In this document: one piece after another, positions 1 to 64,000 of the stretch
Layout of the letters: the number at the start of each line of letters is the position of its first letter
Numbering within the stretch: the stretch's first letter is position 1
Assembly: GCA_947303855.1 (NCBI GenBank)
Contig: CAMYZO010000003.1
Span: 1 to 64,000 of the forward strand
DNA length: 64,000 nt
DNA from: an uncultured Prevotellaceae bacterium
GTDB lineage: Bacteria > Bacteroidota > Bacteroidia > Bacteroidales > Bacteroidaceae
Direction of reading: 5' to 3'
Notes under the pieces: model-generated
What the model was told of the DNA's origin: nothing
Databases searched by the model: none
What the model saw: the letters and a program-made list of their open reading frames with translations, nothing else
Made by a program: the position numbers and the translations under genes

Positions 1-55
1 AAATCGTAAATCGAAAATCCGTAAATCGTAAATCGAAAATCCGTAAATCGTAAAT
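1..55. repeat. Tandem 22-bp AT-rich repeat
   Basis: Two full copies and a partial third copy of a 22-bp unit (AAATCGTAAATCGAAAATCC plus GT) lie directly before the first gene. The unit is itself made of three similar pieces of 7, 7 and 8 bases. It runs to the window edge, so its full length is unknown. It occupies the ribosome-binding and spacer region of the gene that starts at 57. Confidence 0.85.
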
Positions 56-56
56 A

Positions 57-662
57 ATGGAACTCATTTCAAAAGCCCTGTTTGGGATAGCCAACTCGCT
101 GCTCATTCCCGACGTCATCCTGCTCATCTTCTTCTTCGTCCGTGCCCTCATCATGCTTGGCGGCACGTACAGCCAGTTCATGATTCGCCGCAAGAACAGC
201 CAGCTGCTCGACGACACCATCAAGGAACTGCGGCCGGAGGGTATCGGCCACCTGCGCAGTCTGCTGCCGGAAAAGCCTAATGCGCTGTTTACCAAGTACC
301 TGACTGACCTGCTCAGCCACCCCGCCACCGAGGAGTATGCCGACTTCATCATCAGCCACTATGAGACGGAGGCTGCCAAGGACGTGAACCTCTCGCGCCT
401 GCTCACCAAGCTGGGCCCCGTGCTTGGACTGATAGGCACGCTGATTTCCATGTCGCCAGCCCTCGTAGGACTGTCTACAGGCGACATCTCGGGCATGGCC
501 TACAACATGCAGGTGGTGTTCTCGGCCACCGTCGTCGGTCTGGTCATCTCAGCCGTCGGACTGTTCACCCAGCAGCTCAAGTCGCGTTGGTATGCCAAGG
601 ACGTGAACCGCCTGGACTATGTTTCACGTATTTATCAGCAGAGCCATGAGACGGAGGCGTAA
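57..662 (+). CDS. MotA/TolQ/ExbB-family proton channel protein (HmuU-like)
   Basis: This 201-residue inner-membrane protein belongs to the MotA/TolQ/ExbB proton-channel family. An N-terminal hydrophobic segment lies at about residues 8-35. A conserved paired-helix region at about 118-172 carries GPVLGLIGTLISM and GDISGMAYNMQVVFSATVVG, the family signature. Such proteins use the proton gradient to power outer-membrane transport. The next gene overlaps it by 17 bp and encodes a DUF2149 protein. This pair closes the hmu haem-uptake operon in Porphyromonas and other Bacteroidales (HmuU, HmuV), which is the basis for the suggested role. The haem receptor and the CobN-like HmuS would lie before the window, so the assignment is an inference. 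The ATG at 57 directly follows a tandem repeat. Confidence 0.8.
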   Translation: MELISKALFGIANSLLIPDVILLIFFFVRALIMLGGTYSQFMIRRKNSQLLDDTIKELRPEGIGHLRSLLPEKPNALFTKYLTDLLSHPATEEYADFIISHYETEAAKDVNLSRLLTKLGPVLGLIGTLISMSPALVGLSTGDISGMAYNMQVVFSATVVGLVISAVGLFTQQLKSRWYAKDVNRLDYVSRIYQQSHETEA

Positions 663-981
663 CAGCAATATCCTGCAGGAGGACGATGGCGACCCCCTGA
701 GCGTGGTGGTCAATCTGTTCGACGTGGCCATGGTCTTTGCCGTGTCGCTGATGGTGGCCATGGTGATGCACATGAACATGACCGAGGTCTTCGGACAAGA
801 GGACTTTACCATTGTGAAGAACCCGGGCAAGGAGAACATGGAGATTATCACCAAGGAGGGTAAGGAGATAAACACCTACAAGGCCAGTGGGCAGACGACG
901 GAAGGCGGCATGCAGGGCCGTCGGCTGGGCACCGCCTACCAGCTGGACAACGGACAGATTATCTACGTGCCCGACGAGTAA
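646..981 (+). CDS. DUF2149 family membrane protein (HmuV-like)
   Basis: This small protein of 111 residues has one strong hydrophobic helix at about residues 24-44, preceded by the motif DPLSVVVNLFDVAMVFAV that marks DUF2149. The ORF track starts at 619, but the ATG at 646 (MRRRRNSN) is preferred because it gives a basic N-terminus and a normal coupled overlap of 17 bp with the ExbB-like gene. The C-terminal half is hydrophilic and probably periplasmic. The topology resembles an ExbD/TolR partner: one membrane helix plus a periplasmic tail. By context it would work with the upstream proton channel in haem or cobalamin-type uptake, but its exact function is not established. Confidence 0.75.
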   Translation: MRRRRNSNILQEDDGDPLSVVVNLFDVAMVFAVSLMVAMVMHMNMTEVFGQEDFTIVKNPGKENMEIITKEGKEINTYKASGQTTEGGMQGRRLGTAYQLDNGQIIYVPDE

Positions 982-1038
982 TCGCCGGCAGGCTGTTTAT
1001 TTTACGGTCATTCAGCGATAATCTTCGGAAAAAACTCG

Positions 1039-1066
1039 TTTGTTACATTGTTTTTTCGTACCTTTG
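1039..1066 (+). promoter_or_regulatory. Bacteroidetes-type promoter of argS
   Basis: A -7 box TACCTTTG at 1059-1066 follows a TTTG at 1039-1042. The 16-base spacing is a little short of the usual 19-21, so the -7 box is the stronger evidence. It lies about 20 bases before the argS ATG. Confidence 0.55.
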
Positions 1067-1085
1067 CAGCCAAAAATTGAAGAAT

Positions 1086-2885
1086 ATGAATATCGAAGCA
1101 CTGATAAGCAAGGCTGCCGGCGAGGCCGTGAAGGCACTCTACGGCATGGAGCCGACGGATAAGATGTTGCAGCTGCAGAAGACGCGCAGCGAGTTTGAAG
1201 GAAACCTGACGCTGGTGGTTTTCCCCTTTGTCAAGGCCGCCAGGAAAAGTCCTGAGCAGACGGCACAGGAGATAGGCCAGTATCTGCAGGAGCACTGTGA
1301 AGCCATCAGCGGTTTCAACGTGGTGAAGGGATTCCTCAACCTGAGCATCGGCGACGGAGCATGGCTCAGTCTGCTGCAGGCTATCGACGAGGATGCCCAC
1401 TTCGGTACGAAGCAGGCCGGCGAGAACTCGCCCCTGGTGATGATAGAATACAGCAGCCCCAATACCAACAAGCCCCTGCACCTGGGCCATGTGCGTAACA
1501 ACCTGCTGGGCTGGTCGCTGGCACAGATTATGGAGGCCAACGGCAACCGCGTGGTGAAGACCAACATTGTGAACGACCGCGGCATACACATCTGCAAGTC
1601 GATGCTGGCCTGGCTGAAGTACGGCAATGGCGAGACGCCGGAGTCGTCGGGCAAGAAGGGCGACCACCTCATCGGCGACTACTACGTCAGCTTTGACAAG
1701 CACTACCGCGAGGAGGTGAAGCAGCTGGTGGCCGAGGGCATGGACGAGGAGAAGGCTAAGCAGGAGGCGCCGCTCATCAAGGAGGCCCACGCCATGCTGG
1801 TGAAATGGGAGCAGGGCGACCCTGAGGTGCGTGCCCTGTGGGAGAAGATGAACGCGTGGGTCTACGCCGGCTTCGATGAGACCTATAAGAAGATGGGTGT
1901 GTCGTTCGACAAGATTTACTACGAGAGCCAGACCTACCTCAAGGGCAAGGCCAAGGTGGAGGAGGGACTCAGCAAGGGGCTCTTCGAGCGCCATGACGAC
2001 GGCAGCGTGTGGGCTGACCTGACTGACGAGGGCCTGGACCAGAAACTGCTGCTGCGCTCCGACGGCACCAGCGTCTACATGACGCAGGACATCGGCACCG
2101 CCGAGATGCGGTTCCAGGACTACCCGATAGACAAGATGATCTACGTTGTGGGCAACGAGCAGAACTACCACTTCCAGGTGCTCTCGATACTGCTCGACCG
2201 CTTAGGCTTCAAGTGGGGTAGGGAGCTGACCCACTTCAGCTACGGCATGGTGGAGCTGCCCAACGGCAAGATGAAGAGCCGCGAGGGCACCGTCGTCGAT
2301 GCCGACGACCTGATGGCGCTGATGGTGGAGGATGCCTACCAGACATCGATGGAACTGGGTAAGTTTGACGATATGACCGAGGAGGAGCGTCGCGAGATTG
2401 CCCGTATCGTGGGTATGGGTGCGCTGAAGTACTTCATCCTGAAGGTCGATGCCCGTAAGAACATGCTCTTTAACCCCGAGGAAAGCATTGATTTCAACGG
2501 CAATACCGGCCCGTTCATCCAGTACACCTACGCCCGTATCCGCAGTATCCTGCGCAAGAGTGGAGAATGTGGAACGGCGGTAGCAAACTCTACACTCTAC
2601 ACTCTACACTCTACACTCTCCGACAAGGAGATAGAGCTGATTCAGAAGATGAACGAGTTTGGCGCTGCCGTGGAGCAGGCCGGCAAGGACTATTCGCCCT
2701 CAGGCATTGCCAACTACACGTATGAGCTGACGAAGATCTTCAACCAGTTCTACCACGACTACTCCATCCTGAACGAGCCTGACGAGCAGAAGAAGACCGT
2801 CCGTCTGGTGCTGGCCCGCAATGTGGCCAAGATTATCAAGACCGCCATGGGCCTGCTGGGCATCGAGGTGCCTGAGCGCATGTAA
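1086..2885 (+). CDS. argS: Arginyl-tRNA synthetase
   Basis: This class I aminoacyl-tRNA synthetase of 599 residues charges tRNA-Arg. The N-terminal Add-1 domain occupies about residues 1-105. The catalytic Rossmann domain begins with EYSSPNTNKPLHLGHVRNN, which holds the HxGH motif; the degenerate KMSKS equivalent is KMKSREGTVVD. The C-terminal DALR anticodon-binding domain follows and ends in GIEVPERM. The ORF track begins at a TTG (1077), but the ATG at 1086 gives the expected MNIEALISKAAGEAV start. About 500 residues in, a simple-sequence insertion encodes a short run, NSTLYTLHSTL, at the junction with the anticodon-binding domain. The reading frame stays open, so the enzyme is probably functional. 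Confidence 0.97.
   Translation: MNIEALISKAAGEAVKALYGMEPTDKMLQLQKTRSEFEGNLTLVVFPFVKAARKSPEQTAQEIGQYLQEHCEAISGFNVVKGFLNLSIGDGAWLSLLQAIDEDAHFGTKQAGENSPLVMIEYSSPNTNKPLHLGHVRNNLLGWSLAQIMEANGNRVVKTNIVNDRGIHICKSMLAWLKYGNGETPESSGKKGDHLIGDYYVSFDKHYREEVKQLVAEGMDEEKAKQEAPLIKEAHAMLVKWEQGDPEVRALWEKMNAWVYAGFDETYKKMGVSFDKIYYESQTYLKGKAKVEEGLSKGLFERHDDGSVWADLTDEGLDQKLLLRSDGTSVYMTQDIGTAEMRFQDYPIDKMIYVVGNEQNYHFQVLSILLDRLGFKWGRELTHFSYGMVELPNGKMKSREGTVVDADDLMALMVEDAYQTSMELGKFDDMTEEERREIARIVGMGALKYFILKVDARKNMLFNPEESIDFNGNTGPFIQYTYARIRSILRKSGECGTAVANSTLYTLHSTLSDKEIELIQKMNEFGAAVEQAGKDYSPSGIANYTYELTKIFNQFYHDYSILNEPDEQKKTVRLVLARNVAKIIKTAMGLLGIEVPERM
2557..2620 (+). repeat. Heptamer tandem repeat inside argS, forming an imperfect hairpin
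   Basis: The 7-base unit ACTCTAC is repeated 4.7 times at 2587-2619, within the argS reading frame. The stretch before it (AGTGGAGAATGTGGA, about 2558-2573) is an imperfect reverse complement of two repeat units, so the segment could fold as a stem with a loop of about 13 bases. It looks like an inserted repetitive sequence at a tolerant domain junction. Confidence 0.8.
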
Positions 2886-2906
2886 ACTAACGACAACTGA
2901 GACAAC

Positions 2907-3371
2907 TTGGACAACTTCAATCCGCCAGACTACAGACACGACACGGTGCTGCCGCTACCCATGGAGGTGACGGCAGACGCCTGGGCCGTGGATGCCGCCT
3001 GTTCAGGCAATCCGGGACCGATGGAGTATCAGGCCATCGACCTGCAGACCGGCGCCCGTGTGTTCCACTACGGCCCGGTACACGGCACCAACAACATTGG
3101 CGAGTTCCTGGCCATTGTCCATGCCCTGGCGCTCTGCTGGCAGCACGGTCTGTACACGAAGACCATCTACAGCGACTCCGTCAACGCCATGCTGTGGGTC
3201 AGGAAACGGCAGTGCAAGACCAAGCTTGAACGCACGCCGCAGACAGAGCCGCTCTATCAAATCATTGCGCGGGCCGAAAACTGGCTGCGCACCCACGATT
3301 TCCGCAATCCAATTCTGAAGTGGGAGACCCAGAAATGGGGTGAAGTGCCCGCCGACTTTGGCCGTAAATAG
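2907..3371 (+). CDS. RNase H family protein
   Basis: A protein of 154 residues (136 if the ATG at 2961 is used) with a ribonuclease H fold, predicted to cut the RNA strand of RNA-DNA hybrids. Acidic residues of the active site are visible: Asp in WAVDAACSGNPG, Glu in NNIGEFLAIVHAL, Asp in IYSDSVNAM, and a late Asp in PADFGRK. The first strand reads DAACSGNPG instead of the DGSCLGNPG-type motif of RNase HI, as in a Bacteroidales subgroup. The track start is a TTG at 2907. The ATG at 2961 (MEVTADAW) leaves the whole catalytic fold intact and is an equally likely start. The gene lies 21 bp after argS and may be co-transcribed with it. Confidence 0.85.
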   Translation: MDNFNPPDYRHDTVLPLPMEVTADAWAVDAACSGNPGPMEYQAIDLQTGARVFHYGPVHGTNNIGEFLAIVHALALCWQHGLYTKTIYSDSVNAMLWVRKRQCKTKLERTPQTEPLYQIIARAENWLRTHDFRNPILKWETQKWGEVPADFGRK

Positions 3372-3435
3372 CCGAAATCATTCCGCTTTAATTCTTTTTA
3401 ACCATAGCAAGGCGCATTCCCGCAGATTTTTTTCA

Positions 3436-3443
3436 TAAATTTG
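3436..3443 (+). promoter_or_regulatory. Bacteroidetes -7 box before the ABC transporter
   Basis: TAAATTTG matches the TAnnTTTG -7 consensus and lies 36 bases before the ATG at 3480. No clear -33 TTTG is seen at the usual spacing. Confidence 0.5.
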
Positions 3444-3479
3444 CAGGCAATTAACTGTTATGACGTGTGCTAAGAAAGA

Positions 3480-6365
3480 ATGACTGATATAATCTTATCT
3501 AGTTTTCTTAGCTTGTTCGCCTTGTTTGGCAAGGAGGAGCAAGTAGATGAGACATGGGCTAAAACCATGTTGGCAAACTACCTGCGCCACCATTTCGGCA
3601 TACGTAACATCGACACCTATCTTGACCTGTACAGCGACCTGCGCGGGGCCTACGAGATGACCGGCGAGCTGAATGTGGAACAGACCGTCAAGACCATCTG
3701 CGCCAACCTCCACGGTAAGATTTCCGTGCGCGAAGAGTCGCTGCTGCTGCTCCGACTCATGGAGTTCTGTGGCTACAGGGCCGAGGGACGGTCGGCAGTC
3801 ATGTTCCGGGCCATGGCTGACGAATTTCACATACCAGCTACCGAGTTTGCCGAGTTCAGCGACTATGTGGAGGGCCGTGAGACCAGTCACGTCATGATAC
3901 ACCGTCTGCCAGATACCGACGGGCAGCTGAAGACGCTGCTCCATCCCGTAACCAGGCAGCTGCTCTTTACCTATACCGGCAACGACACCGTCATGCTGAA
4001 CGATGTGCCCGTGCTGTCGGGCACCTATCAGCGCTGGATGCGCAGCAGTGTGCTCAAAGGCAAGGGTGGGCGCCCTACGTACTACTCCACCATCATCGAC
4101 GCCTACCGGCGTAGGAATGGCGAGGTGGTCAGCCGCATGCAGCGGGTGGATTTCTGTGGCCGCGACATCAACTTCCGCTTCCCGGGAAGCGAGAATGGCA
4201 TGCATAACCTGAGCTTCAACCTGCATAGCGGCGAACTGCTGGCCATCATGGGCGGCTCGGGCACGGGTAAGACCACCCTCCTGTCGCTGCTCAACGGCAC
4301 GCTGAGGCCGCAGGAGGGTACCATCACCATCAACGGGCACGACATCAGCGAGCCGGCAGCCAAGGCACTCATAGGCTTCGTACCGCAAGACGACCTGCTG
4401 ATAGAGGAGCTGACGGTCTACCAGAACCTGTGGTTCACGGCCCGCCTGTGCTTTGAGGGCATGGCCGACGAAGATCTGGACCGCCGCGTCATGAAGACGC
4501 TGAAGGACCTGGGACTGGAGGCCGCCCGCGACCTGAAGGTAGGGTCGGCTATCAACAAATTTATCAGCGGCGGACAGCGCAAGCGCCTGAACATCGCCCT
4601 GGAACTGATACGCGAACCGGCAGTACTGTTCCTTGACGAGCCTACGTCGGGCCTGTCGTCGGCCGATACCGAGCGGGTGGTCAACCTGCTGAAGGAGCAG
4701 ACGCTGAAAGGCAAGCTCATCATCGTCAACATCCACCAGCCGTCGAGCGACGTCTATAAGCTCTTCGACCGTCTGTGGCTGCTCGACCGTGGCGGCTACC
4801 CCGTGTTCGACGGCAACCCCATTGACGCCATTACCTATTTCAAGGAGGCTGCCTGCTATGCCGACGCGGCCACCAGTGCCTGTCCCACCTGCGGCAATGT
4901 CAACCCTGAGGTGGTGCTGAACATCATCGACGAGAAGGCCATCAGCAACAGCGGCGAACTGTCGGATGAGCGGAAGATGACGCCGCAGGCCTGGCACGAG
5001 CTCTACCTCTCGCGCCGTCCGCAGCTGGCGGCACCGCAGGTGAGCGATGTACCGCCGTCTGACCAGCGCCAGCCTAACCGCTTGAAGCAGCTGCTCATCT
5101 TCCTGCAGCGCAACTACCAGACGAAGAAGACCAACCTGCAATACCTGCTCATCACCCTGCTCGAAGCACCGGCACTGGCCGTCATCTGTGCCCTGCTGAC
5201 GCGCTTTGCACCGCCGGAGGGCTATTCCGTCATGCAGAACAAGAACCTGGTGAGCTACTTCTTCATGGCCGTCATCGTGGCCACCTTCATTGGCATGAGC
5301 GGGTCGGCAGAGGAAATCATACGTGACCGCGCCCTGCTGAAGCGTGAGAAGTTCCTGCACCTGTCGTACGGCAGTTACATCTGGTCGAAAATACTCTTTA
5401 CCGCCGGCGTGTCGCTCCTGCAGACGATGCTCTTCATTGCCGTGGGCAATGCTATCATGGGACTGCACGGGCTCTTTGGCACATGGTGGCTCATACTCTT
5501 CGTGACAGCCTTCCTGGCCAATCTCACGGGGCTGCTGCTGTCGCAGTGTCTCAGTTCGGTGGTGGCCATCTATATCAGCATACCCCTGCTGCTCATACCA
5601 CAGATTCTGCTCTGCGGACTGGTGGTGAGCTTCCAGGACCTGACACCGCGCAGCACCACAGGCAACGTGCCCGTCGTAGGCGACCTCATACCGTCGCGCT
5701 GGGCCTACGAAGCCCTGGCCGTGACATCGTTCACCGACAATCCCTACGAGAGGCTCTTCTTCGATACCGACCGCGAGAAGTACCAGACAGTGTTCTACAC
5801 TGCCGGTGTGCTCTATGAGCTGCAGTCGCAACTGGAAACCATGAACGATGAAAAGCAGCGCGGACGTGAGGTGAAGCCCGCACATCTGCAGACCATCAAG
5901 GACAACCTGCCCCGGCTGACGGCCTATACCGGGCAGCAGCCGTACAGCGGCGACTACAGCTATGCGTCGCTGTACCAATATATGAAGGATGCCGAGCGCG
6001 TGCTGAACAAGCGCGGCAACGAGGCCACCCTGCTGGGCGACCGCAAGATGAGCGAACTGATACGGCTGCAGGGCAGGGACAACCTGCTGCAGCTGAAGCG
6101 CGACAACTATAACCTGAAACTGGAGGAGATGGTGACAGGGGCCGACCAGGGCCGCCTGCTCGACGTCATCGACAACCAGATAGTGCCCCGTGCCGGACTG
6201 GTTTTCCTGACACCTGCCAGCCACGTAGGGCGTGCCCCTTTCTACAGCAGCGAGAAAATCATCGGGCCATGGCATGTCAAGACGCTGTGGTTCAACTTGG
6301 CTGTGATGCTGCTCATGAGTGTGATAGTCATTGTATTATTAATAACTAAACTTTTAGCAAAATGA
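3480..6365 (+). CDS. ABC transporter, fused ATPase and ABC-2/ABCG-type permease
   Basis: A 961-residue half-transporter with the ATPase first and the membrane domain second, the order of the ABCG/White family. Residues 1-225 form an N-terminal extension, apparently all-helical at first. The nucleotide-binding domain has Walker A GGSGTGKTT (about 257-265), signature SGGQRKR (about 363-369), Walker B VLFLDEPTSG (about 382-391) and the H-loop VNIHQPSS. A CPTCGN motif follows at about 467. Four to six membrane helices lie between about 545 and 755. A soluble segment of about 165 residues and a final helix (about 930-958) end the protein. The substrate cannot be told from sequence. The next gene overlaps by 4 bp and encodes a lipoprotein, which may be a partner. 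Confidence 0.9.
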   Translation: MTDIILSSFLSLFALFGKEEQVDETWAKTMLANYLRHHFGIRNIDTYLDLYSDLRGAYEMTGELNVEQTVKTICANLHGKISVREESLLLLRLMEFCGYRAEGRSAVMFRAMADEFHIPATEFAEFSDYVEGRETSHVMIHRLPDTDGQLKTLLHPVTRQLLFTYTGNDTVMLNDVPVLSGTYQRWMRSSVLKGKGGRPTYYSTIIDAYRRRNGEVVSRMQRVDFCGRDINFRFPGSENGMHNLSFNLHSGELLAIMGGSGTGKTTLLSLLNGTLRPQEGTITINGHDISEPAAKALIGFVPQDDLLIEELTVYQNLWFTARLCFEGMADEDLDRRVMKTLKDLGLEAARDLKVGSAINKFISGGQRKRLNIALELIREPAVLFLDEPTSGLSSADTERVVNLLKEQTLKGKLIIVNIHQPSSDVYKLFDRLWLLDRGGYPVFDGNPIDAITYFKEAACYADAATSACPTCGNVNPEVVLNIIDEKAISNSGELSDERKMTPQAWHELYLSRRPQLAAPQVSDVPPSDQRQPNRLKQLLIFLQRNYQTKKTNLQYLLITLLEAPALAVICALLTRFAPPEGYSVMQNKNLVSYFFMAVIVATFIGMSGSAEEIIRDRALLKREKFLHLSYGSYIWSKILFTAGVSLLQTMLFIAVGNAIMGLHGLFGTWWLILFVTAFLANLTGLLLSQCLSSVVAIYISIPLLLIPQILLCGLVVSFQDLTPRSTTGNVPVVGDLIPSRWAYEALAVTSFTDNPYERLFFDTDREKYQTVFYTAGVLYELQSQLETMNDEKQRGREVKPAHLQTIKDNLPRLTAYTGQQPYSGDYSYASLYQYMKDAERVLNKRGNEATLLGDRKMSELIRLQGRDNLLQLKRDNYNLKLEEMVTGADQGRLLDVIDNQIVPRAGLVFLTPASHVGRAPFYSSEKIIGPWHVKTLWFNLAVMLLMSVIVIVLLITKLLAK

Positions 6366-7171
6366 AGAAATTATCTATTCTCGCCGTGGCTTTCGCAGCC
6401 ATGACATTTGCCGCCTGCGGTGGCAACAAGAGCGCTCAGACAGCTGAGCAGGAAGACACCCTGAAGACCTTCGAACAGGCCCAGATTGAAGCCAGCATCA
6501 AGATGCACTTCGACAGCCTGGCCAATGAACTGGGTAAGCTCCAGCAACTGCCCATCGTCGCTAAGGACGGCAAGATCAGCCTGACCGACCAGGAGAAGCA
6601 GGTGAAGCCCGACTATCTGCTTGACCTGGCTGCTGCCGACAACGCCATGACACTGTCTGAGAAATACCGCGTACTGAGTGCTATCGAGGTTGACAAGGAA
6701 CTGGCCAAGCTCTACGACATGCCTGTTGACGGCTATGACCAGGCTATTGCCAAGCTGGCTGCCGAGATTAACGACCCGTCGTTCAAGGCTGCTGAGGATG
6801 CCGCTGGTGTCTACGAGGCCACACAGGCTCTCTATGACGCCATGAACGAGAACGGTCGCATCAACTACTTCTGGCAGATTGTGGCTACCTCGCTGGTAGA
6901 GCAGCTCTATATCACCTCTCAGAACACCGACAAGTTTATTGGTTCGTTCACCGACGAGAATGCTGCCAACGTCACCTTCCGTCTTATCCTCATTCAGGAT
7001 GCCCTGGACCGTCTGACAGAGTACGACCCCGAGTTGTCGCCCGTGGCTCAGGCCATCTCGCCGCTGGCTGTGCTGAACGCAACAACCGTCAGCGAGTTCA
7101 AGGCTCAGCTGGCTGAGGCCAAGGAGCAGATTGCCAAGTCGCGCAACGATCTGGTGAACCTGGCTAAGTAA
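6362..7171 (+). CDS. Putative lipoprotein, function unknown
   Basis: A 269-residue protein with a lipoprotein signal peptide: basic start MKKL, hydrophobic core, and lipobox FAAC with the lipidated Cys at residue 19. The mature part is rich in Ala, Glu, Asp and Leu and looks almost entirely helical (for example EFKAQLAEAKEQIAKSRNDL), so it may be a periplasmic or outer-membrane-anchored helical bundle. I do not recognise a named family. The start codon overlaps the stop of the ABC transporter (ATGA), which suggests translational coupling and a shared process. A strong terminator follows at 7197-7240. Confidence 0.75.
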   Translation: MKKLSILAVAFAAMTFAACGGNKSAQTAEQEDTLKTFEQAQIEASIKMHFDSLANELGKLQQLPIVAKDGKISLTDQEKQVKPDYLLDLAAADNAMTLSEKYRVLSAIEVDKELAKLYDMPVDGYDQAIAKLAAEINDPSFKAAEDAAGVYEATQALYDAMNENGRINYFWQIVATSLVEQLYITSQNTDKFIGSFTDENAANVTFRLILIQDALDRLTEYDPELSPVAQAISPLAVLNATTVSEFKAQLAEAKEQIAKSRNDLVNLAK

Positions 7172-7190
7172 GTCGGAGAGGATTTTTCAC

Positions 7191-8123
7191 CTATTCCATA
7201 CGGCAGTAGCTTACAATCAAGTTACTGCCGTATGTTTTTTGCCCGATGACGGCAGCGGAGGCAGGCAGCTGGGGAGCCCGCGTGCCATCGGCAACGGTCA
7301 GCGACAGGTTGGTCTCAACGCGTATCTCGTCCCACAGCCCCTTTTCCAGAAACGACAGCAGCGTCTGTGCCCCGCCCTCAACGATGAGCGACTGTACGCC
7401 GTGGGCATGAAGGCTCTCCAGGTTCAGGGGGTGCTGGTGGTCGATGACCAGACGGCGGGGGGAGGGACCGTGCCAGTGGCGGACGGTCAGCTGCGGGTGC
7501 TCGCGCTCGTTGGTGATGCGCCCCACGAGGATGGCATCCTCCTCAGCCCTGAGCTTGTGTGCCAGCATCTGGGTGAAGGCTGAGGATATCTGCAGGGGCT
7601 GGCCGTGGTCGTCGATGAAGCCGTTGGCCGTCTGTGCCCATTTTAATATGATGTACGGGCGATGCGCGCGATGGAACGTCAGGAAACGGCGGTTCAGCCA
7701 GCGACACTCTGCTTCCAGAACGCCGACGGTGACATCGATGCCGGCATCGCGCAACTTCTGGATGCCGCGGCCCTGCACCTCGGCAAAATCATCCTGACAG
7801 CCTACCACCACACGCCGCACGCCTTTGCTGATAATCAGGTCGGCACAGGGCGGCGTCTTTCCGTAGTGTGAGCAGGGCTCCAGACTGACGTATATCGTTG
7901 CCTCGCCCAGCAGTGCCTCGTCCTCGGGCCTGACCGATGCGAAGGCGTTCACCTCGGCATGGCCCTCGCCACACCGCACGTGATAGCCCTCGCCGATAAT
8001 CCTGCCGTCGGCACTTACAATGACGGCTCCCACCATGGGGTTGGGCTTAGCATTCTGCTGTCCGTTCTGTGCCAGCTGGATGCAGCGGCGCATCCATCTC
8101 TTGTCTTCTCTCGTTGCTGCCAT
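7191..8123 (-). CDS. ribD: Riboflavin biosynthesis deaminase/reductase
   Basis: A 310-residue bifunctional enzyme that deaminates and then reduces the pyrimidine intermediate in riboflavin synthesis. The N-terminal deaminase domain (about 1-150) shows the zinc site: HAEV and PCSHYGKTPPCADLI. The C-terminal reductase domain contains ILKWAQTANGFI, AILVGRIT and the NADPH-binding LIVEGGAQTLLSFL. The length is short for RibD (often 330-370), mostly in the reductase part, but both domains are present. The gene runs opposite to its neighbours. Its last codons overlap the hairpin terminator of the convergent lipoprotein gene. No FMN riboswitch was recognised upstream. Confidence 0.95.
   Translation of the reverse strand: MAATREDKRWMRRCIQLAQNGQQNAKPNPMVGAVIVSADGRIIGEGYHVRCGEGHAEVNAFASVRPEDEALLGEATIYVSLEPCSHYGKTPPCADLIISKGVRRVVVGCQDDFAEVQGRGIQKLRDAGIDVTVGVLEAECRWLNRRFLTFHRAHRPYIILKWAQTANGFIDDHGQPLQISSAFTQMLAHKLRAEEDAILVGRITNEREHPQLTVRHWHGPSPRRLVIDHQHPLNLESLHAHGVQSLIVEGGAQTLLSFLEKGLWDEIRVETNLSLTVADGTRAPQLPASAAVIGQKTYGSNLIVSYCRME
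7197..7240 (+). terminator. Intrinsic terminator of the ABC transporter-lipoprotein operon
   Basis: A perfect 12-bp stem (CATACGGCAGTA paired with TACTGCCGTATG) is followed at once by six Ts on the + strand. It begins 6 bases inside the ribD stop codon, so the hairpin is entirely within the ribD reading frame. Confidence 0.9.
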
Positions 8124-8151
8124 GATTCTTTTGCTCGCTTGTTTCTGCCTG

Positions 8152-8159
8152 CAAATATA
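8152..8159 (-). promoter_or_regulatory. -7 box of ribD
   Basis: On the - strand TATATTTG matches TAnnTTTG and lies about 28 bases before the ribD ATG at 8123. Confidence 0.5.
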
Positions 8160-8243
8160 ACCATTTTATTTCATTCCGCCATCACTTGTCCCATTTTTTA
8201 TGTATTTCCGCCATTCTTGCTCCTGTTTTCAAAAAATAATTCT

Positions 8244-8251
8244 TACCTTTG
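8244..8251 (+). promoter_or_regulatory. -7 box of manA
   Basis: TACCTTTG matches TAnnTTTG and lies 28 bases before the manA ATG. Together with the ribD box it marks this 156-bp gap as a divergent promoter region. Confidence 0.55.
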
Positions 8252-8279
8252 CAGCATTCAAGCAAAACTGTGTTAAGAT

Positions 8280-9257
8280 ATGAAACCATACAAGTTTGAG
8301 CCTTATCTGAAGACAACTCTCTGGGGGGGCTATCAGATAGCACCCTTCAAGGGCATTTTTACGGCTCAGCCCAACATCGGCGAGAGCTGGGAGATTAGTG
8401 GCGTACCCGGACATGAGAGCGTGGCTATAGAACGCGGCCTCATTGACGACGTCGACGTGGGCCTGACGCTGACTGAACTGATTGACAAGTACAAGGGACT
8501 GCTGGTGGGCCAGAAGGTCTACAAGAAGTACGGTAACAAGTTCCCGCTGCTGGTGAAGTTCATCGACTCGCGCCAGGACCTCTCCGTACAGGTACACCCC
8601 GACGACAAGCTGGCCATGGAGCGTCACGGCTGCGCCGGCAAAACCGAGATGTGGTATGTCATCAAGAGTGATGTCGGCTCGAAAATCTACGCCGGTCTGA
8701 AGAAGAACATCACCCCCGACGACTACGAGCAGCTGGCCACGGCTGAGCCCGTGAACGGCCACTCGCCCATGCAGGACGTCATTGCCACCCACGAGGCCCA
8801 CGACGGCGACCTGTACTTCCTGCCTGCCGGCCGTCTGCATGCCATCGGTGCCGGCAACTTCCTGGCGGAGATTCAGGAAACGTCAGACATTACCTACCGC
8901 GTCTACGACTTCGGGCGCAAGGATGCCCATGGCAATCCCCGCGAACTGCATATTGAACAGGCCAAAGACGCCATCGACTACCGTGTGTGGCCGGAGTACC
9001 GCACGTCATACGACTCGACGAAGCCCATCTCGCAACTCATCAACTGCCCCCACTTCGTTGTCCACCGCGTCGTCGTGCAGGTGGCGTCGCAGGTGGATTT
9101 CCACTGCGACTCCTTCGTGGTGGTGATGTGCCTGTGGGGCGAGGCCAATATCAACGGCATCAGCATCCGCCAGGGCGAGACCATCCTGGTGCCGGCCAGC
9201 GAGAACGTGCTTTACATCTTCGGTAACGCCTCGTTCCTGACGGCCACTATCGGCTGA
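8280..9257 (+). CDS. manA: Mannose-6-phosphate isomerase, class I
   Basis: A 325-residue zinc-dependent type I phosphomannose isomerase that interconverts mannose 6-phosphate and fructose 6-phosphate, feeding GDP-sugar and glycan synthesis. The cupin metal site is visible: QVHPDD (about 103-108), KTEMWYV (about 121-127), and LPAGRLHAIGAG (about 181-192), followed by ETSDITYRVYDFGR. The start MKPYKFEPYLKTTLWGG is typical of the short bacterial form. The gene is first in a possible operon with prmC, recX and comF, with 5 bp before prmC. Confidence 0.95.
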   Translation: MKPYKFEPYLKTTLWGGYQIAPFKGIFTAQPNIGESWEISGVPGHESVAIERGLIDDVDVGLTLTELIDKYKGLLVGQKVYKKYGNKFPLLVKFIDSRQDLSVQVHPDDKLAMERHGCAGKTEMWYVIKSDVGSKIYAGLKKNITPDDYEQLATAEPVNGHSPMQDVIATHEAHDGDLYFLPAGRLHAIGAGNFLAEIQETSDITYRVYDFGRKDAHGNPRELHIEQAKDAIDYRVWPEYRTSYDSTKPISQLINCPHFVVHRVVVQVASQVDFHCDSFVVVMCLWGEANINGISIRQGETILVPASENVLYIFGNASFLTATIG

Positions 9258-9262
9258 CGGTT

Positions 9263-10102
9263 ATGGTGACGGCGTATCGGGAACTGTGGCGCCGACTGGC
9301 GGGACTGTATGACGAGGGCGAGGCAAAGGCCGTCGTCAGACTGCTGTTAGAGACGGCCTTTGGCATGACGTGGACGGATATAGCCTGCGGCGACTTCGAC
9401 CGTCTGACAGCAGAACAGCTGGCGGAACTGGAGCAGATGATGCTGAGGCTGCAGGCGGGCGAACCCGTCCAGTATGTCCTGGGCGTGGCCGAGTTCTGCG
9501 GCCGTCTGTTCCATGTGGCGCCGGGCGTGCTGATACCCAGGCCAGAGACCGAGGAGCTGTGCCGGTGGGTGATAGAGAGTAGGGGAGAGGGCCGCGGATG
9601 CCGTGTGCTCGACATTGGGACGGGCAGCGGCTGCATCGCCTGTACGCTGGCTGCCGCATGGCCTGAGGCCCGGGTGACGGCGTGGGATATCTCTGCCGAA
9701 GCACTCAGCATAGCCTGTACGAACGCCAAACGTACCGGTGTTAACGTGTCGTTTGAGCAGGTCGATGCGCTGTACGCCCCCCTCGGCTCACAATATGACA
9801 TCATCGTCAGCAACCCGCCCTATATCTGCGAACAGGAGAAGGCCGACATGGAAAGTCGCGTCACCGACCATGAGCCGGCGCTGGCCTTGTTTGTCCCCGA
9901 CGACGACCCGCTGCTGTTCTATAGGGCCATTGCCGACTACGCCCGCCGGGCCCTGCGGCCGGGCGGTGGTCTCTATTTCGAGATTAACCCCCTTTACTGT
10001 GAACCACTGGAACAGCTGCTTGCCGAACGAGGCTTCACGGCGGTAGAGAGCCGGTCCGACCAGTTTGGAAAGATACGTTTCACAAAAGCCATACAGCCAT
10101 GA
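9263..10102 (+). CDS. prmC: Release factor N5-glutamine methyltransferase
   Basis: A 279-residue SAM-dependent methyltransferase that modifies the GGQ glutamine of the peptide-chain release factors. The N-terminal helical domain spans about 1-90. The methyltransferase core has the SAM loop VLDIGTGSGCIA (about 114-125) and the catalytic NPPYI (about 190-194). The ATG at 9263 lies 5 bp after manA. The stop overlaps the recX start (ATGA). Confidence 0.95.
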   Translation: MVTAYRELWRRLAGLYDEGEAKAVVRLLLETAFGMTWTDIACGDFDRLTAEQLAELEQMMLRLQAGEPVQYVLGVAEFCGRLFHVAPGVLIPRPETEELCRWVIESRGEGRGCRVLDIGTGSGCIACTLAAAWPEARVTAWDISAEALSIACTNAKRTGVNVSFEQVDALYAPLGSQYDIIVSNPPYICEQEKADMESRVTDHEPALALFVPDDDPLLFYRAIADYARRALRPGGGLYFEINPLYCEPLEQLLAERGFTAVESRSDQFGKIRFTKAIQP

Positions 10103-10581
10103 AGGAAGTAACCGAACAGGACGCTTATCTGCAACTGGCCCAGCTCTGCGCCCGTAGCGAGCACTGTCAGCATGATTTGCTGGAGAAGATGCGGAAATGG
10201 GAGATGACCGACGAGGCGCAGGCCCGCGTCATGGAGCGTCTTGTCAACGAGCGCTATGTGGATGATGAGCGCTATGCCCGCGCCTTTGTCCTCGACAAGG
10301 TGCAGTACAATAAATGGGGTCGCCGCAAGGTGGAGCAGGCACTTTGGATGAAACATATCGATGATGACATACGCCAGCGGGCCCTTGACGCGGTGGACGT
10401 CAGTACCTATATTAATATACTGAAGCCCCTGCTGAAGCAGAAACGGCGCAGCACGAAGGCCGCCAGCGAATATGAACTGAACCAGAAGCTGGTGAGGTTT
10501 GCCCTCGGCCGTGGCTTTACGTTCGACATTATCCGCCAGTGTATAGACGGCGACGTTGACGAGATGGATGAGAAAGATTAG
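10099..10581 (+). CDS. recX: Regulatory protein RecX
   Basis: A 160-residue RecX-family protein, which in other bacteria binds RecA filaments and limits their activity. It is made of three-helix repeats; recognisable parts include LVNERYVDDERYARAFV and KWGRRKVEQALWMKHI. The start overlaps prmC by 4 bp and the end overlaps comF by 14 bp, so the three genes are clearly translated together. recA is not in the window. Confidence 0.9.
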   Translation: MKEVTEQDAYLQLAQLCARSEHCQHDLLEKMRKWEMTDEAQARVMERLVNERYVDDERYARAFVLDKVQYNKWGRRKVEQALWMKHIDDDIRQRALDAVDVSTYINILKPLLKQKRRSTKAASEYELNQKLVRFALGRGFTFDIIRQCIDGDVDEMDEKD

Positions 10582-11266
10582 TTCCTGGCTGCGGTTGCTC
10601 GACCTGCTGGCACCGCGCCTCTGCGTCGCGTGTGGCCGGCGGCTGTCGCCCACGGAAGAGGTCGTCTGTGCGCCATGCAACCTGCACCTGCCGCGAACGG
10701 GCTTCCAGTATTGTGCCAGCGACAATGTGATGGCCCGCCTCTTCTGGGGCGTCATACCCGTGGAGCGGGCTGCCGCCTTCTTCTATTATGAGGCAGGGTC
10801 CAATACCAGCGACATACTCTACGACCTGAAGTACCACGACCACCCGGAGATTGGGGTGGAGATGGGACGTCTCATGGCACACGAGTTTGCCGGGACGGGC
10901 TTTTTCGACGGCATCGACCTGATGGTGCCAGTGCCGCTGGCACGTAAACGGCAGCGGCAGCGTGGCTATAATCAAAGCCGTTGCCTGGCTGAGGGTGTCA
11001 GTCAGGCAACGGGTATTACGGTCAACAGTCATGTTGTACGCCGCACAAGTTTTGTGAAGAGTCAGACGCAGATGCGGCGCCGGGAGCGTCAGGAGAATGT
11101 TGAGGGGGTCTTCGAACTGAAGGATCCCGCCAGCGTGAGTGGCAGGCACATCCTGCTGGTTGACGATGTCGTTACTACAGGTGCTACGATGACGGCCTGT
11201 GCGCTTGAACTGCTGAAGGCCGGAGGCGTCAGGCTGAGCCTGCTCGCACTGGGTTTTGCCAAATAG
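10568..11266 (+). CDS. ComF family phosphoribosyltransferase-like protein
   Basis: A 232-residue ComF/GntX-type protein. The N-terminus has a zinc-finger-like pair, CVACGRRL and CAPC (about 18-43). The C-terminus has the type I phosphoribosyltransferase PRPP loop LLVDDVVTTGATMTAC (about 196-211). ComF proteins take part in DNA uptake in competent bacteria; in Bacteroidales the role is uncertain. The ORF track starts at a TTG (10556); the ATG at 10568 (MRKISSWLRLLD) is preferred. Confidence 0.9.
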   Translation: MRKISSWLRLLDLLAPRLCVACGRRLSPTEEVVCAPCNLHLPRTGFQYCASDNVMARLFWGVIPVERAAAFFYYEAGSNTSDILYDLKYHDHPEIGVEMGRLMAHEFAGTGFFDGIDLMVPVPLARKRQRQRGYNQSRCLAEGVSQATGITVNSHVVRRTSFVKSQTQMRRRERQENVEGVFELKDPASVSGRHILLVDDVVTTGATMTACALELLKAGGVRLSLLALGFAK

Positions 11267-11271
11267 CAGCC

Positions 11272-11997
11272 TTAGAAGCTGATGCGACGGCTAAGCATGA
11301 TGTAGCCTACACGGCGCTTCTGTACATCGCTGTTGAGCATGTTGTGCAGGGGCATTGAGAACTGCAGGGTTGTAGACGAATGGTCGCCTTTGTCGAAGAA
11401 GTTGAAGGCGAAGTCAAGACCCAGGCCTTCTTTCAGCTGCTTCTTGTCGGCACTCTTGCCGTTGTAGCGGCAGCCCGTCACGATATCATAGAACACGCCG
11501 GCCTCCAGCGAGCGTTGCTTGCTGCCCAGGACGATGCCGGCACGGGGCTGGAAGTAGAAACCGCGCAGGTTGTCGTCGGTAGCCTTGTAGACAATCTCCT
11601 GACTCTTGAAATAGGCACCGGCATAGAAACCTATGGGCGAGGGCTGCCATGAGGCGTCAATACCGATGGCGTAATCGCCCAGGTACTTGAAGGGGTTGCT
11701 GAAGGCGCGGTGGTAGGGACCATAGATGTTCAAGGGGTCGTCGAAGCCGCTTTTCTGCATACCGATGGGGAACACGATGTCGGCCATGGGCAAAATGCGA
11801 TCCATGGTCAGCGAATCATCGCTGTCTTCAAAGAGCATGTCGGTGATAACCACGTTGGCAACATCAACCAGGAGAGCTGAGAAATAGTTGGTAGTACGGA
11901 AGCGGGTGTTCAGCGACCAGTTGCTACGCTCGTCTTGAGCCGACACGTTGAGTGTCAGGGTGGTGGCCAGGAGGGCCAGTGCAATAAGTTTTTTCAT
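11272..11997 (-). CDS. Exported protein, possibly an outer-membrane beta-barrel
   Basis: A 241-residue protein with a clean signal peptide, MKKLIALALLATTLTLNVSA before QDER. The mature part has alternating hydrophobic and polar stretches and many aromatic residues (for example IGFYAGAYFKSQEIVYKA and RRVGYIMLSRRISF at the very end). An aromatic or hydrophobic final strand ending in Phe is typical of outer-membrane beta-barrels. I do not recognise a named family. It stands alone on the - strand between comF (convergent, 5-bp gap) and pyrE (divergent). Confidence 0.75.
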   Translation of the reverse strand: MKKLIALALLATTLTLNVSAQDERSNWSLNTRFRTTNYFSALLVDVANVVITDMLFEDSDDSLTMDRILPMADIVFPIGMQKSGFDDPLNIYGPYHRAFSNPFKYLGDYAIGIDASWQPSPIGFYAGAYFKSQEIVYKATDDNLRGFYFQPRAGIVLGSKQRSLEAGVFYDIVTGCRYNGKSADKKQLKEGLGLDFAFNFFDKGDHSSTTLQFSMPLHNMLNSDVQKRRVGYIMLSRRISF

Positions 11998-12029
11998 TTC
12001 TTCCTTTTCGTAAGTTCACAAATTTTGTG

Positions 12030-12037
12030 CAAAGTTA
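12030..12037 (-). promoter_or_regulatory. -7 box of the exported protein gene
   Basis: On the - strand TAACTTTG matches TAnnTTTG, about 32 bases before the ATG at 11997. Confidence 0.5.
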
Positions 12038-12142
12038 AGCATAAATATTGTAATGGTGGGTTCTTTTTACGAAAATTAACACGGCGGGCGCCTTTTGCCG
12101 ACGATTTGTGGGCTATTTTTTTGCCGTTCGCCCAATTATTCG

Positions 12143-12150
12143 TAAATTTG
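12143..12150 (+). promoter_or_regulatory. -7 box of pyrE
   Basis: TAAATTTG matches TAnnTTTG, 20 bases before the pyrE ATG at 12171. Confidence 0.55.
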
Positions 12151-12170
12151 CAGCGCAAAGCAAGTTTATT

Positions 12171-12806
12171 ATGGAAAGTATCAAGCATCAATTCGCCCGC
12201 AAGCTGATGGACATCAAGGCCATCAAGCTGCAACCCAGCGAACCCTTTACATGGGCCAGCGGCTGGAAGTCACCTATTTATACTGATAACCGCAAGACAC
12301 TGGCATTCCCCAGTGTACGCTCGTTTGTAAAGCTGGCCCTGTGCCACACCATCCTCGAGCAGTTCCCCGAGGCTGAGGCGGTGGCAGGTGTTGCCACGGG
12401 AGCCATTGCCCAGGGCGCACTGGTGGCCGACGAGCTGGGACTACCCTACTGCTACGTCCGTCCGAAGCCGAAGGACCACGGCATGGGCAATCAGGTGGAA
12501 GGCGAGATAGCCAAGGGCGCAAAGGTGGTGGTGGTCGAAGACCTTATCTCTACCGGCGGCTCCAGCCTGAAGGCTGTCGAGGCACTCCGCCAGTACGGTG
12601 TTGAGGTGATAGGCATGGTAGCCTCGTTCACCTACGGTTTCCCCGTGGCTGAGGAGGCCTTCAAGGCAGCCGGCGTTAGGCTGGTGACGCTGAGCAACTA
12701 CGACGCCGTCATCGAGGAGGCTGCCAAGACGGGTTATATCAAGGAGGACGAAAAGGCCGTGCTGGCCGAGTGGCGCAAGTCACCCTCAACATGGAAACAA
12801 GAATAA
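12171..12806 (+). CDS. pyrE: Orotate phosphoribosyltransferase
   Basis: A 211-residue enzyme that joins orotate to PRPP to make OMP in pyrimidine synthesis. It shows the family start FTWASGWKSPIYTDNRK (about 24-40), the catalytic loop RPKPKDHGMGNQVEG, and the PRPP-binding VVVVEDLISTGGSSL (about 120-134). The ORF track reaches back to 12108, but the promoter lies inside that extension, so the ATG at 12171 (MESIKHQFARKLMD) is the real start. The following SRPBCC-like gene begins 15 bp later. Confidence 0.95.
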   Translation: MESIKHQFARKLMDIKAIKLQPSEPFTWASGWKSPIYTDNRKTLAFPSVRSFVKLALCHTILEQFPEAEAVAGVATGAIAQGALVADELGLPYCYVRPKPKDHGMGNQVEGEIAKGAKVVVVEDLISTGGSSLKAVEALRQYGVEVIGMVASFTYGFPVAEEAFKAAGVRLVTLSNYDAVIEEAAKTGYIKEDEKAVLAEWRKSPSTWKQE

Positions 12807-12821
12807 GTGGGGGGCGCGAAT

Positions 12822-13253
12822 ATGGGACTATTTGACAATACAACAAAGTTTGAGAGTAGCGTGAAGCAGATTCCCTACTCGCAGGAGGCCGTCTATCGTA
12901 ACATCTGCGACCTGCGCAACCTGGAGAAGGTGCGCGACCGCGTGCCTGCCGACAAGGTGCAGGACTTTGCCTTCGACGAGGACACCGTGAGCCTGAACGT
13001 ACAGCCCGTGGGCGAACTCAAGTTGCGCATCATTGAGCGAGAGGAACCGAAGTGCGTGAAGTTTGAGACGGCACAGTCGCCAGTACCCTTCAACGTATGG
13101 ATACAGGTGTTGCCTGTCACCGAGACGACAAGCAAGATGAAGGTCACCGTCAAGGCCGAGCTGAACCCCTTCATCAAGGGCATGGTCAGCGGCCCGCTAC
13201 AGGATGGTGTGGAGAAGATTGCCGATGCACTGGCACAGATACCGTATGAATAA
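12822..13253 (+). CDS. SRPBCC/polyketide cyclase-like protein
   Basis: A 143-residue protein, likely of the SRPBCC (START-like) ligand-binding superfamily. The sequence begins MGLFDNTTKFESSVKQIPYS, followed by the helix VYRNICDLRNLEKVRDRVP, strands with EREEPKCVKFETAQSPVPFNVWIQV and a long C-terminal helix. This layout matches the helix-grip fold. The substrate is unknown. The ORF track starts at a GTG next to the pyrE stop; the ATG at 12822 is more likely. It lies between pyrE and argH on the same strand and is probably co-transcribed. Confidence 0.75.
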   Translation: MGLFDNTTKFESSVKQIPYSQEAVYRNICDLRNLEKVRDRVPADKVQDFAFDEDTVSLNVQPVGELKLRIIEREEPKCVKFETAQSPVPFNVWIQVLPVTETTSKMKVTVKAELNPFIKGMVSGPLQDGVEKIADALAQIPYE

Positions 13254-13269
13254 GCAGGGGATTTAGACT

Positions 13270-14610
13270 ATGAAACTTTGGGAGAAGAATTTTGAAATCA
13301 ATAAAGAGATAGAACGGTTCACCGTGGGCCGTGACCGTGAGATGGACCTCTACCTGGCCAAGTACGACGTGCTGGGCTCCATGGCCCACATCACCATGCT
13401 GGAGTCGATAGGACTGATTGGCAAGGATGAACTGCCCGTGCTGCTCCGCGAGCTGAAGAGCATCTACGAACTGGCCGAGCGTGGCGAGTTCCAGATAGAG
13501 GACGACGTGGAGGATGTACACTCGCAGGTAGAGATGCTGCTCACCCGCCGTCTGGGCGACATGGGCAAGAAGATTCATTCTGGCCGCTCGCGCAACGACC
13601 AGGTGCTGGTAGACCTGAAGCTGTTTACCCGCCGACAGCTGATGGATGTAGCCGCCGAGGTGAAGAACCTGTTCGACGAGTTGCTGCAGAAGTCGGAGCA
13701 ATACAAAGGCGTGCTCATGCCGGGCTACACCCATCTGCAGGTGGCCATGCCCTCAAGCTTCGGACTGTGGTTCGGTGCCTACGCCGAGAGCCTCTGCGAC
13801 GACATGCTCTTCCTGCAGGCCGCCTACCGCATGACCAACCGCAACCCGCTGGGCTCGGCTGCCGGCTATGGCAGCTCGTTCCCCCTGAACCGCCAGATGA
13901 CTACCGACCTGCTGGGCTTCGACACCATGGACTACAACGTCGTCTATGCCCAGATGGGACGTGGCAAGATGGAGCGTAACGTGGCCTTCGCCCTGGCCTC
14001 CATCGCCGGCACGCTGGCCAAGCTGGCCTTCGACGCCTGTCTGTTCAACTCCCAGAACTTCGCCTTCGTGAAGCTGCCCAAGGAGTGTACCACGGGCAGC
14101 AGCATCATGCCGCACAAGAAGAACCCTGACGTCTTTGAACTGATACGTGCCAAGTGCAACAAGCTGCAGGCGCTGCCCCAGCAGGTGACGCTCATCATGA
14201 ACAACCTGCCCGTGGGCTACTTCCGCGACCTGCAGATTATCAAGGAGGTGTTCCTGCCGGCCTTCGACGAGCTGAAGGACTGTCTGCAGATGGCCGCCTA
14301 CATTATTAATAAGATAGAGGTGAACGACCACATCCTGGACAACCCGATGTACGACCCGATGTTCTCTGTCGAGGAGGTGAACCGCCTGGCCGCTGAGGGC
14401 ATGCCCTTCCGCGATGCCTACAAGAAGGTGGGCCTGGATATCGAGGCCGGACAGTTCAAGCCCAACAAGGACATCCACCACACCCACGAGGGCTCCATTG
14501 GCAACCTGTGCAACGACCGCATCGGTGCGCTCATGAAGCAGGTGATGGACGGTTTCCACTTTGAGCGCGTGAACGAGGCAGAACAGAAACTGCTGGAACA
14601 GGCATTATAA
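13270..14610 (+). CDS. argH: Argininosuccinate lyase
   Basis: A 446-residue enzyme that splits argininosuccinate to arginine and fumarate. The fumarase/aspartase superfamily signature is clear: GSSIMPHKKNPDVFELIR (about 277-294). The N-terminal conserved blocks are DVEDVHSQVEMLLTRRLG and HSGRSRNDQV (about 98-106), and the catalytic segment GYTHLQVAMPSSFGLW follows. The C-terminus is complete. Other arginine-synthesis genes are not nearby. Confidence 0.97.
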   Translation: MKLWEKNFEINKEIERFTVGRDREMDLYLAKYDVLGSMAHITMLESIGLIGKDELPVLLRELKSIYELAERGEFQIEDDVEDVHSQVEMLLTRRLGDMGKKIHSGRSRNDQVLVDLKLFTRRQLMDVAAEVKNLFDELLQKSEQYKGVLMPGYTHLQVAMPSSFGLWFGAYAESLCDDMLFLQAAYRMTNRNPLGSAAGYGSSFPLNRQMTTDLLGFDTMDYNVVYAQMGRGKMERNVAFALASIAGTLAKLAFDACLFNSQNFAFVKLPKECTTGSSIMPHKKNPDVFELIRAKCNKLQALPQQVTLIMNNLPVGYFRDLQIIKEVFLPAFDELKDCLQMAAYIINKIEVNDHILDNPMYDPMFSVEEVNRLAAEGMPFRDAYKKVGLDIEAGQFKPNKDIHHTHEGSIGNLCNDRIGALMKQVMDGFHFERVNEAEQKLLEQAL

Positions 14611-14613
14611 AGC

Positions 14614-14651
14614 ATGTTCGTATGTCTTTACGTAAAGTATGTTCGTATGTC
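14614..14651 (+). repeat. 13-bp direct repeat around a 12-bp palindrome at a gene start
   Basis: ATGTTCGTATGTC occurs at 14614-14626 and again at 14639-14651. Between and partly overlapping them is the palindrome CTTTACGTAAAG. The start codon of the next gene (14622) lies in the first copy. Confidence 0.7.
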
Positions 14652-15188
14652 GTGATTTCGGTGATGCTGTTGCTGTGTCAGGCCTGCAACGAGGAGAACA
14701 GCGTCTACCGCGACTATAAGTGCTACTTCGTCTTCGATATGTCCCTGCACCCCGCCCCCTGCCACCTGACATCGGCCATGGGCAATACCGGCCATTTCCT
14801 GATTGTCAAGGCCAAGCTGGCATCGGGCATCCGTCATATCGTCACCACCCGCAACTACGACCACGCCGAGGAGACCGTCAAGCTGTCGGCGGTGATAGAG
14901 AACCAGACCAGGTGCCTGTTGGGTGCCAATAACGCCATCATCATTGGACGGAGCAGCTATACCGGCCTGATCATGGCCTATGAGGGGCAGTGCGCTAACT
15001 GTTTGTCTGACTACGGCGGCACCAGCTACCCCCTGACATGGAGTGACAACGGTCAGCAACTGTATTGCAGCCACTGCAAGCGCAGCTACGATGTGAACAA
15101 CGGTACCGTGGCCTCGGGAGACCCCGGACGCCAGCTCTACACCTATAACGCCGCCTTCGACGGCACCCTTTTAAGGGCCTGGAACTAA
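14622..15188 (+). CDS. Lipoprotein with degenerate Rieske-like C-terminus
   Basis: A 188-residue protein with a lipoprotein-type signal peptide (MSLRKVCSYVVISVMLLL, probable lipidated Cys at 22). The C-terminal third resembles a Rieske 2Fe-2S fold in layout: a first metal loop, a second loop followed by RSYDVNNG, and a final strand with LYTYNAAFDGTLLRAW. True Rieske proteins bind iron with CxH and CxxH. Here the loops read CANC (124-127) and CSHC (149-152), so four Cys are in place instead. This would suit a zinc or rubredoxin-like site, or a disulfide pair. The function is unknown. The gene starts 11 bp after argH. Confidence 0.7.
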   Translation: MSLRKVCSYVVISVMLLLCQACNEENSVYRDYKCYFVFDMSLHPAPCHLTSAMGNTGHFLIVKAKLASGIRHIVTTRNYDHAEETVKLSAVIENQTRCLLGANNAIIIGRSSYTGLIMAYEGQCANCLSDYGGTSYPLTWSDNGQQLYCSHCKRSYDVNNGTVASGDPGRQLYTYNAAFDGTLLRAWN

Positions 15189-15214
15189 TTCAGTATCTTA
15201 AATTGTGTAAAAGT

Positions 15215-15246
15215 TTTGGCAGTTACATAAATAAACACTACCTTTG
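15215..15246 (+). promoter_or_regulatory. Promoter of tRNA-Leu
   Basis: TTTG (15215-15218), 20 bases of spacing and TACCTTTG (15239-15246) make an almost ideal Bacteroidetes -33/-7 promoter, ending 25 bases before the tRNA. Confidence 0.75.
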
Positions 15247-15271
15247 CAACGCTTTTTATAAAAGCTGGCAA

Positions 15272-15357
15272 GCCGCAATGGTGGAATTGGTAGACACGAG
15301 GGACTTAAAATCCCTTGGCCAGTGATGGCTGTGCGGGTTCGAGTCCCGCTCGCGGCA
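15272..15357 (+). tRNA. tRNA-Leu (UAA anticodon)
   Basis: An 86-base class II tRNA. The acceptor strands GCCGCAA and TCGCGGC pair with one A-C mismatch, the anticodon stem AGGGA/TCCCT encloses the loop CTTAAAA with anticodon TAA, there is a long variable arm, and the T arm contains GGTTCGAGTCC. The 3' CCA is not encoded. It has its own promoter. Confidence 0.95.
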
Positions 15358-15371
15358 CGAGAGAATTATTC

Positions 15372-15387
15372 TATAAAACGTTTTATA
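15372..15387. other. 16-bp perfect palindrome between tRNA-Leu and the next start codon
   Basis: TATAAAACGTTTTATA is perfectly self-complementary and ends 3 bases before the ATG at 15391. It could be an operator or a weak hairpin over the translation start. Confidence 0.7.
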
Positions 15388-15390
15388 AAG

Positions 15391-17070
15391 ATGCCAAAAA
15401 ATTATTTTGTTCTTTTGTCGGGTGCAGCTCTTCTGCTTCTGACATCTTGTGGCGGCAAGTTAGGTCCTCTTTCTGCCGACAATTTTACCGTAACCCCCAA
15501 TCCCTTAGAGACACAGGTTGGTAAGGTGCCTGCAACCATTAACGGCACATTCCCTGAGAAGTACATGAAGAAGAAGGCAGTGGTGACCGTTACGCCAGAG
15601 TTGCGCTACGCCGACGGTCAGGTGGCCAAAGGACAGAGCACTACGTTCCAGGGCGAGAAGGTCTACGGTAACAACCAGACCATCCTCTACCGTACAGGTG
15701 GGCGCTATACCATGAAGACCTCGTTCGACTATCTGGACTGCAACAAGGCTGACATGTACCTGAAGTTCGTAGCCCGCGTAGGCACCAAGCCCATGTATGT
15801 GCCTGCCGTGAAGGTGGCTACAGGTGTGCTGGCCACTGGCGAGCTCTATAAGAAGACCCTCAAGTCGGCTCAGAGTGCCATTGCTCCCGATGCCTTCCAG
15901 CGTATCACCGCCCAGAAGCAGCAGGCCAGCGTCAACTTCCTCATCCAGCAGGCTACCCTGCGCCAGAGCGAGCTGAAGAACAACTCCGTGCAGGAGTTCG
16001 TCCGTCTGCTGGAGCAGATTAACAACGACCGTGAGGGTCTGAACCTGAAGGACGTCGAGGTGTCAGCCTATGCATCACCTGACGGTGGCTTCGACCTTAA
16101 CGACCGCCTGGCAGCACAACGCCAGCAGAACACACAGAAGTATGTGCAGCAGGAGCTGAAGAAGGCCAAGCTGGCCAACGCCGCCATTGATGCCAAATAT
16201 ACGGCTGAAGACTGGGATGGATTCCAGGAGCTGGTCAAGGCTTCCAATATCCAGGACAAGGACGTCATCCTGCGCGTACTCTCTATGTATAAGGATCCCC
16301 AGGAGCGTGAGCAGCAGATTAAGAATATCTCCAGTGCTTTCCGTGAACTGGCCGACGGCATCCTGCCCCAGCTGCGCCGTTCGCGCATGATCATCAACTA
16401 CGAGACCGTTGGTCGCAGCGACGAGCAGATTCTGCAGCAGCTGAAGGCCGACCCCGCTAAGCTGAGCGTCGAGGAACTGCTGTATGCCGCCACGCTGACT
16501 GACGATGTCGCCGCCAAGGAGGACATCTACAAGACCACTGCCCAGATTTATCCTAACGACGCACGTGCCCTGAACAACATCGCCGTTATGGAGTATGCCA
16601 AGGGTAACATGGACGCCGCCAAGAACTATATTGACCAGGCACAGAAGGTGAACAGCTCACTGCCTGAGGCTGCTGCCAACCTGGGTATGCTGGCACTGAC
16701 CAAGGGCGACATCCAGACTGCCGAGACCTATATCAGCAAGGCTACAGGTGCCAACGGACTGAACGAGGTGCTGGGTAACCTGAACCTGGCCAAGGGCAAC
16801 TATGCCCAGGCCGAGCAGGACTTCAACGACATCTACTCTAACAGCGCTGCCCTGGCTCAGATTCTGAACAAGAACTACGCATCGGCTGCCGTCACCCTTA
16901 AGTACGTGAAGAATCCTGATGCTACCACCGACTATCTGAAGGCTATCCTGTCGGCCCGCATGGGTAACAACACCGATGCCGCCGAAGCCCTGCGCTCAGC
17001 TATCCAGAAGGATGCTACCTACGCCAAGTACGCTGCCGGCGACCTGGAACTGCAGAAGGTGGCCAAGTAA
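15391..17070 (+). CDS. Lipoprotein with OmpA-like and TPR regions
   Basis: A 559-residue protein. The real start is the ATG at 15391 (MPKNYFVLLS), because the longer ORF runs back into the tRNA gene. The signal peptide ends in lipobox LTSC with Cys 20. Residues about 200-290 contain DVEVSAYASPDGGFDLNDRLAAQRQQNTQKYV, similar to the peptidoglycan-binding OmpA-like domain. The C-terminal 190 residues are tetratricopeptide-like repeats (NDARALNNIAVMEYAKGNMDAA, PEAAANLGMLALTKGDIQTAE). It is probably an outer-membrane-anchored scaffold, but no precise function can be given. The lipoprotein gene at 17077 follows 6 bp later. Confidence 0.8.
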   Translation: MPKNYFVLLSGAALLLLTSCGGKLGPLSADNFTVTPNPLETQVGKVPATINGTFPEKYMKKKAVVTVTPELRYADGQVAKGQSTTFQGEKVYGNNQTILYRTGGRYTMKTSFDYLDCNKADMYLKFVARVGTKPMYVPAVKVATGVLATGELYKKTLKSAQSAIAPDAFQRITAQKQQASVNFLIQQATLRQSELKNNSVQEFVRLLEQINNDREGLNLKDVEVSAYASPDGGFDLNDRLAAQRQQNTQKYVQQELKKAKLANAAIDAKYTAEDWDGFQELVKASNIQDKDVILRVLSMYKDPQEREQQIKNISSAFRELADGILPQLRRSRMIINYETVGRSDEQILQQLKADPAKLSVEELLYAATLTDDVAAKEDIYKTTAQIYPNDARALNNIAVMEYAKGNMDAAKNYIDQAQKVNSSLPEAAANLGMLALTKGDIQTAETYISKATGANGLNEVLGNLNLAKGNYAQAEQDFNDIYSNSAALAQILNKNYASAAVTLKYVKNPDATTDYLKAILSARMGNNTDAAEALRSAIQKDATYAKYAAGDLELQKVAK

Positions 17071-17076
17071 TACTTG

Positions 17077-18078
17077 ATGAAGAAAGCATTTGCATTTGCA
17101 CTGACGCTCACCCTGATTGTAGCGGCTTGTTCACCCTCGGGCGGTACCTTCCGCCTGAAGGGAAGGTTCAAGAACTTCAATCAGGGTGAACTCTATGTCT
17201 ACACGCTGACGGGCAAGGCCAAGATTGACACCGTCAAGCTGATGGAGGGGCGCTTCACCTACGAGGTGCCCATCGAAGACACCATCGTCATGTCAATGGT
17301 GTTCCCCAATTACTCAGAGATACCTTTTGTGGCCATACCGGGCGCAACGGTCAAGATGGAGGGCGACGCATCACATCTGCGTGAGGTGAGCGTGAAAGGT
17401 ACTCCCGAGAACGATGAACTGACGCAGTTCCGTCTGCAGGTAAGCGACAAGACGCCCCCGGAGGCCACGAAGGATGCCGAGCAGTTTATCAAAGACCACC
17501 CCGCATCGCCGGCCTGTCTGTTTGTCCTGAACAAGTATTTCCTGTTGAGGGCCGATGCCGACTACAAGCACGTTGCCGGCTTGCTGAAAAGAATGCAGCA
17601 GGCAGCACCCGCCAACCGCAAACTGGCAGCGCTGTATAAGCAGGTGACCACCATGCGCAACACGCGTAAGGACGAACGTTTGCCACAATTTAAAACTGCC
17701 ACCATCAATGGCCAGACAGCCACCAACGCCAGCCTGAAAGGCGAACTGAACATTGTCAGCCTGTGGGCCGTCTGGAACTTTGAGTCGCAGACCATGCAGC
17801 GCCAGTTGCGCCGCATGAAAACCAAGTACGGCAAGCGCCTCCAACTGATGAGTGTCAGCATCGATGGTAACGTGGAGGAGTGCCGGCGTCAGGCTGAGCG
17901 CGACTCGCTGACATGGCCCGTCGTCTGCGACGGCAAGATGTGGTCAACACCCCTTGTCAACCAGCTCGGCCTCTTCACCATTCCGTCCGTCATCATGACC
18001 GATGCCAATGGCCGTATCATTGCCCGCCAGCTGACATCCAAGGAGCTGAAGGACGAGATAGAGAAGCGTCTGAAATAA
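17077..18078 (+). CDS. DUF4369/thioredoxin-fold lipoprotein lacking the CxxC motif
   Basis: A 333-residue lipoprotein (lipobox VAAC, Cys 18). The N-terminal part (about 20-120) matches the DUF4369 pattern, with TFRLKGRFKNFNQGELYVY. The C-terminal part (about 205-330) has the TlpA/AhpC-TSA thioredoxin fold: NIVSLWAVW, LQLMSVSIDG, and the cis-Pro strand FTIPSVIMTDANGRII. The redox motif expected after the Trp (WxxxxC-x2-C) reads WNFES, so both Cys are missing and it cannot act as a normal thiol oxidoreductase. A binding or structural role is more likely. The track start at 17074 is a TTG; the ATG at 17077 is preferred. Confidence 0.85.
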   Translation: MKKAFAFALTLTLIVAACSPSGGTFRLKGRFKNFNQGELYVYTLTGKAKIDTVKLMEGRFTYEVPIEDTIVMSMVFPNYSEIPFVAIPGATVKMEGDASHLREVSVKGTPENDELTQFRLQVSDKTPPEATKDAEQFIKDHPASPACLFVLNKYFLLRADADYKHVAGLLKRMQQAAPANRKLAALYKQVTTMRNTRKDERLPQFKTATINGQTATNASLKGELNIVSLWAVWNFESQTMQRQLRRMKTKYGKRLQLMSVSIDGNVEECRRQAERDSLTWPVVCDGKMWSTPLVNQLGLFTIPSVIMTDANGRIIARQLTSKELKDEIEKRLK

Positions 18079-18094
18079 TGCTGCTACACCCCAT

Positions 18095-18135
18095 AAAAGC
18101 ATCCAGCCGCTACAGTGGTGGCTGGATGCTTTTTT
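18095..18135 (+). terminator. Intrinsic terminator after the thioredoxin-fold lipoprotein
   Basis: A 14-bp perfect stem (AAAAGCATCCAGCC with GGCTGGATGCTTTT), an 11-base loop and a run of six Ts lie 17 bases after the stop codon. The stem starts in As, so it may also work for transcription from the other strand. Confidence 0.9.
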
Positions 18136-18171
18136 GTTATAGAGATGTCGCGACGGAGACAGCAGAGCATA

Positions 18172-18636
18172 CAGAAACACTTGTATAGGATTTTTCGTGA
18201 AAAAGGGTGACAGGGTGACAAAACGCCGATGTACAGGGCGTTTGCACCCTTTTCGGAGGGTGACAAGGGTGACAGAAGGGTGACAGGGACGACCTCCCCT
18301 AGCCCCTCCTGTAGGAGGGGGATGGCTGCCTCTCGGGAAAGACGTTGCCTATATGGCTACTCCGAAAGGTGCTATAACCTGCAAATTCTCGAGAGAATCT
18401 GCAGGCATAAAGCCACTTCGTACCGCTCCGGAGGCTTCTGACGGTCAAATTCTCTCGAGAATTTAGAAGCGTGGGAGACCCCCTCTATCTCCCCCTTAAG
18501 GGGGAGGACTGATATTACACTCCTGTCACCCTTCTGTCACCCTTGCCACCCTCCGAAAAGGGTGCAAACCCTTTGTAGCAGGCGGTTTTGTCACCCTGTC
18601 ACCCTTTTTTATGAAAAATCCTATACGGCGTTTCTG
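18172..18636. mobile_element. MITE-like element with 115-bp inverted arms and nested palindromes
   Basis: The left arm (18172-18288) and the right arm (18522-18636) are near-perfect reverse complements: each starts CAGAAAC, then GTATAGGATTTTTC, then a set of GGGTGACA repeats and TTTGCACCCTTTTCGGAGGG. The 233-bp core holds four smaller perfect or near-perfect hairpins: CCCCTCC-TGTA-GGAGGGG (18303-18320), CCTGCA...TGCAGG around ATTCTCGAGAGAAT (18378-18405), GCTTCT...AGAAGC around AATTCTCTCGAGAATT (18434-18470), and CTCCCCCTTAAGGGGGAG (18489-18506). There is no credible ORF. It fills nearly all of the 613-bp gap between a + strand operon and the end of the giant - strand gene. Target-site duplications were not clearly seen. 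Confidence 0.75.
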
Positions 18637-18691
18637 ATTACCCGAGTGCCCGATACTCACTGACGCCAACAATGCTGGTAATTTCGCATCG

Positions 18692-21600
18692 CTACTCTGC
18701 GGCCGTTCCTATCCTCACATCAGTATCCTTCATCACCTCACCGGCATTACCACCACCGAACACGTCGCCGTGGATGATGGCACCATTCTTGATGTTCACC
18801 TGCGTCCAGATGGAAGTGCCGAAGCCGCTGCCCAGCGAGGCCTCGCCACGGCTGCCGCCGAAGACGTGACCACCGTAGCCGGCTGCCACACCCTTAGCCT
18901 CGCCAATGGTGACCTTGACCACCTTGCCGTCGAACTTGCCGCCACCGATGTTCACCAGGTTCAGGCTCTGCTTACCCCAGTCGGCAGCGGTGGCCGTCTT
19001 GCGGACAGCATAGTCGGTCTGTGTGATCTTCGGAGGTCCTACCGAGGCGAACGAGCCGCCACCCAGCACATTGCGGTAGATGGTGCCACCCAGCACATCG
19101 ACCCTCGTGAAGTGAGCCACCGAACCGGCAGAGGTGCTGTGGGATTTCTCCAGATATCTGACATCATCAATTTCCACTTCTCCATTGATTTTGCCATCGC
19201 CGTTGTAGTCGAACTCATACTCACTGACGCCGGAGCCTGCACCGTAAACATTACCACGATGCAGCCACTGCGGATTCTCAATGTCAGCCGTTCCGAGTTT
19301 TTCCTGATTGGCAGAATTGTAGGCCAGACCAATTACGCCACTATTGACCGTTACCTTTGTTTCGCGGCGCACGTGTCCGTCCTGACCGCCACCGTAGACA
19401 GAGCCCACGATGAGCGGTGCCTTACCGGTCTGGCCTGCATCGTCGCTGCTTTGTCCAAGCGTACCGATGGTGACATCAGTCTGGTTGACATAGCCTGAGA
19501 AGAAGGCGGGACAGTATTTGTAACGTGGATTCATGGCCTTTGGCACATTTGGAGCAGCTTCACCGGCACTGCCGCCAAAGACATTACCGTAGGGCAGGTT
19601 GTTCTTCACCTTAGTAGTGATGATACCTACCTTGCCACCAAGCACCTTGACAGTAGTATTACCACTGTTCAGGAACTGCCATGCATTATCGCCATTGCTG
19701 GAACTGGTCCAAAGTTTACTCGTAATCAGTTCACCATAACCGGTTTCAGAATAGTCGTCCACAGTACTACCGGCATAGTTACCCTTACCCACAGAAGCCA
19801 TGTTTCCGCCACCATAGACATTACGTCCTACAATACCGCCATTCATCGTGACGGAGGTGTTGCCCATCACACGACCGGCAATGAGGCTATAGATATCAGC
19901 ATCATAGGTGCCTTCTCCGACTATTTTATTCAGTGTCACACGATAAGTTCCCTTACCCTTTCCGCCACCATAGAGCGAGTGTCCGATGAGACCATTGGTC
20001 AGCGTTACGTGGGTATCGCCATAGACGTAGCCGTCCTCACCGCTGCCATGAACGGAACCGGTGATACAAGGTATTGAGTTGTCTGTCTCAATATCCGCTA
20101 TAGCGGCTTCGGCCGTTGCCATGTCTTGAGCACTGTAATTGACATTCACTTCACTCTCCCCAACGTATGCCAGATGTGCCGTGAGATAGCGGTCGCCAGC
20201 CTCGCCACGGGCACTGCCGTAGACGTCGCCGCCGTCCTGCTGGTTGTTGCCAACATGGCCTCCGGTAATGTTCACCGTAGCCTTACCGGTGCCTTCAGCA
20301 AACTCGAACTTGTAAGGCCAGCTCAAGGCAAAGCTGTTGTCCACATTGGAATGCTTGGCTGCTGACAGGGTATCAGTGATATTCGTAATTGTACCAACAG
20401 AACCCATGGAACCGGCGCCATAGACGCTGTGTCCGATATGGCCGCCCTTGATGTTCACGTAGGTGTTGCCAGCCACCAAGCCCGACTTCGGGTTGTGAAA
20501 TTCGCTGCCGTTATCACCCGTGTAAGTATCCGTGCCGCAACCGGCACCATAGACATTGCCTCGGCTAACCAGGGTTTTCTGGTTGATGGCCTCACTGCCG
20601 AAGTCATACCACGGATCGGTGGTTTCCACTATACCAATGGTACCACGGTTCACGGTTACAGTAGCATCTTTTGCGTTATGACCATCCTCGCCGCCGCCAT
20701 AGACAGAGCCCTTGATGCTGGGACCAGTGCTGGTGCCCGATGACTCGCCGATAGTGACCAGCGTGTTGTTCACCCAAGCCACCTTGTCATAGCGGTCAAC
20801 GGCAGGCGTTCCTGAAGGCTTTTCAAGGTCGCCGCGAGATGAGCCGAATACCATACCGTTGTCGCGTCCGCTGATACCAATAGTACCACCGTTGATGGTG
20901 ACGGTAGCCGTTCCGGTACCCTCAGTCCAGCCGTATGGCACATCGGCAACAGGGATGTAGGCAGGCGACGTTCCTGTTGAGAGTCCGAACGTGCCTACCG
21001 ATGCCAGTGAGCCGCCGCCATAGACATTATGGGCAATGAACGGCTCACCTGTTTTCGCGCCGGCATTGATGGTCACATTGGTGTTGCCCTTCACAAGACC
21101 TGCTTTCACGTAACTGATATCTCCACGGCCGGAGCCATAGACATTGCCCATCGTGCCGCCGCCGTACATCACGTAGCCGTCGGTCTTGCGCACTTTGTTC
21201 AGACCGATGATGCCGCCGCTGACGGTCACGTTGGCATTGCCGCCCGTCTGTGCCAGCTTGCCGCCGCCATAGACGCTCGACTTCACGGCGCCGGCTGTTA
21301 TGTTGACAGTGGTGGTGCCCGATACCAGACCGGCATAGTCTCTTGGTTCGTGAGTGGCACCCGCCGTCTTGTCGTCATCGGTTAGCACGTACAAGCTACC
21401 GTAGCCGCCACCATAGACGGTGCCGTAGGTGTACTGCGTCACGCCATCCTTCTGAATCTCGGTGCCTATGGTGCCGCCGTTGATGGTCACCGTGGTGTTG
21501 CCTTCCACCTGACCGAACTCTGCACCGCCAAACACGCTGCCCTTGATGCGTGTAGGCACTTCGGCGTTGGCCTGACTGATGGTAAGCACAGTGGTTCTGG

Positions 21601-24600
21601 CCTTACTCAGATTATGCCAGTTGGGAATGATGCTGCCGTTCAGCTTGGTCAGGCGACCCATGGCACCGGCAAAGACGTTACCGCCCTTGGGGTGGAACAG
21701 CTTCTTCACGCCGCACGACTTGTAGGTCTGGCCTTCTCCGTAGGCCTCTTCGGTAATCACCGTGCAGCTTCCTTCCGGTGCTCCCTCCAGAGGCTCATCG
21801 GCAATCTTCTCTGCGAAGTCTGAGAAGTCGTCATAGAACTCGGTCTTGGCGAGCTTGGCCCGGGCTTCCGTCTCGTTGCTTTCCACAGCGTCGTCGGCTG
21901 TCTTCACCTTTTTATAAATATAGACGTATTCGTGGTCGTTGCCGATGGTGCCGCCGGTGATGTTCATGGTGATGACACCGTGCTTTCTGCCTTCCGATGT
22001 CACATCGGCACCGCCAACCACCTGCTCCTTGCCATCAGGAATCAGCTGGCCGTATTTTGCGGTATTGGCAGATGGCACCAGGTAGGTGCCTACCGATGCC
22101 AAACGGCCGCCGCCATAGATGGAGCCCAGCATAGTGCCGCCGCTGATGTTCATGGTGACATTACCTGAGACGACACCGGCCGTCAGTGCCTCGCCCGAGA
22201 ATCCGCGACCGCCGCCGAAGACGTTACCATCGACGTAGGAAGAGCCCCAGGTGCCGATGGTGCCGCCGCTGACGGTCATGTTCACATCGCCCAGCACGTG
22301 GCCGTCCTCACCACCGCCGAAGACGGAGCCGTAGATGGTGCCACCAGAGACTTCCACCACAACATCCTTCACGTTGGTATTGGTGTTGAAGTGAACGTCC
22401 TGGTCACCCTTGCCGGCACCGAAGAGGTAGCAGGTGACGGGGTGGGCATCAATCTGTGCCAGGGTGCGTGGCACGCCGAGCGTGCCGCCCGACATACGGA
22501 CGGTACACTTACCCTTGCCAGCCGTCATGCCACTGCCCACATTGGTCATCTCGTTGCCGCCATAGATGTTAGTCAGGATATGGCCGCCCTTGATGTCAAC
22601 CACGGTGTTGCCTTCCACCCAACCGGCCTTCATGTTCCATTTGCCGGGAGCGTAGGGATAGTAGCCCGAACCGCCGCCGAAGACATTGCCATAGAACGTA
22701 TGACCGTCGGTGGCCGTTACCGCGCCTTCGGGAACATAGCCTCCACCTGCATTGGCAAACATGTCATGCGGCTGATAAGGCGATTTGTATTCCCAGTGAG
22801 CGCATTCGGGCAGATACTTCGTGGCATCTGCGGTTACGTCATAAGCCCATTCCTCAGCCGTATAGCGGCGGTTCACACCGTCGCCGTTGCCTATCTGGCA
22901 GTCGCCGTCGATGGTGACATGGGTGTCGCCGAGCACATGGCCGTTCTCGCTGCCGCCATAGACAGAACCCTTCACGAAGGCCGTGCCGTTGATGAGCACC
23001 TCGGTCTTGTTGGCGTAGGCCATGTTGTTCAGTTTGCCCTCTTCGGTGGCAATCTGCTCATCAGACAAGGCCGCTATCGCTTCAAGCTTTTGCGCTTCGG
23101 TCTTGTCGGTGTTGTAGTAGAAGTCCACAGTTCCCTGACCGGCACCGAAGACGTGACCGGCATCGTCGGGCCCCCCTTCTGCCGTCATCTTCATATTATC
23201 CGGGCCAATCTCGCCGTTGCTGATGGTCACTGTGCAGGTGCCAGTGCCGTCGGCACAGCTGGTGGGCTTGCCGTCGCTGAGGGTGAAGTCGCCCACGTGG
23301 CCCATCTTGCCACCGCCATAGACGGAGCCCGTGATGAAGGCAGCATTGCGGGCTGGGGTAGGCGTGCCCTCAATGGCCACATACTGGCCTCCCGTCAGAT
23401 GCTCCCATTTCTTCGACGTCGTGTTGTAGCGGTAGGTGATGCCGTCGGTGCCCTTCGTCTCAATCTCGCCACTCTGGTTGCGCCACTGTCCGGTACCTAT
23501 CTCCACTGTAGCGTTGCCGATGATGTCGGCCATGTTGCCGCCGCCATAGATATAGCCTATAGTACCAATGCCGAGCGTGGCGATGCCGTCATTGCTGATC
23601 ACCTCGTAGGTGTTGCCATTGGCATCGGTGTGAGTGCCTTTCGTGAAACCATCGCGACCTGCATAGTTCTCCGTGATGATACCGTTGGTCATGTTGACAT
23701 TGACCGTGGGGCTACCAATCACTTTAGCCTTGTAGCCACCACCGAAGATATTGCCTATCTTCGTAGCTGAGATAATGTTGACCTGCGGGTTGCGGTGAGG
23801 TGTCGTCAAGGCACCGGCATCGCTTTTCTTCAGTGCTGTGCGACTGGTGACGTTTCCACTGGTATCCTTTGTGATGTTGTAGCCATATACCGAGTAGTCG
23901 GCCTCGTTGCCGCCGCCATACAACTCGCCGATGATGATAGGCGTGCAGCCACGCTCCTCGATATTGATGGTGATGGCACCGTTGATGGTTCCGGAATGGT
24001 CGTTGCCGCCGAACACCTTTTCATAAGTACCATTGGTAATGTCGATGGTCACATTGTTGTTGATGTCTGAGTTGGCCGAACCGCCGTAATAGGTACCGCC
24101 CTTCTCCACACAGTCCAGCACGACACGTATCTCCGCGTCGATCTCAGCATTCTTACTGCCGCCGTAGGTCTTGTCGGTCACCAGTGGACAAGTACCAGAC
24201 TTCTGGTATTGCGAGAGTGCCACAGATCGGATGTTGCCCTTCTCGTTACTGCCGCCATAGACAAAGTTGATATGTCCGCCCGTAACCGTGGTCGTGGCGA
24301 TACCAGAACCATACATATAACCGTTGGAAGGAGTCTGGCGGGCCGCCTTTGTGGTGGCATCGGGGTCAGTGTTAACGAACGACTTATAGGCATTAGCTGC
24401 GTCAGCACCGGTGCCTTGCGTGCCGTCGGTCACGTGGTGCTCCAGCGGATAGTAACCTACGTTGGCACCCGGGTTCTCGTACCATTTGTCGTTCTTCTCG
24501 TATTTGTCCAGGCCGTTGCCGCCACCGAAGAGCTCGTTGATGATGTGGCACTCACGCACGCTGACGTTCGTGGCCGGCACACAGGCAGCATTGCCGCCGC

Positions 24601-27600
24601 CATAGACCTGCTGGATGCTGGTCACGGCGCACCCGTCGATGATGACCTCGGTATAGCCGTCGGCACCAACCGGTTCATACTGTGCCAGGTCGCCGCCGCC
24701 ATAGACGGCTGTAACGTCGTAATCCACACTGGGACTATCGACCTTGGTCGAGATGTTCGCCGTGCGACTGTTCTGCGTGGCATAGACGTGTACCTTCACG
24801 TGACCCTTGGGCGTGCCGTTCAGGTCGTTGCAGCCGAACACCTTGTCGACGATGCAGCCCTTCTTGTCTGTATCCACACCTTTGTTCAGTTCCACCAGGA
24901 TATCGCCAAAGACAGTCGGAGCCACCTCCGTTACCACGGGGTCGGTATTGGCAAAGCGTCCTAAGGCACCGCCGTAGGCATCGTGGGCAATGGTGCCGCC
25001 CTTGAGGTTCACCGTTGTCGTAGCACTGGCCGAGGTCTTGCCTTCAGCCCAGCCACTTGTAGTTGCTGTAACGTTCCAGTTGCTCGTGTTGGAGTCGGCA
25101 AGAGCGCCGCCGCCATAGACATTGTTGCCCACCGTGCCGCCGTTCATGTTGACCACGACACTGCCCTTGACAATACCGGCTTTACCGCCGCCATAGACGC
25201 TGGACTTCACCTGACCACCGCTGACGGTGACTTCGGTGTCGTTGACGTAAGCGTATTTATTGGTTACACCGACGGTGTTGGTGATACCCACCTCGCCCCG
25301 GGCGGCGCCAAAGACATTACCGTCTTCCGTGCCATTGTCGAGGTTATCTCCGATAACGGCACTGCCGCTGATGGTGACAGAGGTGTTGCCCTTTACAGAA
25401 CCCATGGCACCGCCACCATAGACGCAGTTGGCCACCCGTCCGCCATCGATGGTAACCTTGGTATCATGATTCACGATACCGGCAGTAGGTCTGTAGGCAT
25501 CCAAAGTGCCATCATTGTTGGAGTCATATTGGTCAGTACCGCAACCGGCGCCATAGACATTGCCTCGGTAGGCATAGAACTCGGCAGGATTACCGATGGT
25601 GCCGCTGTAGACCTTCACATCGGTGTTGTGCCACACGTGGCCGTTCTCGCCACTGCCATAGACAGAGCCCTTGATGGCAGGGCCTGTTGCAGCACTCTTG
25701 GTGCCGATAGTAATGTCAGTATCGTATGTAAACGCCATGAAATCGTCGCGCTGGCCAGGGTCTGTTACCTCACCGCGCGAAGAGCCGAACACCATGCCGT
25801 TTTCCTTGCCGTCGATACCGATGGTACCACCGGTGATCTTGACAGTGGCCTTACCTGTGCCAGGAGTTTTGATACCTTCAACGCCTGTTACCTTGTAGGA
25901 GTTGTGAATAGGGTCTAAGTCTTGCGTCCAGTTAATGTCGCCCACAGAGCCGTAGGCACCGCCACCATATATATTATGGTAGATGGTAGGCGTGCCACTG
26001 ATGTTGACCGTGGCATTGCCAAACACCTGTCCGCAGCGCACGATGGTACGGGTACCGCTACCGCCGCCATAGACGTTACCCATGGTGGCACCACCAAAGT
26101 AGATACTGTTTGTTTCGTCCTTAGGCAGACCGACATTGCCGCCGCTGACTGCCACAGAGGTGCTGCCTCTGACGCTGGCCACCTCGCCGCCGCCATAGAT
26201 GCTGGCCTTCACCGTGCCACCACTCATCGTGACGCTGGTGCTGCCGTTGGTGCGACCGGAAACGAACTTCGGGTTGTCGTTTTCTGTGGTAGCGTCATCC
26301 GTAGGATAAATATTCTCTATCGTGCTGCCATAGCCGCCGCCATAGACGCTGCCGAAGGTGTACTGCGTAACGCTCGAGCTGTTCTGCACCCCGGTGCCGA
26401 TGATAGTACTGCTGCCACTGATGGAAACAGTTGAGGCCACATCGGTGATGTTGATCTTTGCCGTCTGGTCGGCGTTGAACTGGTCGTCGTTGACGAAGCC
26501 CAGCTCACCGCCTCCATAGACATTACTCTTGATGGTACCGCCACTGATGGTCAGCGTGGTCTTCTTCGACTTGCCCAGTTCTCTCCATCCGGGAAGCGGT
26601 GTTGTGCCGTCCAAATGGTACAGACGACCCATGCCGCCTGCGAAGACATTGCCGCCCTTGGTGTGTTTGAGCATGTAATAGCCGCGTTCGCTGTTATACT
26701 CAAACTCGGTGTTGGGAACCTTATTGCTTGCTTTCCATGTTTTCAAAGCCTCATCGGTGGTGATGCCATCAGGAATCTTGTATTCATACGTGTTGCCAAT
26801 AGTACCGCCAGTGATGTTCACGGTGATGTGGCCATGCGTTGTTCCGGCCGAAGTTTTATCTTCACCGCCAAGAACCTGTTCCTTACCGTCAGGTATCAGG
26901 TAACCGTATCTGCTATCCGTTGGAGTCACAAGATAGGTGCCTACAGAAGCCAGACGGCCACCGCCGTAGACAGAGCCCAGCATGCTGCCGCCATGAATCT
27001 GCAGATCGACATTGCCTGACACGACACCAGCCGTCCGGGCATCGCCATTGAATCCGCGTCCGCCGCCGAAGATGTTGCCGTCGACGTATGACGTACCCCA
27101 TGTGCCAATAGTAGGTCCAGTGTGGGTGCTGCTCTCGCCAATAGTTACATTGACATTGCCCAGCACGTGACCATCCTCGCCGCCGCCGAAGACAGAGCCG
27201 AAGATGGTACCACCCGTGACGCTGACAGTCACGCTGCCCACGTTGGTCCACTGGTTGAAGTGGACACGCTGGTCGCCCTTGCCCGCACCGAAGAGGTAGC
27301 AGGTAACAGGGTGGTCGGCAATCTGGCTCAGCGTACGGGGTACGCCAATCGTACCGCCCGACATGGTCACGGTGCAAGAACCCGTCACATCGGTATATTC
27401 GTTGCCGCCATAGACGTTGGTCAGGATATGACCGCCGGTGATACGCACCTCAGTGTTTCCTTCAACCAAACCGGCAGAGCGGAGCCACTCATAGCCGGTG
27501 CCGTCGGCCTTCACGTAGGGGAAGTAGCCGGAACCGCCACCGAACACACAGCCGTAGTAGGTCTTACCGTCGCTGGGGTCTTTAGTACTGGCATCCGTGT

Positions 27601-30600
27601 AGTGGTTGGTGTATGTGTCATAATATGGGTCGTAAGGCACATACGGAGATTTGTATGGGTAATGCGAGCACTCAGGCATGGCATTCGCTGCCGACTCGAT
27701 GGCAGTAGCATTGCCAGAAGTAACGGCCGTGATGGCTGCCGTCCACTGGTTCTCAGTGTAGGATACAGGTTTTCCACCGTCTGCTTTCCCTTCACCGCAA
27801 CCAATCTGTCCACCCTCAATCTTCACCAGGGTATTGCCGCTCACACGACCGTTCTCACCGCCGCCATAGACGGAGGCCATGACGATGCCGCCGCTGATGG
27901 TCACGTCGGTCTCCTTAACGTATGTATGGTAGTCGGCATCGGGTTCATCGGCAGGGTCTTCCACATCGCCTCTGCCGGCACCGAACACGAAGCCTACGTC
28001 GACAGGGCCTCCTGTCTTTGTCATACCCTCTGTGGCTGCTTCCACAGGACCAACCTGTCCACCGCTGACAACGACCGTACACTTGCCGGTGCCGTCGGCG
28101 AAGTTGGGCTTGCCACCTACGCAGCCGCTATGTGAGGGATGTCCGTCCACGGCAGTCCTGCTGCTGACCGTTCCCACCGAGCCGTGCAGACCACCGCCAT
28201 AGACACCGTCGTAAACGTAGCCGCCAGCCATGGTCACATCAGTGTTCTTGAGTACGTCGGCTTCACTGCCGCCGCCATAGATGCTGCCTCCGATGGAGAA
28301 CTCTTCAAAGCCAGTGGTTCCTGCGTAGCTGACCGAAGAATAATCTTGAGTGCAGTATTTCACTACGGCATTACCAGTTACTTCGGCTCTTTCACCACCG
28401 CCAAACACGTCGCCGTCGATGTGGGCGCCTAAGACGGTTTCATCTGTGGTTGCAATGGTTACGCCCGGACGTATCTTTCCGTCACCGTCATAGATGGACT
28501 GGGCTGGTTCAGAGGTGTCCAGGATGTCTCCTGAGCTATTACGCTTCATAATCTTGACGGTGGATGCCGTACCAATATTGACAAGGGTGTTACCAACTAC
28601 CTGACCTTGCTGGCCTCCGCCATAGACGTTGCCAATGGTGCCGATGGATTTAGCAATTTTACCCTTCACACTCTTCTCGTAATATGTGGTGCCAAGAACT
28701 GCCAAACCCTCTGCAGGGATTGTGCCGCTGGCATCCATATAGTAACCGACAACGCTTGATTCGCCTGCTTTCAGGGGGCTATCTACAGCATCAGTACATG
28801 TGATAGCTGTATAAGTGGTGGTTACATTAGTGATGTTTGCAGGCAGATCATCTACGCTCCTGGTGCCATATTCTGAGGGAAGGAGTACAAATTCTTCCGT
28901 AGCCTTGTTTCCACGAACCATATTAATATTCACCTCGGTATCAGCTTTTGTCACAGCCATAAAGCTTCCACCATAGACGTTATCTATGCGTGTGGCAGAT
29001 TTAACATTGACGGTAATCCTGTGTGGATGATCGGCATCATGAGTAATTTCAGTAGTGCCATCAGCCAATGTACCTGGGTAGTTGGCCTGATTACCACCGC
29101 CCACCAGATTTTCAATAATGATAGGCTTTTCACATGGATCTGTCTCTTCAATGTTGACTGTGATGTTTCCTTTAATTCCTCCACGTTGGTCGTTGCCACC
29201 ATAGACGTTCTTAAAGAATCCGGCAGTGATGGTCAGGTTCACATTGCCGTCGATAAAGGCTTTGTAGGAACCGCCGCACACATATTCTATCTGTGAGTCG
29301 GCACCGGTACAAGCAGCAATAATCACGTTCACATCGCCAGTGACGTTGGCCTCGCTACCGGCACCATAGAGTTTGGTGATTCTCAGCGGACAGGTGCCCT
29401 CCTGTGCCAGCGTGGGGTTCGCACTGCGGCAGTCGCCCTTGTAGTCGCTACCGCCAAACACCTGACCAATCTTACCGCCGTGACAGGTGATTCTGGCCGG
29501 ACCGTTGACATCGGCACCGGCGTTGACAATCCAGTTGTCGCCATCTTTCACCGGCTGCCCACCGTTACCACCGCCAAAGGCGTACTCAATATCGTAGGTA
29601 CCCCAGATGGTGACATTGGTGGCTGGCACCGAAGCCGAATTGCCGCCACCATAGACTCTGGCAATACTGGTCTCTTCACATCCATAGATGTTGACTGCCG
29701 TTGACTTACCGCTGGCTGGCAGATAGTCGGCTCTGTTGCCGCCGCCATAGACAGCCTGCAGCTCGTAGTTCTTATGTCCGGCCACTACGTTGCCGTTGGC
29801 ATCAATCTGCCTGGTGGCATAGATCTCTACGAGCACATCGCCCAACGGTGTTCCCTTGATATTGTTACAACCAAACACGCGGCCAGTGAGGGGGACGGCG
29901 GTATAGGTCTTGCCGCCTACTGTAACGTCTTCGGTAATTTTCGTAAAGGCCGCACCTTTGTGGCCAGTAGCCATGTCGGATGGTCTGTTGACGTACAGCT
30001 TGATGTCGCCAAAGACATAGACAGGAGTCGTAGTATTGCCCAAGCCACCGCCGTAGACATTGCCGAAAAGACCGCCGGTAAGCTTCAGCGTCGTGGTGTT
30101 GCTGGTGGAATTCATTCCCTCAGCCCAGGTGCCTGGCAGTCCTCTCCGCTCATAATACGTAATACCCGACTCGGCTTTCGCATCGTTACTGGTAATCTCT
30201 GTGTAGTTACTGCCATCCTTGGTGTATAAACCTGTGACGGATGAACCAGGGATAAACTGATAATATTTTGTTTCAGCCACAGCTGGTCCTGTAGCAGCAG
30301 TATAGTTGCCGTTTTTCTCAGTGTATAGTCCGGTGACGGGGTCCCCAGTGGTCACTGCCTTTTCCACATAGGCCGGCAGCGTAAGGTCATTTACTTGGAT
30401 ATAGATGTAATTGGTTGTAGCCGAATATGCCCAGTTCGCCGTATTCGTGCTGGCCAGTGCACCGCCACCATAGACGTCGTTGACAACAGTACCGCCGCAG
30501 ATGGTGACTGCCACGCTGCCTGTGACATCGGCCAGACTGCCGCCGCCATAGACATCGTTTTTGACAGTGCCGCCTTCCATGATGACAGCGGAGCCACCTG

Positions 30601-33600
30601 TAACAGCCGTTGCACCGAGACCGCCGCCATATACATTATTATTTATCGTGCCGCCATATATCTTCACCGAAGGGCTGCTGGCGCTGGCTGCCATGTTACC
30701 ACCACCATAAACATTGCCGGAGATAGTGCCTGTGCCGCCATAGGTAAAGCTGGGTGATGTGCCCGTCTTAGAACCGATGACCACATCGACCGTGCTCTGA
30801 GGCGCACCGTTGACGTTGTTACAACCGAACACATTCGCTGCCGAACCCTTGAGAACGGTCACACTCACTGCACCGCCCACGTTGGCCGCCACATCGGCAT
30901 GACCTTCGCCCAAGGAGGCCAGGTCGCCAAGACCGCCGCCATAGACACTGTTCTTAACGGTTCCCCCGTTGAGAGTCACATCGACAGCCCCGGTCACACT
31001 ACCCTGGCTACCACCGCCATAGGCATCGCCCTTAACGGTTCCCCCGTTGAGGCTGACAGCCGTTGTGCCGTTCACTGTAGCCGTAGCACCGAGACCGCCG
31101 CCAAACACATCGTGCTCAACGATTCCCCCGTTGAGCGTCACACCAACGCCGCCAGTGCCAGTATAGGCGGCCTGGTTGCCACCGCCATAGACACATTGCC
31201 CAATGGTTCCCCCGTTAAGAGTCACCATGGCCGTGCTCTTCGGCGAACCCAGCACGTTGTTACAGCCAAAGACATTCGCGACGCTGCCGCCTTCCACATT
31301 CACGGCGACAGGGCCATAGACATCGGCTGCAGCTTCAGGCTTAGCAGGAACGTATCCCTCAGATCCTTCTGTGCCTACGGCTGCCGCTGCCTGTTGTCCC
31401 AGGCCGCCACCATAGACATTACCGGTGAGGGTGCCGCCATAGAAGTTGACCGTGGTCGACTTGCCATCGGTTTGAGAGAAGGCAGGGTCGCTGCCCTTTG
31501 TGGCATTCACCTTACCCTTGGCACTGCCGCCATACACATCGCCGCTGATGTTGGCATAGCCCTCGTAAGCGTAAACGGGATCGCCCTCCTCGGCTGTGTT
31601 GGTCCGCTTGCCGATGTTCACCACGACATTGCCCGTCACCGTGGTCTCCTCACCATAACCGCCACCGAAGACGCTGCCTCCGATGTTGACGCCGAGATTC
31701 TGGGCAACGGTTCCGATGGTCATCGTCACATCGCCTTCAACGTCGGCTTCATTGCCGCCGCCGTAGATGCCGGCGGCAGTAATAGAAATGTTGGAATCAG
31801 AAGTAGGACTGAGATAGTCTGTTCCGCTGGTAATGTTGACACCGATATCTTCCGTTGACGATTCCGTGCCTATCTCAACTGACACATTACCCTTCACCTT
31901 ACCCTTGTTTCCGCCACCGAACACCTGTCCGATCTTGCCGATATGGTCTTGCGGAACATCATTCACAGAGCCTTTCTGCATGTTAATCCAGACGCGGGTG
32001 TTGCCTACCACGTCGGCCGTGGCACCGTAGCCGCCGCCGAACACCTTGCCAATGGAGGTACACGACCAGATGTAGACCCCTATAGCGGGATGTTCGGCAT
32101 CCTGAACCACATTTGGATCGCCTTCCTCAGCATTGGGAGTCCAAGTATTGTCCTTGTCATCGTCATTACAGCCATAGATGGAGTAGGGGGCATTGAAGCC
32201 GCCGCCATAGAGTTCGCCGATAATCAGCGGCTGACAGCCGCCCTCGTAGGCGTTTACGGTGATGGAGCCCTTGATGCTGCCACCCTCGTTGTTGCCGCCG
32301 AACACGCGTCCGAACTTACCACTGCGCACCGTCAGGCTGACGTTACCGTTGATGGTGGCGTTCTTGGCACCGCCATATACCACATCGACAAAGTCCTTAG
32401 GCATACAGTCCAACTCAATCTTCACATCGCCATCCATGGGAGCCACCTGTCCGGCACCATAGATTTCGCCAACCTTCAGTTCGCACTCGTTGGATTCCTT
32501 TCTCTCCAGCTCAGTACCGCCGCGTACGTTACCCTTGGTGTTGCTGCCGCCATAGAGGACGTGTACCTGACCGCCCACAAGCTTGGTCTTGGCGATTCCC
32601 GTGCCGTAGTTCGTTGGCGTATCACCATTCTTGTAGATACCCACATCGGCACCAGGATTACCTTCGCCGGCACCGTTACCGCCACCGAACAACTGGTCGA
32701 TGATGTAGGCACTGTTGATGGTTACCTGGGTGGCAGGCACGGCAGCGGCATTACCACCGCCATAGACATACTGTATGCTCGTAGCACTACACCCCTCGAT
32801 AAGCACCTCGGCGAAGGCTTCTTTCTTGTCGTCATCGGAGCCTGTAGCCTTGGTGGGGTTGTAGTCGGCCTTGTTGCCGCCGCCATAAACGGCAGTGACG
32901 TCATAGGTCTTACGGTCAGCCAGAGCTGTCTCGCTGTTGTTCTTCAGGGCATTCTTGTCAGAATCAGTATTCACCGTCCGCTTCACCCAAACCTTCACAT
33001 GTCCCTTCGGCGTACCGTTGACATTGTTGCAGCCGAAGATCTGGCTCGGAATCTTGGCTCCGTCAAGAGTCACCGTCACATCGCCACCGACGAAGGCCGG
33101 CGTTTCGGCAGTACCCAGACCACCGCCGTAGGCATCGCCATTGATGGTACCGGCGAAGAGATTCACCGTCGTTGACTTGTCGGCATTGAAGGCCGAACGG
33201 CCAGACGCATTGGTATTGCCCATGGCACCGCCACCATATATGTTACCATTGATGGTGGCACCTGCCGATGTCTGTCCCTCAGTACCGATGTTCACCGTGA
33301 CAGAGCCTTCCACCAGTGTCGGTTCACCGAAGCCGCCGCCAAAGACGGCATTCGTGGCGGGGGTAGCTGCCGTACCGATGGTGCCGCCGGTGATGGTCAC
33401 CGCAGCGTCTTTGATAAGCTTGCCATTGACATTGCTACCACCATAGACAGCCGTCTTCACCAAACCGCCTTCCACAGTGACCGTGGTGATGCCCTGGTTC
33501 TCGGCAACGATAGCTTCTTTTGCAGGCTGAGCGGCTATATATCCTGGTTCGCCAGGAGTGCCCGATTCAGCAACGGCAGCTGCTCCCGCTTGTCCCAGAC

Positions 33601-36600
33601 CACCGCCGAAGACGCTGCCATTGACAGTGCCGGCATAGACGTTCACAAAGGTCTGCTTGCCATCGGTCATGTTCACTTTACCCAGGGCACTGCCGCCATA
33701 GACATCGCCCTCAACAAGACCATTGCCGCTCAGTTCAGCGCCCGTCTTCGCTCCAATGTTCACCGTTACGTCGCCACCAACTTCTGTGGTTTCACCTCGG
33801 CCACCGCCATAGATGTCGTGGCTGACAGTGCCGCCGGTCATGTTCACCTCAGTATCGCCAGTCACATTGGCAGTGTTTCCGCCGCCATAGACATTGCTGA
33901 TGGCATTCTGCATGGTTCCGGCATTTTGGATAGTCACCTTGGTATCGCCCTGAATGGTCTTGTCCGAATAATCCGGATTAGGTGTTACGGCCGACATGTC
34001 GCCACCACCAAAGACGCTACCTGCCACAGAGGTGTTGCCCTTGATGGTCAGGTCGGTGGCGCCCACCTTGCCCAGGTTGTCCAAGTCTACATCGGTACAG
34101 ATATAGGGATTATCACCTGTCAAAACGCTACCTGGATTATTGTTGGTCAGCGTCATTCCCACCTTGCTGGCGTTCTTCCATTCACACTCAGTTGTTGTCT
34201 CTGATATCTTACCAGGCTCAAACATGCCGGAGAATTTGTTGAAGTTCGGCACTTTGTCAAATAATCCCATTCTGACTTGAAGGGTAGGCAGGGTGGCTGA
34301 ATAGCCGCCACCAAAGACATTGCCCAGCACCGTACAGCCGTCAAGGACAGAAGTGGCCTTACCCTTAACCTCGCCGTAGCTGCCGCCACCATAGAAGTCT
34401 TGTTCAACAGTACAGCCTTTCAGGTTCGAATCTACATCATTGCAGGTGGCCAGAGAGAAGGAGGCAAAATTCACATAGAGGCGTCCGCCCGTACCACCAG
34501 AGGACCATACGAAGAACTCGTATTCGAAATCGGTGGCTACACCAATACCCTTCTTTCCGTATTGGGCAGAAACAGCATTGGTAGTCTTGCCATCGAAATA
34601 CTTACCACGGTCTGTCTTAAACTGTTCTGACCAATTACTCCAACTGGTTGTCTGACTGTCATAATACTTCTTTCTGGAATAGGATGTACCACCAAAGCCA
34701 CCACCGAAATACTTTCCGAAAACACAGCCCTCGGCATTACTGGTCACCTTCTTGCCCGGTTGCATGTCGCCGAACTTCGGACCTCCGCAGAAAAGGGTCA
34801 CATGGCTATTGTAGATGTCGGTAGTCACATGGCCAGTGACAGGTCTGGCTGCATTGATACCGCCTCCATAGAATGCATCGATATCGGCATTATAAATCTG
34901 CCAGTGTACGTCGCCGTCAATCTGTTCCTGACAGGCGCCTGCTGCCTCTTTGAAGTAACCGCCGCTGATGTAACACTCAGCATTGTCATTTTCTCTCACC
35001 TTCGCATCCTGATTGTAAGTGCCGGAGAGATAGAATCCGTCAAACGCACCACCCGTCACGGAAACAGGGATATGGGGGGTGGACTCCGAACCGTCGCCGT
35101 GAGTACCCAGTCCAAATGATTGTATATGGACATTGCCGCCCACGTGGATATAATTGGTATTACCTGGGACTGGTTTTGACTGAGTGGACACGAACTGCTC
35201 AAAGTCGCCACCAAGAAGAATAAGCGGAGAATTTGCTTTCTTAGTTACACCCTCCTGATTCTCGTACTCCACCTGATTGGAATACACCAGACAGGTGTTG
35301 GTGGTCTCAAACCAACCTTTGGTCTTGAAGATGGTGAAATTTCGGACATCGGCACCATCTTTCGGCTTCTGTGCCTGGGCAGTGCCTGGGATGTTGATAA
35401 AGTCAAAACGAATAGGAGAAATCGTAGTACGTTTGTAGTGATGATAAATCATGCTATAGTCAGGCTCATTGTCGTGATTCTCATCTACTGACATCACCGT
35501 GAAAGCCTTATCACCACCCGATGGCACATTGCCTTGGTGGAGGTTGCCTACCAGCACGATGGCATTGTCATAGACGGTAGAGCCACCGAGCGTTTTAAGG
35601 GCATCAGCAATATTGGTATATACCTTTTGGCCGTTAAATTTTGTATTATCATCTACCTGTGTACCAAACAGGCTTACATTTTGTGAGCCATAGCTGGTAT
35701 TATATACTACATCGTAATACTGGTCTGCTACGTATGCGGCATTACCCCAGTAGGGTTCAATGTAGATATCCGTCACGCCGTAGGGCACATCGAAGTAGGC
35801 TCCCTGGGAGAACACACGGCCACTGGTGCCATGGAGGTCCTTACTGGTGCATTTGCGATCGGCAAAGTTATAGCCGCCATAGCTGTCGGCTGCTGTATAG
35901 GTTCCTGCCGTGCCGCCTGTCATACTGGTAATCTTCCAGCCTGTAACCACCTTGCCACCTGTGTAGTTACCCGTACCGACATCATTGAAATAGGGCAACT
36001 GCACCTTGTCGTAGTTGTAGTTGAACCGGTCAAAGTCCTTATCCATACGCTGCAGCGTGAGCGATGTGGTGGTAATACCCGTACCACTGAGATGTACCGT
36101 CAGCGTCTTGCCCAGCTTACCACCGTTGTTGCGTCCTACGGAAGCGCTGTCAGGGGCATTCGTCACATCATAGTTGATGATAGAAGGATAATAGCCCTGA
36201 GCTTTCAACACAGGGTAGGGCTTGGGATTGTCTATCGACCTGTCGGCAGTCTCCAGTACCCATTTGGCCATCTGATTGGCGTTGGCTGCGTCATCGGTGG
36301 CATAGATGGCTGCCAGTTTCTTGTTACTGTTCAGCAACAACCGGTAGAACTCGAAGCGCGTCAGATTCTTGTTCTCAACAGCCAGCGCACAGTTGTACTT
36401 TCCATTGGTAACACCACTGGCAAGGTCATCGTAAGAGTAGTAGTTAAAGGTGTTCAGACCACCACTGTTCAGGTTGTCGATACTCTGACCGCCATAGACC
36501 GGCGATCTGTTGGTGCCTCCTGTAATATCTCCATAGAACATACAGTTCATCACCATGGTGCGGAGGTTGGCCTGGGTCGAGGCAAAGGCGTTGTAGCCAA

Positions 36601-39600
36601 CGATACCGCCTGCATCATCACCACCACTTACATTGGCATAGCTATAGCAGTTGATGACACGTGAATAGCCATCCAAATGACCCACGATACTGCCAGCAAT
36701 CTTACTTCCGCTGACAGTGCCGCCATTCACGCCGCAGTTGTAGATACGGGTGTTGCCTTTGGCTTGGTTGACAATGGCTCCTACGGTATCGCCGCTGACT
36801 GTCGCACTCTCAATGATGATATTCTTGATAACAGCATCCTCAGCAAACGCGATGAATGGTGCAGAGACGCTGAAACGCTTGTCTATCTGACCTTCGATGA
36901 TTCCCTTGAAAGGAGATTTTCTGGTGCCGATAGAGCCAGAGGCGGTGAACGGGGAGTCCAGTATATAGTAGCCACCCATGGCATTAATCTCAGAGGAACT
37001 GCTTACCACCTTAGGCACCATGGTCAGATACAGCGTCTGACTGCCTGATCCTTCATCTTTTGCTGATGCTGCCTCAGCCTGTGAAGTGAGCGTGGTGAAC
37101 GTCTGCATCACCTTCGTATGGTCGAAACGGGGCATCAGGCGCATGTTGCCGTTGCCGTCGTCAACAACCATAAACGTGGCATTGGTAATCTTCAGATTAG
37201 CCTGGTCGTGACCGACAACGCCAGACTGCTTTTCACCCATGTTCTGTAAGGATATACCGCTTGATGTTCCCGACCAGGCGCTGCTGACAGCAGAACCGGT
37301 GGTGTTGGCAGTGAAGTAACGTAAGGGACTCGATACGCTCTGAATCTGAACATTGTAGGGGTCGAAGCCGTTAGACCATGTGGAGACAGCCCCCAATCGT
37401 GTATGGTCAAAATAATCCAATTCTGTTTCTGCCTTGCTCTTGGCTTCATCCTCAGCGCCAGTCTCGCCAGCATAGAGATACCCCATCTCCTCATCGATGT
37501 CGAAGTTGGGTCTTAGATACCACTGCAAATGGGTAGGGGCATTCTTGATGGTTAATCCTTCCTCTTCGCTGCTGGTAGTAGACATGAGCGTGTTGCTTGA
37601 ATTCTTGGCATAGTGGCCACCCTGCTTCACCAGGAAGGGCGCAGCAGAAGTTGCATCTTCAGTAGCAGCACCTGCGTATGTGCTGGCATATTCGGGTTTT
37701 ACGTCGTAGGTGACATACCAGTCGCGCTCCTTGCCGGCCACTATAGCCTGCGTTGCATAGTTAGGAAGATTGGCCGGGGTTGATGGGTTGTTGATGTCAG
37801 CCCTACCTAACTCATCGGCTGTATATTCTGTAGGGTCTACATCGCTCACCGTGGCGTAGTCCGACACCTTGAACTTATGGTAGCCTGGTACCTTGGAACC
37901 CGTCTTCCAGAAATGGTAGCGGGCCACCATCGGGCTGCTATATTTGTGGAGCACGGCATATCGCTCGGCGCGGTCGGGGTCATCAGGACCACTGGGCAGC
38001 GGCAGGCGGACAATCTCCCAGCCGTGCTGGTCGAGCAGGATAAGCATAGGCTTGATTTCCGTAGGCACCAGCTGGAACGACTCACCCATCTCGATGGTCT
38101 GGAACACGTGTTCCTCCTCCAGAAACTTCTTTGAAGTGGTGGGAGTCTTGCCTGAACCGCCATCGTTGTTATGCACCCAAGGGGCGGAATTAGCCCATGC
38201 CTTATAAGAGTGCCAGCCTTTACCTGCGATTTCTGACTCCTGCGCTGAATTCAATTCTACATCACGCCCTACTGCGGTTACCTTAGTGGTCAGTTTACCC
38301 TGTACCGTTGGACTGTTCTTCCAGTACTGTTCAAAGGAATGAATAGTCTGACGGGTTCCGTAGGCTCCATTCGTAGCACCACCTTCTATCTCATGGAAAG
38401 TCACCAGTTTCAAGCTGCTGGTCGAGGTTCCCAAGAGCATATATTCGCTTCCTTTTGGCAGATCAGTAACAGCTTCATCATCTTTCTTACCGCCATGTGC
38501 CAAGGGGTTGTTATTGACGACACCGGTTACCACGGCATCGTATCCTTCAGGCTTATAGGTCCACAGATAGGAGTGGAAGTTGCGCGTGTTGTTGTCATCA
38601 ATCTTATAGCTCGTTTGGTTCTGATACGACGAGACTCTCACATGATAGGGGTCGAGCTTTCCTTTGGCTGGAGCTTTTGGAATAACAGGCTCCAGATACC
38701 ACAGCCAACGGGTACGTGTGCTGGCACCGCTGGCCAGCTGGTCCTCCCAGCGCTCATTACCATACACGTAAAGCGTACAGTCACCGTTGTTATAAGGATA
38801 GACCGCTTGTCGCTTTTCTTTCATCACACCGTCTTTACCGTCTTCCTGAAAGAATTTGTATGTATCGGTATTGGTTGTGTTAAACTGCAACATATAGGTG
38901 GTGCTAGTCTTCTTGGTCTTGTCATCCAGGAGGTTGCGACCGTCCAAGTCGATGCTGTTGTCTGCCTTCAGCGTGTAGGTAACGTAGATAACGTTGTTTG
39001 CAGTAACCTGCGTGGCACTGGAAATCTCGCTGGGAGCAGGCGAGACAAACACAAACGGCTCATCGGGTGTTCCTGCCGTAGTCTGCACAAAGGCATTTGC
39101 GTTCCAGTAGTGATAGTCCACTAAGGGGCTTTGCCAGGCTGCCGGTAAGCCAAAGCCGTCGTCATCATTATAAGGAAGATTCCTGACAATGACCTTATTA
39201 TCCATGTCTATTAACGTATAGGAACGTGGGAGCACCACGGTGTTGACTCCGAGGGTGACGGTCTCACTATTAGACCTTTTCTTCAAAGTGATGGACTTAT
39301 GTGACGCATCATTGCCATCACTCTGTCCTGTCAGGATGAATGACACGGCATCATCCGACCAGATTGGCGCAGAGCCGGATGTGGAGAGGTATTTAGTACT
39401 AATCTGGGCATTCCTGATTTTCAGATCGTAGGGGTCGTCGCCATAGAAATACCACAACTGATTGTTGCCGGTGACATAAGCCTCAGCATTGGTTGTGCTG
39501 TTTGTCTCTGCAGCGACTGCACTGCCATCGTTATGACTGCCATTGTCATAAAGATACTGGCTGCTGGAATTTTTAAGGTTAAAGGGGGCGGAGCCGCTGA

Positions 39601-40879
39601 GCTTCACAAACTTGCTCGTCAGTTTGTCTGTCGTATAGGTGATATAGATATGGGTACCCTCTGTCGGTGTCTTCTCAATCTTATGCTCGTCATCAAGATT
39701 GTTTTTGCTAAAGTCGCCCTCCATCGCGTAGAATGTTATCTCCTCATCCGAGATGTATGGGCTGCGGATGGGCTCGGGGATGTTGTCGTAACCGCTCGTC
39801 AGTGGGTAGCCGGCAGGGTGTTTCTCTGTTGCTGTGACGGCTATGTTTTTCGCCACATTCACGATATGGTAGTTATAGGTGATAACAGGCAAGGTGGCGA
39901 CAGCAGATTTCTGGCTGCCTATGGTGCGCACTGCAATGGCTTTAACTGATGAGGCTGCAAGAACATCTTCTGCCGATAGGGCAGACGAGTAAACGGCGCT
40001 TGCTTTTGTAGGGTCTGTTCCATCCAAGGTATAGTGTATGACGGCTCCTTCCTCAGAACAGGAGATCTCCACAGTACCATCGGCATTTACGGTAAAGGTA
40101 GGCGTCGGGATGGGAACATCTTCGAGATAGAAATATCTGTTATCATCTAGTCCTCCACTCCTATATATACCAATGATACCTGCCGTGTTTGCATATCCTG
40201 TAGGACCATTCCCCTTTCCATTTTGTCCGGTAAGAGCATTCTTGTTTCCTCCATTGACCGTAAGTCTGTCGGTTGCAATGGTTTTGGGTGCGATATAAAA
40301 ACCTGGATTATCATCAGATGCAATGGTGAATAATGCATTGTCGTTAGTTTCAGGTGAAGCTATCTCTTCAAGGTGCACGCGCATGCGGTCGACACCACAT
40401 CCGCTGATTTGACCGCTGAGTACCAAGTATTTACTAGTCGCGGTATGATAGAAGGTGTAATAGTCGCCATGCTTTGTAACGACCCACTTTGCATTGTTCA
40501 TGCCGCCTTGAGCATCATATGCACTCGTTCTGCATTTAAATGTTGTCAGGAATGGGCCGTCACTACTGGCTTTTTCTGCGGTCCAATTATTAGTTTTCTT
40601 ATAGTAAATCCACCCATCTGAGGGACAAAGGTAGTAGTTGTCTGTATTCGTCGGATCTGAGGGGTCATAGTAATATTTAGCCGGATCTGACGTATTCGGA
40701 TAATGGGCGTAGCTGGCAATATAGTAAGTTCCCGAATAGTCAGTCTGGCTCCACGCACTCGTGGCCCCAAAGCTCATCAGCACCAGTATGACGAGCAGGT
40801 TCCGCAGAACATGTGTGCCTTTTATGTCGTATTTAAAGATGTCAGTAAACTTACTGTAAACGTTCATATCTTGTGTCAT
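18692..40879 (-). CDS. Giant VYGGG-repeat surface protein (7,395 residues)
   Basis: One uninterrupted 22.2-kb reading frame. A signal peptide (core LLVILVLMSFGATSAWS) ends near residue 44; the start is the ATG at 40879 or the ATG at 40867. Residues about 45-1,330 hold mixed modules, including ricin/beta-trefoil-like stretches and a chitobiase C-terminal-like module at about 265-335 (AVIHYTLDGTDPT). GLUG-like repeats lie at about 1,375-1,450. From about residue 2,000 to the end, the protein is a glycine-rich repeat of roughly 25-35 residues with consensus VYGGGxxGxVxGxTxVxIxGGxIG, probably a right-handed beta-solenoid. A block of about 5 kb (1,680 residues) is present twice in tandem, with a partial third copy earlier. 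The protein ends in the repeats with no sorting tail. It lies 20 bp after the 4,013-residue gene. I infer a secreted adhesin or stalk; no enzyme motif was seen. Confidence 0.85.
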   Translation of the reverse strand: MTQDMNVYSKFTDIFKYDIKGTHVLRNLLVILVLMSFGATSAWSQTDYSGTYYIASYAHYPNTSDPAKYYYDPSDPTNTDNYYLCPSDGWIYYKKTNNWTAEKASSDGPFLTTFKCRTSAYDAQGGMNNAKWVVTKHGDYYTFYHTATSKYLVLSGQISGCGVDRMRVHLEEIASPETNDNALFTIASDDNPGFYIAPKTIATDRLTVNGGNKNALTGQNGKGNGPTGYANTAGIIGIYRSGGLDDNRYFYLEDVPIPTPTFTVNADGTVEISCSEEGAVIHYTLDGTDPTKASAVYSSALSAEDVLAASSVKAIAVRTIGSQKSAVATLPVITYNYHIVNVAKNIAVTATEKHPAGYPLTSGYDNIPEPIRSPYISDEEITFYAMEGDFSKNNLDDEHKIEKTPTEGTHIYITYTTDKLTSKFVKLSGSAPFNLKNSSSQYLYDNGSHNDGSAVAAETNSTTNAEAYVTGNNQLWYFYGDDPYDLKIRNAQISTKYLSTSGSAPIWSDDAVSFILTGQSDGNDASHKSITLKKRSNSETVTLGVNTVVLPRSYTLIDMDNKVIVRNLPYNDDDGFGLPAAWQSPLVDYHYWNANAFVQTTAGTPDEPFVFVSPAPSEISSATQVTANNVIYVTYTLKADNSIDLDGRNLLDDKTKKTSTTYMLQFNTTNTDTYKFFQEDGKDGVMKEKRQAVYPYNNGDCTLYVYGNERWEDQLASGASTRTRWLWYLEPVIPKAPAKGKLDPYHVRVSSYQNQTSYKIDDNNTRNFHSYLWTYKPEGYDAVVTGVVNNNPLAHGGKKDDEAVTDLPKGSEYMLLGTSTSSLKLVTFHEIEGGATNGAYGTRQTIHSFEQYWKNSPTVQGKLTTKVTAVGRDVELNSAQESEIAGKGWHSYKAWANSAPWVHNNDGGSGKTPTTSKKFLEEEHVFQTIEMGESFQLVPTEIKPMLILLDQHGWEIVRLPLPSGPDDPDRAERYAVLHKYSSPMVARYHFWKTGSKVPGYHKFKVSDYATVSDVDPTEYTADELGRADINNPSTPANLPNYATQAIVAGKERDWYVTYDVKPEYASTYAGAATEDATSAAPFLVKQGGHYAKNSSNTLMSTTSSEEEGLTIKNAPTHLQWYLRPNFDIDEEMGYLYAGETGAEDEAKSKAETELDYFDHTRLGAVSTWSNGFDPYNVQIQSVSSPLRYFTANTTGSAVSSAWSGTSSGISLQNMGEKQSGVVGHDQANLKITNATFMVVDDGNGNMRLMPRFDHTKVMQTFTTLTSQAEAASAKDEGSGSQTLYLTMVPKVVSSSSEINAMGGYYILDSPFTASGSIGTRKSPFKGIIEGQIDKRFSVSAPFIAFAEDAVIKNIIIESATVSGDTVGAIVNQAKGNTRIYNCGVNGGTVSGSKIAGSIVGHLDGYSRVINCYSYANVSGGDDAGGIVGYNAFASTQANLRTMVMNCMFYGDITGGTNRSPVYGGQSIDNLNSGGLNTFNYYSYDDLASGVTNGKYNCALAVENKNLTRFEFYRLLLNSNKKLAAIYATDDAANANQMAKWVLETADRSIDNPKPYPVLKAQGYYPSIINYDVTNAPDSASVGRNNGGKLGKTLTVHLSGTGITTTSLTLQRMDKDFDRFNYNYDKVQLPYFNDVGTGNYTGGKVVTGWKITSMTGGTAGTYTAADSYGGYNFADRKCTSKDLHGTSGRVFSQGAYFDVPYGVTDIYIEPYWGNAAYVADQYYDVVYNTSYGSQNVSLFGTQVDDNTKFNGQKVYTNIADALKTLGGSTVYDNAIVLVGNLHQGNVPSGGDKAFTVMSVDENHDNEPDYSMIYHHYKRTTISPIRFDFINIPGTAQAQKPKDGADVRNFTIFKTKGWFETTNTCLVYSNQVEYENQEGVTKKANSPLILLGGDFEQFVSTQSKPVPGNTNYIHVGGNVHIQSFGLGTHGDGSESTPHIPVSVTGGAFDGFYLSGTYNQDAKVRENDNAECYISGGYFKEAAGACQEQIDGDVHWQIYNADIDAFYGGGINAARPVTGHVTTDIYNSHVTLFCGGPKFGDMQPGKKVTSNAEGCVFGKYFGGGFGGTSYSRKKYYDSQTTSWSNWSEQFKTDRGKYFDGKTTNAVSAQYGKKGIGVATDFEYEFFVWSSGGTGGRLYVNFASFSLATCNDVDSNLKGCTVEQDFYGGGSYGEVKGKATSVLDGCTVLGNVFGGGYSATLPTLQVRMGLFDKVPNFNKFSGMFEPGKISETTTECEWKNASKVGMTLTNNNPGSVLTGDNPYICTDVDLDNLGKVGATDLTIKGNTSVAGSVFGGGDMSAVTPNPDYSDKTIQGDTKVTIQNAGTMQNAISNVYGGGNTANVTGDTEVNMTGGTVSHDIYGGGRGETTEVGGDVTVNIGAKTGAELSGNGLVEGDVYGGSALGKVNMTDGKQTFVNVYAGTVNGSVFGGGLGQAGAAAVAESGTPGEPGYIAAQPAKEAIVAENQGITTVTVEGGLVKTAVYGGSNVNGKLIKDAAVTITGGTIGTAATPATNAVFGGGFGEPTLVEGSVTVNIGTEGQTSAGATINGNIYGGGAMGNTNASGRSAFNADKSTTVNLFAGTINGDAYGGGLGTAETPAFVGGDVTVTLDGAKIPSQIFGCNNVNGTPKGHVKVWVKRTVNTDSDKNALKNNSETALADRKTYDVTAVYGGGNKADYNPTKATGSDDDKKEAFAEVLIEGCSATSIQYVYGGGNAAAVPATQVTINSAYIIDQLFGGGNGAGEGNPGADVGIYKNGDTPTNYGTGIAKTKLVGGQVHVLYGGSNTKGNVRGGTELERKESNECELKVGEIYGAGQVAPMDGDVKIELDCMPKDFVDVVYGGAKNATINGNVSLTVRSGKFGRVFGGNNEGGSIKGSITVNAYEGGCQPLIIGELYGGGFNAPYSIYGCNDDDKDNTWTPNAEEGDPNVVQDAEHPAIGVYIWSCTSIGKVFGGGYGATADVVGNTRVWINMQKGSVNDVPQDHIGKIGQVFGGGNKGKVKGNVSVEIGTESSTEDIGVNITSGTDYLSPTSDSNISITAAGIYGGGNEADVEGDVTMTIGTVAQNLGVNIGGSVFGGGYGEETTVTGNVVVNIGKRTNTAEEGDPVYAYEGYANISGDVYGGSAKGKVNATKGSDPAFSQTDGKSTTVNFYGGTLTGNVYGGGLGQQAAAAVGTEGSEGYVPAKPEAAADVYGPVAVNVEGGSVANVFGCNNVLGSPKSTAMVTLNGGTIGQCVYGGGNQAAYTGTGGVGVTLNGGIVEHDVFGGGLGATATVNGTTAVSLNGGTVKGDAYGGGSQGSVTGAVDVTLNGGTVKNSVYGGGLGDLASLGEGHADVAANVGGAVSVTVLKGSAANVFGCNNVNGAPQSTVDVVIGSKTGTSPSFTYGGTGTISGNVYGGGNMAASASSPSVKIYGGTINNNVYGGGLGATAVTGGSAVIMEGGTVKNDVYGGGSLADVTGSVAVTICGGTVVNDVYGGGALASTNTANWAYSATTNYIYIQVNDLTLPAYVEKAVTTGDPVTGLYTEKNGNYTAATGPAVAETKYYQFIPGSSVTGLYTKDGSNYTEITSNDAKAESGITYYERRGLPGTWAEGMNSTSNTTTLKLTGGLFGNVYGGGLGNTTTPVYVFGDIKLYVNRPSDMATGHKGAAFTKITEDVTVGGKTYTAVPLTGRVFGCNNIKGTPLGDVLVEIYATRQIDANGNVVAGHKNYELQAVYGGGNRADYLPASGKSTAVNIYGCEETSIARVYGGGNSASVPATNVTIWGTYDIEYAFGGGNGGQPVKDGDNWIVNAGADVNGPARITCHGGKIGQVFGGSDYKGDCRSANPTLAQEGTCPLRITKLYGAGSEANVTGDVNVIIAACTGADSQIEYVCGGSYKAFIDGNVNLTITAGFFKNVYGGNDQRGGIKGNITVNIEETDPCEKPIIIENLVGGGNQANYPGTLADGTTEITHDADHPHRITVNVKSATRIDNVYGGSFMAVTKADTEVNINMVRGNKATEEFVLLPSEYGTRSVDDLPANITNVTTTYTAITCTDAVDSPLKAGESSVVGYYMDASGTIPAEGLAVLGTTYYEKSVKGKIAKSIGTIGNVYGGGQQGQVVGNTLVNIGTASTVKIMKRNSSGDILDTSEPAQSIYDGDGKIRPGVTIATTDETVLGAHIDGDVFGGGERAEVTGNAVVKYCTQDYSSVSYAGTTGFEEFSIGGSIYGGGSEADVLKNTDVTMAGGYVYDGVYGGGLHGSVGTVSSRTAVDGHPSHSGCVGGKPNFADGTGKCTVVVSGGQVGPVEAATEGMTKTGGPVDVGFVFGAGRGDVEDPADEPDADYHTYVKETDVTISGGIVMASVYGGGENGRVSGNTLVKIEGGQIGCGEGKADGGKPVSYTENQWTAAITAVTSGNATAIESAANAMPECSHYPYKSPYVPYDPYYDTYTNHYTDASTKDPSDGKTYYGCVFGGGSGYFPYVKADGTGYEWLRSAGLVEGNTEVRITGGHILTNVYGGNEYTDVTGSCTVTMSGGTIGVPRTLSQIADHPVTCYLFGAGKGDQRVHFNQWTNVGSVTVSVTGGTIFGSVFGGGEDGHVLGNVNVTIGESSTHTGPTIGTWGTSYVDGNIFGGGRGFNGDARTAGVVSGNVDLQIHGGSMLGSVYGGGRLASVGTYLVTPTDSRYGYLIPDGKEQVLGGEDKTSAGTTHGHITVNITGGTIGNTYEYKIPDGITTDEALKTWKASNKVPNTEFEYNSERGYYMLKHTKGGNVFAGGMGRLYHLDGTTPLPGWRELGKSKKTTLTISGGTIKSNVYGGGELGFVNDDQFNADQTAKINITDVASTVSISGSSTIIGTGVQNSSSVTQYTFGSVYGGGYGSTIENIYPTDDATTENDNPKFVSGRTNGSTSVTMSGGTVKASIYGGGEVASVRGSTSVAVSGGNVGLPKDETNSIYFGGATMGNVYGGGSGTRTIVRCGQVFGNATVNISGTPTIYHNIYGGGAYGSVGDINWTQDLDPIHNSYKVTGVEGIKTPGTGKATVKITGGTIGIDGKENGMVFGSSRGEVTDPGQRDDFMAFTYDTDITIGTKSAATGPAIKGSVYGSGENGHVWHNTDVKVYSGTIGNPAEFYAYRGNVYGAGCGTDQYDSNNDGTLDAYRPTAGIVNHDTKVTIDGGRVANCVYGGGAMGSVKGNTSVTISGSAVIGDNLDNGTEDGNVFGAARGEVGITNTVGVTNKYAYVNDTEVTVSGGQVKSSVYGGGKAGIVKGSVVVNMNGGTVGNNVYGGGALADSNTSNWNVTATTSGWAEGKTSASATTTVNLKGGTIAHDAYGGALGRFANTDPVVTEVAPTVFGDILVELNKGVDTDKKGCIVDKVFGCNDLNGTPKGHVKVHVYATQNSRTANISTKVDSPSVDYDVTAVYGGGDLAQYEPVGADGYTEVIIDGCAVTSIQQVYGGGNAACVPATNVSVRECHIINELFGGGNGLDKYEKNDKWYENPGANVGYYPLEHHVTDGTQGTGADAANAYKSFVNTDPDATTKAARQTPSNGYMYGSGIATTTVTGGHINFVYGGSNEKGNIRSVALSQYQKSGTCPLVTDKTYGGSKNAEIDAEIRVVLDCVEKGGTYYGGSANSDINNNVTIDITNGTYEKVFGGNDHSGTINGAITINIEERGCTPIIIGELYGGGNEADYSVYGYNITKDTSGNVTSRTALKKSDAGALTTPHRNPQVNIISATKIGNIFGGGYKAKVIGSPTVNVNMTNGIITENYAGRDGFTKGTHTDANGNTYEVISNDGIATLGIGTIGYIYGGGNMADIIGNATVEIGTGQWRNQSGEIETKGTDGITYRYNTTSKKWEHLTGGQYVAIEGTPTPARNAAFITGSVYGGGKMGHVGDFTLSDGKPTSCADGTGTCTVTISNGEIGPDNMKMTAEGGPDDAGHVFGAGQGTVDFYYNTDKTEAQKLEAIAALSDEQIATEEGKLNNMAYANKTEVLINGTAFVKGSVYGGSENGHVLGDTHVTIDGDCQIGNGDGVNRRYTAEEWAYDVTADATKYLPECAHWEYKSPYQPHDMFANAGGGYVPEGAVTATDGHTFYGNVFGGGSGYYPYAPGKWNMKAGWVEGNTVVDIKGGHILTNIYGGNEMTNVGSGMTAGKGKCTVRMSGGTLGVPRTLAQIDAHPVTCYLFGAGKGDQDVHFNTNTNVKDVVVEVSGGTIYGSVFGGGEDGHVLGDVNMTVSGGTIGTWGSSYVDGNVFGGGRGFSGEALTAGVVSGNVTMNISGGTMLGSIYGGGRLASVGTYLVPSANTAKYGQLIPDGKEQVVGGADVTSEGRKHGVITMNITGGTIGNDHEYVYIYKKVKTADDAVESNETEARAKLAKTEFYDDFSDFAEKIADEPLEGAPEGSCTVITEEAYGEGQTYKSCGVKKLFHPKGGNVFAGAMGRLTKLNGSIIPNWHNLSKARTTVLTISQANAEVPTRIKGSVFGGAEFGQVEGNTTVTINGGTIGTEIQKDGVTQYTYGTVYGGGYGSLYVLTDDDKTAGATHEPRDYAGLVSGTTTVNITAGAVKSSVYGGGKLAQTGGNANVTVSGGIIGLNKVRKTDGYVMYGGGTMGNVYGSGRGDISYVKAGLVKGNTNVTINAGAKTGEPFIAHNVYGGGSLASVGTFGLSTGTSPAYIPVADVPYGWTEGTGTATVTINGGTIGISGRDNGMVFGSSRGDLEKPSGTPAVDRYDKVAWVNNTLVTIGESSGTSTGPSIKGSVYGGGEDGHNAKDATVTVNRGTIGIVETTDPWYDFGSEAINQKTLVSRGNVYGAGCGTDTYTGDNGSEFHNPKSGLVAGNTYVNIKGGHIGHSVYGAGSMGSVGTITNITDTLSAAKHSNVDNSFALSWPYKFEFAEGTGKATVNITGGHVGNNQQDGGDVYGSARGEAGDRYLTAHLAYVGESEVNVNYSAQDMATAEAAIADIETDNSIPCITGSVHGSGEDGYVYGDTHVTLTNGLIGHSLYGGGKGKGTYRVTLNKIVGEGTYDADIYSLIAGRVMGNTSVTMNGGIVGRNVYGGGNMASVGKGNYAGSTVDDYSETGYGELITSKLWTSSSNGDNAWQFLNSGNTTVKVLGGKVGIITTKVKNNLPYGNVFGGSAGEAAPNVPKAMNPRYKYCPAFFSGYVNQTDVTIGTLGQSSDDAGQTGKAPLIVGSVYGGGQDGHVRRETKVTVNSGVIGLAYNSANQEKLGTADIENPQWLHRGNVYGAGSGVSEYEFDYNGDGKINGEVEIDDVRYLEKSHSTSAGSVAHFTRVDVLGGTIYRNVLGGGSFASVGPPKITQTDYAVRKTATAADWGKQSLNLVNIGGGKFDGKVVKVTIGEAKGVAAGYGGHVFGGSRGEASLGSGFGTSIWTQVNIKNGAIIHGDVFGGGNAGEVMKDTDVRIGTAAE
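19030..19640 (-). repeat. Block III, partial third copy near the C-terminus
   Basis: More diverged markers in the same order: YGNVFGGSAGEA, VGSVYGGGQDGHV, RGNVYGAGSGVSEYE, VLGGGSFASVG. It lacks the first half of block III. Confidence 0.6.
20395..21610 (-). repeat. Block III, copy 2
   Basis: Markers: TTVLTISQANAEV, GTVYGGGYGS, GGGTMGNVYGSGRG, NGMVFGSSRGDL, RGNVYGAGCGTDTYT, VYGAGSMGSV. Confidence 0.8.
21915..23245 (-). repeat. Block II, copy 2
   Basis: Markers: GTGTCTVTISNGEIGP, VFGAGQGTVDF, NVFGGGSGYYPY, TLGVPRTLAQI, LFGAGKGDQDVHFN, RGFSGEALTAGVVSGN, LIPDGKEQVVGG. Confidence 0.8.
23665..24845 (-). repeat. Block I, copy 3
   Basis: Markers: GCNDLNGTPKGHVKV, AVYGGGDLAQY, VYGGGNAACVPAT, LFGGGNGLDKY, ending near TVNVNMTNGI. 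It lies 5.04 kb from copy 2 and opens the second mega-repeat. Confidence 0.75.
25390..26580 (-). repeat. Block III, copy 1
   Basis: Markers in order: TTLTISGGTIKSNVYGGGE, GSVYGGGYGS, GGATMGNVYGGGSG, NGMVFGSSRGEV, RGNVYGAGCGTDQYD, VYGGGAMGSV. Confidence 0.8.
26770..28105 (-). repeat. Block II, copy 1
   Basis: Markers in order: GTGKCTVVVSGGQVGP, VFGAGRGDVED, CVFGGGSGYFPY, TIGVPRTLSQI, LFGAGKGDQRVHFN, RGFNGDARTAGVVSGN, LIPDGKEQVLGG. The same order recurs about 4.9 kb later. Confidence 0.8.
28895..29885 (-). repeat. Block I, copy 2
   Basis: Markers in order: GCNNIKGTPLGDVLV, AVYGGGNRADY, VYGGGNSASVPAT, AFGGGNGG, and near the end TEVNINMVRG. It opens the first 5-kb mega-repeat. Confidence 0.75.
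30950..31230 (-). repeat. Cluster of the most regular solenoid repeats
   Basis: Four near-identical DNA segments encode VTLNGGTVK-like turns, each containing a self-complementary piece (GGTTCCCCCGTTGA on the + strand). The low divergence suggests recent expansion or gene conversion. Confidence 0.7.
31900..33050 (-). repeat. Block I, copy 1 of the giant protein
   Basis: It starts with the marker GCNNVNGTPKGHVKV and passes through AVYGGGNKADY, VYGGGNAAAVPAT and LFGGGNG, ending near VGNTRVWINM. The same ordered series of markers occurs in copies 2 and 3. Boundaries are approximate, read from the translation. Confidence 0.75.
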
Positions 40880-40899
40880 ATCTAATATCTTGAAATCGT

Positions 40900-43800
40900 T
40901 TATTTAACGAACAGCTTCTTTTGGTTTGCCATGTAAACGCCGGGGAGCCTGACAGGGGTTTCCACCGTCTGTCCTGACTCGAGCACGAAGTCGCGGAGCG
41001 TGATGCCGGCCACATTGACGATGCGGATGGTGACAGCATACTTCTTATGCGATATGGCCACGATGTTGCGACCACGGACATAAAACTCGATAGAGCCGTC
41101 GAGCACGCTCTCCGGACCTTGTTCCAGCTCTTCGCCGTTGGCCCCGCCGAAGATGATGCTTTGCGGTACCTGGCGACTTGAACTCGTCACAGAGGCTGTG
41201 AAGTAAGGACGGAAGGCACTCAGCGCGGGTGTCACCTTGTTTGTCGTGTTCTCAGCTGCATTGCTGCTCAGCTTGACGTAGGCATTGCCGGTGCTGTTCA
41301 TGACGTAGCTGCCCGTCTCCAGCTGTTCGTTCATGTAGCTGGGCTTGAAGGTGACGTTGTAGCTCTTGCCGCTTACGGGCTTCACCACGCCTGCCGTCTC
41401 ATCGTCGCTGATGCCAATGGCGATACCCTTATTTGATGCCAGGGTGATAATCTGCTTGCTTAGCTTGGCGATGCTGGCAGCCGTGTTCTTAGGCGTGAAC
41501 GAGCCGCTGAGGTCGAACTCGTAGTAGAGCTTACTGGGCAGACCGAGGATATACGGCGTGGCCTTTGCCAGCAGTGGGTAGGCTGCGTAGTGGCGCGGGT
41601 CTTTGTAGTACTGTCTGTACTGCAGGTAGGTGTCGGTGTTGGCATCCTGCTGGTTGTGTACAGGCTCGTTCTTGTAGTAGTAGTCCCAGAGGAAGTTGTT
41701 GGCGACCGTCTTGTCTTTGCCGTCTGCCTCCGGATAGGTGAAGGAGGCTTTTGCTACGCTGCCCTCATCTGGGACTTTGACAGCCGTGAGCTCACGCAGC
41801 CAGTATTCGTGACCCTTCTTGGTGCCGTTCTGGCTGTTGTCGCTACCCGAGTAGAAATGGGTTATCTCACCCTTCTGGTGTGTGGTCACCAGTTCGGCAG
41901 TGAACGGCACGCTGATGCCTTGCCACCCCTTCGTCTGGTCTACATACTCGCTGTTGGCAGGTGTGCGCTGGTACCACATCAGGTGGTCGGCATCGAAGGT
42001 GTAGCCTATCGGGGCGTTGAAGTCCTGCTTGTCGACGAGCAGGTGGTCGTTCGTGGCCGTCAGGCCGCTCTGCACAAGGTGGCCGTGAACGTCCGACGGA
42101 CTGGCCTCGGCAACGCGGCGGCAGACATCCGTTTCGTCGTAGTAGTCGTTATAGGCTGGCTCATCGAAGTAGCTGGCCAGCACGCCGAGGGTCTTGTCGT
42201 TGGCATCTGCCGAAGGTGCATAGACCAGCAGGTTCTGTGTCTCGTCGCAGTTCATGATGCCGGTCAGGCCGTCATCGTCGAGGAGGGGTGGGTAGAAGGC
42301 GCTCTTGCCAGCGGGTAAACCGCTGGTCACGGTGCCCAGGCCATAGGTCCCATAGGCCTTATAGGCCCCATTAGCTTCATCATAATGCCCCTTAAAGTCG
42401 ATGGCGGTCATCGGCTTTTCGCTCACTGTCTTGGTGCCATCGGCAGACTTGTAAGCCAGGTAGGCGTTCGGGTTGAAGTGTGCAACGCCCATCTCCTTCG
42501 AGCGGTAGTAGGCCGGAGCGCGATAGACGCGGTTGGCGTCGTCATCAGTGGACAGGCGACCGTCGCTGCGCACGATGGCCGACGGCAGACTCTGGTGGGT
42601 CTGTGCAGCCCAGCCGTAGGTGAGCTTCTGTCCGAAGAACAGGTAGTCGTCGGGCCAGATGGGGAAATAATAGGTCTTGTTGTTATCCTTGGTGTCAGTC
42701 CAGTGGCGCTCATCGGCTGATGTCGGAATCTCGCCTGCGGCGAAGATGAAGTCGCCGTCGGCGAAGCGATCCTCCACATATTTAATATGATTATAGCCTG
42801 ACGAGCATTCGGCGATGTTCGAGGCATACTTACCGGTCTGCGGCTCTGCTTCGCCCGGTTTCCAATACTTATAGGTCACATTGGCCCCATTAGTCCCATT
42901 AGCCCCGTCGTTGTAGCGCTTATACAGGTAGAAGTTGTTCAGGTCGTAGGCTACCTCACCGTTGTAGAAGGCGCGGTCGGGCATGGGCTTGGCCAGGCCG
43001 TGGCTGCCTGTGTCGGTGGTGCTGTAGGTCTTGCCCGTCTGGTAATAGCTGTTGACAATTTGCTTGTAACCGCTGTCGGCATTTGGAGTACCGAAGATAG
43101 CCCTTGCACTGCCATCTGGAGTGCCTGTGGTGTTGATCCAGCTGCTCTCCACATAGCCGCTGCCCTTGTTCACCACACCGGCGGTGCTGAACGAGCCGGT
43201 CACGCCGAGGTTATAGACCGAGCCGCAGAGGTTGTTGAACAGCGAGTTGTCCAGACCGCTGATGGTATGGCCGTCGCCGTGCAGCGTACCCTCGAAGCAC
43301 TGCTCATCAGTGCCTATAGGTGTCCAGCTGGATGTGTGGTCGATGTCCGTGCGCAGGAAGAACTCCAGGTTCTTTGCGCCCTTCACGCCTCTGACAAGCT
43401 TAGAGCCGTCAGACATCGTCACCTCTTCGGTGCTGTTGTTCAGCAGGGCATGGCCCTTCAGATCACCCGACTCAGCAACAGTAGTGCGCAGACTCAGGTC
43501 ATACAGATTCTTCAGCAGGTCGAGACCGTTCTCCGAGTCGGCGCTGTAGTCGTTGATGTATATCTTCGAGTCGCGCTTCAGTCGGGTGCGGTCGTAGTCT
43601 ACATGCAGGTGGTTGGCCTTGTCGTCCATCACCTTCTTCAGGTCGTGGTAGTTGGCCACGCTCACCGGCACGTGGTTCGAGTAGGTCTTGCCGAGATAGG
43701 TCTTGGCGTAGTAGGCCAGGTAGAAGCCGTCCTGATACCAGTAGAGCGGATCGGCCGAAGGTGTGTATTCCACACCGTTGGTATGGCTCTCGGCATCGCC

Positions 43801-46800
43801 CGGTGTCTCAAACAGTTCCCAGCCGCCACCGGTGACCTCGTAGGCACCCGGCGTCACTGAAGGTATGCGCATGGTGATGCCCGTACCCGGGAGCACGATG
43901 GTAGGCGGATTGATGTCGTCGACCAGAGGCACGCCACTCTTGAAGTTGATGTGGATGTTCACCACATGGCGCTCACTGACGGGTGTGATGTGGTTGCCTT
44001 CGGTATCGCTCTCCTCATAGTCGTACTTATAGATCACGGTAATGATCTTCTCGGTGGAGAGGTCGTTGATGTCGGCATTGCGGCTCACGTAGAGCGTGGT
44101 TGTCTCCATGGGCGACTCGCCGTGGATGGTGAAGTTCAGCTGCTTGTTGACCAGGCCGACGTAGTCTTCGTTAGAGATAACGATACCGGCAGGAACGTTG
44201 CCTGTTGTATAGGTTGTGCCACTGCTTACACCCTTGATGCTCTTCACCTTACCCTTGTTGGCATCATCCGCAGGGTAGTAGCCGGTGTTGATGGTGTAGC
44301 CCTCGCGGCAGTAGTACAGCGGGAGCGGATTGCCTTGAGCGTCCTTTTTGACCTCGTCAGCAGTAAACGTCAGCGTATCGATGTATTCTTTCTGCTCGTC
44401 TTCTGACAGGCGGTCGTAGGTGTCTTTGTCGATGGTAGAGCCTACAGCGTATGGGCGTTCACCGTGTACGAAGGTCTCCTTGACAATATAGTAGGTGCCG
44501 CCAGTGGCTTCCAGCTGGATAGGTGCATAATGGTGGCGCTCGTTCGGCAGGGCCTCATAGACGGTGCTAACCAGCTCGTCGTCCTTCTGAATCGATGTCT
44601 GACCTGTTTCTTCTTTGCCGCCGCGCTTCACCGTTATTCCTGTTGTCAGCGTCAACGGTGTGTCACCATTATACGTTGCCGTGTAGTTGATGGGCGTGGT
44701 GAGCGAGTACTGCGCTGCATTGGCAACGGCTCCATCATAGGTAGCAGCCTTCGAGTCGTACTGATACTTCTTGCCTGTCGTGCCGCTATACGTGGAATCG
44801 ACGAGCAGGTCGAGGGCATCGTAGTTGAAGGCGAATTTCTTGCGGTCGCTCTCCGACAAAGAGCTGTAAGCCTCCAGGGCGCGGTAGTTCTTCTTTGTCT
44901 CATAGTAGTTACCGCCATAGAGACCTGCCTTGGTACAGATGTAGGCAGGCACAATCTTATTGCTAATCTCTGCAGCAATAGCCTTGTCGGCATCAGTACC
45001 GTCTTTAAACCTATTGTAATAGGCCGTCTTCTGCTCCTCCGTCATGAGGTCGTTCACATAGATATATTCTGTCGGCGCGAGCTGGATGGTGGCGGTGCTG
45101 ACGTAGGCAGGGGCGGTGTGTCCGGTAATCGGTGCAGAAACCGGAGCACCGGGATAGTAGTGCTGACCACTTTCAGTACATTCCGTAGTCACCAGATAAG
45201 CGGAAGTAAAGGCGGCCTGATCATCAGGTGCGGGCTTGTGCGATCCCAGACTCTCATAGGCATTATACGCAGTTGCTGAGATAATCGCATTCTTGGAATA
45301 CTCCTGCTGGCCATAGAGACCGGTGGTAGTAGGATGATAGGTGGGACCGTCCTCATAGCCGCTGCCGCCAGTCTGATTCTTGGCGCGGCTCTCACTCTCC
45401 ACCTGGGTGAACCACTTGCCCCAGAGGTTGGGATTGGTCACGTTGTAGGTGAGCAGGAAGCCCTTGTCGTGGCTCATGTTGTTGCTGGAGCGGAACACTT
45501 CGTTGAAGGCCACCTTCTTCTGCATGCCAATGTGGTAAACGGAATCCGTCACTAAAGCGTTATATTGGCTCCTCAGCAGCACGCTGTCGGCAGGAAACAG
45601 CTTGTTGCCAATCTTACAGCTGTCTATGACGATGTAGGTGTCTTCTACGAACAGCTTTTTCTCGGCCGCCGGCAGCTTGTTCCAGTCCCAGTAGCTGATG
45701 GGGGTGTTGCGCTGGTAGGTCACATCGTTGATGACCAGCTTCCTGTCGCCATAGAGCGGCGTGTTGTTTGTCTCGCTCAGATAGCTGGAGTAGAAGGCAT
45801 AGAGGTTGGGCTGCACATCCATCAGCGTCATGGTGCCGTGCGAGGCGGCACTGATGGTGATGGGCAGTTCTACGGTCTTGCTGAAGGCATTGGGCGAGCC
45901 GGTGTAGGCAGAGATGTACTGGTCGTAGACATATACCGAACCGGCGATATACCAGTAGTGGGCCGGTACGCCGTCAGCTGTCTTATACCTGTTGCTGATG
46001 TTATAGCAGTCGTCGATGATGGTCTGCGTGCTGTGGATGAAGTTGCCCGACGTCTCCCACTGATAGCGCGAGCCGTCGGCGGTGGCATAGCTGTAGTCCC
46101 ATTGGGTGGCAGCACCGGTGTTCAGATCCGTCAGGGTGGTGGTCGTGATGCCCGATGTGCTTGGATGGCCGTGCTGGTTCTTGGCATAGACGAAGCCGCC
46201 GCCGATACCGGGCTGCACGTTGATGAGGTCGAGCTCTACGACACCTGTGATGGGACCCCACACCTTCTCGTTCAGACTGGTGCCGGTGCTCTCCTCTGTC
46301 GTCAGCTCCAGATAGACGCCTGAGGCCAGTGCCAGCTGGTTGTGGCAGGCGCCGTTGTTGCGGGTCTTGTCGTTGATGTGAGCCTGTTTCCAGTTATAAA
46401 AGGTGGCACCGGTTTCGCCATATTTGTAGGTCGATGTGCCAATGGTTATGTCCGACTGGTATTTCTTGGTGTCGGCATTGTTCGTCTTTCTGATATCGCT
46501 GAATTTCACGTCGCTGGTCAGCGCACCGAGGTAGTTCACCACGCTGTAGATGCCGAAGTAGTTGCCGTGTTCAGCATTATCACCCGTATCGCCGGCAACC
46601 GACGCTTTCTTGTTCAGCGACACCTCGCGCACGCGGTTGATGGTGTAGTTGGTGTAGTCGACGGCCTCTGGCACACGGTCCTGGGCTCCCTTCATCACCA
46701 TGCGGCTGCCGAACACACCGCAGAGGTCGGCACGCTGGATGGTGTTCATGATGCGGCCGGCATAAATGGATACCACGCCGTTCTGTACCCAATAGTTGGG

Positions 46801-49800
46801 GTTGGGCTCTTTCTTGCCTGCCACCGTAATCAGGATGCTGTCGCCGCTTTCCGACAGTACTGACTTTCCGTCGGGCTTAGTGAACAGTGCCAGCAGTTCG
46901 TCCATAGGCAGGTTGGCGGTGGTGGTATATTTAGTGCCGGGATAGTCGGTACACTCCTGTTGGCACTTGTACCTCACTTCATAATAAGCCTGTTCGCGCT
47001 CAGGCAGTTCCAGATAGGCATCGTAACTCAGCTCGCGGTTGCCATGATTGGTAATATAATAATAGTCGGTACCGTAGTTGGTGATGTTCAGCTCACGGTA
47101 GCCGTCGACGAAGGTCAGGTTGCCGTCGCCGTAGAGTCCGCCGGTATGACCGGTGCCGATGGTGATGAGGTCGCGGTTGTAGGCATCGTGGATAGAGGCG
47201 GTGGCGTTGCCAAAGACCGTCGTGGTGTTGGCATGGAACGAGCTACTGCCCGCAGCAATGTTTCCACCGGCGAAGACGGCGTTGTGGATGATGATGCCAT
47301 CAGGGTCGAGGTTGTCCCATACGGCTTTCGACTCCATCTTGTCCTTCAGCGAGTCAAGGTAGGCTGTGGTCACGTAGTCGCCTTTCTTATAACTGGTACC
47401 GGCTATATCCACGTAGGCCTGACAGTGGGGCTCAACCAGAACCTTGCAGTCCTCGGTGAAGATGCGGTCGGTGGTGCCTTGCTTGTTGAGGAACTTGCTG
47501 CCATCCCACTGGAAGTAATAGCCCTGGTAGTTATAATTCTCTTTATCGCTTGGAGCAATTCCCTTGTTGTAGCGTTTTCCAGCCTTCTTGCCGATGCGCA
47601 GATTGTTGCCGTCCATATAGGCACTATACACAAAGCCTTCATCGCCACCGCCGAACACGTTGCCGTAGCCGTAGGCCATGCCCTCGGCGGTGCCTATCTC
47701 GCCGCCATAGATGTTCACACAGGTCTGACCGAACACATAGCCTGTGCAGAACAGTTTTTTCGCTTTCAAGTCGTCCACTGTGGCCTGGTCCATGAACTTG
47801 GTACCGTCGCCGCCCCAGCTGTCCTTACCACGACCGCCGCCGAAGACGTTGCGCAGCACCTTGCCGTCGTACATGTTCACCTGCGTAGTACCGGCCCTGA
47901 AGATGGTGGCATCGCCATTCTCCATGCCGCTGCTGAGACCGGTGGCGTGGGCGCCGCGTCCTACAGGGCCTACCTCGCCGCCGCCGAAGAGGCTGCCGCG
48001 CACCTGACCGCCGTACATGTTGATGATGGTATTGTCTACGTAGCTGTTCACCACATAGCCGCCACCGAAGATGTTTCCCGAGAGGTCCAGGTCGCCGGGC
48101 TTCTGGTCGTCAAGCTCCTCCACGTAGGTCCCATTAGCCCCATTAGCCCCATTGGGCTTATACCTATAGCCTATATAGCCGTTGTTGAACGTAATCTTGG
48201 CGGTGCCGAAGACCGAACCGCCCTCACCGGCGCCATAGACGTTGCGGGTGATGGCCGGAGCGCCGCCCGTGAAGGTGTCGGTGCCCGACTTGCCGATGAC
48301 CACGTTGGCCGTGGCCGGGCGGTCGCCGGCATAGGTGTCCCAGATGTCGCCGGCATGGTGCCCCACATTGCCCAGATAACCGCCGCCATAGACGTTGCGA
48401 GCCGTGCCGCCCTGTACATAGGCGTTAGCGCTGGCAACGAAGTCGCCGCCCGAGAAGCTGTCGGCACCGAAGAGGTTGTCCAGGCCTCCGGCACGTCCGC
48501 CGGCATAGACATCCTTCTTCACCTCGCCACCCAGCACGGCCACGTAGGTGTTGCCGTACACGTCGCCGGAGAGGTGGACGGAGGCATTGCCCAGACCGCC
48601 GCCGTAGACGTAGCCGTCCACTACGGCCCCTTCGTTCACAATGACGTTGGTGTTGAATTTCTTCTCGTCCTTACCGTTCAGCTGGGCAGCGGTCTTGTCG
48701 TCGAGCTCGGCACGGTCGCTGAAGTGTTTCAGGTTGGTGGCGGTGTTCGTGGCATATTTGGTAAAGGGGGTTCCTGCTGTCTCTCCATTGGATGCGCCCG
48801 GCATATAGTAGCTGCCCAGCGCCCAGGCGTCTTTCCAGTCTTGATGCCAACGGTCCAGAGCAGCCGCCTTTGTAGCTTCGTTGGTCAGGTCGCCATGATG
48901 TGCCTTCCAGTAAGCATCCTGTGCGCTAATCTGCGGCGACGGCTGGTCTTTATACAGAGCCATGTAGGCCTGCACGCTGGCAGCGTTGAGCACATGGCCC
49001 ATCTCGCCGCCGCCATACACCTCATAGATGCGGGCACCCTTCAGCAGGTTCACCTCGGTGTGCTCTGACCAGGTGTCAATACCGCGTCCGGCACCGTAGA
49101 CGGTACCCGTATAGCCCTTCTCCTTGTTCTGCCATACCGGCGAGGAGATGTTCACCTGGGTGAAGAGCGACCGGCGCTCGTTGTTGTTACCGCCAAAGAT
49201 GGCCCCAAACACCTGGGCCTTCTCGCTGGTGTTCTTGTAGTTCACCTGAGTCTCATAGACATCGCAGGGCGGCAGGATATACTTGCCGTAGGCACCACCG
49301 TAGATGCTGTCTGCCTGGATGCTCGACTCCGCCGGCACGTTCACCACCGTGCGCCGCGTGATTCCCTCCTGGTAACTGCCGCCGTAGGCGTTGTGGATGC
49401 GTCCGTGGAGCAGGTCGATAATGGCTGAGGCTTCATCCAGGTTGATGGCCTTGCCCGTCTCGTCAACGGTCTTGCCGCTCTCGCTGTCGAAGCTGTAACG
49501 CATACCCAGACCATTGTAGCTACCGCCGCCGAAGACCTCCAGACCGCTGAACTTCGTCATGCCGTCGGGAATGTCTATCAGCACATAGCTGCGGTCCTGG
49601 GCACCGTCGTAGGCTCGGTTGCCGGGATAGCCGGTGCCGCCGCCAAACACGCCCTTCACCATGTTCTGCGCATGGTCCGACGGACGGAAGTTCACGAAGG
49701 CGCTGTGCTGCTCCGGCATTTTTGCCCCACTGCCATAGAGCGCCGTGTTGCTATAGTCATAGTAGCCGTAGCCGCCACCGAAGATGGTGTCTACACGCCC

Positions 49801-52800
49801 CTTCAGGTATTCCACATACGACGACGACTTCAGCACGTCGGGTATCTCGCCGGCTTTGTAGCCGTGCACCTGTGTCTTGTCGGTGTCATAGTTGCGCAGG
49901 CGGGCGGTGAAGTCATAGCCGTCTTCGTAGCCACCGTGGATGGTGCCGCCAAAGTCGTTGCCGCCATAGACAATGTCCATCACCCACGGGAAGCCGTCCT
50001 TGTAGCCGCCGCTGCCGTTGGGCTGACGACCGATATACACCTCGCTGTGGCCCAGGATGTCGGCATCGCTGGCACCGCCGAAGGCATCGTAGATGCGGCC
50101 GTTGCCTAAGTTCACAAGGGTATTGCCGCAGACGTCACCCTCGTTGCCGCCACCATACAGGTATTCTGCCTCGGCCAGGTTCTCCTCAGTGCCGCTACTC
50201 GAATAGATGGTGGCAGCTCCGTTCAGGTTCACGGTGGTGCTGTAGGCGGGGTTAAACTCATACTTCTTGGTAATGGCACCGCCCTCGCCCACCACGTCGA
50301 CGGCCTTGCCTATCACACCCTGTTCGCCGCCGCCAAAGGCCTGGAACACATAGCCGTTGTTATGGTTTATCGTGGTGCTGCCCCATATCTCTGTATTCTT
50401 ACCGTAGCCGCCGCCAAACACCGTCAGGGCAACAGCCATCAGGTCGGTGCGCTGTTCGTCGAGACTCACGCCAGAGGCCTTGCGATCGTAGATGCCCACG
50501 CCATTGCCGAACACCTCGTCGCGCTTCAGTACGTCTTCGTTGATGTTCACTACCACGTTGCCGTTCACATGACCGCTCTCATAGCAGCCGCCATAGACGT
50601 TGCCGCCCAGCAGACGGGTGTCCTTGTCTACCGCGCTGCTATCGATAGTAACGAAGTCTTCCTCATCGTTATCCCACTTGTTGGTGTTCCAGATCAGCCG
50701 TGTGTTGTCGTCATTCCAGCGCAGGGGCACGATGGTCAGGTTGTCCAGGTTGATTTCCAGACGGTCCTTGATTGCCCCGCCAGCATCGGTGTAGCTGTCG
50801 CGCTCGTCCTTTGTTCCGAGGATACCGCCTTTGTAGGCAGCATTGTAAGTGCCTGCAGCCACGTCGGCATTGTTGCAGCCGCCCACAAACTTATTGTAGA
50901 TGTTCAGACCTTCACTAATGGTGAATGTCTCCTTGCCCGGTATGGCCATACTACCCACGTTACCGCCACAGAAGAACGAGCCAACGTAGCTTGTGTAGGG
51001 CTCGTAGGTGGCACGGTCGCCGTTGTCCACATTGTCAAACACGATGCTGGGCTGCAGCGTCATCGTCACACCTTCCATATAGTTGGCAAACACGTCGGCA
51101 TCCGTCAGCGCCAAGGAACTGAACTCACGGTCGGCATAACGTTCCAGATAGTCGCTATAGACCATACCCTCACCGTTGTTGCCCAGGTAGATGTTGTCGG
51201 CCACCACGTGTGAGCCAATCTTCAGCTCTACCATCGGGTTCTTTTTCTTCGTGGCCAGCGAGGCACAGTTACCGCCCACGAAGATGGAGCCGTGAACAAT
51301 GGTGGGGTGCTTGTCGTCAGTACCGGCCAGGCGGATAGACACCTGCTCGGCATTGGGACGGAAGGCGTTGAGTGCATCGTATGATGTCTGTCCGTCTTTA
51401 ATCTTGTCACCATAGTAGAAGTCGCCATAGGTCTCATCGTCCTCCATCTCCTGGTTATCCGTGTAGGGGTAAGCGCCGTTGCCGCCACCGTAGACGTTGC
51501 CATACACATCTTTATGGATACCCACGGCATTGCCGCCATACACGATGCCCGTCACGTCGTTGCCGCCATAGACGTTGTTCACATGTCCGCCGTTCACGAG
51601 TGTTCGGGCCGACAGTTCGTTGGGGAAGTAATAGCCAGGCAGGTTCACACATGGCTTGTATTCGCCATTCACCGTTGGCTTCACATCGGCCATACGACAG
51701 CCGCCGTACAGGTTGTCCACAATCAGGGTGGAATAGTCCTTGATCTCCATCAGCAGCCCGTCGGGACTGGTCATGTTACCCTTGTTGCCGCCGCTATACA
51801 GGTTGCGTATCTTGCCCGCCAGCAGGTTCCACGTGGGGCGTATGCTCATCTCAGCCAGGTTGTTGCCGCCAAAGAAGCGGCCCACCTGGTAAGCACCGCT
51901 GCTGGGCATCGAGAAGGTGGTGTTGATGCCCATCTCCGCGAAGCGCTCGTCACTGAGCAGGTCCGTTCCATCTTCCAGCACATGGTTCACCACCGCGCTG
52001 GGGTTGTCTACATGGATAATGGCCTGCTTCTTCACCGTGGCGTTGTTGCCACCGCCGTAGGCATAGACGATGGAGCCGCCCGTCACTTCCAGATAGGTCT
52101 TGTCGAGCTCTGGGAAGTGGAAGCCTACGTCCGATGCGTCGGTCACCACCTCTGCCACTGGACTTTCGTGGTTCTTGTCGCTTCGGTTGTATATCTTGTG
52201 GGTCAGCTGCCCTGCCTTCGGTCCGTTTTCCTGCTCATAGTCGTAGTCGCCGTTGCTGCCGGCAAAGAGCTGGCCTATATACACCTTCTTGGCATCGGCA
52301 GCAGGCTTCACGTCCGCAGTGCTCTTGCCGTAGGCGGGGTTGTCGGGGTCAGATGCTGCAGCGGCTATTTCCTCAGCTGTATAGTGTGTGTCGGTGGCCT
52401 TGGTGCTCACGCGCACATAGCTGTTGAAGGTGTTGTCGACGGCATTTTTCTTCGGGTCTGTTTCGTCAGCGGTAGTGCGCTTGATGGCTGTCAGCTCTGA
52501 AGGAACGTCCTCGCCCACCGCCGCTGCCGTACCTATCTGACCGGCGATGTCGTTGCCGCCAAACACCTGGTTCACAACGATATAGTCGGGAGTAGTGGCG
52601 TTGTCTGCAGTAAAGTTCTTGCCATCAATGTGTACGAAGGTGTTGCCGCCCACATCCGCCATACGGGCGCCGCCGAACACCTTGCCTTTCTTGTTCTCAA
52701 GAGGGCGGGTGGCCTCAGGGTCAAGCACGGCACCGATGTCGCCGGCCAGCACCGTCACTTTCGTGCTGCCCTTCACCTGCCCTTGGTTGCCGCCGCCATA

Positions 52801-52941
52801 GACGTTGCCCCCAATCTTAATCTGAGCCTGAGCCGGCAAGCCCCAAAGCCCCATAAGCCCTATAAGGCCCATAAGGCCCATTAGCCCCATAGGCCCCATA
52901 AGCCCCATCGCTCTTCTTACTATGGTCTTTATCTTGCTCAA
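40900..52941 (-). CDS. Giant VYGGG-repeat surface protein (4,013 residues) with T9SS-like tail
   Basis: One open 12-kb frame. The start is a TTG at 52941, supported by AGGAG five bases upstream and by the basic leader KIKTIVRR it adds. The signal-peptide core is a run of MGL triplets made by a 9-bp DNA repeat and ends in PAQA before QIK. Residues about 40-1,950 are VYGGG solenoid repeats like those of the next gene. The middle (about 1,950-3,200) is mixed and Tyr/Thr-rich, with Ig-like stretches. A GLUG-like segment, EGTLHGDGHTISGLDNSLF, lies near 3,220. The last 70 residues resemble a type IX secretion sorting domain, ending LPGVYMANQKKLFVK. I infer surface display. It lies 9 bp after the minor fimbrillin gene and 20 bp before the larger giant, so it is probably part of one long operon. 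Confidence 0.85.
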   Translation of the reverse strand: MSKIKTIVRRAMGLMGPMGLMGLMGLIGLMGLWGLPAQAQIKIGGNVYGGGNQGQVKGSTKVTVLAGDIGAVLDPEATRPLENKKGKVFGGARMADVGGNTFVHIDGKNFTADNATTPDYIVVNQVFGGNDIAGQIGTAAAVGEDVPSELTAIKRTTADETDPKKNAVDNTFNSYVRVSTKATDTHYTAEEIAAAASDPDNPAYGKSTADVKPAADAKKVYIGQLFAGSNGDYDYEQENGPKAGQLTHKIYNRSDKNHESPVAEVVTDASDVGFHFPELDKTYLEVTGGSIVYAYGGGNNATVKKQAIIHVDNPSAVVNHVLEDGTDLLSDERFAEMGINTTFSMPSSGAYQVGRFFGGNNLAEMSIRPTWNLLAGKIRNLYSGGNKGNMTSPDGLLMEIKDYSTLIVDNLYGGCRMADVKPTVNGEYKPCVNLPGYYFPNELSARTLVNGGHVNNVYGGNDVTGIVYGGNAVGIHKDVYGNVYGGGNGAYPYTDNQEMEDDETYGDFYYGDKIKDGQTSYDALNAFRPNAEQVSIRLAGTDDKHPTIVHGSIFVGGNCASLATKKKNPMVELKIGSHVVADNIYLGNNGEGMVYSDYLERYADREFSSLALTDADVFANYMEGVTMTLQPSIVFDNVDNGDRATYEPYTSYVGSFFCGGNVGSMAIPGKETFTISEGLNIYNKFVGGCNNADVAAGTYNAAYKGGILGTKDERDSYTDAGGAIKDRLEINLDNLTIVPLRWNDDNTRLIWNTNKWDNDEEDFVTIDSSAVDKDTRLLGGNVYGGCYESGHVNGNVVVNINEDVLKRDEVFGNGVGIYDRKASGVSLDEQRTDLMAVALTVFGGGYGKNTEIWGSTTINHNNGYVFQAFGGGEQGVIGKAVDVVGEGGAITKKYEFNPAYSTTVNLNGAATIYSSSGTEENLAEAEYLYGGGNEGDVCGNTLVNLGNGRIYDAFGGASDADILGHSEVYIGRQPNGSGGYKDGFPWVMDIVYGGNDFGGTIHGGYEDGYDFTARLRNYDTDKTQVHGYKAGEIPDVLKSSSYVEYLKGRVDTIFGGGYGYYDYSNTALYGSGAKMPEQHSAFVNFRPSDHAQNMVKGVFGGGTGYPGNRAYDGAQDRSYVLIDIPDGMTKFSGLEVFGGGSYNGLGMRYSFDSESGKTVDETGKAINLDEASAIIDLLHGRIHNAYGGSYQEGITRRTVVNVPAESSIQADSIYGGAYGKYILPPCDVYETQVNYKNTSEKAQVFGAIFGGNNNERRSLFTQVNISSPVWQNKEKGYTGTVYGAGRGIDTWSEHTEVNLLKGARIYEVYGGGEMGHVLNAASVQAYMALYKDQPSPQISAQDAYWKAHHGDLTNEATKAAALDRWHQDWKDAWALGSYYMPGASNGETAGTPFTKYATNTATNLKHFSDRAELDDKTAAQLNGKDEKKFNTNVIVNEGAVVDGYVYGGGLGNASVHLSGDVYGNTYVAVLGGEVKKDVYAGGRAGGLDNLFGADSFSGGDFVASANAYVQGGTARNVYGGGYLGNVGHHAGDIWDTYAGDRPATANVVIGKSGTDTFTGGAPAITRNVYGAGEGGSVFGTAKITFNNGYIGYRYKPNGANGANGTYVEELDDQKPGDLDLSGNIFGGGYVVNSYVDNTIINMYGGQVRGSLFGGGEVGPVGRGAHATGLSSGMENGDATIFRAGTTQVNMYDGKVLRNVFGGGRGKDSWGGDGTKFMDQATVDDLKAKKLFCTGYVFGQTCVNIYGGEIGTAEGMAYGYGNVFGGGDEGFVYSAYMDGNNLRIGKKAGKRYNKGIAPSDKENYNYQGYYFQWDGSKFLNKQGTTDRIFTEDCKVLVEPHCQAYVDIAGTSYKKGDYVTTAYLDSLKDKMESKAVWDNLDPDGIIIHNAVFAGGNIAAGSSSFHANTTTVFGNATASIHDAYNRDLITIGTGHTGGLYGDGNLTFVDGYRELNITNYGTDYYYITNHGNRELSYDAYLELPEREQAYYEVRYKCQQECTDYPGTKYTTTANLPMDELLALFTKPDGKSVLSESGDSILITVAGKKEPNPNYWVQNGVVSIYAGRIMNTIQRADLCGVFGSRMVMKGAQDRVPEAVDYTNYTINRVREVSLNKKASVAGDTGDNAEHGNYFGIYSVVNYLGALTSDVKFSDIRKTNNADTKKYQSDITIGTSTYKYGETGATFYNWKQAHINDKTRNNGACHNQLALASGVYLELTTEESTGTSLNEKVWGPITGVVELDLINVQPGIGGGFVYAKNQHGHPSTSGITTTTLTDLNTGAATQWDYSYATADGSRYQWETSGNFIHSTQTIIDDCYNISNRYKTADGVPAHYWYIAGSVYVYDQYISAYTGSPNAFSKTVELPITISAASHGTMTLMDVQPNLYAFYSSYLSETNNTPLYGDRKLVINDVTYQRNTPISYWDWNKLPAAEKKLFVEDTYIVIDSCKIGNKLFPADSVLLRSQYNALVTDSVYHIGMQKKVAFNEVFRSSNNMSHDKGFLLTYNVTNPNLWGKWFTQVESESRAKNQTGGSGYEDGPTYHPTTTGLYGQQEYSKNAIISATAYNAYESLGSHKPAPDDQAAFTSAYLVTTECTESGQHYYPGAPVSAPITGHTAPAYVSTATIQLAPTEYIYVNDLMTEEQKTAYYNRFKDGTDADKAIAAEISNKIVPAYICTKAGLYGGNYYETKKNYRALEAYSSLSESDRKKFAFNYDALDLLVDSTYSGTTGKKYQYDSKAATYDGAVANAAQYSLTTPINYTATYNGDTPLTLTTGITVKRGGKEETGQTSIQKDDELVSTVYEALPNERHHYAPIQLEATGGTYYIVKETFVHGERPYAVGSTIDKDTYDRLSEDEQKEYIDTLTFTADEVKKDAQGNPLPLYYCREGYTINTGYYPADDANKGKVKSIKGVSSGTTYTTGNVPAGIVISNEDYVGLVNKQLNFTIHGESPMETTTLYVSRNADINDLSTEKIITVIYKYDYEESDTEGNHITPVSERHVVNIHINFKSGVPLVDDINPPTIVLPGTGITMRIPSVTPGAYEVTGGGWELFETPGDAESHTNGVEYTPSADPLYWYQDGFYLAYYAKTYLGKTYSNHVPVSVANYHDLKKVMDDKANHLHVDYDRTRLKRDSKIYINDYSADSENGLDLLKNLYDLSLRTTVAESGDLKGHALLNNSTEEVTMSDGSKLVRGVKGAKNLEFFLRTDIDHTSSWTPIGTDEQCFEGTLHGDGHTISGLDNSLFNNLCGSVYNLGVTGSFSTAGVVNKGSGYVESSWINTTGTPDGSARAIFGTPNADSGYKQIVNSYYQTGKTYSTTDTGSHGLAKPMPDRAFYNGEVAYDLNNFYLYKRYNDGANGTNGANVTYKYWKPGEAEPQTGKYASNIAECSSGYNHIKYVEDRFADGDFIFAAGEIPTSADERHWTDTKDNNKTYYFPIWPDDYLFFGQKLTYGWAAQTHQSLPSAIVRSDGRLSTDDDANRVYRAPAYYRSKEMGVAHFNPNAYLAYKSADGTKTVSEKPMTAIDFKGHYDEANGAYKAYGTYGLGTVTSGLPAGKSAFYPPLLDDDGLTGIMNCDETQNLLVYAPSADANDKTLGVLASYFDEPAYNDYYDETDVCRRVAEASPSDVHGHLVQSGLTATNDHLLVDKQDFNAPIGYTFDADHLMWYQRTPANSEYVDQTKGWQGISVPFTAELVTTHQKGEITHFYSGSDNSQNGTKKGHEYWLRELTAVKVPDEGSVAKASFTYPEADGKDKTVANNFLWDYYYKNEPVHNQQDANTDTYLQYRQYYKDPRHYAAYPLLAKATPYILGLPSKLYYEFDLSGSFTPKNTAASIAKLSKQIITLASNKGIAIGISDDETAGVVKPVSGKSYNVTFKPSYMNEQLETGSYVMNSTGNAYVKLSSNAAENTTNKVTPALSAFRPYFTASVTSSSRQVPQSIIFGGANGEELEQGPESVLDGSIEFYVRGRNIVAISHKKYAVTIRIVNVAGITLRDFVLESGQTVETPVRLPGVYMANQKKLFVK
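42339..42385 (-). repeat. 9-bp repeat tract (EANGAYKAYGTYG)
   Basis: CCCATAGGCC-type 9-bp units read on the coding strand as Gly-x-Tyr/Asn triplets inside the 4,013-residue gene. Confidence 0.7.
42871..42908 (-). repeat. 9-bp repeat tract (DGANGTNGANVT)
   Basis: Three to four units of the CCCATTAGC family encode GANGTNGAN in the 4,013-residue gene. Confidence 0.8.
48127..48160 (-). repeat. 9-bp repeat tract (PNGANGANGT)
   Basis: Three to four CCCATTAGC units encode NGANGANGT inside the solenoid of the 4,013-residue protein. Confidence 0.8.
52840..52910 (-). repeat. 9-bp repeat tract forming a signal-peptide core
   Basis: About eight units (CCCATAAGC, CCCATTAGC and variants on the + strand) are read in the frame that gives Met-Gly-Leu. 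They make up the whole hydrophobic core of the 4,013-residue protein's signal peptide. Confidence 0.9.
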
Positions 52942-52950
52942 TGCTCTCCT

Positions 52951-54081
52951 TTATTCAATAGTCACCGTCGGGTCGTTCAGGTCGGGCTCCGACAGCATAT
53001 ACAGATATGTTGGTCTGATAGTCATGTTTATCGTGTAGCGACAGCCTCGGCGGGTAGTCTTCTGACCCGTGAACAGTTCGCTTAGTTCCATCGTGTTGGT
53101 GGCCATGCAGCCCTGCCGTATCAGGTTCCCCTTCTTGTCATACACATCATAGACGCTGGTCAGTATGAGCGTGGTGATGTCCTGCGGCATGAAGTGGCCC
53201 ACGTAGTTGCTGAACTCCGTGGTCAGCGTCTCGCCGTTGCGCGATGACCAGAACTCCAGCGGCTCAGTGATGGCTCCGCCCCTTGGGGTGTAGGTGATGC
53301 TCTGGATAGGGCTCTCGCCTTCCGTTCCTTTCAGGTCAACGAGAATGTCTGCCTTCGTGGTGCTCGTCGTCTCGCCAGCCTGTGTCTTCATGCGCAGCGA
53401 CTTCAGCTTGATGGTGCGCAGGGCATCATAGTCGGCATGCACCTTCATCTTGATGCGCAGGGCGGCGTAGAGGTGGTCGAACAGCAGGAACACGTAGTTG
53501 CCGGCATCGCCGCTGCCGTATATAGCCTGGGCGCTGTAGCTGAAGTCACCGCTGCGCAGTCCTGTCACGGTCTCGGCGTCTGTGCCGTCTTTGGCGCCTA
53601 TCACTACACACAGGTCACCGCTCATCACTGCCGGCACGTTCTGTAGTGTCACTTTGGCTCCGCTGCTGTAGTTGGCATGGGCGTCGTTGCGGACGGCAAT
53701 GCTGAATTTTACGCCAGGGTTGTAGGGCACATAGCCATAGAGGTAGTAGGTGTCGGCAGTAATCTCCTCCAAGCTCGTGCGCCACTTACCGCTGCTCTTA
53801 AAAAAGGAACCCATCTTCGGTTCCTTTCCGTCTTGGGTAAAGGCAATGCCGATAGATTTGTCAGCCTCATCAAACAGCGAGTAGCCGCCTGGAGGGCTCC
53901 AAGCCCGAGTAGCCCCATGAGCCCCATTGGCCCCATAAGCCTCCTCAAACCCAGCTACAAACCCCCGAACCTCAATCGAAGCCAAAGCCGGTAGCCGCTC
54001 CTCCTCAGAGGAGCACCCCATAAGCCCCATAAGCCCCATGAGCCCCAAAAGCCTTCTTACTATGGTCTTTCTGTCTTTCAA
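52951..54081 (-). CDS. Fimbrillin-like lipoprotein (minor pilus subunit), 376 residues
   Basis: A lipoprotein whose signal peptide is again a Met-Gly-Leu run from the 9-bp repeat: basic leader KDRKTIVRR, then LGLMGLMGLMGC with Cys 23 in a good lipobox. The start is a TTG at 54081. An alternative ATG further in would lose the basic leader. The mature part has a fimbrillin (Mfa-like) pattern: TYYLYGYVPYNP, a central FDHLYAALRIKMKVHADYDALRTIKLKSLRM typical of the first fimbrillin domain, and a C-terminal YTINMTIRPTYLYML. A second repeat tract (EAYGANGAHGATRAW) lies near residue 48. It is probably an anchor, minor or tip subunit. The first 18 bases of the leader coding sequence are shared with the next gene. 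Confidence 0.8.
   Translation of the reverse strand: MKDRKTIVRRLLGLMGLMGLMGCSSEEERLPALASIEVRGFVAGFEEAYGANGAHGATRAWSPPGGYSLFDEADKSIGIAFTQDGKEPKMGSFFKSSGKWRTSLEEITADTYYLYGYVPYNPGVKFSIAVRNDAHANYSSGAKVTLQNVPAVMSGDLCVVIGAKDGTDAETVTGLRSGDFSYSAQAIYGSGDAGNYVFLLFDHLYAALRIKMKVHADYDALRTIKLKSLRMKTQAGETTSTTKADILVDLKGTEGESPIQSITYTPRGGAITEPLEFWSSRNGETLTTEFSNYVGHFMPQDITTLILTSVYDVYDKKGNLIRQGCMATNTMELSELFTGQKTTRRGCRYTINMTIRPTYLYMLSEPDLNDPTVTIE
53907..53945 (-). repeat. 9-bp repeat tract (AYGANGAHGAT)
   Basis: About four units encode a Gly-Ala-Asn/His linker near the N-terminus of the 376-residue lipoprotein. Confidence 0.8.
54013..54052 (-). repeat. 9-bp repeat tract forming a lipoprotein signal core
   Basis: About four units read as Gly-Leu-Met make the hydrophobic core and part of the lipobox (LMGC) of the 376-residue lipoprotein. 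Confidence 0.9.
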
Positions 54082-54093
54082 TTCTTTTTTCCT

Positions 54094-55269
54094 TTACCAG
54101 TTATACACCGTCCTGTCCACTTCCATCTCTGTCCAGGGGGTCACTGCCGACTCCACCCAGCCAATCTCCACACCGCCTTCGTCGGTAATCTTGAAGATAT
54201 AGGTGTAGCTGTAGCCTGGCAGCCACTGCATATACTCTGCCGGCACGGCAGCAGTCTTCTTTTCGCTATTTACTTTCACGGTCAGTGTATAGCTGCCCTG
54301 TGCCGGGTTGGTCAGCACCATATACCAGCCGTTGTCCGTCTCCGTATAGGTCTTACTGTTATCCTCCGGGTCGTAGTCCTCGGTGAAGGCCTCTAACTGC
54401 GCAGAGTCATCGGCCCCAGGGGTCATGGCATAGCTCTCTGTCGTGGCTGTGCCCGTAGTGGGATAGCTGACGGTTACCGTGCCCTTGAGGGTTATCGCCT
54501 TACTGCCGTCAGAAGGCTTGAAGCCGATAACCTCCAGCTTGATGCCCTCGCGCGGAAACACATACTTAAATAGGAATCGCACGCGCGCGAAGGGCTTCAG
54601 GAACTCCAGCGTCACGGGTTTCCCAAACTGCTTGTCGGGGTAAGCCACCGGGTCGCCCGTCGAGAACCAAAGCCGCGAGAAGTATGGTGCAGTAGCAGTG
54701 CTCTTGGCATCAGCCTCGAAGCTGTACTCATGAGTCTCATAAGCCCCATTAGTCCCATAAGCCCCAGTGGCTCCATAAGTCTTATAGGCCCCAGCCTCTC
54801 CCGTCACCGCAAAAAAGCGGTATGCCCTGGCGCTCCAGTCCCAGAACTTGATAGTCTGAGAAGGTTTGCTCGTCAGCAGATACTCCCAGCCGCTGCTGTT
54901 AGTAGTGGTAGTGGCGGCACTGTTGTCCTGCCACGCCACGGTATAGCCCTGGAAGACGGTCTGCGTGCCGTCGTAGGCCCCGGTCTCCCCAGAATAGCTC
55001 ATGTTCTTGAAGCCCCAGACGGTGAAGCTGGTAGCCGTCGCACTAAGCGGCACCGAAGCCCGGGTCCCCCGGCTTATTTCCTCCTCGGCGCTCTCCAGCG
55101 CCGAAAAGGCGATAGCAGTCCCAGTCTCCACAGGAGGCTCCTCCGGCTCAGCAGAGCCAGCCCCCCCACTGTCCCCAGAGCACCCCATAAGGTCCATTAG
55201 CCCCATTAGCCCCAGTGGCCCCATTAGCCTCATAGGCCTCATCAGCCCCATAAGCCCCAAAAGCCTCAT
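54094..55269 (-). CDS. Fimbrillin family lipoprotein, 391 residues
   Basis: A lipoprotein with a repeat-built signal peptide: MRLLGLMGLM, then RPMRLMGPLGLMGLMDLMGC with Cys 30. The mature sequence has clear fimbrillin family features: IAFSALESAEEEISRGTRA, TSFTVWGFKNM, the KFWDWSARAYRFFAVTG segment, a long YPDKQFGKPVTLEFLKPFARVRFLFKYVF domain-1 strand set, and the C-terminal LPGYSYTYIFKITDEGGVEIGWVESAVTPW. The last motif is shared with the 739-residue fimbrillin (YAYTYIFKITDN). Its ATG overlaps the stop of the four-helix-bundle gene by 4 bp. A linker tract (YGATGAYGTNGAYETHEYS) sits near residue 175. Probably a minor or accessory pilus subunit. Confidence 0.88.
   Translation of the reverse strand: MRLLGLMGLMRPMRLMGPLGLMGLMDLMGCSGDSGGAGSAEPEEPPVETGTAIAFSALESAEEEISRGTRASVPLSATATSFTVWGFKNMSYSGETGAYDGTQTVFQGYTVAWQDNSAATTTTNSSGWEYLLTSKPSQTIKFWDWSARAYRFFAVTGEAGAYKTYGATGAYGTNGAYETHEYSFEADAKSTATAPYFSRLWFSTGDPVAYPDKQFGKPVTLEFLKPFARVRFLFKYVFPREGIKLEVIGFKPSDGSKAITLKGTVTVSYPTTGTATTESYAMTPGADDSAQLEAFTEDYDPEDNSKTYTETDNGWYMVLTNPAQGSYTLTVKVNSEKKTAAVPAEYMQWLPGYSYTYIFKITDEGGVEIGWVESAVTPWTEMEVDRTVYNW
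54730..54796 (-). repeat. 9-bp repeat tract (KTYGATGAYGTNGAYETHE)
   Basis: About six diverged units are read in the Gly-Ala-Tyr/Asn frame inside the 391-residue fimbrillin-like protein. Confidence 0.8.
55183..55266 (-). repeat. 9-bp repeat tract forming a lipoprotein signal core
   Basis: About nine units in the Met-Gly-Leu frame span from the start codon to the lipobox of the 391-residue lipoprotein. The start codon itself lies at the edge of the tract. Confidence 0.9.
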
Positions 55270-56189
55270 CCCAAGCCTCCTTTCCGGCTAATCTCAGCTT
55301 TTATCGCGGCGATGCGCGCTTTCAGCGCAGCATTCTCCGCTTTCAGCGCGGCGTTCTCCGCTCTCAGCGCAGCATTCTCCGCTCTCAGCGCGACGTTCTC
55401 AGCTTCCAGCTCCGCTATGCGGCCCTTCTGGTCGTTGCGGTAGCCCAGACGGGCGGCGGTCATCTGTTCGCGGATGCCTCCCTGTTCTACGAAGTCCATC
55501 TGCAGGCGGTCCAGCAGGCGGCCCATGAGGTTGTCGTACTGGTGAATCAGCGTGATGGCAATGTTGCAGAGAGCCTCTGGCGACCGCTTGTCGATGTCCT
55601 TGGTGTAGTCCTCCGGACGGTTGTGCTTCTTGCTGAACTCTTGTATCTGCTTGGTACGAGGGTCGTCCAAGGACCACTGCTGCAGACCGCGGGTACGCAG
55701 GTAGTCCTCATAGTCACCCAGCACCTCGTGCATGCTGGCGCGAGCCACGCCCAACAGCTTGATCTCCGTCTCAGAGGAGGTAGAGGCGGCAGAACACCCC
55801 TCAATGATGTTCTGCTTCCCAGAGCGCGCAGCCTGAACCACCTGGTCAATCGTACGGTCCTTACGCTCCACGAAGTAGTGGTGAGCAAAGTAGTAGGTAA
55901 CGTCATAAATACACTCCGACTTCTTGTACACCAGCAGATCCCGGTAATTACCCTTCTTAGGCAAGAAAGGCTTAGGCTCCAAAGGCGGCCGCCCCTGCCC
56001 AGAAGCCCCAGAAGGCTCATGGGTATCATTAGCCTTATTGGTCCCATTAGCCCCAGTGGCCTTATTAGTCCCATTAGTCCCATTAGCCCCAGAAGCCCCA
56101 TTGGTCCCATTAGCCCCATTGGTCCCATTGGTCCCATTAGCCCCATTAGCCTCATCAGCCCCATTACCATGATTACTCCAATTGCTCAT
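55266..56189 (-). CDS. Four-helix-bundle protein with Asn-layered coiled coil
   Basis: A 307-residue protein starting at the ATG at 56189 (MSNWSNHGNG), which has GAGAAGAG just upstream. The longer track ORF would add 67 residues that run through a hairpin. Residues about 8-60 are a Gly-Ala-Asn/Gly-Thr-Asn linker made by the 9-bp repeat. Residues about 75-240 match the four-helix-bundle (23S rRNA intervening-sequence-like) family: YKKSECIYDVTYYFAHHYF and QAARSGKQNIIEGCSAASTSSETEIKLLGVARASMHEVLGDYEDYL. The C-terminus is a coiled coil of near-identical heptads (AENAALK). There is no signal peptide, so it is likely cytoplasmic. Its place between pilus genes is unusual. The function is unknown. 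Confidence 0.8.
   Translation of the reverse strand: MSNWSNHGNGADEANGANGTNGTNGANGTNGASGANGTNGTNKATGANGTNKANDTHEPSGASGQGRPPLEPKPFLPKKGNYRDLLVYKKSECIYDVTYYFAHHYFVERKDRTIDQVVQAARSGKQNIIEGCSAASTSSETEIKLLGVARASMHEVLGDYEDYLRTRGLQQWSLDDPRTKQIQEFSKKHNRPEDYTKDIDKRSPEALCNIAITLIHQYDNLMGRLLDRLQMDFVEQGGIREQMTAARLGYRNDQKGRIAELEAENVALRAENAALRAENAALKAENAALKARIAAIKAEISRKGGLG
55319..55410 (-). repeat. 21-bp tandem repeat encoding coiled-coil heptads
   Basis: More than four copies of a 21-bp unit (like TTTCAGCGCAGCATTCTCCG on the + strand) each encode one AENAAL-type heptad. Copy-number change would lengthen the coiled coil in frame. Confidence 0.9.
55998..56170 (-). repeat. Longest 9-bp repeat tract (ANGANGTNGTNGANG linker)
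   Basis: About 18 units of the CCCATTAGC/CCCATTAGT/CCCATTGGT family are read in the Gly-Ala/Thr-Asn frame at the N-terminus of the four-helix-bundle protein. Confidence 0.92.
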
Positions 56190-56235
56190 ACTCTTCTCTT
56201 TTTCGGCACCGGCCTTTTGTTTTCGTTTTCTTTGC

Positions 56236-56266
56236 AGCCTACCGGGGAGTCGAACCCCGGTAGGCT
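56236..56266. other. Perfect 12-bp hairpin with tRNA T-arm-like loop
   Basis: AGCCTACCGGGG pairs with CCCCGGTAGGCT around a 7-base loop. On the - strand the centre reads CCGGGGTTCGACTCCCCGG, like a tRNA T arm. The T run (TTTT) is on the + strand side, so it is not a standard terminator for the - strand operon. It lies between the major fimbrillin and the accessory genes, where it could separate their expression or stabilise the pilin mRNA. Confidence 0.7.
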
Positions 56267-56367
56267 TTTGTTGTCGGGAGAACAGCGCTCGGGCTATGTC
56301 CGATAGGATGGTCCAAGAACCTTGAACCCTTAACCAGATATGCTTTCCCCGTCCAGCTCCCTCGCTA

Positions 56368-56387
56368 CCCCCTTGCTTGCAAGAGGG
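56368..56387 (-). other. Small hairpin after the major fimbrillin stop
   Basis: On the - strand CCCTCTT and AAGGGGG pair around GCAAGC, 24 bases after the stop codon. No T run follows, so it is a possible mRNA 3' stabiliser at most. Confidence 0.4.
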
Positions 56388-56410
56388 CAAGAGGGCGAGG
56401 TGAGAGTGGA

Positions 56411-58630
56411 TTATGAGCCAATAATCTTAATAACCTTCACAGCATACTTACCCTTATTAGAGAAGTATCTATCGAAGTAGAAAGTATTAGCTGCTGCAGT
56501 ACCTGTTGCTGTAGTAAGACTGCTCTTCGAGTATTTAGCCAAACCAGCAGGAAGGGTAGATTTGCCAGCTACACTATAGTATGAATAATCATATGTTTCT
56601 CCTCCATTAGTTGTAGTCTTAGAGAAATAAATATAGTCGTAGAAATCTGCATCTGTACTCTTTTCTGTACCAGTTGTTAGGGCAGCAGAAGTAAGGCTAC
56701 TAGCTGCAATATGGTATTTACCTGATACATCCGTGTCATCAACTGTCACTGTTATTGGCTGATATTCTGTTATTTCTCCTGTTTTTCTTTCTGCAGTTGT
56801 ATAATCATATACATATGCATAATCTCCAGTAGTAATACTTGACATATTTATCATTGCAGCCTCACCTGCTTCAGATAAATTAATCACTTTATCGTTAACT
56901 CCATTTACTATCGTTGTAACATCGTTCTTAATGATTGATGGATTCGATTGCAAAGTCAGAGAAACGTCATTACGACCAGTTATAGAAGTTGCATCTTCAT
57001 CATATGCAGCCTTACGATTCTCAAGAGCATCCATAACCATTGCCTCTGTTGTATATGCTCCTAACTTGTAGAGAAGTGATTTAGCTCCTCCATCAGGAGT
57101 ATTTGTTTCCAAATCGTTCTTAAGAACCGAAGTCGTCCCACTATTATCCATTACCTGAACATACAGGTTTCTTACGACATTATCCTTACCCTTTGTATTT
57201 TTTGAATACTCATTTGTTGCATAAGTATGTCCCTGCTGATAAGTTGTGATAGTAGGAGTAGCAACAGTAGTAACAGTTGTCTGTTCGCCAGAAGCTTCAG
57301 TAGCTTGAGCCACAACAGCATCGAAGGTGATTGGGAACAAACCTGCGTCATCAGTATTTGCACCTGTCCAACCATTGGTATTGTCAGTAATCTTGAAGAT
57401 GTAGGTGTAAGCGTAGTTAGGCTGCCATACCGTATAAGTTGCAGGAACCACAGCTTTAGCACCCTTAACAGTAATTGTCTCAGTAGAACCATCAGTTGAA
57501 ACCAGAGTGTAATCTACACGGAGTGTAAGAGGATATCCTGTAGTAACAGGGAACACTGTAGTATAATAATCTTTACCTTTTGTACCAGCAAATGTTGCTT
57601 GTGGTAAAGTGCGTCCAAGATATTTCTGACCGTCTGCCTCAGATGTTTCTTTGTTTTGCATCTTTTCTGTAGCAAGAGTGCCAAATATCTTCTTGGTATC
57701 TCCACCTGATGTACCACTCACTGTTGCAGATGCCTTGTTATAATCTTGTTTATTAACATTTTCAGTACCAACAGTAGGGAAGAACACCTGCACTGTACCA
57801 GCGCCTGCAAAACTTGCTGCATTAGTACTAATCAAAGCCGCGTCAGTACTCTTGTCATCTGTAAATTTATGATCTCCATCATCATCTACTGTATAGAAGT
57901 TAATGGTCGTAGCATCAATAGAGTATCCAGGAACAGTCTCATAGAGTCCAACACGTACCTTAGAGCCGAGGTTCTTAAACTTCAACACAACGTCTTTGCC
58001 ATAGGCTTTGTCATCCCTCTTCACCTCTACGATGTCTGTGATAAAGGCATCTTCGAGAGCGGCTGTAGATGGGATATACAGCTTATAAGCATTTGTTTTA
58101 AGATTAGCAGAACTCATGCTAGTCACACCAATTTCAGTTTCTTCAGGAGAATCATCATCTTTCGCGGCCCTCTTTGTACCTGTAGAGAAAGCAAAGAAAT
58201 CATACTGCGGCTGACTGAAATCCCAAAACTTAATAGTCTGAGATGTAACAACTGCAGGAGACAGCTTATCGTGATTTGCATCAGCTGTCACACCCACGTA
58301 CTCCCAGTTAGCCGTGTTTGACTCAGTTTTACCAGCAGTGTTTGCCGTGAAGCGTACCAGATAGTTGTCAAAAACGACTGTACTAGTAGGAGCATCTGTA
58401 GCTTCTGTACCTTTAGTACCCATTACATAGAAATTGTTACCCAGTTTTGCTGCTGCATCAGCACCTGCAATGTCAGCACGCGTGATGTTTGGCACATCGA
58501 AGCCGAAGTTAATCACCCCATTGGCATTCTCCTGATTCGTCGGACTGTTGTCCCCGACGAACTGGTCGTCAGCGCAGCTGGCGAGCATGACCGTCGCCAA
58601 GGCTGCGAAGAAATAATACTTTGTTTTCAT
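56411..58630 (-). CDS. Major fimbrillin (Mfa1/FimA-like), 739 residues
   Basis: A lipoprotein with signal MKTKYYFFAALATVMLASC (Cys 19), as in Bacteroidales type V pilins, which are lipidated, exported and then trimmed by an Arg-gingipain-type protease before strand-exchange assembly. Fimbrillin features include GVINFGFDVPNITRADI, the KFWDFSQPQYDFFAFSTG segment (also in the 391-residue protein), LKFKNLGSKVRVGLYE and YAYTYIFKITDNTNGW. It is longer than Mfa1 (about 560). The extra C-terminal part ends YAVKVIKIIGS. The gene is visibly richer in A and T than its neighbours, which is common for exchanged surface antigens. It lies 102 bp after the DUF5119 gene and probably has its own promoter, though no clear -7 box was found. 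Confidence 0.88.
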   Translation of the reverse strand: MKTKYYFFAALATVMLASCADDQFVGDNSPTNQENANGVINFGFDVPNITRADIAGADAAAKLGNNFYVMGTKGTEATDAPTSTVVFDNYLVRFTANTAGKTESNTANWEYVGVTADANHDKLSPAVVTSQTIKFWDFSQPQYDFFAFSTGTKRAAKDDDSPEETEIGVTSMSSANLKTNAYKLYIPSTAALEDAFITDIVEVKRDDKAYGKDVVLKFKNLGSKVRVGLYETVPGYSIDATTINFYTVDDDGDHKFTDDKSTDAALISTNAASFAGAGTVQVFFPTVGTENVNKQDYNKASATVSGTSGGDTKKIFGTLATEKMQNKETSEADGQKYLGRTLPQATFAGTKGKDYYTTVFPVTTGYPLTLRVDYTLVSTDGSTETITVKGAKAVVPATYTVWQPNYAYTYIFKITDNTNGWTGANTDDAGLFPITFDAVVAQATEASGEQTTVTTVATPTITTYQQGHTYATNEYSKNTKGKDNVVRNLYVQVMDNSGTTSVLKNDLETNTPDGGAKSLLYKLGAYTTEAMVMDALENRKAAYDEDATSITGRNDVSLTLQSNPSIIKNDVTTIVNGVNDKVINLSEAGEAAMINMSSITTGDYAYVYDYTTAERKTGEITEYQPITVTVDDTDVSGKYHIAASSLTSAALTTGTEKSTDADFYDYIYFSKTTTNGGETYDYSYYSVAGKSTLPAGLAKYSKSSLTTATGTAAANTFYFDRYFSNKGKYAVKVIKIIGS

Positions 58631-58732
58631 AATCGTAATTTTTTAAATGAATGAATAAATGTTTGTTTTGTTTCGTATTCACTACTTGCATAAAGCAAGA
58701 GGCAAGAGAGGTTATTATGTCATGATCATTGT

Positions 58733-59878
58733 TCACATTTCAAATTCGTGGGTGCCGCCGTCCTCGAAGTCCTTCACCACGGCATCGAAGCCGGAGCCGC
58801 CGGAGCGGGAGGGTATCGGGATGGTGTCCATGTCGAGCTCCACGGTGATGACGCCGCCCTTGTAGTGCCGGCGCACCTGGTCGGTGACGTTGAAGACAAA
58901 GGTGGAGTCCATGCCGTTGTTGAACTGCATGGTGACATCTATGTAGTGGCTGTGCTCGTCGCGCACGTCGCTGGCACGGCTCAGGGCGTTGGCCTCGTTG
59001 CCGCAGATGCCGAAGGTCATGAGCCGTCCGCCTATGATGTCCACCAGCTCGCCGTCCTTGTCGCAGTTCTTCTTCAGGTTGGCGTTGTAATACACGGTGA
59101 TGGCGTCGTTGCCGGCGCACCCCGTGTTCAGGTTCGTGCTGCGGGCCATGCCCGACAGGTCAGACGTGCCGTCGATGCTGGTGATGCGCCCGTTGTTATG
59201 ATGCAGTATCACCTGCACCAGGTAGATATAGGTGATGGGCTTGAGCACCATCCTCAGTGTGCGCACCCACACATTACGCTCCGCGTCGAACTCGAAGCCG
59301 GTGAGGTCGCGGTTAATCTCTATGGCCTGCTCGTAGGCCGCGAACAGCGGCTCGGGGGCGTAGAACGAGCGCGTATAGCGCGGTGCCTGGTAGCGGCTGA
59401 CGTGCATCGTCTGGTTGGTATAGGCTATCACCGAGTCGAGCGAGGTAGTCTCGTCAATAATCAGACTCTGCACGCCGTCGGCCGTCTTGATGTCGTTCCA
59501 CAGCAGCAGGTCCCAGTAGCCCCAGTCGTAGCGGTCCTGGAAGTGGGTACCTTCTATATAGGAGGCGATGACGCCGGTATGGGGGGCGTATGGTATTTCG
59601 CCAGTATAGTAGCGGCGCACCTGGAACGCCGTTGGCGTGGTGTAGCCTATCTCGCCAAACATCTGTATGTCGTGGGCGTCCCACCCGTAGTACCATTCTG
59701 CCCTCCAGTCGTACTCCACGCCGAAGTCCAGCTGATAGTCCCAGTACACCTCCAGGTCCAGGTCAATCAGCGGCAGACTCATCTCCGCCTCCTGGGCATC
59801 GTAGAGGTGCAGCTCGGGCTCGCGCATACAGCTGCCCACCAGCACCATCACAGGAAAAAACCATAGCAGCTTCCTCAT
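58733..59878 (-). CDS. DUF5119 domain lipoprotein of the pilus locus
   Basis: A 381-residue lipoprotein (MRKLLWFFPVMVLVGSC, Cys 17). The mature part matches the DUF5119 type found in Bacteroidales fimbrial clusters: REPELHLYDAQEAEMSLPLIDLDLEVYWDYQLD, VRRYYTGEIPYAPHTGVIASYIEGTHF, RYTRSFYAPEPLFAAYEQ and TYIYLVQVILHHNNGRI. Its role is not established; an outer-membrane-anchored assembly factor or accessory subunit is likely from context. The start overlaps the DUF3575 gene stop by 4 bp (ATGA). Confidence 0.85.
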   Translation of the reverse strand: MRKLLWFFPVMVLVGSCMREPELHLYDAQEAEMSLPLIDLDLEVYWDYQLDFGVEYDWRAEWYYGWDAHDIQMFGEIGYTTPTAFQVRRYYTGEIPYAPHTGVIASYIEGTHFQDRYDWGYWDLLLWNDIKTADGVQSLIIDETTSLDSVIAYTNQTMHVSRYQAPRYTRSFYAPEPLFAAYEQAIEINRDLTGFEFDAERNVWVRTLRMVLKPITYIYLVQVILHHNNGRITSIDGTSDLSGMARSTNLNTGCAGNDAITVYYNANLKKNCDKDGELVDIIGGRLMTFGICGNEANALSRASDVRDEHSHYIDVTMQFNNGMDSTFVFNVTDQVRRHYKGGVITVELDMDTIPIPSRSGGSGFDAVVKDFEDGGTHEFEM

Positions 59879-61341
59879 GGCGCGGCCCTCCTTTCCCCAG
59901 AAGCCCCATTCCCCGCCCTCCGGTAGAGCAGGTCATAGCTCAGCGTGATGCCTACGCGTGTGGGCCCCAGCCAGTTAAAGCGGTACTGCAGCTCCTTGAA
60001 GTCCTTGGCGCGGCCCGTCCACTTATAGTAGTACAGATCGTCATGGTAGCTGGGGTTGACGGGGTTCTCATACTGGAAGGGGTCGTGCTTGGCAGTGAAC
60101 CATCCCACTTGCAGGCTGAAGTCCAGTCGCCAGTGGCCATTGCGGCTGACGGGCACCACATACCCGGCCCCCACGCCAGCGCCAAACCCATGTCCGCGCC
60201 AGCCCTTGTTTTCGTTAAAGCCAATCTCAAAGAGCCCCCCATGGCCATAGCCCATCAGGTAAAGTCCGCTGAAGGCGGGCTTCCCAGAAGCCCCATTGGC
60301 CCCAAGAACCCCATGAGCCCCAAAATAATACCGCCCCTCCACCTGATAATTCCTAATCTCAAAGAACTTATGCCGCCCATAGTCCACCCACCAGGGGAAG
60401 TCCACCGAAGCGCCAAAGGTAAAGTGCCCGCCCTTAGGGTAGTACTCCACCGCCACGTTGGGTATGGGGCACCAGCGGTTATAGCCCGGCATGTAGACCC
60501 CGTAGAACAGCAGGTTCGTCTTCAGCGACAGCAGTTCTCGTCGCGGTAGGCGCGATGGTGTCGCCGGCAGCTGCGGCAAAACGGTGAGGTATAGTGAGTC
60601 GGGCAGCGGCAGCGAGTCGGGCAGCCCATGCGACGGCCTTTCTATGGCAATAGGGTCGGCGCCAGGCATTCGCCTGAAATAGAGCAGCATGCGGGCAGCA
60701 CGCAACTGCGGGAAATAGTCGCGCAGCAACCGCTGCCAGAGCTGTCCGTCCTCCGCACGCATCAGCCTGTCTTTCAGTTCGCCGTAGCCGTCGCTGCGGT
60801 GGTAATTGTCATAGAGCTCCTGTACAATCGGGTAGGCCGGGTCGCCGGCCCGCTTCATCATGATACAGAGCGAGCGGTAGTCTTCCACCTCCACATGCCC
60901 CACAAACTGTCTCTCGCTGACAGGTGTCTCCAGGTACTCGTTGAAGAAGTCGTAGAGAGCCTTGGCGCGGTTCACGCCCAGCTTGCGATTGTTTTCAAAA
61001 GGACCTTCGGGCGAGGCAGCGCCGCGCAGCAGCACGCGGTAGAGCTGCAGGCGGTCTCTGTTGAGCTGCGGTATCAGCTCGTCGCGCCAGCGGCGGAGTA
61101 GGGCGCTGTTCTCGGGCAGGTCGTACCTGTTGACCGTAAAGATCACCTTCGCCGCATCGTCGAGAAACTCCTCGTCGCTGACGGCGATAGAATCATCAGT
61201 TTCAATGAACCGGATATAAGGGAATTGTGCATAATAGGCAGAGTCGCGCATAACAGCAACATCGGCCATTGCCTTGCCTGGCCATGCGAGAATCAGGAAA
61301 AGCAGCGACAAGAGTGTATGTGTTATCTGACGTGTGCCCAT
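59875..61341 (-). CDS. DUF3575 outer-membrane protein with OmpA-like part
   Basis: A 488-residue exported protein, first gene of the pilus cluster. The signal peptide ends near WPGKAMA before DVAV. Residues about 45-150 resemble an OmpA-like periplasmic domain (LLRGAASPEGPFENNRKLGVNRAKALYDFF). From about residue 265 the DUF3575 beta-barrel begins: LLSLKTNLLFYGVYMPGYNRWCPIPNVAVEYYP, GRYYFGAHG and, near the end, VGITLSYDLLYRR. Proteins of this type recur next to DUF5119 and fimbrillin genes and may anchor or help assemble the pilus at the outer membrane; this is inferred. Two short 9-bp repeat tracts (GAHGVLGANGASG and GNGASG) lie in the coding region. Confidence 0.85.
   Translation of the reverse strand: MGTRQITHTLLSLLFLILAWPGKAMADVAVMRDSAYYAQFPYIRFIETDDSIAVSDEEFLDDAAKVIFTVNRYDLPENSALLRRWRDELIPQLNRDRLQLYRVLLRGAASPEGPFENNRKLGVNRAKALYDFFNEYLETPVSERQFVGHVEVEDYRSLCIMMKRAGDPAYPIVQELYDNYHRSDGYGELKDRLMRAEDGQLWQRLLRDYFPQLRAARMLLYFRRMPGADPIAIERPSHGLPDSLPLPDSLYLTVLPQLPATPSRLPRRELLSLKTNLLFYGVYMPGYNRWCPIPNVAVEYYPKGGHFTFGASVDFPWWVDYGRHKFFEIRNYQVEGRYYFGAHGVLGANGASGKPAFSGLYLMGYGHGGLFEIGFNENKGWRGHGFGAGVGAGYVVPVSRNGHWRLDFSLQVGWFTAKHDPFQYENPVNPSYHDDLYYYKWTGRAKDFKELQYRFNWLGPTRVGITLSYDLLYRRAGNGASGERRAAP
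59893..59916 (-). repeat. Short 9-bp repeat tract near the DUF3575 C-terminus
   Basis: Two to three units encode GNGASG just before the stop codon. Confidence 0.6.
60286..60330 (-). repeat. 9-bp repeat tract (GAHGVLGANGASG)
   Basis: About four units lie between two beta-strands of the DUF3575 barrel, where a surface or periplasmic loop is expected. Confidence 0.75.
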
Positions 61342-61381
61342 TTTTTATTGAAGTGTTTAATTTACTGCTTGTTTGAAAGAG

Positions 61382-61389
61382 CAAAGGTA
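61382..61389 (-). promoter_or_regulatory. -7 box of the pilus operon
   Basis: On the - strand TACCTTTG matches the consensus and lies about 41 bases before the DUF3575 start at 61341. No convincing -33 box was seen. Confidence 0.55.
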
Positions 61390-61507
61390 TAAAAAATTTC
61401 CATACGTGTGTACTTTATTAATATATATATCAATAAATTTAACGGGATTTAATGAAAATTATACAACCTGGCCTGTCCAGACAACTTATAACCCTCCCTT
61501 AATTCCT

Positions 61508-61808
61508 CAATTATCCGCTTATCCTACACCCGATACTGATTATCAGTGAGTTAGTCGGATATTATCCGCTTGCTATCCGCTTTTATCCTACACCAATTTG
61601 TCTTACCCACTCTGCCCCTTTCGGTTTTTCGTCCGCCGCTTTCGGACTTTTGTCCGAGCCTTTCGGACGGTGGCTTTCCGGCTGTTCTTTGGTTGTAGAC
61701 GACATGTATGTTCGGTGTTTGGTGTAGGATAAACAGCGGATAAGATGCGGATAATTTCCTGCTAACTGCCTGATAATCAGTATCGGGTGTAGGATAAGCG
61801 GATAATTG
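61508..61808. mobile_element. MITE-like inverted-repeat element, 301 bp
   Basis: The outer 39 bases of each arm (CAATTATCCGCTTATCCTAC and on) are exact reverse complements; the inner part of each arm is imperfect. Arms are 61508-61596 and 61719-61808. Each contains several TATCCGC and ATCCTACACC pieces. The 122-bp core carries repeated TTTCGG words. The 91-residue track ORF on the - strand spans it but has no coding signs. It lies in the 777-bp gap between the pilus operon and metG. Confidence 0.75.
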
Positions 61809-61866
61809 CGAATGAATGCGCAGCCCAAATAATGATAATTATGATAATTTCTGTCCATTCAATTTA

Positions 61867-61964
61867 GCAGCGGACTACAGGACTTCAGGACTTTTTCTTG
61901 CTACGGCTTTATTGGCAATACCATGAGAGGATAAAAAAAGTCTTGAAGTCCTGTTGTCCGCTGC
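61867..61964. repeat. 98-bp inverted repeat (31-bp arms)
   Basis: GCAGCGGACTACAGGACTTC pairs with GAAGTCCTGTTGTCCGCTGC and the pairing extends into AGGACTTTTT/AAAAAGTCTT, around a loop of about 36 bases. It is separate in sequence from the element at 61508-61808. It has no ORF. Confidence 0.75.
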
Positions 61965-62064
61965 AAAATGAAATGAGGGAACATCATATTGAACAACTAT
62001 TACTAAATTATGCAAGTTTTTAATGTTTTTCGTTTGATTCCTGCCAAATGTCGCGGAAAAAGTG

Positions 62065-62072
62065 TATCTTTG
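62065..62072 (+). promoter_or_regulatory. -7 box of metG
   Basis: TATCTTTG matches TAnnTTTG, 46 bases before the ATG. No -33 TTTG is found at the normal spacing. Confidence 0.5.
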
Positions 62073-62118
62073 CACCCTCAAACCAGATAAATAACGAAAA
62101 AGGCTAAAATAATAGAAG

Positions 62119-64000
62119 ATGGAACAGAAACAGTATAAGCGGACGACCGTAACGTCGGCCCTGCCCTATGCTAACGGCGGGGTGCATATCGGTCATCTGG
62201 CTGGCGTCTACGTGCCGGCCGATATCTATGTGCGCTATCTCAGGCTGAAGAAGCGCGAGGTGTTGTTCATTGGCGGCTCCGACGAGCACGGCGTGCCCAT
62301 CACGGTGCGTGCCCGCAAGGAGGGTATCACGCCGCAGGATGTGGTGGACCGCTACCACAAGATGATCAAGGACTCGTTTGAGGAGTTCGGCATCTCGTTC
62401 GACATCTACAGTCGTACCACCAGCGAGACCCACCATAAGTTTGCCGCCGAGTGGTTCCGCAAGCTCTACGACGAGGGCAAGCTGGTAGAGGAGACCACCG
62501 AGCAGCTGTACGACGAGGAGGCCAAGCAATTCCTGGCCGACCGCTACGTGATGGGCGAGTGCCCCCACTGCCACAACGAGAACGCCTATGGCGACCAGTG
62601 CGAGAAATGCGGTCGCGACCTGAGTCCCACGGAGCTCATCAACCCCCGCTCCACCATCAGCGGCTCGACACCCGTGCTGAAGAAGACCAAGAACTGGTAT
62701 CTGCCCCTGAACGAGTATCAGGACTGGCTGAAGCGGTGGATTCTGGAGGAGCACAAGGAGTGGCGCCCGAACGTCTACGGCCAGTGCAAGTCGTGGCTCG
62801 ACATGGATCTGCAGCCCCGTGCCATGACGCGCGACCTGGACTGGGGTATCCCCGTCCCCGTGGACGATGCCGAGGGCAAGGTGCTCTACGTATGGTTCGA
62901 CGCCCCCATCGGCTATGTCAGCAACACCGTTGAGCTGTGTGCCAGGGAGCCGGAAAAGTGGGGCAACTGGGAGAAATGGTGGCAGGACGAGGACACCCGC
63001 CTCGTTCACTTCATCGGCAAGGACAACATCGTGTTCCACTGCATCATCTTCCCCACGATGATGAAGGCACACGGCGGCTATATCATGCCCGACAACGTGC
63101 CGGCCAACGAGTTCCTGAACTTAGAGAACGACAAGATCTCGACGTCGCGCAACTGGGCCGTGTGGCTCCACGAGTATCTGGTAGACATGCCCGGCAAGCA
63201 GGACGTGCTGCGCTACGTGCTGACGGCCAATGCCCCTGAGACCAAAGACAATAACTTCACCTGGAAGGATTTTCAGGACCGCAACAACAACGAGCTGGTG
63301 GCCGTCTATGGCAACTTCGTGAACCGTGCCCTCCAGCTGACGAAGAAGTACTGGGGTGGGGTAGTGCCCGCCTGCGGAGAGTTGCTTGACGTTGACCGCC
63401 AGGCCCTGGCAGAGTTCAAGGACGTCAAGGAGAAGGTGGAGCGCCTGCTGGAGCAGTTCAAGTTCCGCGACGCCCAGTTCGAGGCCATGAACCTGGCCCG
63501 TATCGGCAACAAGTATATCACCGACTGCGAACCGTGGAAGGAATGGAAGGCCGCCCCCGACCCCTCCGAAGGAGGGGAGTGGCTGCACGGTCCGAAGCGT
63601 GTGGAAACCATTCTGAATATCTGCTTGCAGCTGACGGCCAACCTGGCCATCGCCTTCGAGCCGTTCCTGCCGTTCTCGTCGAAGAAGCTGCGCGACATGC
63701 TTAACATCGAGAGCTTTGAGTGGGAACAGCTGGGCCAGACCGACCTGCTGAAGCCCGGCCACCAGCTGGGCGAGCCCGCCCTGCTCTTCGAGAAGATTGA
63801 GGATGAGGTGATACAGAAGCAGCTTGACAAGCTGGAGAAGACAAAGAAAGATAATGAGGCCGCAGCCTATAAGGCTGCCCCCATAAAGGGTACCTGCTCG
63901 TTCGAGGACTTCGAGAAGCTTGACATCCGTGTGGGCCTTATCAAGGACTGCCAGAAGGTGAAGAAGTCGAAGAAGCTGCTGCAGTTTACCATCGACGACG
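62119..64000 (+). CDS. metG: Methionyl-tRNA synthetase (3' end outside window)
   Basis: The frame from the ATG at 62119 is open to the window end (627 codons); it is absent from the ORF track because it has no stop here. It charges tRNA-Met. Motifs: HIGH-type [14 protein letters not shown] (about 16-29), the zinc knuckle [18 protein letters not shown] (about 149-166), and the KMSKS-equivalent [13 protein letters not shown]. The anticodon-binding domain follows. After a Lys/Glu-rich linker, the C-terminal tRNA-binding (EMAP/Csaa) domain begins with [17 protein letters not shown], as in the long MetG form. A small insertion, [13 protein letters not shown], coincides with a palindrome. Confidence 0.97.
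63561..63577 (+). repeat. CCCCTCC/GGAGGGG palindrome inside metG
   Basis: CCCCTCC-GAA-GGAGGGG is a perfect 7-bp stem in the coding region, giving DPSEGGE. A near-identical palindrome lies in the core of the element at 18172-18636. Confidence 0.8.

Follow-up and report, generated by a model that had tools for sequence, protein, structure and literature searches.

In the RAYT/REPIN system, the gene of a REP-associated tyrosine transposase is flanked by its own repeat, short non-coding copies of which lie in large numbers as inverted pairs in intergenic regions, and repeat and protein co-diverge (PMC3116915). MITEs, among them BrickBuilt of Porphyromonas gingivalis (PMC4596501), are also short, non-coding, multi-copy and intergenic; they have terminal inverted repeats and derive from a larger element by internal deletion, with tandem repeats in the core. 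A dispersed intergenic repeat has likewise been described in Prevotella, the 188-bp PINSR of P. intermedia and P. nigrescens (PMC4755523). On the protein side, the archaeo-eukaryotic primases include the PF08800 family, and PF05272 is predicted to be a helicase of mobile elements (PMC5862659; inverted repeats are not mentioned in the text of that paper). In Bacteroidales, VirE/BT4734 genes are very common, occur in multiple copies and have lacked an explanation, and we found no published description of dispersed helicase-gene elements of the kind reported here in the open-access literature.

The element analyzed here occupies positions 61508-61808 of a 64,000-nt stretch of DNA (the window), which is contig C3 of a rumen-type Prevotella MAG (G000; 82% complete, 153 contigs). 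The best overall explanation, to which we assign a probability of roughly 0.7, is that it is a non-autonomous, REPIN-like miniature of a single-gene element.

Results

Anatomy of the element

The original prediction had described an inverted-repeat element at this position with arms of about 90 bp and perfect 39-bp tips, and alignment recovered both features. The ungapped inverted repeat 61508-61584/61732-61808 is 88% complementary. Allowing a 1-nt gap, the arms extend over 61508-61596 (left, plus strand, ~89 nt) and 61719-61808 (right, minus strand, ~90 nt) and are ~90% identical as inverted repeats, with the perfect tips at 61508-61546 and 61770-61808. Folded as single-stranded DNA, 61508-61808 has a predicted energy of -94.1 kcal/mol compared to a mean of -28.3 for shuffled sequences (z = -17.4). 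An Rfam search of the same interval gave nothing relevant.

The repeated words named in the prediction, TTATCCGC and TTATCCTACACC in the arms and three copies of TTTCGG, were also found where it had placed them. Within an arm the order is TTATCCGC, TTATCCTACACC and the CTGATTATCAG palindrome, followed by TTATCCGC, CTATCCGC and TTATCCTACACC. On the left (plus strand), the two outer iterons lie at 61511-61530 and are conserved nearly letter for letter in 18/18 aligned arms of this family (family A); the palindrome lies at 61536-61546, a TGATWATCA-type motif that is also present in many other VapE-element families, and the three inner iterons span 61562-61594. On the right (minus strand), GGTGTAGGATAA and two copies of GCGGATAA form the inner iterons (61721-61754), while the palindrome, here CTGATAATCAG, and the outer iterons occupy 61770-61805. 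The core between the arms (61609-61670) consists of GTCCG....CGGAC palindromes at 21-nt spacing, including GTCCGCCGCTTTCGGAC at 61631-61647 and GTCCGAGCCTTTCGGAC at 61652-61668.

Dispersed copies and a full-length element

A search for other copies, one of the checks proposed along with the prediction, revealed that the window element is one of ~10 dispersed family-A copies in G000. The matches comprise seven further short copies (255-338 bp), a single arm on contig C34 and, on contig C59, a pair of arms separated by 2.4 kb. Counted by pattern, there are 19 family-A arms and none for the reversed control pattern, numbers that are lower bounds because some contigs begin or end in or next to arms. 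Nearly all of the copies are intergenic. In the pair on C59 (19604-22028), the same arms surround one ORF of 697 aa, the stop codon of which falls within the right arm, and the encoded protein has a BT4734-like N domain (PF08800), a VapE-like domain (PF05272) and DUF5906 by Pfam. The leader between the left arm and this ORF contains palindromes like those in the cores of the short copies, and the core motif of the window element is matched both there and in other short copies.

The second inverted repeat of the window, at 18183-18626, belongs to another family (family B) with GGGTGACA iterons, TTCTCGAGAA-type core palindromes and many copies. Its full-length VapE copy is at C33:5665-8145 in G000 and encodes a protein with DUF3874 beside PF08800, PF05272 and DUF5906. 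The statement that the two window elements are of different sequence and the same design thus holds: each is a short member of its own iteron family, and both families have a ~2.4-kb VapE-encoding copy elsewhere in G000. We detected no further ORF between the arms of the C59 and C33 copies, and no recombinase or transposase inside the full-length copies read.

In another genome, G121, a short copy retains the last ~33 VapE codons beside an arm. This remnant is direct evidence that the G121 copy is an internal-deletion derivative, with the conservation of leader and arms supporting the same origin for the other short copies. Judged from the sequences, the window element is therefore very probably what its anatomy suggests, a miniature copy of a single-gene element that arose by internal deletion.

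In a comparison sample of one genome per species, family-A arms were found in 5/398 genomes of the genus. The family-A VapE protein of armed genomes is 100% (G000), 77% (G368) and 68% (G121) identical, and the best VapE in other sampled genomes without family-A arms is ~50-63% identical. G139, a 70% complete MAG, has family-A arms and no family-A VapE was found in it; G224 has a single arm and no VapE match. The family is thus sporadic between species, and the number and sites of short copies differ between genomes. In three of the G368 copies (L195, L207 and L220) the cores hold 21-nt tandem arrays of the GACAAAAATCTCAAAGCCCC type, and a similar array is found in the leader of the G368 VapE gene.

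Conservation of the arms within and between copies

The family-A arms of G000 have nearly invariant words separated by spacers that are almost random-like. Arms from the same copy resemble each other no more than arms from different copies do (0.825 within and 0.836 between copies, p = 0.92-0.94), and stem pairing as a conserved feature was therefore rejected for this genome; the word content, rather than the pairing, is kept. Since the copies are not near-identical (arms ~83%), no recent jump is visible in G000.

A different picture was seen for a complete single-contig genome, G024, where the arms of a 3.2-kb element with DUF6078 and VapE genes match 38 times, corresponding to one full copy and ~18 short copies of about 800-1100 bp. 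The outer 100 nt of the arms are matched within a copy (0.907 vs 0.869, p = 2e-5), though the split into outer and inner columns was chosen after viewing the alignment and the whole-arm test gives p = 0.048. For the inner part, within-copy matching is absent (p about 1). The outer matching suggests that at some point one arm served as the template for the other, as happens in inverted-terminal-repeat replicons, with gene conversion as the alternative. A pooled arm-matching test of G368 and G139 was discounted because it is confounded by genome of origin. Four large near-repeats of the G024 VapE loci (L142 and L146-L148) were rejected as markers of the ends, as their homology runs beyond the arms. 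Several of the G024 copies (L271, L276, L277, L280, L283 and L284) share, beyond their arms, semi-conserved flanks, GGTTCTTAGTCAATTTA..CCTCCATAAATGGGCTAAAG or ACAACTTATTTAATAACAAAT, which could be a target motif, an outer end domain or another repeat.

These observations bear on the possibility that the copies are domesticated, immobile repeats with a regulatory or chromosome-organizing role, kept because a host-beneficial protein, VapE or another, binds the iterons. Such a role would fit iteron words that stay intact in every G000 copy despite near-random spacers and divergence of the copies, and one full gene with many short copies per genome is also the RAYT/REPIN pattern (PMC3116915). We nevertheless regard domestication as unlikely, given the sporadic occurrence of the family-A arm pattern, short copies that vary in number and site between genomes, and the matched outer arms of G024, which point to element-wise copying.

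VapE elements across Bacteroidales

VapE homologues are present in 83/120 sampled genomes of the genus. We collected 64 GTDB VapE loci with both flanks, mostly from ruminant Prevotella MAGs, and searched them for bracketing arms (score of at least 20 in an inverted local alignment). Arms were detected in 42/64 of the Prevotella loci vs 0/960 dinucleotide shuffles, leaving 22/64 with no detectable arms. In most cases the left arm precedes the ORF by 200-500 nt, and the right arm begins between about -30 and +45 nt relative to the stop codon. The iteron words are lineage-specific (CTATGCTA, GTGCTACT, CCTGCACT, GTGCCCC and others), and divergence of the arms tracks divergence of the protein (rho 0.45, Mantel p = 0.001). 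Outside Prevotella, a VapE locus of Bacteroides finegoldii, whose full-length copy encodes the protein WP_237923704, has the same layout with 157-nt arms and CTGACAATA words, additional arm copies lie between genes in the records of this species, and arms bracket DUF6078 and VapE genes in Parabacteroides distasonis; the other 3/5 non-Prevotella loci tested have no arms.

Two genes recur beside these elements. In 20/64 VapE loci, L115 and L118-L121 among them, a HU-HIG gene (PF18291, product ending ...RRGQEFIYTEV) directly adjoins the element, mostly upstream and in the same direction, and facing the element in L121. This gene is a possible hot spot or partner. A gene for DUF6078, or an ORF resembling it, is enclosed by the arms alongside VapE in G024, G045 and P. 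distasonis (L143, L154 and L387), whereas in the G000 C59 copy and in G121 (L027 and L108) it is found just outside the right arm.

Insertion sites

No target-site duplication is visible in the copies of G000, G368, G139 and G024, and the ends of the element are not fixed to the base because of the palindromic AATT and because the searches yielded no empty site. A search with joined flanks of 200 genomes of the genus and 60 relatives of G024 recovered the genes and no exact empty site, all relatives being too distant for the exact junction to be aligned. The C47 copy offers the closest approach to an empty site: it lies in the final codons of an ABC ATPase gene, which in relatives is uninterrupted there, and its junction is ambiguous. 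In another species (L184, G151:C29), the same ABC ATPase gene has a different iteron-like inverted repeat, with a AAATTCTCTCGAGAATTT palindrome, at its 3´ end.

Short, non-coding, intergenic, multi-copy repeats with inverted ends would also be expected of conventional MITEs mobilized in trans by a transposase that escaped detection, for which the VapE gene would be a passenger. It is difficult to reconcile a passenger with arms that recur around VapE in 42 loci and, family by family, follow their own VapE lineage (the Mantel test above), or with C59 and C33 copies that have no other ORF between the arms, and the lack of visible target duplications is a further point against this explanation, which we consider improbable.

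The element and the pilus cluster

The window element lies 167 bp before the start codon (61341, minus strand) of the first gene, DUF3575 (59875-61341, minus strand), of a DUF3575/DUF5119 operon. On the other side, the divergent metG begins at 62120 (plus strand), ~310 bp from the element. By sequence reading, an apparent Bacteroidetes-type -7 box (TATACCTTTGC) is present between the element and the DUF3575 ATG, and the operon therefore probably has a promoter of its own. An invertible segment acting as a phase switch for the pilus operon, to which the position of inverted repeats ahead of an operon for a surface structure might point, and for which the matched arm centers within G024 copies would suit site-specific inversion, is accordingly very improbable: other copies are found next to unrelated genes or between convergent ones, the apparent promoter box falls between element and ATG, and we noticed no recombinase gene among the nearby ORFs of the window.

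Only two inverted repeats of at least 30 nt with an exact seed of at least 12 nt were found in the window, those at 61508-61808 and 18183-18626, which had been proposed to bracket a 43-kb pilus cluster. The bracketing is not supported. The two elements are of different families without shared arm sequence and therefore cannot be both ends of one element, and other copies flank unrelated genes (the ABC ATPase gene, a RecQ-like gene and other intergenic sites). With ~26 elements of families A and B in 3.44 Mb, a total in which the family-B count is an approximate estimate, 0.49 are expected per 64 kb and the chance of two or more is ~9%; two in the window are thus unremarkable. The window element does not mark an end of the pilus cluster, and a composite transposon with these elements as its ends, suggested by one element on either side, is extremely improbable given the two unrelated arm sequences, the ~9% chance expectation and the other copies that have no such partner.

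Adjoining the element, at 61856-61975, is an unrelated ~120-bp inverted repeat with 41-nt arms (GCAGCGGAC..AGGACTTC) and no 12-nt seed. Contigs C106 and C94 carry copies 90-97% identical to it, and the C47 family-A element contains half a copy. It resembles a miniature repeat that has spread recently; Rfam gave two sub-threshold miRNA-model matches for it. Between the two window elements lie two giant minus-strand ORFs (18692-40879, 7395 aa; 40900-52941, 4013 aa), for the searched pieces of which Pfam gave chitobiase C-terminal, Fn3-associated and weak ricin-B matches only.

The VapE protein

The G368 homologue, 77% identical to the C59 protein, was modeled from 24 aligned homologues (mean pLDDT 80, pTM 0.55). 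The best PDB matches of the model are, in this order, SaPI PriRep1 with dsDNA (7pds; TM 0.53-0.58 normalized by target), the C-terminal region of the NrS-1 primase (6k9c/6k9e) and the SaPI5 PriRep (7ola), and NrS-1 primase was also the match obtained by sequence only. AEP motif I (hhhDhD/E) is degenerate in 39/39 rows of two alignments; in the aligned elements it reads LLSI, LLNI or LLDIP, while the motif III aspartate is retained. Primase activity is doubtful since motif I is without its acidic pair, and the model points to an origin-binding helicase. No exact arm match and no relative of this VapE clade were found in viral_contigs, and phage and plasmid records contained distant VapE relatives only (best identity 32-33%, none reaching 60%).

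Discussion

We favor the reading of the window element as a non-autonomous, REPIN-like miniature of a single-gene element. Weighing against it are the failure to find a recombinase or transposase in the full-length copies read, a target-site duplication or an exact empty site, the divergent and unmatched arms of G000, the arms of G139 and G224 for which no family-A VapE was recovered, and the VapE loci in which no arms were detected. SaPI PriRep proteins, to which the VapE protein appears related in fold, are replication initiators at their own iteron origins. By analogy, the VapE protein may act as a replication initiator that binds the iterons and loads at both ends of the element. The full-length copy would then supply the protein that replicates or remodels the element and, in trans, its short copies, much as RAYTs are thought to act on REPINs, and at some step both ends might be copied from one template, by foldback or panhandle replication or by conversion, leaving the arms matched within a copy. 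We offer this mechanism tentatively and would give it somewhat less than an even chance. A broader proposal, which is more speculative again, is that these elements represent a class of mobile element without a transposase or integrase of its own, in which a BT4734-like/VapE initiator helicase acts on long, inverted, lineage-specific iteron ends and replication passes through an intermediate whose one end templates the other (ITR-like homogenization), and which gives rise to gene-less swarms across Bacteroidales.

The layouts suggest that many VirE/BT4734 genes are the sole gene of an iteron-ended element with a private iteron word, and such elements are accompanied by their own short copies in the genomes examined. 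Iteron-ended elements explain dispersed intergenic repeats in Prevotella genomes; these repeats break MAG contigs, and they should not be taken for cluster boundaries. If the protein moves or replicates the elements, this would be dispersal by a replication initiator without its own recombinase, a REPIN-like system with a different enzyme, for which B. finegoldii and P. distasonis are culturable gut test cases.

Comparison with known systems places the elements at different distances from each. PINSR is similar as a dispersed intergenic Prevotella repeat but is from another host group, and its authors report no terminal inverted repeats, nor is an associated gene reported (PMC4755523). The encoded protein shares its N-terminal PF08800 domain with the BT4734-like AEP primases (PMC5862659), although catalytic motif I is degenerate in the elements here. 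With SaPI/PICI modules (PriRep helicase and iteron origin) and the P4/NrS-1 primase-helicases there is a common predicted helicase fold and VapE domain, as well as iteron arrays next to an initiator gene, a putative one in our elements. Unlike SaPI/PICI, the elements have no integrase, capsid-hijack or packaging genes, consisting of a single ORF or VapE with DUF6078, and their iterons form inverted arrays at both outer ends and gene-less copies arise. The MITE features listed at the outset, BrickBuilt included, are all present, but the larger element encodes no transposase, only a BT4734-like/VapE protein, no target-site duplication is seen and the iteron word varies by lineage. RAYT/REPIN is similar in having a gene flanked by its own repeat, a complement of short intergenic inverted pairs and co-divergence of repeat and protein. 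The differences are that the gene encodes a BT4734-like/VapE helicase and not an HUH (Y1) transposase, that the arms are iteron arrays of 60-190 nt whereas REPs are ~16-20 nt, and that the full-length copies carry arms on both sides.
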